From Rhodospirillaceae bacterium (GTDB lineage: Bacteria > Pseudomonadota > Alphaproteobacteria > Thalassobaculales > Thalassobaculaceae), in NCBI GenBank assembly GCA_018699735.1, contig JABIRP010000295.1:1-37689 (forward strand): a stretch of 37,689 nucleotides of DNA. Direction: 5' to 3'. Positions 1-37,689 of this stretch are shown here, piece by piece. The notes beneath the pieces are model-generated. The model made no database searches, was not told the DNA's origin, and saw only the letters and a program-made list of their open reading frames with translations. Within the stretch, counting starts at the first letter, position 1. Every line of letters starts with the position of its first letter. The translations under genes were made by a program, and so were the position numbers.

Positions 1-1055
1 CCAACCTCGTCCAGCGTCGCGGCACCGGAAACAATACGTCCGGCGTCGACATCCATATCCTCCGACAGTCGGGCATAGGTTTCGGGATTACCGCAAACCT
101 TGATGACCGGCGAAATCGCCGAACCGACCACAGAGCCGCGACCAGTCGAAAACATCACCACATGCGCGCCACAAGCGATCAACTCGGATATCTCCGCATT
201 GTCATTGATGTTGGGAAAACCGAACCGGACCTCGCCATCTGGGATCATATCCATCAGATAGAGCCCTGGAGTCGGCGGGATATCACCCGGCTTCAAAAGC
301 CCGACAATCTCGGAGGCACCGGATTTGGCATAGGCGCCCATGGATTTCTCTTCGATCGTGGTCAACCCACCATCGGCGTTGCCCGAGGAAAAGCTCCCGT
401 GTCCGAGCGTCTCGTAGTACCGCCCGGCCTTGGCGACGGCGCGAATAATCTCGCGGCCAAGCTCCGGCGTCGCGGCCCGGTCCGCCATGGTGTGCTCACA
501 GCCGATCAACTCGCCGGTTTCCTCGAAAATGCACGCCGCTCCTTCCGGTATCAGCAGGTCGAAGGCACGTCCCATGGCCGGATTGGCGGCAATCCCGCTG
601 GTCCCGTCAGAACCTCCGCAAATGGTGCCGACGATAAGCTCGGAGGCGGCCATTTCCACCGGCTGCATGGCGTCCAACTCGGCCCGTCGCTCGGCCACCC
701 AGGCGCGCCCAGCCTCGATGGTGGCGCGGGTGCCGCCGGTTTGCTGGATCGTCATGACCTCAACCGGCCGGCCACTGGCCCGGACCGTGCGAACCACCGA
801 TTGCTTGTCGAACCCCTCACAGCCGAGCGAGACCAGCAGAACAGCCCCAACATTCGGATGCGTGCCGAGCCGCTGCATCATATTCTGACCATGGGCATTG
901 GGATAACACCCCTGCCAACCGATCACATGCACATCGTTTTCGCGCAACGGCATCGCGATCTCGCGCGCCACATGGTGGGCGCATTCGACCATATAGGCCA
1001 CCAGCACCACATTGCGGATGCCCTTGCGGCCGTCGGAGCGGAGGTAGCCTTTCAT
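1..1055 (-). CDS. UxaA-family dehydratase, large catalytic subunit (partial)
   Basis: The frame opens at an ATG at 1055 and runs off the left edge, giving about 351 residues without the C-terminus. The start has the family signature YLRSDGRKGIRN (residues 4-15). Conserved cysteine segments follow: GWQGC near 50, LGCEGFD near 79, CGGSDGTSG at 146-154 and GCEHTMADRAA near 186. These are typical of the C-terminal domain of altronate/galactarate dehydratases, metal-dependent enzymes that remove water from sugar acids. The N-terminal SAF domain is absent and sits in the separate gene at 1201-1527, so the enzyme is two-subunit. Sulfolactate sulfo-lyase (SuyB with SuyA) has the same split layout, so the substrate is open. 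A GGAAGAG stretch upstream can serve as ribosome binding site. Family is confident, substrate is not. Confidence 0.85.
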   Translation of the reverse strand, partial: MKGYLRSDGRKGIRNVVLVAYMVECAHHVAREIAMPLRENDVHVIGWQGCYPNAHGQNMMQRLGTHPNVGAVLLVSLGCEGFDKQSVVRTVRASGRPVEVMTIQQTGGTRATIEAGRAWVAERRAELDAMQPVEMAASELIVGTICGGSDGTSGIAANPAMGRAFDLLIPEGAACIFEETGELIGCEHTMADRAATPELGREIIRAVAKAGRYYETLGHGSFSSGNADGGLTTIEEKSMGAYAKSGASEIVGLLKPGDIPPTPGLYLMDMIPDGEVRFGFPNINDNAEISELIACGAHVVMFSTGRGSVVGSAISPVIKVCGNPETYARLSEDMDVDAGRIVSGAATLDEV

Positions 1056-1111
1056 GACGCGAGCTCTCTTCCCGAAATCAGTGATCCTGGGGTCCGACCG
1101 AAATTACGACC

Positions 1112-1180
1112 CGTCATCCCCGCGAAGGCAGGAATCCAGAATGCCGCCCGCCATGGATCCCCGCCTTCGCGGGGATGACG
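1112..1180. repeat. Dispersed palindromic repeat (CGTCATCCCCGCGAAGG family)
   Basis: Arms at 1112-1137 and 1155-1180 are inverted copies of CGTCATCCCCGCGAAGGC plus flanking bases, with two mismatches near the inner ends and a 17-bp loop. The same core appears at 27941-27976, so this is a family member and not a chance hairpin. It sits between the two subunit genes of the UxaA-type enzyme and would fold in their shared transcript. Confidence 0.8.
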
Positions 1181-1200
1181 AGACGTAATCGGTGGCTCCT

Positions 1201-1527
1201 TCATCTCCCAGTCTCCTCAAAAAAGGCATCCAGGTTATCGACCGTATAGGTTTCGATGTAATCGCTCTTCATGTTGTGCAGATGCACATGCCGGCCACGC
1301 GCAACTGCGTCGGTGGCCGAGCCAATCGGTGCGCCATACTTCAAGATAGTTTCACCCAACGTCAGATCGCGCCGAGCAATCTTGTGACCGAGCCCGATGT
1401 CTTCGATGAGGGTGACGGTTTCGCCATCAATCATCATCTCAGCCCCAGCCAAAAAGCTGGACCCGGCCACCAGGACATTGTCCTCGGGAGCGAGCAGAAT
1501 GAGGGTTGGGCTGGAAGGTTCGGTCAT
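1201..1527 (-). CDS. UxaA-family dehydratase, small SAF-domain subunit
   Basis: This 108-residue protein corresponds to the N-terminal SAF domain of altronate dehydratase. Family-like segments are LAPEDNVLVA near the start, GHKIARRDL in the middle and KYGAPIGSATDAVARGRHVHLHN towards the end. In fused UxaA/GarD proteins this domain precedes the catalytic domain; here it is a separate gene upstream of the large subunit (1-1055), same strand, about 145 bp away. The two are probably co-transcribed and form one enzyme. The gap holds a palindromic repeat, an odd place for one inside an operon. The short length matches stand-alone small subunits, including SuyA of sulfolactate sulfo-lyase, so sugar-acid dehydratase and sulfo-lyase are both possible. 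No strong ribosome binding site is visible before the ATG. Confidence 0.85.
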   Translation of the reverse strand: MTEPSSPTLILLAPEDNVLVAGSSFLAGAEMMIDGETVTLIEDIGLGHKIARRDLTLGETILKYGAPIGSATDAVARGRHVHLHNMKSDYIETYTVDNLDAFFEETGR

Positions 1528-1590
1528 CTGGGATCTTGCCTAAGCTGAAGTCAGCAGATCCTACATCCTCGGCAGATGAATGCCAGGGCT

Positions 1591-2418
1591 CTAATCCGAC
1601 TTGGCGCGGCACTCCTTGATCCAATTCCGATAAAACGAGACAGATTTGTCGATGCCTCCGGGATCGAGCGGTTCGTATTCGTCCCGCAGAGCTTCGAGTT
1701 CCCGCAACACCTCTAAGGCTTCGTCGTAACGCCCAACCTCCGCGAGCCAATAGCTCAAACTATCGAAGGCCACAGCGCGTGGAAACGTGTCATTTCCGAC
1801 GACCAGCGGTAGTGTGCGCGATATTTCCAAGGATTTTCGAAAGGCATTCGTCGCTCGGTATTCGAAACCCAGGTCAACATAAGCCATGGCGAAAAGCCCG
1901 AGGATCGTTGCCTGTTCCCAGGGGGCGACGTCTCCCATGAGCAAGTCCTCCAGCCGGATTATCTCATGCAGGGCCAATGAGCGATCGCCGAATTCAGCGT
2001 AACGCTTAGCCAAATTCAAGGCTGGGTAAAAGACATTCAGGTCGCCACCGATGCTGACTTCCCGCTTCAGATAATGCAGACGTTCGATACCGCGATGCAA
2101 AACATCGAACCGGGCGCCGAGGAGGCCCAATTTCGTCTGCACCCGGATGATCCCGTTCACAACCGGCGCAATGCGCGGTGGGTCGAACAGCTTGTCGATC
2201 AGCTTCACAGCGGTCCTGAGGGATCGTTTTGCAGCACCAAGCTTTCCGGCCGTTCCATCCATTCTCGCTTGGGCCACGGCGTCGCAAATTCGTTTGGTCA
2301 CCGGATGTTCGCATTGACGAGGGTCTTCGAAAATATCAGGCAGAAATTTCGCATTGGCGTGAGTGCTCACGATGGACAGGAAAAGCAAAAATCCTGCTGC
2401 AAGGAATAATCCTCTCAC
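1591..2418 (-). CDS. Secreted TPR-like hypothetical protein
   Basis: I place the start at a GTG at 2418, preceded by AAGGGT at a good distance, rather than the TTG at 2433, which gives 275 residues. The N-terminus is a clear signal peptide: a hydrophobic run GLFLAAGFLLFLSIVS followed by the cleavage-type motif HANA-K, so the mature protein is probably periplasmic. The rest is helical, with repeating stretches of the tetratricopeptide type, for example EFGDRSLALHEIIRLEDLL and EVGRYDEALEVLRELEAL. A CEHPVTKRICDAV segment near the mature start could hold a disulfide. No enzyme motif is visible. TPR proteins usually mediate protein-protein contacts, but no partner is evident. It is divergent from the glutamine-synthetase-like gene, across an AT-rich gap. 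Confidence 0.7.
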   Translation of the reverse strand: MRGLFLAAGFLLFLSIVSTHANAKFLPDIFEDPRQCEHPVTKRICDAVAQARMDGTAGKLGAAKRSLRTAVKLIDKLFDPPRIAPVVNGIIRVQTKLGLLGARFDVLHRGIERLHYLKREVSIGGDLNVFYPALNLAKRYAEFGDRSLALHEIIRLEDLLMGDVAPWEQATILGLFAMAYVDLGFEYRATNAFRKSLEISRTLPLVVGNDTFPRAVAFDSLSYWLAEVGRYDEALEVLRELEALRDEYEPLDPGGIDKSVSFYRNWIKECRAKSD

Positions 2419-2455
2419 ATTACAACCCTTCAATGATTAAATATAAATAACAACT

Positions 2456-2468
2456 AACGATAGTCGTT
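2456..2468. promoter_or_regulatory. Possible operator in divergent promoter region
   Basis: A perfect short inverted repeat AACGA-TAG-TCGTT lies in the AT-rich gap between the divergent genes at 1591-2418 and 2573-3940. Its size and place suit a small operator, but arms of five bases can arise by chance. Confidence 0.25.
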
Positions 2469-2572
2469 TTACAGAATTAGTCAAACACATGACGCTTACC
2501 AACCCTTCCCCTCCCTCCAAGCTTTCCCCTAGGATAGCGCCAAATCGGATAAACCCGGAGGGAGGGGCAGGT

Positions 2573-3940
2573 ATGGAAGCGGATCAGGTCAAAACGGCGG
2601 CGGACGCAATCGCGATTGTCGAGGAACGCGGGCTGACCCACGTCAAGGTTGGCGTGTTCGACATGGATGGTGTGCTGCGCGGCAAGTATATGGGCCGCGA
2701 CAAGTTCGTCTCGGCCCTAGATGGCGGCTTCGGGTTCTGCGACGTGGTGCTGGGTTGGGACAGTCAGGACCAGCTTTACGACAACGTCGAGTTCACCGGT
2801 TGGCACACCGGCTACCCCGACGCCACCGTGCGGGTTCTGCCCCAGACCTGCCGCGAGATCCCGTGGGAGGACGACATGCTGTTCTTCCTCTCGGAGTTTG
2901 TGGCCCCCGCCGAGGCGATCTGCCCGCGTGGTGTTTTCAGGAGCATCACCGAGAAGGCGGCGGCGATGGGATACACCTCCTTCGGCGCCTGTGAGTACGA
3001 ATTCTTCGTCTTCGATGAGACGCCGCATTCGGTGCGCGAGAAGGGCTACAAGAACCTGAACAACATCACCCCGGGTTTCTTCGGCTACTCGATGCTGCGA
3101 AGCTCGGTCCTGTCCGAATTCTACACCCAGTTCCTGGAGGTCTGCGAGATCATGGACTTCCCGATCGAGGGGCTGCACACTGAAACCGGCCCCGGCGTGC
3201 TGGAAGCCGCGATCCAGGTGGACGAGGGTCTGGCGGCCGCCGACAAGGCAGCCCTGTTCAAGACCTTCACCAAGATCTTCGCCCAGCGCAACGACCTGAT
3301 GGCGACCTTTATGGCCAAATGGTCGATGGATTGGCCGGGACAATCCGGCCATATCCATCTGTCGCTACAGCACAAGGACGGCGGCTCGGTATTCCACGAC
3401 CCTGCCAAACCGCACAACATGTCCGACGAGATGCGTTGGTTCATCGGCGGCCAGCAGGCATTACTGCCGGAACTGCTGGCCATGGTGGCGCAAACGGTGA
3501 ATGCCTACACCCGGCTCATCCCCGGGTTCTGGGCCCCGACCGACGCCACCTGGGGCGTTGAGAACCGAACCACGGCCCTGCGTGCCATCCCGGGCTCGGC
3601 AAAGTCTCAGCGGGTCGAGTACCGCCTCGGATCGGCCGACGCCAACCCTTATATTGCGATGGCGGCGGCGCTCGGCTCCGGGCTTTGGGGCATCGAGAAC
3701 AAGATCGAACCGACAGCACCGGTCGAGGGCAATGCCTACGAAAAGACATTTCCGCGCAAGCAGCAGCTTTCACGCACACTCTGGGATGCGGCGCAGGCAT
3801 TGAAGAAGTCGAAGGCCGCGCGGGCATTGTTCGGGGATGCCTTCGTCGAGCATTATGCGGCATCCCGCGAGTGGGAGGAGCGCGAGTTCCGACGCCACGT
3901 CACCGACTGGGAAATGGAACGCTATTTCGAGATCATCTGA
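2573..3940 (+). CDS. Glutamine-synthetase-family gamma-glutamyl ligase
   Basis: The start is set at the ATG at 2573 because a long purine-rich ribosome binding site (GGAGGGAGGGGCAGGT) directly precedes it; the frame is open further upstream without such a site. The 455-residue product has the glutamine synthetase fold. The metal/ATP motif EYEFFVFDE is at 141-149, ETGPGVLEAA at 204-213, SGHIHLSL at 258-265, the Arg-containing NRTTALR at 331-337 and RVEYRLGSADANPY at 347-360. The N-terminal domain has the FDMDGVLRGK motif common in GS-like enzymes that join glutamate to amines (PuuA, GlnT, GMAS types) rather than to ammonia in core assimilation. A cupin gene follows after 22 bp, suggesting a small pathway for an amine or gamma-glutamyl compound. 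The amine is unknown. Confidence 0.85.
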   Translation: MEADQVKTAADAIAIVEERGLTHVKVGVFDMDGVLRGKYMGRDKFVSALDGGFGFCDVVLGWDSQDQLYDNVEFTGWHTGYPDATVRVLPQTCREIPWEDDMLFFLSEFVAPAEAICPRGVFRSITEKAAAMGYTSFGACEYEFFVFDETPHSVREKGYKNLNNITPGFFGYSMLRSSVLSEFYTQFLEVCEIMDFPIEGLHTETGPGVLEAAIQVDEGLAAADKAALFKTFTKIFAQRNDLMATFMAKWSMDWPGQSGHIHLSLQHKDGGSVFHDPAKPHNMSDEMRWFIGGQQALLPELLAMVAQTVNAYTRLIPGFWAPTDATWGVENRTTALRAIPGSAKSQRVEYRLGSADANPYIAMAAALGSGLWGIENKIEPTAPVEGNAYEKTFPRKQQLSRTLWDAAQALKKSKAARALFGDAFVEHYAASREWEEREFRRHVTDWEMERYFEII

Positions 3941-3962
3941 GTGAAATTGTAAGGAAGAGATC

Positions 3963-4364
3963 ATGAACGCCATTACACCGAGCGCCAAGAACCACGCGGG
4001 TCTGGCCGGGCTGGATTCTCGCTTCGTCGCGGTCGCCGATATTCCTTGGGAGCAGACCCGCTTCCCGGGCGTGGAGATCAAAGTGCTGATTGAGGACAAA
4101 AGCACCGGGCTGCTGACCACGCTGTTGAAGATGGCGCCGGGCGCCAGGCTACCGGACCACGAGCATGTCGAGATCGAACAAACCTACGTCATGGAAGGCC
4201 GGCTGGTCTGCGCCGAGGGCGAATGCACCGCCGGCAACTTCGTCTGGCGCCCCGCCGGCAGCCGGCACGAGGCCCATACGCCGGACGGGGGGCTCATGAT
4301 CGCGTTCTTCATCCGCCCGAACGTCTTCTTCGACCAGGACCCGGACGGCGAGAGCTTCCGTTGA
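3963..4364 (+). CDS. Cupin-domain protein
   Basis: This 133-residue protein is a single small beta-barrel cupin, close in form to the ChrR-like cupin domain. The metal-binding pattern is visible as PDHEHVEIEQTYV (His66, His68, Glu72) with a later His in SRHEAHTPDGG (102 or 105). A good ribosome binding site, GGAAGAG, precedes the ATG. The gene follows the GS-family ligase by 22 bp on the same strand, so the two are almost certainly one transcript. It may bind or convert the substrate or product of that ligase, or act as a sensor; the sequence does not decide. It converges with lpdA, whose end lies 27 bp away. Confidence 0.8.
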   Translation: MNAITPSAKNHAGLAGLDSRFVAVADIPWEQTRFPGVEIKVLIEDKSTGLLTTLLKMAPGARLPDHEHVEIEQTYVMEGRLVCAEGECTAGNFVWRPAGSRHEAHTPDGGLMIAFFIRPNVFFDQDPDGESFR

Positions 4365-4391
4365 CGCAAAGGTGGTTGAGGGGCGCTCCAA

Positions 4392-5798
4392 TCAGATATG
4401 GATCGCCCGCTTGTCCACTGCCAGGGCCGCTTCCTTAACCGCCTCGTTTAGCGTCGGATGGCCGTGGCAGGTCCGCGCGATATCTTCCGCCGAGGCGCCA
4501 AATGCCATCGCCGTTGCACATTCGTGGATCACGGTTCCGGCGTCGCGCCCCATGATGTGGACCCCCAACACCTTGTCGGTCGTGGCATCGGCCAGGATCT
4601 TCACGAAGCCTTCGGTGTCCCCCACAGAGCGGGCCCGGCTATTGGCCATGAAGGGGAAGTTTCCGGTCTTGTAGGCAGTGCCGGCCTCTTTCAACTGCTC
4701 CTCGGTCTTGCCGATGACGGCGACCTCGGGCTGGGTGTAGACGATGCCCGGCACCAGGTTGTAATCCACATGCCCGGTGCCGCCGGCCATGATCTCAACG
4801 CAAGCAACCCCATCTTCCTCAGCCTTATGAGCCAGCATCGGGCCTGGAATTGCGTCACCAATCGCGAAGATGCCGGGAACGCTGGTCTCAAAATCCTCAT
4901 CGACCTTGATGAAGCCGCGCTCGTCGAACTCGACGCCAACTCTATCGAGACCCAATCCGGTCGTATGCGGCCGCCGGCCGATCGACACCAATACGGTATC
5001 GGCTTTCATGGTCTCGGGTTTTCCGCCCGCTGCCGGTTCGACCGTCAGGGTTACGCCCGACTTGGCCGCCTTGGCGCCGGTGACTTTATTCGAGAGCTTG
5101 AACGTGAAACCCTGTTTGGCCAATACACGCTGGAATTTCTTGGCGATCTCGCCATCCATACCGGGGACGATGCGGTCGAGGAACTCGACCACGGTCACCT
5201 TAGAGCCGAGACGCGCCCAGACAGAGCCTAGCTCCAGCCCGATCGCACCACCGCCAACGACCACCAGATGCTTTGGCACCTTGGTTAGCTCCAGCGCCCC
5301 GGTAGAGGTGACGACCTGCTTTTCGTCGATCTTCAGACCCGGCAACGGCATGGATTCAGAGCCGGTCGCGATCAGGATGCGCTCGCCTGTGATTGTCTTC
5401 GCCTTGCCCTTCTCGGGTTTGACCGAGACCTCGCCGACGGCTTTGATCGTGGCCGTGCCCTCGAGATGGTCGATTTTGTTTTTCTTGAACAGGAAGGCGA
5501 TGCCCTTGGTCAGATTATCGACCACATCGGCCTTGTTGGCCTGCATCTTCTTCAGGTTGAGCTTGAGTTGGCCGATCTCGATCCCGACCTCACTCAGATG
5601 CCCGGACGCCTCGTGATATTTTTCCGAGGAATGCAGCAGCGCCTTCGACGGAATACAGCCGACGTTCAGGCAGGTCCCGCCCAATCGCGGACGCTTCTCC
5701 ACGCAAGCCACCGTCATACCAAGTTGGGCGGCCCGGATTGCGGCGACGTAACCGCCGGGACCGGCACCGATAATGATCAGATCGTAGCTGTCGGCCAT
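4392..5798 (-). CDS. lpdA: Dihydrolipoamide dehydrogenase (E3)
   Basis: This flavoprotein reoxidises dihydrolipoyl groups on the E2 core with NAD+. The 468-residue protein has the N-terminal FAD motif GAGPGGYVAA (11-20), the redox disulfide GGTCLNVGCIPSK (Cys43 and Cys48), the NAD-binding GGGAIGLELGSVW, the second FAD motif GIFAIGD, and the C-terminal catalytic HPTLNE (His447, Glu452). Length and motifs are those of a full active enzyme. A GGAAGAGG site precedes the ATG. It is the last gene of the leftward sucA-sucB-lpdA set, 37 bp after sucB, so it most likely serves the 2-oxoglutarate dehydrogenase complex. Confidence 0.97.
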   Translation of the reverse strand: MADSYDLIIIGAGPGGYVAAIRAAQLGMTVACVEKRPRLGGTCLNVGCIPSKALLHSSEKYHEASGHLSEVGIEIGQLKLNLKKMQANKADVVDNLTKGIAFLFKKNKIDHLEGTATIKAVGEVSVKPEKGKAKTITGERILIATGSESMPLPGLKIDEKQVVTSTGALELTKVPKHLVVVGGGAIGLELGSVWARLGSKVTVVEFLDRIVPGMDGEIAKKFQRVLAKQGFTFKLSNKVTGAKAAKSGVTLTVEPAAGGKPETMKADTVLVSIGRRPHTTGLGLDRVGVEFDERGFIKVDEDFETSVPGIFAIGDAIPGPMLAHKAEEDGVACVEIMAGGTGHVDYNLVPGIVYTQPEVAVIGKTEEQLKEAGTAYKTGNFPFMANSRARSVGDTEGFVKILADATTDKVLGVHIMGRDAGTVIHECATAMAFGASAEDIARTCHGHPTLNEAVKEAALAVDKRAIHI

Positions 5799-5835
5799 GA
5801 CCTCTTCCTTTTCTCAGGAGCAATGTTTCTCGGGA

Positions 5836-7134
5836 CTACATATCCAGCAGAAGGCGCCTTGGATCCTCGATCGCTTCCTTCACACGAACCAGGAAGGTGA
5901 CCGCCTCGCGGCCGTCAACGATCCGGTGATCATAAGACAGCGCCAAGTACATCATCGGCCGGATTTGCGTCTCGCCATTCACCGCCATCGGGCGTTGTTG
6001 GATCTTATGCATACCGAGGATGCCGGATTGCGGCGGGTTCAGGATCGGGGTCGACATCAACGAGCCATACACACCGCCGTTGGAAATCGTGAACGTGCCG
6101 CCGGCCATATCCTGGACCGTCAGCTTGCCGTCTCGGGCCTTGCGGCCGTACTCCGATACGCCCTTCTCGATGTCGGCGAAGCTGAGCTTGTCAGCATCGC
6201 GTAGCACCGGAACCACCAGACCTGTCGGCGTGCCGACCGCGACACCGATGTCATAATAATTCTTGTAAATGATCTGATCGCCGTGGATCTCGGCATTCAC
6301 CGCAGGCAGTTCCTGCAGGGCCGCGACCACCGCGCGCACGAAGAAAGACGAGAACCCGAGCCGCACGCCATGCCGGCGCTCGAAGCCAGTGCGGTATTCG
6401 TCGCGGAAATCCAACACCGAGGTCATGTCGGCCTCGTTGAAGGTGGTCAACATCGCTGCCGTGTTCTGCGATTCCTTCAAGCGCCGTGCGATCGCCTGGC
6501 GCAGGCGAGACATCCGCACCCGTTCCTCTCGCGGATCTTCCGGGCGCGGCGGCAGCTCGCCAACGGCCATCGGGGCCGCAAAGCCAGCCGGAGCAGCAGC
6601 GCCCGCTTTCGCCGTTGCGGCCTCAATCGCTGCCAGAACATCGGCCTTAACCAACCTGCCGTCCTTGCCGGTTGGCTGAATCTTGGCCGGATCGAGGTTA
6701 TTCTCCTCGACCAGTCGGCGAACCGCCGGCGAGAGTGTTTTCACCTCATGACTGCTGGCAGCTGCAGCGGGAGCAGGCGCCGGAGCGGGTGTGGGAGCTG
6801 GTGCCGCAATTGCTGGAGCCGGTGCGGCCTCCGCTGGAGCGGCCGCCGGGGCAGCAGCAGCCGGGGCAGCAGCAGCCGGCGCCTTGGCCGCAGCCTCACC
6901 CTCGTTGATCACCCCCAACAGGGCGGCAACCTCAACGTTGGCGCCTTCCTGAACCAGGATTTCAGCCAGAACACCGGTCGCCGGCGCGTTGACCTCAAGC
7001 GTCACCTTGTCGGTTTCCAACTCGACCAACGGTTCGTCCATCGCGACGGCATCGCCAGCCGCCTTCATCCATTTGGCCACCGTTGCTTCGCTGACCGATT
7101 CGCCCAATGCCGGAACCCGAATTTCCGTAGCCAT
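5836..7134 (-). CDS. sucB: 2-oxoglutarate dehydrogenase E2, succinyltransferase
   Basis: E2 transfers the succinyl group from E1 to CoA and forms the core of the complex. The 432-residue protein has one N-terminal lipoyl domain with the lipoylated lysine in ETDKVTLEV (Lys43). An Ala/Pro-rich mobile linker follows (about 80-130), then a peripheral-subunit-binding domain ([31 protein letters not shown]), a second linker, and the acyltransferase domain ending in [13 protein letters not shown] (catalytic His near 403, Asp near 407). The single lipoyl domain and the ending RRLLLDM are typical of SucB. It lies between sucA and lpdA on the same strand, with GAGGG before the start. Confidence 0.97.
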
Positions 7135-7179
7135 TTGCCCTCAATCCCCTCATTCGCAAAAGATCGTTCGTGCTCGTTC

Positions 7180-10100
7180 CTACTTCTTGCGAGCCCCACC
7201 AGTGGGTTTCTTAGCAGTAGTTTTCTTAGCTGTGGTTTGCTTAGCTGTGGTTTGCTTGGCGGCAGCTTTCTTAGCTGGAGCCTTCGCAGTTGGCGCCTTC
7301 TTGGCCGCTGTCTTTTTCGCGACTGTCTTTTTCGCAACCGTCTGTTTCGCTACTACTTTTTTCACCGCTGCTTTCTGCGCCGCTGCCTTTGATTTGCGCT
7401 CACCGCGTCCAGTTCCGAGTTTTTGGCCGGCATGCAGGGTCAAGGCTTGATCGACGAGCTCTGCCTGCTCTCGTTGATGGCGTGAAAAGCTGCCGGTCGC
7501 CGGTGCTGCTGCTTCCGGCCGACCGGCATAGATCGGTCGCTTGCAGGCACCGTCCAACTCGATCAACACATCTTCCAGGCGCCGATCCAGGAACGACCAG
7601 GATCCCATGTTCCACGGCTCTTCCTGGCACCAGACGACCTCGGCCTGCGGGAACCGCGCTAGCTCTTCCAGCAAGGCCCTACGCGGGAACGGATAGATCT
7701 GTTCCAACCGCAAGAAAAAGACATCCTTGATGCCGCGCTTGGCCCGCTCTTCGTAAAGATCGTAGTAGACCTTGCCGGTACACAGCACGACGCGCTTCAC
7801 ATCCTTGTCGTCGCAGAGTACCTCATTATCGTACATCACCCGATGGAAGGTCGTGCCCTCACCCATCTCCGCCAGGCTCGACACACAGAGTTTGTGACGC
7901 AACAAGGACTTCGGTGTCATGATAATCAGCGGCTTGCGGAATTCGCGGCGCATCTGGCGGCGCAGCACGTGGAAATAACTGCCCGGCGTCGAGCAGTTGA
8001 CGACCTGCATGTTGTCTTCGCCGCAGAGCTGGAGGTAACGCTCAAGACGGGCAGAGGAATGCTCCGGGCCTTGGCCTTCATAACCGTGTGGCAATAGCAT
8101 CACCAAACCCGACATGCGCAACCACTTGTGCTCGCCAGAGCTGATGAATTGGTCGACGATCATCTGGGCACCGTTGGCGAAATCGCCGAACTGCGCCTCC
8201 CACATGATCAACGCGTTCGGCTCGGCTTGACTGAAACCATACTCGAACCCGAGCACCGAGGCCTCCGACAGCGGGCTGTCGATGACCTCGTAGTGTTCCT
8301 GCTTCTCGCGAAGGTTATTCAGCGGTTCATAGCGGCGCTCAGACTCTTGGTCGACCCAGACCGAATGGCGCTGGGAGAACGTGCCCCGACCGCAATCCTG
8401 GCCACTGAGGCGAACCGAATTGCCCTCGGCCAACAACGATCCAAAGGCGAGTGCTTCACCGGTTGACCAGTCAATCCCCTCACCGGTTTCGATCGCCTGG
8501 CGTTTTTGATCCAAAACCCGCTGAAGCTTGCGATTGATCGTTAAGCCCTCTGGAACTTCACAGAGCTTTTGTCCGATCTGGCGCAAATCCTTGATCGGTA
8601 CTGCGGTCGAGCCCCGGCGCTCGTCGCCAAAGGCAGCCTTCATTCCGGACCACTGACCTTCCAGCCAGTCAGCTTTGTTCGGCTTGTAGGCCATGCCGGC
8701 TTCGAACTCTATATTCAAGGTCTCGTTCTGCTCTGAAACCATGCCATCGGCCAGCTCGCGGGTGAGTGTCCCCTCGGCGATGAGCTTCTCGGCATAAACT
8801 TGCCGGGTCGTGGGGTGGCCACCAATTTTCTTGTACATCAGTGGATTGGTGAACATCGGCTCGTCGCCTTCGTTATGCCCGAAGCGGCGATAGCAGATCA
8901 TGTCAAAGACCACGTCGACACCGAATTCCTGGCGGAACTCGATAGCAATGCGAGCTGCGTGCACGACGGCTTCCGGGTCATCGCCGTTCACGTGGAAAAT
9001 TGGCGCCATGACCATCTTGGCGACATCCGTCGGATACGGCGAGGATCGGGAATAATGCGGCGCCGTGGTGAACCCAATCTGGTTGTTGACGATCACATGG
9101 ATCGTGCCGCCGACCTGGTATCCACGCAATTCAGAGAAATCGAAGACTTCCGCCACCACACCTTGGCCAGCAAAGGCGGCGTCGCCATGCAGCAGGATGC
9201 CAAGGACTTTCTTGCGTTCCGGATCATTACGCTGCGCCTGTTTGGCGCGCACCCGGCCAATGACCACCGGGTTGACGATTTCCAAATGCGAGGGATTGGC
9301 GTTCAAAGTCAGATGAACGTTCTTTCCGTCAAACTCCCGGTCCGAGGACACACCCTGGTGGTATTTGACGTCTCCAGAGGTACCGAGGTCTTCTGGGTTT
9401 GCCGGATTGCCAAGAAACTCCGAGATGATCGCGCGGAACGGCTTATCCATGAAATTGTGCAGCACGTTCAGTCGGCCGCGATGCGACATGCCGACGACCA
9501 CTTCCTCTAGACCAAGCTGACTGCCACGCTTGAGGATCTGTTCTAGGGCCGGGATCGCGCTTTCACCGCCGTCGAGACCAAAGCGTTTGGTGCCGACGTA
9601 TTTGACGCCGAGGAATTTTTCAAAACACTCGGCCGCAGTCAGACGTTCAAGGATGGCCTGCTTGCCGCGCGGCGTAAAATCGGTCTGATTGCGGACCCCT
9701 TCAATGCGCTCTTGAATCCAAGCTTTTTGGGCCGGGTCCTGGATGTGCATGAACTCGACACCGATCGTGCCGCAATAGGTCCCCTCCAAAACTTCCATGA
9801 TCTGGGTAAGCGTAGCGGTCTCAAGACCGAGCACCATGTTGATAAAGATCGGTCGATCCCAATCTTCGTCTCCGAACCCGTACTGAGCGGGATCAAGTTC
9901 GGGGTGATAGGTCGGTTCCTGCAATCCCAGTGGATCAAGTTTGGCTTTGAGATGACCGCGGATCCGGTAGGCGCGGATCAACATAATGGCGCGAAGTGAA
10001 TCGAGGGTGGCGGCGCGAACATCGGCGGCCGACAGGTCGCCACGACCCACCTGACCCCGGGCGACGTCCTCGACACCCTCGGCCTCGGCGACCATGTCTT

Positions 10101-10320
10101 CGTCCTGCTGGCCGATAACCCGAGTGCCGCGCGGGGCCCAACTCGGCCCGCGGTTGTCGTTTACAAGGGTCGGCAGATCATCCTGAAGCGCGTCGAAATA
10201 GGCACGCCATTGTTCGTCCACCAGGGCTGGATTTTCCAGGTACCGCTCGTAGAGCTCTGCAATGAACGGCGCATTTGCGCCGGTCAGGAATGTGCCCGTG
10301 TCGTCGAATTGGGTCGCCAT
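7180..10320 (-). CDS. sucA: 2-oxoglutarate dehydrogenase E1 with basic C-terminal tail
   Basis: This thiamine-diphosphate enzyme decarboxylates 2-oxoglutarate and succinylates the lipoyl group of SucB. The start has a strong site (AGGAGGGG) and the usual N-terminal segment FIAELYERYLENP that docks to E2. TPP-binding elements are HGDAAFAGQG and VNNQIGFTT; the C-terminal half has LLPHGYEGQGPEHSSARLER and ends normally with RHQREQAELVDQAL. The protein is 1046 residues. Its last ~79 residues (968-1046) are an extra tail made almost only of Lys, Ala, Thr, Gln and Val in five-residue steps such as AKKTT and AKQTT, like histone H1 tails. It is in frame with the normal domain and precedes a short gap to sucB, so it appears to be real coding sequence. 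The tail's role is unknown. Confidence 0.97.
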   Translation of the reverse strand: MATQFDDTGTFLTGANAPFIAELYERYLENPALVDEQWRAYFDALQDDLPTLVNDNRGPSWAPRGTRVIGQQDEDMVAEAEGVEDVARGQVGRGDLSAADVRAATLDSLRAIMLIRAYRIRGHLKAKLDPLGLQEPTYHPELDPAQYGFGDEDWDRPIFINMVLGLETATLTQIMEVLEGTYCGTIGVEFMHIQDPAQKAWIQERIEGVRNQTDFTPRGKQAILERLTAAECFEKFLGVKYVGTKRFGLDGGESAIPALEQILKRGSQLGLEEVVVGMSHRGRLNVLHNFMDKPFRAIISEFLGNPANPEDLGTSGDVKYHQGVSSDREFDGKNVHLTLNANPSHLEIVNPVVIGRVRAKQAQRNDPERKKVLGILLHGDAAFAGQGVVAEVFDFSELRGYQVGGTIHVIVNNQIGFTTAPHYSRSSPYPTDVAKMVMAPIFHVNGDDPEAVVHAARIAIEFRQEFGVDVVFDMICYRRFGHNEGDEPMFTNPLMYKKIGGHPTTRQVYAEKLIAEGTLTRELADGMVSEQNETLNIEFEAGMAYKPNKADWLEGQWSGMKAAFGDERRGSTAVPIKDLRQIGQKLCEVPEGLTINRKLQRVLDQKRQAIETGEGIDWSTGEALAFGSLLAEGNSVRLSGQDCGRGTFSQRHSVWVDQESERRYEPLNNLREKQEHYEVIDSPLSEASVLGFEYGFSQAEPNALIMWEAQFGDFANGAQMIVDQFISSGEHKWLRMSGLVMLLPHGYEGQGPEHSSARLERYLQLCGEDNMQVVNCSTPGSYFHVLRRQMRREFRKPLIIMTPKSLLRHKLCVSSLAEMGEGTTFHRVMYDNEVLCDDKDVKRVVLCTGKVYYDLYEERAKRGIKDVFFLRLEQIYPFPRRALLEELARFPQAEVVWCQEEPWNMGSWSFLDRRLEDVLIELDGACKRPIYAGRPEAAAPATGSFSRHQREQAELVDQALTLHAGQKLGTGRGERKSKAAAQKAAVKKVVAKQTVAKKTVAKKTAAKKAPTAKAPAKKAAAKQTTAKQTTAKKTTAKKPTGGARKK
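7183..7419 (-). repeat. 15-bp-periodic tract coding the Lys/Ala tail of SucA
   Basis: The DNA coding for SucA residues 968-1046 repeats with a 15-base step, five codons of the AKQTT / AKKTT / AKKTV type. The clearest near-identical copies lie at about 7200-7262. Stepwise growth by slippage or unequal recombination is the likely origin. Because the period is a multiple of three, length changes would keep the frame. Confidence 0.8.
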
Positions 10321-10436
10321 TCGCCCCTCCTGTCAGTCCCGATACCCACTCAAATACGGGAAAAGAGTAGGCGAAGCCCACTCACTTGAACATAAGGTTA
10401 AACCACGGGCCCCTTTATGTCGAACCAAGTTCGCAT

Positions 10437-10475
10437 AAAAAGGACGGAACCTTTTGATTCCGCCCTCTTTTTCGT
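10437..10475 (-). terminator. Rho-independent terminator after sucD
   Basis: On the minus strand GGGCGGAA pairs with TTCCGTCC (one G-U pair) around a short loop, followed by TTTTT. It lies directly after the sucD stop and before sucA. Transcription from mdh-sucCD may therefore end or be reduced here, and sucA probably has its own promoter in the gap to 10320. Confidence 0.75.
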
Positions 10476-10480
10476 ATCGA

Positions 10481-11356
10481 TCAGCCCTTCATCGCCTCGA
10501 GCATTGTCTCGCCCAAAGCCGCCGGCGAGTCCGAAACCAGCATGCCGGCCGATCGCATGGCTTCCTGTTTCGATTCGGCCGTCCCCTGGCCACCGGAGAT
10601 GATCGCACCGGCGTGGCCCATGCGTTTGCCCGGAGGTGCGGTGACACCGGCAATGAAACCGGCAACCGGCTTTTTGACTTTGGATTGCTTGATGAACTCC
10701 GCGGCCTCCTCCTCGGCCGTGCCGCCAATTTCACCGATCATGATGATGCCTTCGGTCTCATCGTCGCCAAGGAACATGTCCAGACAATCGATGAAGTTGG
10801 TACCGTTAACTGGGTCGCCGCCGATACCGATGCAGGTTGTCTGGCCTAGCCCGGCAGCCGTAGTCTGGGCCACCGCTTCGTAAGTCAAAGTCCCCGACCG
10901 CGAGACGATGCCGATCTTGCCGCGCTTGTGGATATGGCCCGGCATAATCCCGATCTTGCATTCGTCGGGCGTAATGACGCCCGGGCAGTTCGGGCCAACA
11001 AGACGGCTACCGGAGCCGGCAAGCACGCGCTTGACCTTGACCATGTCGATCACCGGGATGCCCTCGGTGATACAGATGATCAACGGAACTTCCGCATCCA
11101 GCGCTTCCAGGATCGAGTCGGCCGCGAATGGCGGTGGGACATAGATGACACTGGCATTGGCGCCGGTTTTGGCAACCGCATCATGCACGCTGTCGAAAAC
11201 CGGCAAGTTCAAATGGGTTTGTCCCCCTTTGCCCGGGGTCACACCGCCGACCATCTTGGTGCCATAGGCAATCGCCTGTTCGGAATGGAAGGTGCCCTGA
11301 CTGCCGGTGAAACCCTGACAGATGACCTTCGTGTCTTTATTGACCAGGACCGCCAT
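10481..11356 (-). CDS. sucD: Succinyl-CoA synthetase alpha subunit
   Basis: With SucC it converts succinyl-CoA to succinate while making ATP or GTP. The 291-residue protein has the CoA-binding start [20 protein letters not shown] and, near residue 248, the phosphorylated histidine in [17 protein letters not shown]. Length is normal. Its ATG overlaps the sucC stop by one base (TGATG), so translation is coupled and the subunits are made in equal amounts. A terminator follows the stop codon and separates it from sucA. Confidence 0.97.
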
Positions 11357-12552
11357 CAGGCTGCCTCCTTCACCGCTTTGACGATTTTCTCGGCCGCATC
11401 GCCGAGGTTGTCGGCCGACGTGATCGCCAAACCGGAATCTGCCAGGATTTGCTTGCCCTGTTCAACGTTGGTGCCCTCCAGACGGACCACCAGGGGCACG
11501 TGCAAGCTGACCTCCTTGGCCGCCGCCACCACGCCCTCGGCAATGATGTCGCAGCGCATAATACCTCCGAAGATATTAACCAGGATGCCCTCGACATTTG
11601 GGTCGGACATGATGAGCTTGAAAGCAGCGGTCACCCGCTCTTTGGTGGCACCGCCACCAACATCCAGGAAGTTGGCCGGTTCGGACCCATAAAGCTTGAT
11701 GATGTCCATTGTTGCCATCGCCAAGCCGGCGCCATTGACCATGCATCCGATCTGGCCGTCGAGTTTGACGTAGTTGAGTTCGTGCTTGGCAGCCTCGAGT
11801 TCGGCCGGGTCTTCCTCGTCCTCGTCGCGCATTTCTTCCACGTCCGCATGCCGGAACAATGCGTTGTCGTCAAAATTCATCTTGGCGTCGAGCGCGATGA
11901 CCTCGCCGGCACCGGTAATGACCAGCGGATTGACCTCAACCATCGAGGCATCAAGTTCGATAAACGCTTTGTACATTGCAGCCAAAAACTTCACGGCGGC
12001 GCCGATCTGCTTACCTTCCAACCCCAGCGCGAAGGCGATCCGGCGACCGTGGTGCGGTTGCAGACCGGTAACCGGGTCGATCGGAATGGTGATGATCTTT
12101 TCTGGAGTGTTGTGCGCGACCTCCTCGATCTCCATGCCGCCTTCAGTCGACGCCATAACCGTAACCCGGCTGGAAGCGCGATCCACAAGTAGGCTCAAAT
12201 ACAGCTCACGGGCAATATCGCAGCCATCCTCTATATAGATGCGCTTGACCTCTTTGCCAGCCGGCCCGGTTTGCTTGGTGACCAGGATAGAGCCCAGCAT
12301 TTCACCAGCACTGGCGCTGACATCTTCGAGGGATTTGACGACACGAACACCACCTTGGCCGTCCTCATTGCCCTTGAAGCGCCCGGCACCCCGGCCACCC
12401 GCGTGGATTTGGGATTTGACCACCCAGACCGGTCCGCCCAGTTCGCCCGCAACCTTGGCCGCCTCATCCGCGGTATAGGCGACGCCGCCCTTGGGCACCG
12501 GCACCCCGAATTTCGCCAAGAGCTGTTTGGCTTGATATTCATGAATGTTCAT
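11356..12552 (-). CDS. sucC: Succinyl-CoA synthetase beta subunit
   Basis: This is the ATP-grasp, nucleotide-binding subunit of succinyl-CoA synthetase. The 398-residue protein begins with the hallmark [16 protein letters not shown]. It has the ATP-grasp lysine segment [18 protein letters not shown] and the metal/phosphate region [26 protein letters not shown] spread over the second half of that domain. The C-terminal ligase part contains [14 protein letters not shown] and [10 protein letters not shown], which meet SucD. GGGGATCC before the ATG is a usable ribosome binding site. It lies 53 bp after mdh and overlaps sucD by one base. Confidence 0.97.
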
Positions 12553-12605
12553 GGATCCCCGTCTTTCTCATGCTGTCACGGTTTCGTTCACGCCACCACG
12601 CTGGA

Positions 12606-13562
<957 letters not shown>

Positions 13563-13610
13563 CTATTAATCCTCCGTGACGGATCTGCGTGATGCGGCCA
13601 TGGTAAATCG

Positions 13611-13651
13611 AAAACCGCCAATTACCACGCCTTGGATCTTGCGGGCGGTTT
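13611..13651 (-). terminator. Possible terminator or leader hairpin upstream of mdh
   Basis: AAACCGCC at 13612-13619 and GGCGGTTT at 13644-13651 are perfect inverted copies around a 24-base loop, and the minus strand continues with a short T run. It could end the transcript of the unknown gene at 13687-14775 or shape the mdh leader. The large loop makes this a weak call. Confidence 0.35.
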
Positions 13652-13686
13652 AGCGCGAAATACGATTTCGGGCAAGGTCGGGCACT

Positions 13687-14775
13687 TTAAGCGGCGGCGC
13701 GGGCACTCGGAAGTTCAACGCTCGGCGCATCCAGTTCAACCTGCATCAAGCGGTCCAAACCGGGTTTGATGTCACTCATCATGAAATCCGCACGCTTGAC
13801 CGGGGCCCCGCCACCGTTGGGGAACTTCTCTTCCCATTCATACATTTTGACCGTCAGACCGGCGACCACCTCGGCCAATGAGGCTTGGTGCTCTTCGATC
13901 AGATGTCGCACGCCATTGAATGTTCTGGGCGTGACCGCATCCCAGTCTATCGACGTGTTCTTGTCGAAATTCTCAAACCGCGCCGAGACTCGGGCCGCCA
14001 CGTCACGAATAATTATAATCATTCGTTTCAACTGATCGCAGAGCGGCTTGTCATTACTCATGTAGGAATTCACAACCACTTCTTCGATCCAGCCGGTAAG
14101 TTTGTTTAAACTGGGAATCACACTGGCGAAGTAACCGCGATAATAGGCGAGCGACAGAAACACGTCGCCAAACCCATCCAACATATTGGGCAAGTCGTCG
14201 AGATCGACCTTTAATCCATCGGACAATAAGACCAGACGTTGGCGCACCGCATCTGCGTCTGGATTGGAAATCAATTCAATCAGTTGTTTGGGATCTTCTA
14301 GCGTCGGGCCGCCTTTTTCACCGTAGAGAAAATTAATGAGGGGACGTGTCAGGCCCCGCATATGGACGAGCAGCTCGCGCCGTTTGCTCTCGGTCAAGCT
14401 GAAAGCGTCCTGCTGGTCGACCTTGATGCCTACATCGCGGAGCGCCCGGCGAACCGAATAGCAATCGAACGCCGGTAGGGCTGCGAGCTTACGGATGATC
14501 GAAAGATCATGCTCAATCGTTCCTCTGTCGCTTTCGGCGCCAAAATATTTCGGCACATCGTCAAAATCGATCTGCGCGCTGCCAAGTTCACGCGCGCGGT
14601 AAAGTTCGATCTTGATGTCCAATCGCACATTTCGAACCAGACGCGCACGTCTAAGCGACCGATTTTCCAACGGCATAAGAAGTAACGGCAGAGTATGGAT
14701 CGAATCCCGATCGAAATCGGTGATGATCGAGTTGGCCTCGTCCTCGGCATCCGGTGTTACGGCATCCATTACCAT
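13687..14775 (-). CDS. Conserved-looking unknown protein, 362 residues
   Basis: I place the start at the ATG at 14775, six bases after GGGG; a GTG at 14787 in the same frame is possible. I do not recognise a family. The protein is soluble and mostly helical, with no signal peptide or membrane segment. It is rich in charged residues, with Asp-rich stretches such as SAQIDFDDVPKYFG and LKVDLDDLPNMLDGFGDVF. A segment near the middle, LSLAYYRGYFASVIPSLNKLTGWIEEVV, looks like a packed helix pair. The C-terminal part (VRHLIEEHQASLAEVVAGLTVKMYEWEEKF) could form a coiled coil. It sits between zapE and mdh on the same strand behind an AT-rich 111-bp gap that likely holds its promoter. Codon use and composition look like its neighbours. 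No function is proposed. Confidence 0.75.
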   Translation of the reverse strand: MVMDAVTPDAEDEANSIITDFDRDSIHTLPLLLMPLENRSLRRARLVRNVRLDIKIELYRARELGSAQIDFDDVPKYFGAESDRGTIEHDLSIIRKLAALPAFDCYSVRRALRDVGIKVDQQDAFSLTESKRRELLVHMRGLTRPLINFLYGEKGGPTLEDPKQLIELISNPDADAVRQRLVLLSDGLKVDLDDLPNMLDGFGDVFLSLAYYRGYFASVIPSLNKLTGWIEEVVVNSYMSNDKPLCDQLKRMIIIIRDVAARVSARFENFDKNTSIDWDAVTPRTFNGVRHLIEEHQASLAEVVAGLTVKMYEWEEKFPNGGGAPVKRADFMMSDIKPGLDRLMQVELDAPSVELPSARAAA

Positions 14776-14886
14776 CCACGTCCCCACACATTAATTGTAC
14801 ACAATCTAAATGAATTTTACCCAAATTCTAAGAAAATAATCCCGTAATGATACGTATGAACCAAAGGATAGTCTCATCAGTGCGGG

Positions 14887-16011
14887 TCACTCTCGGCGCG
14901 AGGCCTCAATGTAATCGATCGATTGCATATCGATCAGGCGAGAGACCGTGCGCTCAAATTCAAAGCCCCAGTCGTCGCCGGACTGCAACTCGTTCGGTAG
15001 AGCCGCAGCTGAGGCGACCAAATTGATTTTGCCGTCATAGAGAGTGTCAATCAGGACGATAAACCGTCGAGCTTCGTCGCGTCTGTCACTATCAAGGATC
15101 GGAATATCTGAGAGAACGATGGTGTCGTAGCACTTGGCGATTTCCAAATAATCCCCCGGCCCCAGGGGCACCGCGCAAAGGTCCGCAAAGCTGAACCGGG
15201 CAACACCCTCCGCAGCCATGGGCACGGGAATGATCCGCCCCCGAAAGTCAATCGCATCAGGCGCCGCCGGTGCACCCTCGGTCAGATCGTGAAAGGCAAA
15301 GTCCAATTTTGCATCGGCCTCGGCACCGCCTGGCACATGGTAAACCTCCATGCCCTTCAGCTTCTCCAGACGATAATCGGTTTCCCCTGACAGTTCGACC
15401 AGATCCATCCGCTGTTTCAGGATGTCGATGAAGGGCAGAAACAAGTCACGCTGCAGCCCACCTTTGTAAAGGTCGTCCGGCTCTCTGTTCGAGGTTGCGA
15501 CGACCACCACACCTTGTTCGAACATCGCGGTAAAGAGCCGTGAGAGCACCATCGCATCGGCTATGTCCCGGACCTCGAACTCATCGAAACAAAGCAGCCA
15601 GGCATCATCGGCCAGGCGCCGCGCGGTCGGCCGGATGGGCTCGGCGGTGCGGCTGACTTTGTTGGACTGACGCCACTCGTGGATCAGCTTATGCGCTTCC
15701 TGCATGAACTCGTGGAAATGGATCCGGCGCTTGCGTTCGACCGGCGCGGCTTCAAAAAACAGATCCATCACCATGGACTTGCCCCGCCCGACGGAACCAT
15801 GGATGTAGACCCCGTTCGGCGGCGGCGCCACCGTCCGGCGGCTCAGACCCAGCCGCGCGACCAGCCCGCCGGTATGGGCATGCGGGCGATAACCTTGCAA
15901 GTCCTCGTGCAGACGTTCCAGAGATTGAATGGCAGATAATTGCACTGGGTCGCGCGTAATCTCGCCGGCCTCGACCAGCGCTTCATACCGCTCCAGTGGA
16001 TTTCCGCTCAT
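14887..16011 (-). CDS. zapE: ZapE / AFG1-family cell-division ATPase
   Basis: The frame is open to 16077, but the ATG at 16011 with GGAG before it is the better start, giving 374 residues with the usual N-terminus NPLERYEALVEAGEI. The Walker A motif is HGSVGRGKSM (71-80), the Walker B is LLCFDEFEV, and SNREPDDLYKGGLQRDLFLPFI is a typical AFG1 segment. ZapE in Enterobacteria is an ATPase acting on the FtsZ ring, and AFG1 in mitochondria helps membrane protein turnover; which role applies here cannot be told. Its place just before the unknown gene and mdh matches alphaproteobacterial genomes in which an AFG1 ATPase lies next to mdh-sucCD. The SDR gene upstream ends 26 bp before it. Confidence 0.92.
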   Translation of the reverse strand: MSGNPLERYEALVEAGEITRDPVQLSAIQSLERLHEDLQGYRPHAHTGGLVARLGLSRRTVAPPPNGVYIHGSVGRGKSMVMDLFFEAAPVERKRRIHFHEFMQEAHKLIHEWRQSNKVSRTAEPIRPTARRLADDAWLLCFDEFEVRDIADAMVLSRLFTAMFEQGVVVVATSNREPDDLYKGGLQRDLFLPFIDILKQRMDLVELSGETDYRLEKLKGMEVYHVPGGAEADAKLDFAFHDLTEGAPAAPDAIDFRGRIIPVPMAAEGVARFSFADLCAVPLGPGDYLEIAKCYDTIVLSDIPILDSDRRDEARRFIVLIDTLYDGKINLVASAAALPNELQSGDDWGFEFERTVSRLIDMQSIDYIEASRRE

Positions 16012-16037
16012 GGGCACTCCCGCTGAATGACCACCTC

Positions 16038-16787
16038 TTATCGACCACCACTGGCCATCAGGATGGTGCCGACACAATAGCTCGCCTTGTCGGACAGCAG
16101 CCAGATGATCGCGTCAGCCATTTCCTCAGGCTGTCCAGCACGGCCGATCCGGATGGTCGGGCCGAACTTCTCGATCCGTTTGGCATCACCGGCGGTGGCG
16201 TGAATTTCGGTATCGATCATGCCAGGTGACACCGCGTTGACGCGAATGCCCTCGGCCGCGACCTCTTGAGCCAGACCCCAGGTCCAGGAATCCACCGCAG
16301 CCTTGGAAGCCGCGTAATGCACGAATTCTCCGGGGGCGCCGATGCGGGCCGCGATCGAGGAGAGATTGACGATGGCCCCGCCGGTTCCACCGTTCTTGGT
16401 CGACATCCGCTTCACAGCCTCACGGCAAGCGATCATCACGCCAATCACATTCAGGTTCATCACATCGTGCATCGCGGCACTCGTCATGGCCTCGACCCGA
16501 GTGATTTTGCCAGTGGTTCCGGCGTTGGTAACCAGCCCCTTGACTGGCCCCAACTCGGCCTCGGCCTGCTCGAACAGCGAGATGATATCGGCTTCAACGC
16601 CCATGTCGCCCTGCACTGTGATCGCCTTTCGGCCTAGCGAGCGGATCTTGTCGGCAACAGCCTCGGCCTCAACCTGGCTGCGCGAGTAATTGACGGCCAC
16701 ATCCCAGCCGTCCTCAGCCGCCTTAATTGCCGTCGCCGCCCCAATGCCCCGCGCGGCGCCTGTAACGATGCATAGTCCCTTGCTCAA
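16038..16787 (-). CDS. SDR-family oxidoreductase
   Basis: This 249-residue classical short-chain dehydrogenase has the dinucleotide motif TGAARGIG (9-16), the NAG motif at 88-90, Asn in MNLNVIG (near 111), the serine in NLSSIAA (143-144) and the YAASK catalytic pair (Tyr158, Lys162). The C-terminal end VGTILMASGGR replaces the more usual GxxxxVDGG. The substrate cannot be read from sequence; FabG-like and sugar dehydrogenases share this pattern. It sits between the PhyH oxygenase (29 bp upstream) and zapE on the same strand, so it may be co-transcribed with the oxygenase and act on its product. Confidence 0.88.
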   Translation of the reverse strand: MSKGLCIVTGAARGIGAATAIKAAEDGWDVAVNYSRSQVEAEAVADKIRSLGRKAITVQGDMGVEADIISLFEQAEAELGPVKGLVTNAGTTGKITRVEAMTSAAMHDVMNLNVIGVMIACREAVKRMSTKNGGTGGAIVNLSSIAARIGAPGEFVHYAASKAAVDSWTWGLAQEVAAEGIRVNAVSPGMIDTEIHATAGDAKRIEKFGPTIRIGRAGQPEEMADAIIWLLSDKASYCVGTILMASGGR

Positions 16788-16816
16788 CGAAATCTCCCGC
16801 CCCTAGTTCAGTATTC

Positions 16817-17611
16817 TCACTCAGCCGCCACAGCGACTTCACTCAACAGACAATCATCCGCCAAACATTCAATCGCCGTGAAGTCACGATGGGCGATAAA
16901 TTCCGGACGCTTGAAGCGACGGATATGATTGTCGACATGGCAGAGGCTCAGATAATGGATCGTCCGGTCCCACGGGCTGATGTTGCCCGGTGAGGCATGC
17001 ACGATATTGGCATGGAAAACCACGGCCGAGCCCGGTTTGCCAGTCGGCGCCACGATGCCGTTCTCGTTCGCCAGCTTGCTCACGGTTTGCTTGTCCAAAG
17101 TCCAGAGCGGGTAGGAGGTGGTCAGAAGGTCGTGGCCCGCTTCGATCACGCCAAGCTTGTGGCTGCCCGGTATAAACATCAATGCGCCGTTGACCGGCCT
17201 GACCTCATCAAGGAACAGCGCGATATTCATGGCGCGCGGCTCCGGCATCAGATCATCGCGCGACCAGGTGCCGTAGTCCTGGTGCCACTGCCAAACATCG
17301 CCATCGAACGCGGCCTTGGCGTTGATCTTGTTCTGATGCATGTAGACCGGCCCATCGACCAGCTGCATGACCGGCTCTACCAGGCGCGGGTGACGTGCGA
17401 CTTTGGCAAAAACCTCGTTGTAGGTATGCGCTGCGAAGGCGGTGCGGACCGCATCCCCATCACTTTCGCGCCAAACCTCGTCGCGGCGCATGGTGTAGAT
17501 CTTCGGAACCTCGGCATTGATGACCGCCATCTCGTCGGCCGAGAATAGTTCGGGGAAAAACAGGTAGCCGGTCTCATCGAACTCGGCGAGTTGTGCGTCG
17601 GTCAATTTCAT
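16817..17611 (-). CDS. PhyH-family Fe(II)/2-oxoglutarate dioxygenase, EctD-like
   Basis: These enzymes use iron, oxygen and 2-oxoglutarate to hydroxylate a small molecule. The 264-residue protein shows the iron ligands WHQDYGTW (His110, Asp112) and the distal histidine in FHANIVHASPGN (His205), with Arg216 in WDRTIHYLS for 2-oxoglutarate. The run GALMFIPGSHK and the segment MNIALFLDEV are close in layout to ectoine hydroxylase EctD, but the protein is shorter and no ectoine genes are near, so an EctD name is not justified. It is divergent from the P-loop gene (41 bp gap) and precedes the SDR gene, suggesting a hydroxylation followed by oxidation. Confidence 0.88.
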   Translation of the reverse strand: MKLTDAQLAEFDETGYLFFPELFSADEMAVINAEVPKIYTMRRDEVWRESDGDAVRTAFAAHTYNEVFAKVARHPRLVEPVMQLVDGPVYMHQNKINAKAAFDGDVWQWHQDYGTWSRDDLMPEPRAMNIALFLDEVRPVNGALMFIPGSHKLGVIEAGHDLLTTSYPLWTLDKQTVSKLANENGIVAPTGKPGSAVVFHANIVHASPGNISPWDRTIHYLSLCHVDNHIRRFKRPEFIAHRDFTAIECLADDCLLSEVAVAAE

Positions 17612-17652
17612 CGGTCTCTCCCGAAATCAGCGGGGCATGTTAAGGTGGTTGA

Positions 17653-18156
17653 ATGACACGAGTCATCATCATTGGCAATGCGGGAGGCGGAAAATCAACG
17701 CTATCGCGCCGCCTCGCAGAACTGACAGGTCTTCCGTATCACTCACTCGACGCATTGATGTGGGCGCCGGGTTGGGTACAGCATCCGGACTATGGCCGCC
17801 GTCACCAAGAACTGATCTCGAATGAGCGCTGGATAATCGATGGGTTCGGTACCTGGGAGACCGTGCTGTCCCGGCTGGATGCCGCCGATACCGTCGTGCA
17901 TGTCGATCTACCGTTCTGGCGCCATGTCTGGTGGGCAACCAAGCGGCATATCAAGGTCTATCTCGGCGATCCTCCACCAGCCCCCGAAGGCTGCGACTAT
18001 CGTGGCGCATTCTGGCATTTGCTGACGATCATGTGGCGGCTGCATCGGGTCTGGCGGACGGAGCTGTTGGCCGCACTCGCCGAGCGTGACAGACTTAAGA
18101 TCTATCATCTGCGCTCGCCCGGGGATTTCGAACGATTTCTCGCCGAGGCCGGTTGA
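17653..18156 (+). CDS. P-loop kinase-like protein (adenylate kinase / FlaR type)
   Basis: The 167-residue protein starts with a P-loop, GNAGGGKST at 8-16, and LSRRLAELTGLPYHSLDALMWAPGW, the typical opening of small adenylate-kinase-like proteins sometimes annotated as DNA topology modulation protein FlaR. WIIDGFG and the segment DTVVHVDLPFWRHVWW follow the same family. The family is poorly characterised; a nucleotide or small-molecule kinase role is the general expectation. AAGGTGG before the ATG serves as ribosome binding site. It stands alone on the plus strand between two minus-strand genes. Confidence 0.82.
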   Translation: MTRVIIIGNAGGGKSTLSRRLAELTGLPYHSLDALMWAPGWVQHPDYGRRHQELISNERWIIDGFGTWETVLSRLDAADTVVHVDLPFWRHVWWATKRHIKVYLGDPPPAPEGCDYRGAFWHLLTIMWRLHRVWRTELLAALAERDRLKIYHLRSPGDFERFLAEAG

Positions 18157-18174
18157 CCGCCTCATTCCCAGATA

Positions 18175-18837
18175 TCAGCTCTCGGGCATTGGGCTATATT
18201 GTGTATCGACCTGTTCATCAGGAACGCCCGCACCAATATCGATGAACTGGCGCTCGTGAAGCTCGTACCGGGTCAATCGTCCGGGTTCAGTCCAAGTGTG
18301 TGGTAATTCGCCAATCACCATGTCGGAAAACATGAAGATGCGACCGCCCGCCGCATCGAAAGTCATCGGCAGGCCGACCGCCTCAATGCGGGTATGGAGC
18401 CCGGATTCGAAATACGTCGTCATCACCACGCGCATCCCGCAGGGATGGCTCGCCGGCACCAAGACCCCGAGATAAGCCTCCTCACGGCGCTCCGGGGCTA
18501 CGAAATCCAAATAATCCAATCCGGTCGGGTCCTTGCCGTATCTCGCAGCGACATGGGTGCCGACAAGGCGCAACAGAGAGCGGCCCGGCTCCCGCAGATC
18601 ATGCATCTCCAGATACGGGAGCAGCTTCGGCACCGCCGCCGGATCAAAAATCGATCGAAGCGGTAATAGTCCTTCATGCGGCAGGCCCCACCAATGCTCA
18701 AGCCAAGCTCGCCCGATCTCGGACAGGCTTTCGATCCGCGGCGGCGCCGGGGGACGTTCTGGAGCAGTCTTCATCTTCGATAGATCACGTGGCGAGTTCC
18801 ATCCCATATTCTGCGCTTTTGTTGTGGACTGAGACAA
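18175..18837 (-). CDS. PAS-domain protein (PAS_5 type)
   Basis: The 220-residue product has a single PAS-like domain of the kind often found alone in alphaproteobacteria. Characteristic segments are LLPYLEMHDLREPGRSLLRLVGTHVAARYGKD split around residues 90-125, then LDYLDFVAPERREEAY and the C-terminal strand pair ending MVIGE. PAS domains sense ligands or redox state, but no output domain is present, so it probably signals through a partner. The start is uncertain: the frame opens at a TTG at 18837, and ATG codons at residues 11 and 22 lack clear ribosome binding sites as well. It is convergent with the P-loop gene and divergent from the enolase-superfamily gene. Confidence 0.75.
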   Translation of the reverse strand: MSQSTTKAQNMGWNSPRDLSKMKTAPERPPAPPRIESLSEIGRAWLEHWWGLPHEGLLPLRSIFDPAAVPKLLPYLEMHDLREPGRSLLRLVGTHVAARYGKDPTGLDYLDFVAPERREEAYLGVLVPASHPCGMRVVMTTYFESGLHTRIEAVGLPMTFDAAGGRIFMFSDMVIGELPHTWTEPGRLTRYELHERQFIDIGAGVPDEQVDTQYSPMPES

Positions 18838-18906
18838 CCGGCGCTGTCAATTTTGCCACACCCTATCAGCCGTCAGTAAATAATTTTTTTTGGGAGCCGC
18901 CGTCAG

Positions 18907-20013
18907 ATGTTGATCGAAGACGTAACCCTCGACCTGTTCGCTTGGACTGATATTCCGCCAACCCAATACGGTATCCACACAGGTGTCTTCGCTGGTGAGA
19001 GCAAGCTTGGCCTGCTGACGATCCGCACCAGCGACGGTGTCGAGGGTCATGCCTTCCTCGGTTCGGCCAGTCGCGGTGGCCAGATGGACGGCGAGAGCCT
19101 GATCCATTTCCTAAAACCGATCCTCATGGGCCAGAACCCGCTGGATCGAGAACGGTTGTATAAACAGATGTACCGCAAGAGCCGGATGACGACGCTCCGG
19201 GCGATCGGTGCTTGCGACATCGCCCTCTGGGACATCGCCGGCAAGGTGGCGGGCTTGCCGATTGCACGCCTCATCGGCCAATTTCGCGACAAGATACCGG
19301 CCTATGCATCCTCAGCCGTTCTGCCGTCACAAGAAGCCTATGCCGAAGAAGCGATCCAATTTCGCGACGCCGGGTGGGCCGCCTACAAGATCCATCCGCC
19401 GACGGTTCCCGAGCAAGACATCAAGATCTGCCAAGCGGTGCGCAAGGCGGTTGGCGACGACTACCGCCTTATGCTCGACAGTACCTGGGCCTATGACTAT
19501 CCGCAGGCTCTGAAGGTCGGCAAGGCGATCGAGGCCTTGGATTTTCATTGGTACGAAGACCCGCTCGATGAAGAGGACATGCTCAACTACATCAAACTGC
19601 GCCAGCAGCTTTCGATCCCGCTGATGGCAACGGAGTATTCCCCGGGCGGCCTCTATTCTTATGCCCCCTGGCTGGTCAGCCAAGCGACCGATTACCTGCG
19701 CGGCGACGTGGCGGTGAAGGGCGGCATCACCGGCATCCTGAAGACGGCCCACCTGGCCGAGGCCTTCAAGATGAACTACGAGATCCACCATGGCGGCAAT
19801 TCACTGAACAACGTCGCCAACCTGCACGTCGCCATGGCAATCCCGAACACCAGCTTCTTCGAGGTCTTGCTGCCAGCCGGCGCGCAAGTCTACGGCCTCA
19901 ACCCGGATATTGAGATCGTCGACGGACATGTGCATGCAATCGAACGGCCGGGATTGGGCGCCGACATCGATTTCGAGATGATCAAGGCGAAAACGGTGGC
20001 GCGGCTGACCTGA
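18907..20013 (+). CDS. Enolase-superfamily enzyme (mandelate racemase-like)
   Basis: Members abstract a proton next to a carboxylate using Mg2+, giving racemases or acid-sugar dehydratases. The 368-residue protein shows the three metal ligands: Asp191 in LMLDSTWAY, Glu217 in HWYEDPL and Glu243 in ATEYSPGG. The barrel also carries Asp267 (LRGDVAVKGGITG) and His294/295 (YEIHHGGNSL), the His-Asp pair of the mandelate racemase subgroup. The strand-two base motif reads K-I-H (161-163) rather than the frequent K-x-K, which may mark a distinct substrate. GGGAG precedes the ATG. The next gene on the same strand, 112 bp on, is a Rid-like protein, so the two may form a pair. Substrate unknown, sugar acid likely. 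Confidence 0.88.
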   Translation: MLIEDVTLDLFAWTDIPPTQYGIHTGVFAGESKLGLLTIRTSDGVEGHAFLGSASRGGQMDGESLIHFLKPILMGQNPLDRERLYKQMYRKSRMTTLRAIGACDIALWDIAGKVAGLPIARLIGQFRDKIPAYASSAVLPSQEAYAEEAIQFRDAGWAAYKIHPPTVPEQDIKICQAVRKAVGDDYRLMLDSTWAYDYPQALKVGKAIEALDFHWYEDPLDEEDMLNYIKLRQQLSIPLMATEYSPGGLYSYAPWLVSQATDYLRGDVAVKGGITGILKTAHLAEAFKMNYEIHHGGNSLNNVANLHVAMAIPNTSFFEVLLPAGAQVYGLNPDIEIVDGHVHAIERPGLGADIDFEMIKAKTVARLT

Positions 20014-20125
20014 CGGTCTCAACCCTCGGGGCTATGACTGGTTTTGGTCCCTCCACCGCTATTTCCAAATCGAAACGCCGTCGATACAACTCTGTGACGA
20101 CATTTGTGCGGCGAGGAGAACAATT

Positions 20126-20899
20126 GTGGCGGAGACAGCAGTGTTTGGGGCGGGCGGTTACCGTTACGTGCGAGGACCATTTCAATATTCCGGCGGGGTC
20201 GCGGCGGAACCCGGTTTTGCGATTGAGCGCGCACGATTTCCCAAACCGATCCCGGTCGAGGAAGGCTTTCGTGCGATCGAGCAATACCTGGACGGAATTG
20301 GCCGACCGTACACGTCATTCTGCGCTTGCGAACTGCGCTCTCCGGCACCCTTCACTGACCAAGGCTTCATCGATTTCAACCGAATTTATGTCGGCACCCT
20401 GGAACGTTGGGGTATCTTCAAGGACGAGGAAAACCCAGTCGCCCGCTCGAACGTCTGCCCCGAAATCAACCCGCCATCCGAGCCAAGTTTCGAGGCGTTC
20501 TGCTACACGGTACCAACATCCTCCAGGGCACCTGGAGCGATTGCGGGCGACCCCAAGAGTTTCGTAATCGCCGGTTCGGGCGAGGCACGAGAGGGATCGG
20601 TCAGCTACAAGGAAAAGACCGTGCGGTTTGGCGAAACCTCGCCGGACGCGATGGTCGAGAAGGCGCGTCACGTGCTTGGGGTCATGGAAACCAGGATGGC
20701 GGCACTCGGCATGGCTTGGGCCGATGCCACCACGACCCAGGTCTATACGGTGCACGACCTTCACCCCTTCCTGGCTGAAGAGATCGTGCGACGAGGTGCG
20801 GTGCCCGCCGGGCTCACCTGGTACTACGCCCGGCCGCCTGTCCTGGGCCTGGAATACGAGATGGATCTACGCGGCATCCCGGTCGAACGGGTACTTTAG
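20126..20899 (+). CDS. Rid-fold-like protein of unknown role
   Basis: A GTG at 20126 is chosen as start because GGAG lies 8-9 bases before it; the product is 257 residues. The C-terminal half (PDAMVEKARHVLGVMETRMAAL, then TTQVYTVHDL and a final VPAGLTWYYARPPV) resembles the RidA/YjgF chorismate-mutase-like fold, including the late beta strand LEYEMDLRGI. The N-terminal half may be a second, diverged copy: FRAIEQYLDGIGRPYTSFCACELRSP looks like the matching helix and strand. No canonical RidA signature or complete catalytic Arg site is evident, so deaminase activity is not claimed. It follows the enolase-superfamily gene on the same strand and converges on the Nudix gene. Confidence 0.7.
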   Translation: MAETAVFGAGGYRYVRGPFQYSGGVAAEPGFAIERARFPKPIPVEEGFRAIEQYLDGIGRPYTSFCACELRSPAPFTDQGFIDFNRIYVGTLERWGIFKDEENPVARSNVCPEINPPSEPSFEAFCYTVPTSSRAPGAIAGDPKSFVIAGSGEAREGSVSYKEKTVRFGETSPDAMVEKARHVLGVMETRMAALGMAWADATTTQVYTVHDLHPFLAEEIVRRGAVPAGLTWYYARPPVLGLEYEMDLRGIPVERVL

Positions 20900-20920
20900 C
20901 AACCCTAGCGCCTCCTGGCG

Positions 20921-20951
20921 CGCCCTAACGCCCCCCTAACGCCCCCTAACG
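20921..20951. repeat. Short tandem repeat at convergent gene ends
   Basis: About three copies of a 10-11-base unit GCCCCCTAAC lie between the Rid-like gene and the Nudix gene. The last copy contains the stop codon of the Nudix gene (CTA on the plus strand at 20946-20948), so changes in copy number could alter the end of that protein. Confidence 0.7.
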
Positions 20952-21584
20952 CCAGGCAAAGACAGGCTCACCGAGGTGGGCGACCCGGGTCTCCTCGCGG
21001 CCATGCAAACCGACCTCGCGAAACTGATAGACCATGGCCGCTGTGGGCGCATGCAGCGCATTGCTTTCGCCCATCAGAAGGCGGATCACCGGACGCTCGC
21101 TTTCCTCGATGTCGACGAATTCCGGTGAATCCGGCCGGTTCAGTTCGCGAAACGTGATCCGGTGGATGCGGGCGACTTCGTCTGGATTGGCCTCCATGGT
21201 CGCATTGGACCCGGCCCAGACAACGATTGGCGTAATTAGATAGCCGGATTGGGTTCGGTAATCATCGAGAACACCCAGAACGGCATCCTCCTCCAAGCTC
21301 AGGTTCACTTCCTCGCGCAATTCCCTGAGCGCGCCTTCGATCGGTGTCTCGCCGAAGTCGATGCGGCCACCTGGTAAAGCGTACTGGCCCGCATGGTTTT
21401 TCAGGCCAGGGGTTCGCCGCGTCAAAACATAGGCCCCTTCGCCGTTGTCGTCACAAATCAAGGTGATCGCCACCGCAGCGTGTTTCAAGCCCTCGGCCGA
21501 GGCTTGGACTCTCGAAAACTTGTCGAGATTAGCGATGATCCGCGCCCGCATGGCGGCGTCATATCGGTAATACGTGTCTTGCAT
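20946..21584 (-). CDS. Nudix hydrolase
   Basis: Nudix enzymes cleave nucleoside diphosphates linked to another group. The Nudix box runs from Gly73 to Leu95: GRIDFGE then RELREEVNL, which fits GX5EX7REUXEEXGU except that Asn94 replaces the last glycine. The preceding segment RTPGLKNHAGQYALPGG resembles CoA pyrophosphatases of the NudL type, and the 212-residue length agrees, so CoA or a similar cofactor is the best guess. It starts 34 bp after sdhB on the same strand and may be the last gene of the sdh transcript, linking it to acyl-CoA metabolism. The C-terminus is coded inside a short tandem repeat. Confidence 0.85.
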   Translation of the reverse strand: MQDTYYRYDAAMRARIIANLDKFSRVQASAEGLKHAAVAITLICDDNGEGAYVLTRRTPGLKNHAGQYALPGGRIDFGETPIEGALRELREEVNLSLEEDAVLGVLDDYRTQSGYLITPIVVWAGSNATMEANPDEVARIHRITFRELNRPDSPEFVDIEESERPVIRLLMGESNALHAPTAAMVYQFREVGLHGREETRVAHLGEPVFAWR

Positions 21585-21618
21585 GGTCGCGACCGGTCGA
21601 AACGAACTGAGACGCGCC

Positions 21619-22398
21619 TTAGATCCGCTGCACCATCAGCTTCTTGATCTCACCAATCGCCAACGCCGGGTTCAGACCCTTGGGGCAGGTCTTGGTGCAG
21701 TTCATGATGGTGTGGCAGCGGTAAAGCCGGAACGGGTCTTCCAGATCATCCAACCGCTCGCCGGTGTGATCGTCGCGGCTGTCGGCGATCCAGCGATAGG
21801 CCTGCAGCAGGACCGCCGGGCCAAGATAGCGCTCCCCGTTCCACCAGTAGCTCGGGCAGGATGTCGAGCAGCAGAAACACAGCACGCACTCCCAGAGCCC
21901 ATCGAGCTTCTCGCGTTCCTCCGGGCTTTGCAGGCGTTCGACGTCGGGGGCCGGCGGCGACTTCGACTTCAACCACGGCTCAATCGAGCTCAGCTGGGCA
22001 TAAGGTGTGTTGAGGTCGGGCACCAGATCCTTGACCACCGGCATATGCGGCAGCGGGTAGATCGCCGCGTCGCCCTTGATCTCATCAATCGGTTTCAGGC
22101 AGGCGAGCGTATTTGTGCCATCGATGTTCATGGCACAGGAGCCGCAGATCCCCTCGCGGCAGGAGCGCCGGAAGGTCAGCGTGCTGTCAGTCTCATTCTT
22201 GATCTTGATCAGCGCATCCAGAACCATCGGTGCGCAATCGTCGAGATCGACGTCATAGGTATCGAGACGCGGATTGTCGCCGCTATCGGGATCGTACCGG
22301 TAGATCTTGAACTTCTTGACACGGCTAGCGCCCGCAGGTGCCGCATGGGCTTTACCGGATTTGACCTTGGAGTTTGCCGGAAGGCTGAATTCGACCAT
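21619..22398 (-). CDS. sdhB: Succinate dehydrogenase iron-sulfur subunit
   Basis: It passes electrons from the flavin subunit to quinone through three clusters. The 259-residue protein shows the [2Fe-2S] set CREGICGSC...C (Cys80, 85, 88, 100), the [4Fe-4S] set [12 protein letters not shown] (171, 174, 177, 181) and the [3Fe-4S] segment [14 protein letters not shown]. The isoleucine-type spacing and the length are those of a standard SdhB. It follows sdhA by 37 bp, with AGGA before the ATG, and is the last subunit gene of the operon. Confidence 0.97.
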
Positions 22399-22435
22399 GG
22401 TTATGTCCTGTCTTCGCTCTTATTCCGGAGTTTGC

Positions 22436-24226
22436 TCAGTAGACCCGTGCCGCCGGCGGGACGGTATCGATCTCGTCCGTCAGCGTGTAGAGATGCACGT
22501 CGCGGTACTGCACTTTGTATTGGTTGTCAGTGTCGAGCCACATGCAGGTGTGCTTCATCCAGTTCTCGTCATCACGCTCGGTGAAATCCTCGCGGGCGTG
22601 GGCACCGCGACTTTCGTGGCGCAACTCGGCACCGGTCAGGGTCACGATCGCCTGGCCCAGCAGATTGTCCAGCTCCAAGGCCTCGACCAGATCCGAATTC
22701 CAGATCATCGAGCGATCCTGGATCCCGAGATCGACCATCGAGGCTGCGACCTCTTGGATCTTCTTGACCCCGGACGTGAGGATCTCTTCGTCTCGGAACA
22801 CCGCCGCGTGGCGCTGCATCGCGGCTTGCATATCGTCGCGGATCGAAGCCGCACTTTTCGATCCCGACGCATTGCGGATGCGGTCCATGCGCTCGATCGC
22901 GTGCTCACCCGCGTCGGCGGGGAGTTGCTTGTGCGCCTGACCGCGCGGAACCGTCTCGCTGGCTCTATGAGCGGCGGCGCGGCCGAAGACAACAATGTCC
23001 AACAGCGAGTTGGTACCAAGCCGGTTGCCGCCATGTACCGAGACGCAAGCCGCCTCACCGATCGCCATCAGACCCGGGCAGACCCGGTCGGGTTCGTCCT
23101 CGGTCGGTGACAGCACCTCGCCGTGATAGTTGGTCGGGATACCACCCATGTTGTAGTGCACGGTCGGCAGCACTGGGATCGGCTCGCGGGTCACATCGAC
23201 GCCGGCAAAAATTTGAGCCGTCTCCGAAATGCCAGGCAGACGCAATGCCAGCACGTCTGGATCAAGATGCTCCAGGTGCAGGAAGATGTGGTCCTTGTTC
23301 GGCCCAACGCCGCGACCCTCGTTGATCTCGATGGTCATTGAGCGGCTGACAACGTCGCGAGACGCCAAGTCCTTGGCCGTCGGAGCATAGCGCTCCATGA
23401 AGCGCTCGCCTTCCGAATTGGTGAGATACCCGCCCTCGCCGCGCGCGCCCTCGGTAATCAGACAGCCGGACCCGTAGATGCCGGTCGGGTGGAACTGCAC
23501 GAACTCCATATCCTGCAGCGGCAGGCCAGCGCGCAACACCATACCATTGCCGTCACCAGTGCAGGTGTGAGCCGAGGTGCAGGAGAAATAGGCCCGGCCA
23601 TAACCACCGGTCGCCAGCACCGTCTGATGCGACCGGAAGCGATGGATCGAGCCATCCGCCAGGTCGATCGCCATGACGCCACAGCATTCGCCGTTCTCGT
23701 CCATGATCAGGTCGAGGGCAAAGTATTCGATATAGAACTCCGCCTGATTGCGTAGGCATTGCTGATACAGCGTGTGCAGGATGGCATGGCCGGTCCGGTC
23801 AGCGGCGGCGCAGGCGCGCTTGGCCATTTCCTTGCCGTTATTCAGCGTGTGACCGCCGAATGGGCGCTGATAGATTTTGCCCTCTTCGGTGCGCGAGAAC
23901 GGCACGCCGAAATGTTCCAGTTCGATCACCGCCGGGATGGCGTTACGGCACATGTACTCGATCGCATCCTGGTCACCGAGCCAGTCGGAGCCCTTGACCG
24001 TGTCGTACATGTGGAATTTCCAGTTATCGCCCTCGCCCATGTTGTCGAGTGCCGCACCAACACCGCCTTGGGCCGCGACCGTATGGCTGCGGGTCGGGAA
24101 GACCTTGGTAATGCACGCGGTCTTCAATCCCTCAAGCGTCATGCCGAGCGTAGCCCGCAATCCAGCGCCGCCAGCGCCGACAACGACGACGTCGTATTCA
24201 TGATCGATAATTTTATGCGATGTCAT
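22436..24226 (-). CDS. sdhA: Succinate dehydrogenase flavoprotein subunit
   Basis: It oxidises succinate to fumarate using covalently bound FAD. The 596-residue protein has the dinucleotide fold GAGGAG (17-22), the FAD-linking histidine in [11 protein letters not shown] (His48), the substrate region [21 protein letters not shown] with its catalytic arginine, and [12 protein letters not shown] near residue 400. Length and motifs are complete. It begins 6 bp after sdhD, using GGAGG within the end of that gene, so expression is tightly coupled to the membrane subunits. Confidence 0.98.
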
Positions 24227-24232
24227 CGGGTC

Positions 24233-24622
24233 TCAGCCTCCGAAGGCAATTTTCAAGAGGGCGTAAAGCGAAATCACGCCAAGCGCCAAAGCGGCGAACT
24301 TCACCGCAATCAAAACAGTCAGCTTCGCCGCTTCGCCATGGACGTAGTCCTCAACCACGACCTGCAGGCCGAGCTGGGCATGATGGAACATCGCGATCAC
24401 GAACAAGGCAGTTGCGATCGTGTTGAAGGGTGATGCCAGCCAGGCCACGGCCGTTGCATGGTCGGCGCCGATCAGGCCGGGCGCCGAGAACGCGAACCAC
24501 AGCCCGAGCGGCAGCAAAGCGATCGCCGTCAGGCGCTGGGCCCACCAATGATGAACCCCCTCCTTGGCCGATCCGAGACCGCGAACCCGGCCGAGATCCG
24601 TGCGCATCGTCTTGTCACTCAT
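24233..24622 (-). CDS. sdhD: Succinate dehydrogenase membrane anchor subunit
   Basis: This 129-residue membrane protein has three predicted helices, about 30-50, 60-85 and 100-125. The second holds the histidine pair MFHHAQLGLQ (80-81), likely for heme b, followed by VVVEDYVHGE, whose Asp-Tyr pair (92-93) matches the quinone-site residues of the family. The N-terminal segment KEGVHHWWAQRLTAIAL is typical of alphaproteobacterial SdhD. It lies between sdhC (12 bp) and sdhA (6 bp). Confidence 0.94.
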   Translation of the reverse strand: MSDKTMRTDLGRVRGLGSAKEGVHHWWAQRLTAIALLPLGLWFAFSAPGLIGADHATAVAWLASPFNTIATALFVIAMFHHAQLGLQVVVEDYVHGEAAKLTVLIAVKFAALALGVISLYALLKIAFGG

Positions 24623-24634
24623 AGTCTCACCCCC

Positions 24635-25015
24635 TCAGCCCATCGCCATGAAGATCGCCAGCGCCGTCAGCACAGCGGTGGCGACCAGCACCAGGATGCC
24701 GGAGCGCTGTGCCGCGTCGAGGTCATAGCCATACCCTGCATCCCAGAACAGATGTCGGATGCCATTGCACAGATGGAAGAACAGCGCCGCCGCGAAGCCG
24801 ATCATCACCAGAGATCCGAGCCACGAAGTACAGATCGCCACCGCAGTCGCATAGGTCTCCGGGCCGAGCGCCACCGCTAGCAGCCAAAATGCGATCAGCG
24901 CCGCCCCGGCCGTCAGCGCCACGCCAGACATCCGATGGGTAATCGACAGGATCGACGTCATTTGCGGGCGATAGATTTGCAGGTGCGGCGATAGGGGCCG
25001 ATTGGGTGTGCTCAT
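24635..25015 (-). CDS. sdhC: Succinate dehydrogenase cytochrome b556 subunit
   Basis: The frame is open to 25255, but the ATG at 25015, preceded by GAGAGGG, gives the normal 126-residue protein; the longer version adds a non-family leader. The signature RPLSPHLQIYRP and SITHRMSG (residues 7-31) and the heme histidine in HLCNGIRHLFWDAG (His81) are plain, with three membrane helices near 30-50, 63-85 and 104-125. It anchors the complex and helps bind quinone. It is the first gene of sdhCDAB; its leader of more than 200 bp leads back to an AT-rich region with DnaA boxes. Confidence 0.95.
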   Translation of the reverse strand: MSTPNRPLSPHLQIYRPQMTSILSITHRMSGVALTAGAALIAFWLLAVALGPETYATAVAICTSWLGSLVMIGFAAALFFHLCNGIRHLFWDAGYGYDLDAAQRSGILVLVATAVLTALAIFMAMG

Positions 25016-25400
25016 GCCTGTTGCCCTCTCGTTCGGATTGGCTGACGCTCGACGCGCTCTCGACGAACTCACAACGTGTTCTTGTGGCGCGAATCTTAAT
25101 GCGAAATTCGTCTCCTGGCAAAGAGCCGCACCCGCCCCGGCCAGCCGACTCCTTATAAACCCGCGCTGATGCGAATGAAAAGCGATATCGCCCGCGCGGC
25201 TCACGAGACCAAAAGTCAAAATCGAGCGAGCATACTGCAAACAAACATACCTCAACTTACCGACGAAGATGTTGATATCGAAATAAAAATATCCTATTCT
25301 CTTTAGATTGAATTGTGGATATGTCTGTGGATAAACTGTTAATTAAATAGAATAAAAATAAAACTGACACTTTCCTAATTTTTTTATTGACGATTTCTGC
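25016..25400. promoter_or_regulatory. sdh leader and AT-rich divergent control region
   Basis: No convincing gene lies here. The part next to sdhC (25016-25255) is GC-rich leader, and 25256-25400 is sharply AT-rich, including a run of A/T from about 25335 to 25390, unlike the rest of the window. It probably carries the sdh promoter on the minus strand and a promoter for the structured region on the plus strand. TTGACG at 25387-25392 could be a -35 box, but no good -10 follows at the usual distance. Confidence 0.55.
25314..25334 (-). promoter_or_regulatory. Two tandem DnaA boxes
   Basis: Read on the minus strand, 25326-25334 is TTATCCACA, a perfect consensus DnaA box, and 25314-25322 is ATATCCACA, one mismatch away. 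They face the same way and start 12 bp apart, close to one helical turn. They border an AT-rich tract that could melt. DnaA would bind here either to control sdh or the neighbouring RNA, or as part of an origin. Confidence 0.65.
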
Positions 25401-25405
25401 GTTTT

Positions 25406-25885
25406 GTCTGACAGTTACTTCAGACGCGTGGGATCGTCGTAGCCCCGCTGAACATGGAAAGCTGATCAGCCCCTTCCCGGAATGAGAGGTTTTCCCGAGC
25501 TCCTTGGAGCAGGTTTCGGTGGAGTTGGTCAACGCATCATGCTGTTCCGCTTCGGTCTCCGGTGGCGGGCAGTGCGTGGACCTCGCGAACTCGCGGAGTG
25601 GATTGTCGCGACATCGGCTTCGGCCGGCGGCGCGACAGGGTTCGAAGCCCAGGTGTCAAAACCCAGGTTTCGAACGCGGAGCGCGCCGATTGGCCAAGGT
25701 GGGCGCGCCACTGGATCCACAAAGCGGTTTGCGTCAGAGGGTCACGCGGTGCGAACGACCGTTTGGTGTCGAAGGTAAACCGGCGGAGTCCGTGCCAAGA
25801 CAGTCGCTTTGGTGAATGTCGGCACTTACGAAGATTAAGCGCGTCGGATGGGCCTCCCGGGCAACCGGGAGGCCCCTCTCGTTTT
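25406..25885 (+). ncRNA. Candidate large structured RNA (unknown family)
   Basis: A chain of perfect inverted repeats fills this stretch. They are GTCTGA/TCAGAC (25406-25425), GCTCC/GGAGC (25499-25510), ACGCA/TGCGT (25532-25577) enclosing CCGC/GCGG and CGG/CCG, GTCGCG/CGCGAC (25605-25636) enclosing CGGC-TTCG-GCCG, GTTCGAAGCC/GGTTTCGAAC (25640-25675, one G-U), and GCGCGCC/GGCGCGC (25681-25708). CGGTTT/AAACCG (25725-25782) follows, enclosing smaller hairpins, then GTGCC-AA-GACA/TGTC-GGCAC (25792-25825), and last a strong terminator. A stable UUCG loop and nested stems suggest a folded transcript on the plus strand. Consensus parts of RNase P RNA, tmRNA and SRP RNA were looked for by eye and not seen. 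Frames of about 100 codons cross it but look like no known protein. Covariation evidence is lacking. Confidence 0.45.
25850..25885 (+). terminator. Strong Rho-independent terminator
   Basis: GGGCCTCCCGG (25850-25860) and CCGGGAGGCCC (25865-25875) pair perfectly over 11 bases around a GCAA tetraloop, followed by CTCTCGTTTT. It reads rightward, yet no recognised plus-strand gene lies upstream, which supports a plus-strand transcript from the structured region. Confidence 0.85.
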
Positions 25886-25904
25886 GGTGTCGGCAATCCC
25901 AATA

Positions 25905-26010
25905 TTCGTCATCCTGAGGCGCCCGACCACCGGGAGGGCCTCGAAGGACGCACACCGCCACAATGTTGCGTCCTTCGAGGCTCGCTCTGCTCGCACCTCA
26001 GGATGACGAA
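25905..26010. repeat. Nested palindromic repeat (CGTCATCCTGAGG family)
   Basis: Outer arms TTCGTCATCCTGAGG (25905-25919) and CCTCAGGATGACGAA (25996-26010) are perfect over 15 bases; inner arms CCTCGAAGGACGCA (25939-25952) and its complement (25967-25980) are perfect over 14. This layout is a known dispersed repeat type in alphaproteobacterial genomes. It lies just downstream of the CitE-like gene and may end its transcript. Confidence 0.85.
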
Positions 26011-26039
26011 GGTCCGAAGTTATTCGGAACCACCCAACC

Positions 26040-26918
26040 TCACCCCACCTGCATGCGCTCTATCAGTTCGGCCATTGCAACCAAGCGCTGGGCCTCGGCA
26101 ACATGTAGGGCCTCGACCAGTTTACCATCGACCAACAACACGCCCTTTCCCGCCTCAGCCGCCTCGCCATGGGCGATAATGATGCGTCGGGACCAATCCA
26201 ACTCCGCCTCATCCGGCGCGAAAACACGGTTGGCGGCCTCGATAGTCTTCGGGTGGATGAGCGTCTTTCCATCGAAACCAAAATCCAAACCCTGCCGGCA
26301 TGAGGCCTCAAACCCGGCATCGTCGGCAAGGTCGAGAAACACGCCGTCGAGGATCGCTAACCCGTAGGCCCGCGCCGCCAGCATGCACAGGCCAATGCTG
26401 GTGACAAATGGTAGGCGATCCGACGTATGCCGAGCGTGTAGATCCTTCGCCAGGTCTGACGTCCCCATGACCAGACATCCGACACGTGGGCTCGCCGATG
26501 CGATCGCCTCGGCCCGTAGCATTGCGAGCGGCGTTTCCATCATGCACCAAATGGCGAGGCTTTCCGGCGCCCCCGCCGCAACCAGCGCCGCTTCTGCCCG
26601 TTGGACCGTCTCTGCATTCTCAACTTTGGCCAAGAGCAAGGCATCCGCACCCGAGGTGGCGGCAAAGACCAAGTCTGCGTCTCCCCATTCGGTCTCAAGC
26701 GCATTCGTGCGAACCACCAGTTCGCGCTCGCCGTAGCCGCCATAAGAAATTGCATCGCCAATCAAATCCCGAGCCGTCTGCTTCGCCTCGGGGGCCACCG
26801 CATCTTCCAGATCCATGATGATCACGTCAGCCGGAAGCCCTCGGCCCTTCTCCAGCGCACGCGGGTTAGAGCCTGGCATGTAAAGCACCGAGCGGCGCGG
26901 TCGGTGAGAGGCGGTCAT
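26040..26918 (-). CDS. HpcH/HpaI aldolase / CitE-like CoA lyase
   Basis: The ATG at 26918, preceded by AGGAG, gives 292 residues; the frame open to 27077 would add a stretch without family features. It has the CitE/malyl-CoA lyase pattern: RSVLYMPGSNPRALEKG (9-25), IIMDLEDAV (33-41), Arg70 in VVRTN, LAKVENAE (97-103), the metal ligand Glu128 in CMMETPLA and Asp155 in GTSDLAKDL. Such enzymes split or join CoA esters of hydroxy-acids (malyl-, methylmalyl-, citramalyl-CoA). No citrate lyase subunits are nearby, so a free-standing beta-hydroxyacyl-CoA lyase is likely. It is divergent from pdxY across a TetR-type operator pair. Confidence 0.88.
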   Translation of the reverse strand: MTASHRPRRSVLYMPGSNPRALEKGRGLPADVIIMDLEDAVAPEAKQTARDLIGDAISYGGYGERELVVRTNALETEWGDADLVFAATSGADALLLAKVENAETVQRAEAALVAAGAPESLAIWCMMETPLAMLRAEAIASASPRVGCLVMGTSDLAKDLHARHTSDRLPFVTSIGLCMLAARAYGLAILDGVFLDLADDAGFEASCRQGLDFGFDGKTLIHPKTIEAANRVFAPDEAELDWSRRIIIAHGEAAEAGKGVLLVDGKLVEALHVAEAQRLVAMAELIERMQVG

Positions 26919-26956
26919 GGAGGTCTCCTCTTTTTGGTTCGAGCGCACTCTATCGA

Positions 26957-26994
26957 CGGTCGACCGACACGCAAGCCCTTGACCGAACGGTCGA
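26957..26994. promoter_or_regulatory. TetR-type operator pair
   Basis: TTGACCG-AA-CGGTCGA (26979-26994) is a near-perfect palindrome of the TTGACCG/CGGTCAA kind bound by many TetR-family repressors. A second, CGGTCGACCG (26957-26966), lies one to two turns away. They sit between the CitE-like gene and pdxY, about 40 and 60 bp from their starts. No TetR gene is in the window, so the repressor is coded elsewhere. Confidence 0.5.
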
Positions 26995-27056
26995 CGGCGA
27001 CGAGAAAGACGGATCGCAATGCTGGAAACCCAATCCTCCCGGAAACCCAATCCCCT

Positions 27057-27926
27057 ATGTCCGTTCTTTCCATCCAATCAGGCGTCGCCGTCGGTCATGT
27101 CGGTAATTCCGCCGCGACACCGGCACTCCAGCGCCTTGGTCATGCGGTCTGGCGGGTCGATACGGTCTCTTTCTCCAACCACCCGGCACACGGCGCCTTT
27201 ACCGGTCGCGTTCATCCAGCGGACGAGGTCGGCCGCGTGATCGAAGGGATCGGTGCGTTGACCGGATGGGTCGGCTGCTCCGGCGTGCTCTCAGGCTATC
27301 TCGGGGCCGCCGGAACAGCGGCGGAAGTGGCCCGGGCGGTTGATGCGGTCAAAGTCGTCGAGCCTCAGTCGATCTACTGCTGTGATCCGGTCATCGGCGA
27401 CGATGGACGGGTTTTCGTGGCCGAAGGGGTCGGCGAGGCGATTGCGACCGAATTGATTGGCCGGGCTGATATCCTGACACCGAACCTGTTCGAGCTCGCC
27501 TGGTTGGTTGGGCGTGACCTTGCGGCGGGTGACATTGCGGCGGGTGACATTGCGGCGGACAACATCCCGTCAATCCTCAGCGCCGCGTCCGAGCTGCGGC
27601 AGCGGGGTGCCGGATCGGTGGTTGTCACGGGCATAGAAGCTGGAGATCGGATCTCCACCATCGTATTGGATGCTGATGGAGCCTGGCAGGTATCCGCACG
27701 GCGGTTTGAGCACAAGCTTTATGGCGCAGGCGACCTGTTCGCAGCCTTGCTGGTCGGCTGGCGTCTCAAGCTCGGTGACCTGCCTTCAGCGGTAGTGCGC
27801 GCCGTTGCTGGGATGGAGATCATCGCCGAGGCGACGTCCAATGCAGGCGGCGGTGAGCTCGCCCTGCTCGCTAACCTCGGTCACCTCGCGGATGCGAGCC
27901 GAATGGCGGATATCGAACGGGTCTAG
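27057..27926 (+). CDS. pdxY: Pyridoxal kinase
   Basis: It phosphorylates pyridoxal to make the cofactor PLP. The ATG at 27057 opens the family-like start MSVLSIQSGVAVGHVGN; the upstream frame codes nothing familiar. The 289-residue protein has FSNHPAHGAFTG (substrate and gate region), CDPVIGDDGRVFV, TPNLFELAWLVG and the catalytic GAGDLFAALLVG near the C-terminal third, all matching PdxY rather than ThiD. There is no strong ribosome binding site. A tandem repeat near residue 156 (AAGDIAAGDIAADN) lengthens one loop and looks like a recent duplication. It is divergent from the CitE-like gene and convergent with the MetX-like gene. Confidence 0.92.
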   Translation: MSVLSIQSGVAVGHVGNSAATPALQRLGHAVWRVDTVSFSNHPAHGAFTGRVHPADEVGRVIEGIGALTGWVGCSGVLSGYLGAAGTAAEVARAVDAVKVVEPQSIYCCDPVIGDDGRVFVAEGVGEAIATELIGRADILTPNLFELAWLVGRDLAAGDIAAGDIAADNIPSILSAASELRQRGAGSVVVTGIEAGDRISTIVLDADGAWQVSARRFEHKLYGAGDLFAALLVGWRLKLGDLPSAVVRAVAGMEIIAEATSNAGGGELALLANLGHLADASRMADIERV

Positions 27927-27940
27927 CTTTTCTCTCCACC

Positions 27941-27976
27941 CAGTCGTCATTCCCGCGAAGGCGGGAATGACGACTG
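27941..27976. repeat. Palindromic repeat (CGTCATTCCCGCGAAGG family)
   Basis: CAGTCGTCATTCCCGC (27941-27956) and its exact complement (27961-27976) form a 16-bp stem with a GAAG loop. The core matches the element at 1112-1180. It fills the space between the convergent pdxY and MetX-like genes and could stop transcripts from either side. Confidence 0.85.
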
Positions 27977-27992
27977 TGAAACCTAAAACGCC

Positions 27993-29003
27993 CTAACTCA
28001 ACAGATCCGATACCGCCTGACGCAAAGTGGACTCGTCATCCGGATTGAGCGCCGGGTTGCCGGCGCGATGGCCCCAGATTGATTCGATTGGACGGAACTC
28101 CGCATTCGGCATACGGGCGGTTTCGGCCTCGCTGTCTTCCGGCGTGAAATAAAGGTCCGTTCGCGACGGCATGATGATCGCGCGCGCGGTTATCGCGCCA
28201 AGGGCCGCATCGAGGTCGCCGCCGTAGATCTCGTTGTCGCTAATGTCCGAGAGATACCAGGTGCGCAGGCTGGCCAGCAAATCATCGCCATCCCGGCGCA
28301 GGAAATTCGCCTCCCAACTCCGAACCATCCAGTCCTCAAGCGAGGCGTAGCCACAGTCCAGATAGAGATGCTCACGATAGAATGCCTGTGACATGGCCCA
28401 TCCGGCATAGACCCTACCCATGGCCCGCAGCCCGGTCACCGGACGACCGTCAAAATGCGTGCCGGTCCAATGCGGATCGGCCGTTAAGGTCGCGCGCACG
28501 CCCTCAAGGAACACCTTGTTGTGCGGCGAGGTGCGGGCAGACCCACAGACGGCACAGATACGCTCGACACGTCCGGGGAATATCGCACCCCAATGCAACG
28601 CCTGTTGCGCCCCCATGGACCAACCGTAGGCAAGCGCCACGCGTTCGATCCCTAAGGCCTCGCGCAGGAGCCTCTCCTGGGCATGAATATTGTCCCAATG
28701 GGTGAAGTCCGGTGATCGCCCGCCGGCAAGCGGTTCGCCGATGTTGCTTGGCGAGGTTGAGAGCCCGTTGGTCAACATATTCGGGATGACGATGAACCAG
28801 TCGGTCGGGTCCAGCACCCGGCCCGGCCCGATCAGCCATTCGGTGTCCAAATGCTGCGCCCCATAGGAGGTCGGATAAAGGATCACGTTGGACTTGTCGG
28901 CTGCAAGCGTACCATAGGTCTTGTAGGCAAGCTTAGCCTTGGGCACGGTCATGCCGTGCTGCAAAACCAGGTCGCCGAGTTCGAAGATCTCATAGTCGGA
29001 CAT
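27993..29003 (-). CDS. MetX-like alpha/beta hydrolase
   Basis: The 336-residue protein has the homoserine acetyltransferase layout: an opening ELGDLVLQHGMTVPKAKLAYKTYG split over residues 8-31, the TSYGAQHLDTEWLIGPGR segment, the nucleophile elbow GWSMGAQQ (Ser129), the acid in SRTDLYF (near 283) and the histidine in IWGHRAGNP (near 312). A true MetX has GGSMGG at the elbow and strict homoserine-binding residues; the altered elbow here suggests a different acyl acceptor or plain hydrolysis, so no metX symbol is given. It is on the same strand as the SDR at 29097-29849, which lies upstream by 93 bp. Confidence 0.83.
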   Translation of the reverse strand: MSDYEIFELGDLVLQHGMTVPKAKLAYKTYGTLAADKSNVILYPTSYGAQHLDTEWLIGPGRVLDPTDWFIVIPNMLTNGLSTSPSNIGEPLAGGRSPDFTHWDNIHAQERLLREALGIERVALAYGWSMGAQQALHWGAIFPGRVERICAVCGSARTSPHNKVFLEGVRATLTADPHWTGTHFDGRPVTGLRAMGRVYAGWAMSQAFYREHLYLDCGYASLEDWMVRSWEANFLRRDGDDLLASLRTWYLSDISDNEIYGGDLDAALGAITARAIIMPSRTDLYFTPEDSEAETARMPNAEFRPIESIWGHRAGNPALNPDDESTLRQAVSDLLS

Positions 29004-29096
29004 GTCGGTCCTTTCGACGGCTCAGCGTCTTAAAATCCACTTCCCGGCCGAGAAATGCGATAACCGGGAAGCGGCATAGGTAATAGGAAAACAAAC

Positions 29097-29849
29097 TCAG
29101 CTCAGCATCTGACCGCCGTCGACTGCAATGATCTGGCCGGTGACCCAGGATGCTGCATCGGACGCAAGGAACACGGCGAGGTTCGCCACTTCATCCGGTC
29201 GGCCATATCGACCTGTCGGGATTGAGCCCAGGATGTTGCCATAAAGTGTGGGATTGTCTCGTTTGACGTTCTCCCAGATACCTCCCTCGAACTCGATCGA
29301 ACCCGGCGCCAAAGCGTTCACCCGGATGTTCTTGGGGGCGAGTTCTACGGCTTGGGTCTTGGTGTATTGGTTCACGGCCGCTTTGACGGCGCCGTAGGGC
29401 GGCGTTCGCAACGATGCCGTCAACCCGGAGATTGATGAGGTGTGGACAATCGCACCGCCGCCAGCCGCCTCAATCAACGGCACGGCATGCCAGGAGGCTC
29501 GAACCAGGGCCATCAGATCCACTTCCAGGCCCAAACGCCAACCCTCTTCGTCGTCGGTTCGACCGAAACCGGACGGATTGTTGACCAACACATTCAACCC
29601 GCCGAGGGCCGATGCAGCATTATTCATATAGACGCCAAGCGCGTCCGGATCCGCCACATCGCAGGATTCGGCATGCACCATACCGCCATGCGCCGCCAAA
29701 ATTCCTCTGGCTTTCTCCAGGCTTTCCGCCCCGCGCGAACAGATCGAGACCTTAGCGCCTTCCCGCGCGAAACCCTCGGCGATCGATAGGCCGATCCCCC
29801 GGCTGGCGCCGGTTACAATTACGGCCTTCCCGGCCAATCCCATGTCCAT
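29097..29849 (-). CDS. SDR-family oxidoreductase
   Basis: The start at 29849 follows GGGGAGAG; an ATG two codons later is also possible, and the longer frame to 29969 has no family sequence. The 250-residue protein has TGASRGIG (13-20), the serine in HTSSISG (near 139), YGAVK (Tyr152, Lys156) and the C-terminal VTGQIIAVDGGQML. The usual NNAG motif reads NNPSG (90-94), a change seen in some fatty-acid or cyclic-alcohol dehydrogenases. The substrate is unknown. It is divergent from the TauD gene and upstream of the MetX-like gene. Confidence 0.87.
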   Translation of the reverse strand: MDMGLAGKAVIVTGASRGIGLSIAEGFAREGAKVSICSRGAESLEKARGILAAHGGMVHAESCDVADPDALGVYMNNAASALGGLNVLVNNPSGFGRTDDEEGWRLGLEVDLMALVRASWHAVPLIEAAGGGAIVHTSSISGLTASLRTPPYGAVKAAVNQYTKTQAVELAPKNIRVNALAPGSIEFEGGIWENVKRDNPTLYGNILGSIPTGRYGRPDEVANLAVFLASDAASWVTGQIIAVDGGQMLS

Positions 29850-29984
29850 AGTCACTCTCTCCCCTAAAACGAATTCCCGGCAATCTAACCGGAATAGGGA
29901 CGAGAGACTATCGCGTCGAACGTCTGCGGCGTTAGGATCGCCAAACGACAGACAAACCGGCTGGGTCACTTAAAGGGTCCTGCA

Positions 29985-30992
29985 ATGAGCGAAGTCCATC
30001 TTGAACCCGTCGACGACCTGGCTGCGTGGACCGGTCCCGAACTGGCGGCGCGCGATGACTGGATCCATCGCCTGAGCGCCGGCGAAATCGCCGAGCTTGA
30101 TACCGCACTGGCTGGAGTCGCTGGGCGTGAGGCGGTTTCGGTGGGCCTATCCGAGTTTCCTCTGCCGACATTGTCCGCTCGTCTCGCCCAAATCCGTAAT
30201 GTGATCGACCAGGGTCTCGGCGTGACGGTGATCAAGGGCCTGCCGGTTGAACGCTATACTGAGCAAGACGCTGCGATGGCGCTTTGGGGCCTGGGTTTAC
30301 ATGTCGGCGTGCCCCAGCCACAGGACGCCGCCGGCGCATTGCTGCACCACGTTCGCGACACCGGAGCACGGGTCGAAACCGACCCCAATATTCGGATCTA
30401 TCAAACCAATGGCGAGCAAAGCTTTCACAATGACGGTGGCGACCTGGTCATGCTGCTCTGTCGGCGGACCGCCAAAACTGGCGGCAGAAGCCGGATGGCC
30501 GGTGCCCCGGCCTTGTTCAATCTCCTGCTGTCCGAGAACCCGGAATTCGCCAAAGCCCTACAGGCGCCATTCCACTTCGATGCACGTGGCCAATCCCTCC
30601 CCGGGCGTCCCGCAACACAGATTGTACCGGTTTTCACATGGCATGACGGCCGGGTGAGCACGCTCTATAAGCGCCCCTATATTACGCTTGCGCAACGGTT
30701 CAATGAAATTCCTCGCCTGACCGAGCTTCAAACCGCCGCTCTCGACCGTCTTGACGCCCTATGCGAAGACGAGGCGGTCCATCACGCCTTCTATCTGCAG
30801 CCGGGTGATATTCAGATCGCCAACAATTTTGCCGTCCTGCACGCGCGCGATCCCTTCGACGATTTCGATGAGCCCGACCAAAAAAGACACATGATCCGGC
30901 TTTGGCTCGGCCTGCCGGAGGGCCGAACTTTACCGGAATGCTATCGGGAAACCAGAGAGTTCGGGCCGCTATTCGACCTACGAGGACAATAA
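29985..30992 (+). CDS. TauD/TfdA-family Fe(II)/2-oxoglutarate dioxygenase
   Basis: The 335-residue protein has the TauD-type iron site: His148 and Asp150 in SFHNDGGD and His286 in VLHARDPF, with Arg301 or Arg305 (KRHMIRLWLG) for 2-oxoglutarate. The NNFAVLHARDPFDDF segment is typical of the subgroup acting on gamma-butyrobetaine- or clavaminate-like substrates rather than taurine. AAAGGGT before the ATG is a good ribosome binding site. It is followed after 7 bp by a metallohydrolase gene, so the two form an operon. The substrate is unknown. Confidence 0.88.
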   Translation: MSEVHLEPVDDLAAWTGPELAARDDWIHRLSAGEIAELDTALAGVAGREAVSVGLSEFPLPTLSARLAQIRNVIDQGLGVTVIKGLPVERYTEQDAAMALWGLGLHVGVPQPQDAAGALLHHVRDTGARVETDPNIRIYQTNGEQSFHNDGGDLVMLLCRRTAKTGGRSRMAGAPALFNLLLSENPEFAKALQAPFHFDARGQSLPGRPATQIVPVFTWHDGRVSTLYKRPYITLAQRFNEIPRLTELQTAALDRLDALCEDEAVHHAFYLQPGDIQIANNFAVLHARDPFDDFDEPDQKRHMIRLWLGLPEGRTLPECYRETREFGPLFDLRGQ

Positions 30993-30999
30993 ACCCCTT

Positions 31000-31980
31000 A
31001 TGGATCGCGGCCAGTCACCCTTCAATCATTTCGATGGCGAAAGATTTATATACCCCTGGCGTAAAAGAACGTCGCGCGGGCGCTTCGCATTCTGGCGGTG
31101 GAAGTTCTCGGGCCAGCGTGCCGAGTGGCCGGAAAAGCTTGAACCGAGCCGGTTTGACGAGCCTCCCGAACGCGTTGATGGGCAAGACCTGCGGCTATCC
31201 AACGTTGGTCATGCCACCTTCCTGATCCAGATTGGCGGACTTAACATCCTGACCGACCCCTTCTGGTCGGAGCGCGCCAGTCCGTTGCGATGGGCCGGTC
31301 CCAAGCGGGTGGTAGAGCCGGGCATCCGCTTCTCCGACCTTCCGCCGATCGATACGGCTCTGGTCAGCCACAACCACTACGACCACATGGATTTGCCGAC
31401 CTTGCACCATCTGCATGACCAACATGGGTCTCGGATCGTCTCTCCTCTTGGAAATGCCGTGCTCATTGGCGGCAAATCCCGCCGAATTCCGGTCGATGAA
31501 CTCGATTGGGGTCAGAGCCTGGCGCTCTCTGAGAATGTTCGGGTTCATTGTGAGCCGGCACAGCATTGGTCGCGCCGGCGCATGAAGGACCGAAACCGGG
31601 CGCTCTGGTGCGCCTATGTGATCGAGGGGCCGGCTGGCCGGGTCTATTTCGCTGGCGATACGGGTTACGGCGAAGGAGAGCATTTTCGCCACTCCGGCCA
31701 GCGGTTCGGCGGCTTTCGTGTCGCGTTGCTGCCGATCGGCGCCTACGCGCCACGCTGGATGATGGAATTCTCACACATGAACCCAGAAGAGGCAGTGCTG
31801 GCACATCACGACCTGCAGGCCGAAACCAGCATTGCCATGCACCACGCGACGATACAGTTAACCGACGAACCCATTCATGAACCGGTCGAGCGCCTGACCG
31901 AGGCCCGCGAGACGCATGGGTTGAGTTCGCACGACTTCCGGATCCTCGGTATCGGCGAGGTGGCTAGTTTCAAGTCATAG
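31000..31980 (+). CDS. NAPE-PLD-like metallo-beta-lactamase-fold hydrolase
   Basis: The 326-residue protein has the metallo-beta-lactamase motif SHNHYDHMD (zinc ligands at 124-129), VGHATFLIQIGG (69-80), LTDPFWSERASP and the aspartate in YFAGDTGYGEG. The HNHYDH form and the preceding NILTDPFWS are those of N-acyl-phosphatidylethanolamine phospholipase D-like proteins, which act on membrane lipids in animals; bacterial members are little studied. It starts 7 bp after the TauD gene with only a distant GAGGA as ribosome binding site, so translation may be coupled. No signal peptide is present, so it is cytoplasmic or membrane-associated. Confidence 0.87.
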   Translation: MDRGQSPFNHFDGERFIYPWRKRTSRGRFAFWRWKFSGQRAEWPEKLEPSRFDEPPERVDGQDLRLSNVGHATFLIQIGGLNILTDPFWSERASPLRWAGPKRVVEPGIRFSDLPPIDTALVSHNHYDHMDLPTLHHLHDQHGSRIVSPLGNAVLIGGKSRRIPVDELDWGQSLALSENVRVHCEPAQHWSRRRMKDRNRALWCAYVIEGPAGRVYFAGDTGYGEGEHFRHSGQRFGGFRVALLPIGAYAPRWMMEFSHMNPEEAVLAHHDLQAETSIAMHHATIQLTDEPIHEPVERLTEARETHGLSSHDFRILGIGEVASFKS

Positions 31981-32172
31981 CGCGCGCTTAGTCCGTGTCG
32001 GCGAGCAGTCAATCAAAGTATTATTATTGATATTTATTTTAATTGAATTTCTCTAAAATTATATCTATTGTACCTATGTCTGAATGAAGCCGGCCGTTCG
32101 AGTTTGGCCGATATACAGCGTGTCTTGCCTGGGGAGGCACGCAAGAAACTAAATCCCGTTAAGGGGCTCAGG
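31981..32172 (+). promoter_or_regulatory. AT-rich promoter and leader of the RTX gene
   Basis: The 192-bp gap after the metallohydrolase contains an A/T-rich tract at about 32015-32075, the second such region of the window, a likely promoter or site for a silencing protein. Next to the RTX start, CCC-GTTAA-GGGG overlaps the ribosome binding site AAGGGG, so a small hairpin could hide it. A second hairpin (GCC-TGGGGA-GGC) lies just upstream. Confidence 0.45.
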
Positions 32173-35100
32173 ATGACTGTAACGAGCGTGCCCAGCGCAT
32201 CAGGCGAGATCGTCAATAGCGACAGCGCCAACGATCGCCTCGAAGGCCCGGCCACCAACGACCTTTTCATATACGAACCCGGGGACGGCAACGACACGAT
32301 CGTTGATCTCGGCGGCGACGACACGCTGCAGATTGATGGTGGTCTCTCTATCGCTGGCCTATCGCGCTCTGGTGACGACTATATCCTCGAACTCAACGAC
32401 GGCGCGATCCTAACGGTCGAAGGGCAAGCCTTGGCGCAGGTGGTCGAAACCGTCTCAATTTCCGGCGGCTGGAGCGGCTCATTCCAATCCGGCTCCAACG
32501 TCGGCGGCACGGACGATCTGGCACTGCATACCGGCACAACCGACGCCGACATATTGTCCGCCGGCTCCGGCAACGACATGGTCTTCGTCACGCGCGGCGG
32601 GGTCAATGCTGGCACCGGGAGCGATACCATTCGCGGTGGCAACGACGGCATTTTCATAGACGGCGGGTCGCAAAACGATCTCATTTTCGGTGGTGACGGC
32701 AACAATACACTTAGCGGTGGAACCGGCGACGACACCATCCAGGGCGGCAGCGGCGCGGATCTGATCGATGGCGGCTGGCACAATGACGTCCTGGCCGGGG
32801 CCGGTGGCGACGACACGATCTCCGGTGACTTCGGTGATGACGCATTGTCCGGTGGCGACGGCAACGACCTGCTCGCCGATGGCAGCGGCAACGATACGCT
32901 TCTCGGTGAGGCTGGGAACGACACTTTGATCTCAAGCCTCGGCGACGACCTAATTCGTGGTGGCGATGGCAATGATTCTATTTCCTATTCTCACGGCAAC
33001 GACACCGTCGATGGCGGTGGCGGCCTGGACATATTGGAGATCAAGGGCCTGTCCCAGGGCGTCTCTATTGATCTGTCGAGCGGCGACGACACCATCACAG
33101 TCAAGACCGGCAGCTCGGTCGCCTATAGCAATATCGAGGGCATCGTTTCCGGTATTTTCTCCGATACTCTGATCGGCGACGCCGGTGCTAACTATCTTGA
33201 TGGCGGTGCCGGCGCGAACACGCTCTCGGGCGCTGGCGGCGACGACACATTGCGCGGTTTCAACTCCTCCGACCGGTATATCTACCGGATCGGCGACGGC
33301 AACGACCGGATCGAGGAGGCCGCATGGACCCAAAGAAGCAACACGCTCGACCTCGGCGACGGAACCTTCCAGCGCATGAGCGGCGCCACCCGTGATGGCT
33401 CGGACCTATTACTGACCTTCGATGACGGTGGAACCGTTCGCCTTGTCGATCAGTTCGCGGGCAAGGGCGTCGGCACCATCCAGTTTACCAGCGGCGGCCG
33501 GACCATCGGCCAAGAGATCACCCATTCCGCAACGCCCGATGGCTCTACCCAATTTGAGGTCGGAACGTCGGGCGCTGACACTATTACTGGCGAGGCGATT
33601 GACGACACCATCTGGGGCAATGCCGGCGACGATTCCCTGCATGGCAACAGAGGGGACGATAGCCTTCTTGGTGGTGCCGGAAACGACACACTGGAAGCCT
33701 ACCTTGGTGACGAAACGCTGGACGGCGGCACCGGCAACGATGTCTTCAAGCTGGCCAGTTTCGAGCGTATCGAGACCACCGTAATCCGCGAGGCGGGCGG
33801 GACCGACGAACTGCGCCTGGACGCCATCAACAAAAACGACATCGGATCCGTCACTCGATCCGGCGACAATCTGAACATCAACTTCAATCAAGGCGGCCAC
33901 GCGGCGATAGAGAACTACTTCATCGGAACCAACAACCAGGTCGAAATTGTCGACTTCAACCGAGGTATCGATCGGCACACGTTGGCGGTCGCGGATGGGT
34001 TCACGTCCGGCACACTGATTGATGTCCTTGGTGTTTCGACAGTCGCGGGCACCAGCGGTCGCGACCTATTGGCCGGCACCGAATTCAACGAGTTGCTGGT
34101 TGGTGGTGCGGATGACGATACCCTCTCAGCCTCCGCCGGTCGCGACACGCTCGACGGCGGTGCCGGTTCGGACCTTTTCGTGGGGCGGGCTCAGGAGTTT
34201 GCCTATGGCACGATCTCCGGGTTTTCCGCTGGTGACACGATCCGTCTGACAGACACCGAACTCACCCAGGCCGGTTTGACGACCAGCGCGCTCAATGGTG
34301 GACGGACGCTGGTCAATCTCGATACCGACGGCGACGGCTTCACCGATGTTTACATGGCCCTCGAAGGCGATTTCGTCGACCAATTGGCTATTACGGGCTC
34401 TGGCGGAACCAGCGCGATTACCGTACGGCCGATCACCGAGACCGTGGTTCCAACCAACAGCGGCGGCGGAAGTTCCGGCGGTGGTGGTGGTGGTGGTGGC
34501 GGCGGAAGTTCCGGGAGCAGCGGTGGCGGTAGCGGTGGCGGAGGTGGCGGCGGGGGCGGTGGAGGAGGGGGTGGCTCGTCGGGTTCGAGCACGGTAACGA
34601 CCGCGCCCACTCCGACACCAACCCCGGACCCCGGTCCGGTGATCCATTTCTCTGCGGCGACCCGGGCCACTCCGGGCCGGATCATCGAGGTTGTGTCGCC
34701 AGACGCCACCGGCGCGCCGGCGACGGCAATCGGCGCTGCAGGTGTGGTCGACGAAGTGCATGCGACGGTCTCGGTTCAGCTAGACGGCAATGCCGACAAT
34801 CTGGTTTTGGCCGGCGCGGCGAATATCTCTGGATTTGGCAACGGATTGTCTAATCACATGACCGGCAATGCCGGCAACAATCATGTCGCCGGCGGCGATG
34901 GCGGCGACACAATCGACGCCGGCGAGGGCGATGACGTGCTACTCGGCGAGACCGGCGAAGACTTTATCTATGCCGGCAATGGCGCCGATCAGGTCTTCGG
35001 CGGGCAGGGTGACGACCAGTTGTTTGGTGGTTACGGAGCCGACGTGATTGGTGGCGGCAGCGGCGCCGATATCGTCTTTGGCAATCACAACTCCGACAAT

Positions 35101-35592
35101 ATCAACGGCGGCGCCGATGCCGATACAATCTACGGCGGCCAGAATGACGGTGTACCAAGGCTCGATGCTTACGGCTTCCTTAGAATGCAGGACGGCGTGG
35201 AGACCATCGACGGGGGTGCCGGCAACGACTCGATGTTCGGCAACTACGGCGACGAAACCATGCTGGGCGGTGCTGGTGACGACACCATGTATGGCGGCCA
35301 GAACAACGATACGCTGGTTGGCGGGGACGGCGCCGACCGGCTCTACGGGAACCGCGACGACGACATTTTGATTGGCGGTGCCGGTGGGGACACATTTGCC
35401 TTTGGCGCTGCCGGGCAAGGGAGCGACGTGGTGATGGATTTCGACTTCACCGCCGGTGATCGCCTGTCACTGGTCGGCACGTGGCAGGTCTCAACTGCGG
35501 CATCGGGCAACGCACTCATAATCCACTCGGGCGGCACATTCGAGATGGTGGGCTACCAGGCAAGCGAGGTTGTCGACGGTTGGTTCGTCTGA
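32173..35592 (+). CDS. Large secreted RTX calcium-binding repeat protein
   Basis: I choose the ATG at 32173 (AAGGGG six bases before) over the frame opening at a TTG at 32068; the product is 1139 residues. It is built from Gly/Asp-rich nonapeptides of the GGxGxDxLx kind in three main blocks: about 120-265, 460-530 and 850-1080. These bind Ca2+ and fold outside the cell. Between them lie related domains (for example YIYRIGDGNDRIEE then GDGTFQRM). A Gly/Ser linker at 763-805 and a Thr/Pro stretch split the protein in two. The C-terminal end (GSDVVMDFDFTAGDRLSL, then VVDGWFV) is the type of signal used by type I secretion. No enzyme domain and no transporter genes are visible. Role could be surface layer, adhesin or matrix. 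Confidence 0.9.
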   Translation: MTVTSVPSASGEIVNSDSANDRLEGPATNDLFIYEPGDGNDTIVDLGGDDTLQIDGGLSIAGLSRSGDDYILELNDGAILTVEGQALAQVVETVSISGGWSGSFQSGSNVGGTDDLALHTGTTDADILSAGSGNDMVFVTRGGVNAGTGSDTIRGGNDGIFIDGGSQNDLIFGGDGNNTLSGGTGDDTIQGGSGADLIDGGWHNDVLAGAGGDDTISGDFGDDALSGGDGNDLLADGSGNDTLLGEAGNDTLISSLGDDLIRGGDGNDSISYSHGNDTVDGGGGLDILEIKGLSQGVSIDLSSGDDTITVKTGSSVAYSNIEGIVSGIFSDTLIGDAGANYLDGGAGANTLSGAGGDDTLRGFNSSDRYIYRIGDGNDRIEEAAWTQRSNTLDLGDGTFQRMSGATRDGSDLLLTFDDGGTVRLVDQFAGKGVGTIQFTSGGRTIGQEITHSATPDGSTQFEVGTSGADTITGEAIDDTIWGNAGDDSLHGNRGDDSLLGGAGNDTLEAYLGDETLDGGTGNDVFKLASFERIETTVIREAGGTDELRLDAINKNDIGSVTRSGDNLNINFNQGGHAAIENYFIGTNNQVEIVDFNRGIDRHTLAVADGFTSGTLIDVLGVSTVAGTSGRDLLAGTEFNELLVGGADDDTLSASAGRDTLDGGAGSDLFVGRAQEFAYGTISGFSAGDTIRLTDTELTQAGLTTSALNGGRTLVNLDTDGDGFTDVYMALEGDFVDQLAITGSGGTSAITVRPITETVVPTNSGGGSSGGGGGGGGGGSSGSSGGGSGGGGGGGGGGGGGGSSGSSTVTTAPTPTPTPDPGPVIHFSAATRATPGRIIEVVSPDATGAPATAIGAAGVVDEVHATVSVQLDGNADNLVLAGAANISGFGNGLSNHMTGNAGNNHVAGGDGGDTIDAGEGDDVLLGETGEDFIYAGNGADQVFGGQGDDQLFGGYGADVIGGGSGADIVFGNHNSDNINGGADADTIYGGQNDGVPRLDAYGFLRMQDGVETIDGGAGNDSMFGNYGDETMLGGAGDDTMYGGQNNDTLVGGDGADRLYGNRDDDILIGGAGGDTFAFGAAGQGSDVVMDFDFTAGDRLSLVGTWQVSTAASGNALIIHSGGTFEMVGYQASEVVDGWFV
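34460..34587 (+). repeat. Poly-Gly/Ser linker coding tract in the RTX gene
   Basis: GGT/GGC codons repeat almost without break, interrupted by short TCC/AGC serines, coding residues 763-805. The run is made of simple GGN repeats and is likely to vary in length between strains. It joins the first two RTX blocks to a C-terminal region that has its own strand-rich domain and RTX block. Confidence 0.85.
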
Positions 35593-35702
35593 TTTCGAAG
35601 TTCGGGCTGATAGTTTCATTCACATTGATCCCGGATATCATTTGGCATAAGCCACTTTGTGAGACGACAATCCCGATGGCCTACGTCTGAGGATATCCCC
35701 CC

Positions 35703-36479
35703 ATGAGTGACTCGGCATCACGCAGCCAAAGATCCATTATCGATCCGGAGGGATTCCAGGACTCGGATTGGGCCTCTATCAACGATTTTTTCAAGCAGCA
35801 CCCCTACGCACTCTTTCTGCACAAGGGCTTTCGGATTTCGGTCGCCAAGTATCGTGCGAAGAAAGCGGACCTCCGTGATCAATGGGCTGGCAGCACGGAC
35901 CGTTTGGTCGATTTCGCGATCGACTACAACACAGGGAATATGGACAAATTTATCGAGTCGCATGTTGTCCGCCTGCTGCGTCCTCTGTCCGTTATCGATC
36001 CGGTATATGACCGGGCTGGAGACTTAAGCCTGCTTTCGGTCGGCCCGCGCAACGAGAATGAGCTATTTCACTTGCTTGCCTTGGGCTTCAATATCGAAAA
36101 TATCAACGCCATCGACCTGATCTCCAATTCGCCACTGGTGCAGGTCGCCGATATGCATGACATGCCGTTCGACGACAACCGGTTCGATGTTGCGGTCTCA
36201 GGCTGGACCCTGCCCTATAGCAAAGACCCGAAGCGTGCGTTGGAAGAGCATGTCCGCGTCCTGAAACCGGGCGGCCTGCTTTGTATCGGGCTGACCAGAA
36301 TCCCTCCTGACCATGCCGACGCGTTGAAGCTGGAAGAGGCTGATGCGCGGAACTATCTGAGCGCTGATGAAGTACTCGAGGATATTGGGCCCGCGGTCAC
36401 AGATGTCGTATATCGTCACGACCCGGTGGACCCCGCGTCAAAAGGCGGCATCATGCTGATCGTCCGGGTCAAACAATAA
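35703..36479 (+). CDS. SAM-dependent methyltransferase (class I)
   Basis: The 258-residue protein has a Methyltransf_11-type core: motif I LLSVGPRNENEL (110-121), an acidic residue in INAIDLISNSP, VADMHDMPFDDNRFDVAVSGWTL (148-170) and HVRVLKPGGLLCIG (183-196). Motif I has PRNENE where GxGxG is usual, a form seen in some methyltransferases linked to glycan or lipid pathways. The first 105 residues are a separate helical region (DWASINDFFKQHPYALFLHKGF) of unknown role. GAGGATA before the ATG is a modest ribosome binding site. It follows the RTX gene by 110 bp and precedes a metallohydrolase by 68 bp. Its substrate is unknown. Confidence 0.83.
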   Translation: MSDSASRSQRSIIDPEGFQDSDWASINDFFKQHPYALFLHKGFRISVAKYRAKKADLRDQWAGSTDRLVDFAIDYNTGNMDKFIESHVVRLLRPLSVIDPVYDRAGDLSLLSVGPRNENELFHLLALGFNIENINAIDLISNSPLVQVADMHDMPFDDNRFDVAVSGWTLPYSKDPKRALEEHVRVLKPGGLLCIGLTRIPPDHADALKLEEADARNYLSADEVLEDIGPAVTDVVYRHDPVDPASKGGIMLIVRVKQ

Positions 36480-36547
36480 GCGTCTGATCCACCATCGACG
36501 ATGCCCCAGCGCTGTACAAGAGACAGAGAGGCGTTAGACTCCAGGCC

Positions 36548-37459
36548 ATGGCAATCCAAATTCCCTTCAACCACGACTTCCTGCCGGAGTATGGCCCGGC
36601 CGAAGACGTAGCCCCCGGGCTCCGGCGGGTGACCGCGCGCAACCCTGGCCCTTTCACGTTTCGTGGCACCGGCACCTATATTGTCGGGCATGGCAAGGTC
36701 GCAGTGATCGATCCGGGCCCGGACATGGATGACCATGTCGCCGCATTACTCGCCGCACTTGAGGGCGAGGTGGTGAGCCATATTCTCATCACGCACACCC
36801 ATAATGATCATTCGCCCGCCTCACGCGCCTTGGCGAGGGCGACCGGCGCACCCGTACTTGGCCACGGCCCGCACGGCTCCGGTAAACTCGAGCAGGGCAT
36901 CGTCGTAGAAGAAGGTGGAGATCGGGATTTCATACCGGACCGCCAAATTCGCCACGGCGATGTGATCGAAGGCGAGGGCTGGACCCTGGAAGCCGTGCAC
37001 ACCCCGGGTCATACCTCGAACCATTTGTGTTTTGCCTGGCATGAAACCGAAGCGTTGTTCAGTGGCGACCATGTGATGGGCTGGTCGACCAGCGTAATCT
37101 CGCCACCAGATGGAGATATGGGCGAGTATATGCGAAGCCTTGACCTGCTTCGAAAGCGCGACGACAAGCGCTATTGGCCAACTCACGGCGCCGCGATCGA
37201 GGACCCAGGCGGGTTTATCGATGCTTTCATCGCACACCGTCATGAACGCGAGGATCAGATTCTGGCATGCGTGGCCGACGGGCGGCACACGATCGAAGAC
37301 ATGCTGCCCGTGGTCTACCAAGGCGTGGCGCCGGCGGTTATGGGTGCTGCGGCGAGATCGCTGCTGGCAACTGTCATCCATCTGTGCGAAACCGGGCGAT
37401 TGTCGAGTGAGGGTCTAGTTTCGATCAGCGCCCGGTTCCATGTCCGAAAGACTGGATAG
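36548..37459 (+). CDS. LACTB2-like metallo-beta-lactamase-fold hydrolase
   Basis: The 303-residue protein has GTGTYIVG and VIDPGPD (40-58), the zinc motif THTHNDHSP (His83, His85, Asp87, His88), HTPGHTSNH, FSGDHVMG and THGA for the remaining ligands, and a C-terminal winged-helix-like part (EREDQILACVADGRHTIEDML). This matches the LACTB2/glyoxalase-II-like family, some members of which are nucleases or thioesterases. The sequence does not distinguish these. It is on the same strand as the methyltransferase. Its stop overlaps a possible GTG start of the next gene (TAGTG). Confidence 0.9.
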   Translation: MAIQIPFNHDFLPEYGPAEDVAPGLRRVTARNPGPFTFRGTGTYIVGHGKVAVIDPGPDMDDHVAALLAALEGEVVSHILITHTHNDHSPASRALARATGAPVLGHGPHGSGKLEQGIVVEEGGDRDFIPDRQIRHGDVIEGEGWTLEAVHTPGHTSNHLCFAWHETEALFSGDHVMGWSTSVISPPDGDMGEYMRSLDLLRKRDDKRYWPTHGAAIEDPGGFIDAFIAHRHEREDQILACVADGRHTIEDMLPVVYQGVAPAVMGAAARSLLATVIHLCETGRLSSEGLVSISARFHVRKTG

Positions 37460-37476
37460 TGGCTAGCCATCGGTGC

Positions 37477-37689
37477 ATGGGCGGATATCAGAAGAGTTTT
37501 CTGGATAATGCCTACGCCCAGCGCTGGATAGGGGTCGGCGAGCGGCCCAACGCGCCGTTCAGAATCTTAGTTCCGCTGGTGGGCAGATCCAAAACTTCAG
37601 TTGAGGGCGTGGTCCGCACCGCCGCCAGCATGGCGCAAATGTTTGAGTATTCCGAAACTGTTTTCGTCGTCGACGAGCGTTGGTCCGAC
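37477..37689 (+). CDS. Unrecognised gene cut by the right edge
   Basis: An open frame runs from the ATG at 37477 (or a GTG at 37459 that overlaps the stop of the previous gene) to the end of the window, 71 residues with no stop. Composition is protein-like: RILVPLVGRSKTSVEGVV has the look of a buried strand followed by a helix, and ETVFVVDERW looks like a second strand, as in a Rossmann-type domain. I do not recognise a family. The one-base overlap with the metallohydrolase suggests a shared transcript. Confidence 0.5.
   Translation, partial: MGGYQKSFLDNAYAQRWIGVGERPNAPFRILVPLVGRSKTSVEGVVRTAASMAQMFEYSETVFVVDERWSD

Follow-up and report, generated by a model that had tools for sequence, protein, structure and literature searches.

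A pair of DnaA boxes beside AT-rich DNA was found in a genome of the family Thalassobaculaceae, and the question raised by this locus is whether it is a chromosomal replication origin or a promoter under DnaA control and, in the latter case, which gene the promoter would serve. The window analysed here (37,689 nucleotides) is the entire contig C191 of a genome assembled in 431 contigs. The initial annotation had proposed either a possible oriC or a DnaA-regulated promoter of sdh or of an RNA. Judged from sequence comparison, the box pair is most likely a DnaA-box-controlled promoter of a new non-coding RNA (ncRNA) family, of which two forms, R1 and R2, are described below.

Box pair and gene setting

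The boxes are placed between two minus-strand genes, sdhC (24635–25015; above the TIGR02970 cut-off), which leads sdhCDAB, and a citE-like lyase gene (26040–26921; citE-related, below the equivalog cut-off). A perfect DnaA box, TTATCCACA (25326–25334, minus strand, 0 mismatches), and a copy with one mismatch, ATATCCACA (25314–25322, minus strand), were both present as initially annotated, in the same direction and 12 bp apart from start to start. The tract surrounding them (25262–25390) is 75% A+T, and no other 120-bp stretch of the window is as AT-rich as the one beginning at 25269 (77.5% A+T, compared to a window mean of 41%), giving the combination of DnaA boxes and AT-rich stretch known from alphaproteobacterial oriC. 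The roughly 60 bp described as nearly pure A/T are AT-rich, but their purity was overstated, with 82% A+T over 25335–25390 and 73% over 25262–25313 on the opposite side of the boxes.

Box variants were counted against background as the annotation had proposed. Sites with at most one mismatch to the DnaA box numbered 8 in the window, where 4.1 were expected, and 8 or more were reached in 4 of 100 shuffles, so that lone sites show no more than a slight enrichment. The tandem pair is present a single time, and 0 of 60 composition-preserving block shuffles contained such a pair. Chance matches in AT-rich DNA would agree with single near-matches at only twice expectation and with a genome-wide number of perfect boxes not above the reversed control, but the result for the pair and the enrichment of boxes across species at the RNA loci make this explanation extremely improbable.

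Elsewhere in the window, a 2-oxoglutarate dehydrogenase E1 gene (7180–10320, minus strand) was seen whose residues 978–1039 are weakly similar, below cut-off, to histone H1-like HC2, as well as a gene (32068–35592, plus strand) for a 1174-aa protein with 15 stretches of RTX calcium-binding repeats.

Position relative to the replication origin

According to PMC1914354, the origins of Caulobacter and Rickettsia are flanked by the hemE-COG1806 pair, and the Caulobacter-type origin shares with the present site DnaA boxes by AT-rich DNA in an intergenic position. The site described here differs in having the wrong neighbours (sdhC and the citE-like gene), in lying off the skew minimum of a complete relative (G015), in having no parS nearby and in having an RNA gene attached. 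The absence of hemE from the window, noted in the initial annotation, was explained by its location on contig C403 (18021–19040), where it is adjoined by a divergent Kinase-PPPase (COG1806) gene. Three parS-like sites were found at 26.4–29.9 kb of C403, the only contig of the genome carrying parS. Upstream of hemE, single near-boxes were seen in this and related genomes. The only Bac_DnaA match of the genome (L001, G000:C67:4170-4253) covers 28 positions at a contig end, and dnaA was therefore probably cut by the assembly.

No GC-skew switch was seen at 25.3 kb of the window, and the skew minimum was judged in the relatives G015 and G027, the genome itself being in 431 pieces. In G015, the cumulative skew over 2.10–2.58 Mb is lowest at 2.37 Mb, with hemE at 2,372,532 and the box beside sdhC at 2,498,777, i.e. 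126 kb from the minimum. Skew is positive in all 13 10-kb windows from 2.37 to 2.50 Mb, and coarse sampling with 20-kb windows gave negative values in 8/8 from 0.24 to 1.94 Mb and positive values in 6/7 from 2.64 Mb on. G027, with a broad minimum around 1.10 Mb, hemE at 1.06 Mb and sdhC at 0.947 Mb, is noisier than G015, yet points the same way.

The skew check that had been suggested thus placed the minimum away from the boxes in these relatives, and oriC, tested with hemE, parS, dnaA and GC skew, was rejected. The tandem arrangement including a perfect box, the location in the 120 bp of highest A+T content, the retention of the array in relatives and a distance of 111–128 kb between sdhC and hemE in the five relatives with both genes on one contig (G015, G016, G018, G027 and G028) would suit an origin; with hemE, Kinase-PPPase and parS together on C403 and the G015 minimum at hemE, we consider it very unlikely that the box site is one.

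Predicted RNA gene and promoters

The boxes and the AT-rich tract would instead act as the control region upstream of an ncRNA gene on the plus strand, transcribed away from sdhC. This predicted structured RNA of about 460 nt (25422–25881, plus strand; the ends are approximate) is supported by its fold and by conserved structure in relatives, where the perfect box is likewise found 5′ of the RNA. Its folding z-score is −7.2, and 0 of 100 shuffles folded equally well. A −35-like hexamer, TTGACG, preceded by a T run (25387–25392, plus strand) belongs to a TTTTT-TTG block aligned across relatives, and a putative −10-like hexamer, GACAGT (25410–25415, plus strand; GATAGT in Nisaea), follows after a 17-bp spacer. 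The predicted RNA promoter is weak and was not listed by a consensus promoter scan of the window. The gene would end at an intrinsic terminator-like hairpin with an 11-bp stem and a T-rich tail (25850–25881, plus strand). The citE-like gene lies on the far side of the RNA from the boxes. Directly past the terminator, a long imperfect inverted repeat, CGTCATCCTGAGG ... CCTCAGGATGACG (25908–26008), was noticed by eye.

A protein-coding explanation of the region was rejected: the five ORFs inside it gave 0 Pfam matches, and the similarity to relatives, found in several frames, is mostly restricted to an RNA motif. For the divergent sdhC, a separate promoter is probable, with a −10 (TATAAG, 25152–25157, minus strand) aligned in several relatives and located about 160 bp from the boxes.

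Conservation within the family

An alignment of the region upstream of sdhC, made from 15 loci selected for having boxes, showed the T-run and TTG block reading away from sdhC. Searching 36 family genomes with window positions 25400–25890 recovered a short near-invariant stretch at the matching place, 26 letters of which differ by 0–1 in 12 loci beside sdhC; in the window, the invariant motif of the RNA, GGCGGAGTCCGTGCCAAGACAGTCGC (25782–25807, plus strand), forms the R1 hairpin. A model of R1 built from 14 sequences matched 15/36 Thalassobaculaceae genomes (E≤0.1) and 3/385 Alphaproteobacteria genomes, every one of them Thalassobaculaceae. The 5′ and 3′ ends of the R1 RNAs pair with each other. 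RNAalifold found two-sided changes at 30 of 113 predicted pairs in six forms of 360–375 nt and at 11 of 48 in five forms of 130 nt from Nisaea, a genus of the same family, with certain predicted pairs broken in certain sequences. In Nisaea denitrificans DSM 18348 and N. nitritireducens DSM 19540, the predicted RNA including its terminator would measure about 180 nt. The RNA is adjoined by sdhCDAB in 12 of the 15 R1 genomes.

A second copy of the 3′ part of the R1 RNA (L269, G018:C15:20512-20595) has no DnaA boxes and is flanked by short genes that by eye resemble those of phages. Two AT-rich reduced relatives (G022 and G023), each a single contig of 1.5 Mb, have neither the R1 RNA nor the boxes; their sdhC is near mid-contig, distant from hemE, and they bear the same genus label as 5-Mb genomes carrying the RNA.

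Conservation across the class

Four further sdhC loci (L034, L040, L085 and L094) have boxes, the promoter block and a different RNA, whose 3′ end forms a covarying three-way junction. The R2 model built from these four matched 32/385 Alphaproteobacteria genomes at E≤0.01, 12 of them at E≤1e-6, spanning at least 16 families among the matches listed, and 7 of 80 sdhC loci (minus-strand rows). When 34 matches (31 distinct) were aligned to the model, two-sided changes appeared at 24/29 pairs, with 96% of cells paired, and 0 of 500 shuffles scored as high; this alignment was fitted to the structure model and leans towards structure, and the unfitted alignment of four sequences gave 8/29. Both the R1 and the R2 alignments contain the covarying secondary structure of a structured ncRNA family.

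Among the 20 R2 loci with long flanks, sdhC is upstream of the RNA in 12 and absent in eight. A citE-like gene adjoins R2 RNAs too, following the RNA in L343, L349 and others. The two forms thus share their place (sdhC, boxes, promoter, RNA) and their general architecture. The R1 model gave no match on R2-type loci and the R2 model reached only 11.6 bits on the window; aligning the RNAs of the two forms by sequence gave no detectable match and was abandoned. We infer that they are orthologous from the common place and architecture, without detectable common sequence.

The distribution of R2 also bears on the origin: parS and the RNA are on different contigs in 16 of the 18 R2 genomes having parS, which argues further against the box site being an origin, and a fixed distance from the origin is therefore no part of the class-wide design.

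Comparison with known RNAs

With Rfam 15, no family reached its gathering score in the whole window or in the R1 and R2 loci scanned, the latter two being searched with E-value thresholds. The best match was DUF3800-VI (RF02915; 31.5 compared to a gathering score of 35), and BjrC68 (RF02353) scored 22.1 against 39; both are weakly similar to the 3′ hairpins of these RNAs only. 6S RNA (RF00013) was rejected, as it is located elsewhere in all four genomes tested (on C334 in the genome studied here), and tmRNA and RNase P gave no gathering-score match in the Rfam scans limited to these stretches. In a search for carriage by phages, the R1 motif had 0 matches, and the single contig found with the R2 stem pattern was discarded, as it lacks a box array and matched at E 0.13 only. 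Among the papers listed by searches of the open literature, none described this RNA.

Association of the boxes with the RNA

Boxes with at most one mismatch were counted around R2 in the 20 loci with long flanks, which represent 20 of the 32 genomes. On the upstream side, 42 boxes were present within 1.3 kb of the element in 18/20 loci (13 perfect), and on the downstream side five boxes in 5/20 loci (0 perfect); shuffles gave a mean of 2.8 and a maximum of 7. Inverted boxes 39–41 bp apart are present in 10/20 loci and in 0 of 200 shuffles, and tandem boxes 11–12 bp apart in 8/20. The two loci without boxes are L339 and L354. In R1, 14/15 loci have boxes, the exception being the second copy in G018; outside these 15, the R1 RNA locus of G012 has no box. 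The distance from the boxes to the RNA promoter ranges from about 50 bp in the window to about 100 bp in R2 loci, so that conserved boxes stand upstream of a promoter, as in DnaA-regulated promoters.

Control of sdhCDAB by the boxes, through which DnaA would couple the TCA cycle or respiration with replication, was weighed in the same data. The boxes are 300 bp upstream of sdhC in the window, and sdhCDAB is the neighbour in 12/20 R2 loci and 12/15 R1 genomes. When 110 sdhC loci were compared for boxes, a box within 700 bp was found in 19 of the 21 carrying the RNA (perfect in 16) and in 4 of the 89 without it (0 perfect); two of the 21 repeat Nisaea genomes already counted, and sequences from relatives cannot be taken as independent. 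Boxes are also retained at RNA loci lacking sdhC: 7/8 such R2 loci keep them, two at an atypical distance (L350 and L352), and a tandem pair is kept in G008 and G011, where recX-like genes and not sdhC adjoin the RNA. Together with the distance of about 160 bp between the boxes and the likely sdh promoter, this leaves control of sdhCDAB unlikely, and an sdh-only promoter was rejected, joint control of both genes being conceivable. The boxes follow the RNA and not sdhC, and of the two promoters initially considered the comparison supports that of the RNA; the conservation of the boxes in relatives, also put forward as a check, was borne out upstream of the RNA.

The array could alternatively be mainly a site of DnaA titration or reactivation (datA/DARS-like), with the RNA as a by-product. 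A conserved multi-box geometry including inverted boxes 39–41 bp apart would fit such a site, but the array goes together with a promoter and an RNA of conserved structure, and its distance from the origin varies across the class; we give this explanation about the same low probability as sdh control.

Discussion

Comparison of sequences supports the box sites, the structure of the RNA and their genomic association. For the promoter of the RNA, we infer DnaA occupancy, transcription and the sign of regulation: the tandem boxes, 50–100 bp upstream of the promoter, would be bound by DnaA, probably as DnaA-ATP, which would switch transcription or set its timing, and production of the RNA would thereby keep step with replication initiation. 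The location of the boxes upstream of the promoter suggests activation, with repression possible. The paired ends and the invariant loop suggest that the RNA may be trans-acting or protein-binding.

DnaA-regulated promoters with DnaA boxes upstream are known from nrdAB of Escherichia coli and gcrA of Caulobacter, and the present locus shares this arrangement, with a predicted structured RNA as its putative target. OLE, GOLLD and ROOL are large structured bacterial ncRNAs of several hundred nt with conserved structure and unknown role. The RNA described here resembles them in size, conserved structure and lack of a recognised coding frame, and differs in its upstream DnaA-box array and in matching no Rfam family over the stretches scanned. 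CcnA of Caulobacter, according to PMC8959179, is an ncRNA at the origin that is presumably activated by CtrA; it is a replication-linked alphaproteobacterial ncRNA, as the RNA described here would also be, whereas the latter is off-origin and has DnaA boxes.

We tentatively propose, at somewhat less than even confidence, that an undescribed large structured RNA of the Alphaproteobacteria (at least 16 families), controlled by DnaA through a conserved array (tandem boxes at 11–12 bp and an inverted box 40 bp away), may be a cell-cycle RNA coupling initiation to metabolism or feeding back on DnaA. DnaA-box pairs by AT-rich DNA can mark such promoters instead of oriC and should be read with caution. 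If true, the finding would mean that a major bacterial class has one more widespread RNA family, and would provide a defined case of DnaA, the replication initiator, controlling an ncRNA away from the origin.

Follow-up and report, generated by a model that had tools for sequence, protein, structure and literature searches.

What is encoded in the gap between sdhC (24635-25015, minus strand) and a citE-like gene (26040-26918, minus strand), both read leftward, in the 37,689-nucleotide stretch of DNA analysed here (the window)? An earlier note, made from the sequence alone, had described positions 25406-25885 of this gap as a hairpin-rich region without a recognisable protein that ends in a rightward terminator, and had proposed it as a candidate new structured RNA. 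No recognisable protein was found in the sdhC/citE gap and the frames crossing it gave no Pfam match, in agreement with that description, while the proposal of a new RNA gains support from the lack of an Rfam match, the lack of a protein and covariation among homologues. Judged by sequence comparison, the locus is a previously undescribed structured regulatory RNA, and a conserved loop points to the ccrM mRNA leader as its target.

The RNA gene and its fold

The structured non-coding RNA gene lies on the plus strand and is predicted to extend from about 25420 to about 25885, with the start placed by a promoter and the end by a terminator. The promoter (25387-25416, plus strand) consists of a −35 element TTGACG (25387-25392), an 18-nt spacer and a −10 element ACAGTT (25411-25416), and falls just outside the left edge (25406) of the region first described. 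In 12 homologues the same architecture stands equally far from the closing stem (−35 TTGACG, TTGCNC or TTGATC; 18-nt spacer; −10-like ACAGTT, ACTATT or ATAGTT), and their alignment places the predicted transcript start directly at the closing stem. The intrinsic terminator (25850-25885, plus strand) is as had been claimed, with an 11-bp stem (25850-25875) capped by a GCAA loop and followed by CUCUCGUUUU, and the opposite strand carries no T-run there. The RNA therefore possesses a promoter and a terminator of its own, as an independent gene for a trans-acting base-pairing RNA should. Directly to the right of this terminator, the window holds a REP-like palindromic repeat element (25905-26010) with inverted arms of 18 and 15 nt (CGTCATCCTGAGG...CCTCAGGATGACG), parts of which recur on other contigs of the same genome.

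The hairpin closed by a UUCG tetraloop was found at 25615 as described. The argument from the number of inverted repeats stood in part: perfect 7-mer inverted repeats exceed chance (10 observed vs 2.6 ± 2.0 expected, 0/500), but by our own count the terminator stem contributes 5 of the 10, making this evidence weaker than claimed; 6-mers gave 19 vs 9.4 ± 4.2 (11/500). In folding, the plus strand beats every dinucleotide shuffle both with the terminator (z −6.5) and without it (z −5.25), and the minus strand reaches z −3.6. The single-sequence minimum-free-energy fold of the window copy is partly wrong, since the conserved 3' domain comes out misfolded; forcing the conserved helices on this copy costs 4.8 kcal/mol of 236.

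When whole genomes were searched with the stretch, relatives within the family proved to share one near-invariant core, ACCGGCGGAGTCCGTGCCAAGACAGTCGC (window 25779-25807); of 36 Thalassobaculaceae genomes, 15 carry a homologue, among them Nisaea and Thalassobaculum. Elsewhere in the class, core matches were isolated, had 2-3 mismatches and were about as frequent as those of control patterns. Scanning of about 85,000 species genomes gave 11 loci; those named to genus or family are Nisaea, Thalassobaculum and Thalassobaculaceae, which identifies the RNA's family as Thalassobaculaceae, and the others belong to alphaproteobacterial or proteobacterial MAGs. By these searches the RNA is confined to Thalassobaculaceae, a family of marine alphaproteobacteria. 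It occurs in a long form of about 430 nt (the window genome, G010, G003, G013, Thalassobaculum and others) and a short form of about 130 nt (Nisaea), both ending in the 3' domain that is followed in most cases by a terminator.

Because plain MAFFT alignment misaligned the stems of the 3' domain (25765-25826, plus strand), a covariance model (R1) was used. Although built from Nisaea copies alone, it gave 60.6 bits (E 2e-14) for the window copy and detected most of the long forms as well. The alignment built with it has 96% pairing cells and 5 pairs changed on both sides; its covariation score of 0.285 compares with 0.114 ± 0.017 in shuffled alignments (0/500) and falls to 0.01-0.10 when the structure is slid. 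In the window the plus-strand stems of this domain are 25766-25772/25819-25825, 25779-25782/25810-25813, 25783-25786/25804-25807 and 25788-25790/25799-25801; the last of these, 3 bp long, together with its loop CGUGCCAA forms the predicted antisense seed GUCCGUGCCAAGAC (25788-25801, plus strand). The closing stem joins GACGCGT (25423-25429) to GCGCGTC (25839-25845), both on the plus strand. It was examined by an arm-swap in which the 5' region of each species was set against the 3' region of every other species, with distance from promoter and core as the sole basis for choosing the regions. Native arms paired best except for 17 of 5040 permutations (exact permutation); a version with hand-picked arms agrees but is biased. 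The arms differ between clades yet pair. Together, covariation and the arm-swap support the RNA structure, and gene and structure alike emerge from comparison between genomes.

Long forms carry an extra hairpin presenting GGCCAAGG, placed in the window at 25681-25708 (plus strand; GGCCAAGG at 25692-25699, stem 25681-25687/25702-25708, the stem drawn by eye), with GCCAAG in all long forms. The GCCAAG motif is common to this hairpin and the seed, and the hairpin could bind the same target as the seed, or another.

Known RNAs were searched for with Rfam at gathering and permissive thresholds, and the window's only match, weak and at chance level, was to BjrC68 over the terminator; 7 homologous loci were likewise without match. 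RNase P RNA and 6S RNA are, like this RNA, large structured bacterial RNAs with closing stems, but neither model (RF00010, RF00013) matches the locus and the true genes lie elsewhere in the same genome (contigs C324 and C334, respectively). ARAGORN and Rfam gave no tmRNA match. These searches exclude RNase P RNA, 6S RNA and tmRNA.

Complementarity to the ccrM leader

All 14 nucleotides of the seed are invariant among homologues, a prophage copy included, and the invariance extends to its 3-bp stem, as a pairing seed would require. The exact complement of the seed, CTTGGCACGG, the sole complement tested, was searched in three genomes of three genera. Genome-wide it occurs 16, 7 and 10 times, at or below control and hence without enrichment, and ccrM is the sole gene with a near-start CTTGGCACGG site common to all three genomes. 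The gene was recognised by NF050803 (E 1e-187 to 3e-192; 623-638 bits, under the curated cut-off of 830) and by PF01555 plus RAMA. In the alphaproteobacterial cell cycle, it is CcrM that sets the methylation clock.

After this three-genome finding, ccrM was fetched by synteny in seven more genomes. The site is kept with a match of 10-13 nt in the RNA-positive Nisaea genomes G012, G031, G001 and G027 and in Thalassobaculum G030. By contrast, it is lost from the RNA-negative G002 and G022, congeners of the RNA-positive G013, in which the remaining leader is alignable. The longest paired run is 10-13 nt in 8 of 8 RNA-positive leaders and 6 nt in 2 of 2 RNA-negative ones, a contrast drawn from two RNA-negative genomes of the same genus, which a single loss may explain. 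Duplex energies are −22.2 to −26.3 kcal/mol in RNA-positive genomes vs −14.2 (G002) and −13.5 (G022) in RNA-negative ones, on a background of −14.1 ± 2.8 over 1460 candidate starts, among which ccrM ranks third behind two GC-rich matches. The site forms an island of conservation within an otherwise diverged leader, and an A to G change in G012 preserves pairing as U-G. Relative to the ccrM start, it occupies −23 to −7 in Nisaea and G013, which puts it on or directly ahead of the Shine-Dalgarno region; in Thalassobaculum it lies slightly farther upstream. Start regions of dnaA were at background energy, and dnaA was rejected as a target.

The seed thus matches a site near the start of an unlinked mRNA and co-evolves with it, in genomes other than that of the window, and both the seed and the co-occurrence of RNA and target site emerge from comparison. 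Pairing of the seed with the ccrM leader is strongly supported by these sequences. The comparison comprises the eight RNA-positive and two RNA-negative leaders, with the window genome, G003, G034, G035, G010, G005 and G023 outside it. We infer that the window genome's own ccrM, which was not found in roughly 395 kb of its contigs, carries the site.

Mode of action and the DnaA boxes

The reading that we consider likely is a stand-alone, trans-acting antisense RNA that pairs with the ccrM leader and blocks translation. RNA polymerase would start near 25420 at a sigma-70-type promoter accompanied by two DnaA boxes and stop near 25885, and the transcript would fold into a closed multi-branched structure whose 3' hairpin presents GUCCGUGCCAAGAC. 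In cells, this seed would pair over 10-13 bp with CUUGGCACGGAC in ccrM mRNA, directly upstream of and overlapping the Shine-Dalgarno region, most likely hiding the ribosome-binding site and so keeping the GANTC methylase CcrM low until late in the cell cycle, while DnaA at the promoter would tie the RNA to replication initiation. To our knowledge, the known controls of CcrM are transcription and proteolysis, and a search of open papers found no RNA acting on ccrM. If true, the scheme would extend the alphaproteobacterial DnaA-GcrA-CcrM-CtrA cycle by a post-transcriptional arm. With RNA and target site present or absent together, a single seed and one conserved partner, the family offers a clean natural experiment, and Nisaea and Thalassobaculum are cultivable, making ccrM regulation testable there.

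Two characterised alphaproteobacterial RNAs bear on this reading. EcpR1 of Sinorhizobium meliloti, a rhizobial RNA of 101-171 nt acting on gcrA and dnaA, demonstrates that a conserved loop can repress cell-cycle mRNAs (PMC4414408). It shares with the present RNA trans action, a strongly conserved loop and pairing near ribosome-binding sites of cell-cycle master-regulator mRNAs (the action and the pairing being predicted here), but the present RNA is about 430 nt long (short form about 130), is limited to Thalassobaculaceae, has a different seed and is predicted to target ccrM. CcnA of Caulobacter crescentus is 182 nt long, lies at the origin, is CtrA-linked and acts through a CCCC loop on ctrA and gcrA (PMC8959179). 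Like CcnA, the present RNA is predicted to be a non-coding RNA with DnaA boxes, a loop acting at 5' UTRs and a role in the cell cycle; unlike CcnA, it lies about 100 kb from parS and is without full CtrA boxes. The features compared here are those described for the two RNAs; in the Rfam search the present RNA had no significant match.

Repression of ccrM translation is the simplest reading, with activation as its main rival: the same RNA would pair with the same leader, but open an inhibitory leader structure or stabilise the mRNA. In some genomes the ccrM leader does fold the site region against the Shine-Dalgarno region, and CcnA reportedly makes the ribosome-binding site of ctrA accessible (PMC8959179). 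However, these leader folds differ between genomes and are not conserved, and the site lies within about 7-28 nt of the start, a stretch usually covered by the ribosome and one in which pairing as a rule represses. We therefore regard activation as unlikely, although a real contender. The large size and elaborate fold of the RNA, far beyond the needs of a seed, raise the further possibility of chiefly a ribonucleoprotein or a protein sponge, with complementarity to ccrM secondary or due to chance, and GCCAAG occurs twice as a loop motif in long forms. Chance is very unlikely given the same gene in three genera and the correct prediction of 5 RNA-positive and 2 RNA-negative genomes, leaving this explanation improbable. 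RNAs of the GOLLD/ROOL/OLE class of large ornate RNAs are long, highly structured and sometimes found in prophages; unlike them, the present RNA has no Rfam match and carries a predicted antisense seed with an mRNA partner.

Upstream of the promoter, an AT-rich stretch (25240-25400, with 100-bp bins down to 23% G+C) holds two putative DnaA boxes on the plus strand, TGTGGATAT (25314-25322) and TGTGGATAA (25326-25334), 12 bp apart (25314-25334 as a pair). An exact TGTGGATAA box is found upstream in 11 of 15 chromosomal copies, 5 of which have two boxes exactly 12 bp apart; the boxes are farther from the promoter in Nisaea, and G005 has no clear boxes upstream of the RNA. In these genomes exact boxes are scarce: 820 kb of G021 contain 2, and 395 kb of other window-genome contigs contain 1. 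Because such rare boxes recur upstream of the RNA, the locus was tested as oriC. In G021 the GC skew flips at about 2.375 Mb and parS lies at 2.380-2.385 Mb, with the RNA at 2.498 Mb, and in G026, G013, G027, G001 and G012 the parS cluster is 100-117 kb from the RNA. With skew flip (G021) and parS cluster some 100-117 kb away in these six genomes, chromosomal oriC was rejected; the locus lies near the origin but is distinct from it. The same distances speak against the AT-rich DnaA-box segment being the functional element, as a replication origin or a DnaA-titrating site of which the RNA would be a part. This notion draws on the conserved boxes in AT-rich DNA and the origin-proximal position, but the invariant seed and the covariation reside in the RNA and not in the AT-rich DNA, which a prophage copy of the RNA lacks; we hold it to be quite improbable, though the segment may titrate DnaA. 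No full CtrA sites were found in the promoter, and GANTC sites showed no consistent placement. The antisense RNA is probably expressed under DnaA control, and the boxes suggest that it may be coupled to replication initiation.

Gene order and a prophage copy

The RNA unit adjoins sdhC in the window genome, G003, G013, Nisaea and Thalassobaculum, and lies at a different locus in G010, G005 and G023, with promoter and structure retained (the G023 copy is cut by a contig end). It is absent from the sdhC gap of G002, G022, G004 and G014, and in G002, G004 and G014 a pentapeptide-repeat gene comes directly after, so that the RNA is acquired or dropped as one unit. A rightward pentapeptide-repeat-like gene after the RNA in Nisaea and G003 might suggest a riboswitch or attenuator acting in cis on the gene downstream. 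Gene order contradicts this reading, which is most improbable, since the next gene is leftward in the window, G010 and G005 and the same pentapeptide gene stands without the RNA in G002 and G004. Diverged copies in RNA-negative genomes were rejected, as model matches above E 0.008 lay in unrelated sequence. The 1.5-Mb genomes G020 and G011 (Thalassobaculum genus group), probably of reduced endosymbionts, lack the RNA and gave no 6S match above the search threshold.

Searches for viral, phage and plasmid relatives yielded none that was accepted, the 15-mer matches in IMG/VR looking like chance. A second, divergent copy in the Nisaea genome G012 (contig C15, about 20.5 kb) lies between small phage genes of a prophage that encodes terminase, portal protein, head protease and integrase. 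The seed is retained in this copy, and the 12-bp closing stem is peculiar to it and unrelated in sequence; the copy is without the AT-rich DnaA-box segment and folds no better than shuffles (z −0.1). Its presence suggests that phages may tap the same ccrM control. The full combination, in which a DnaA-controlled RNA directly represses ccrM translation and has been copied by a temperate phage that alters host methylation, is offered tentatively, as less likely than not.
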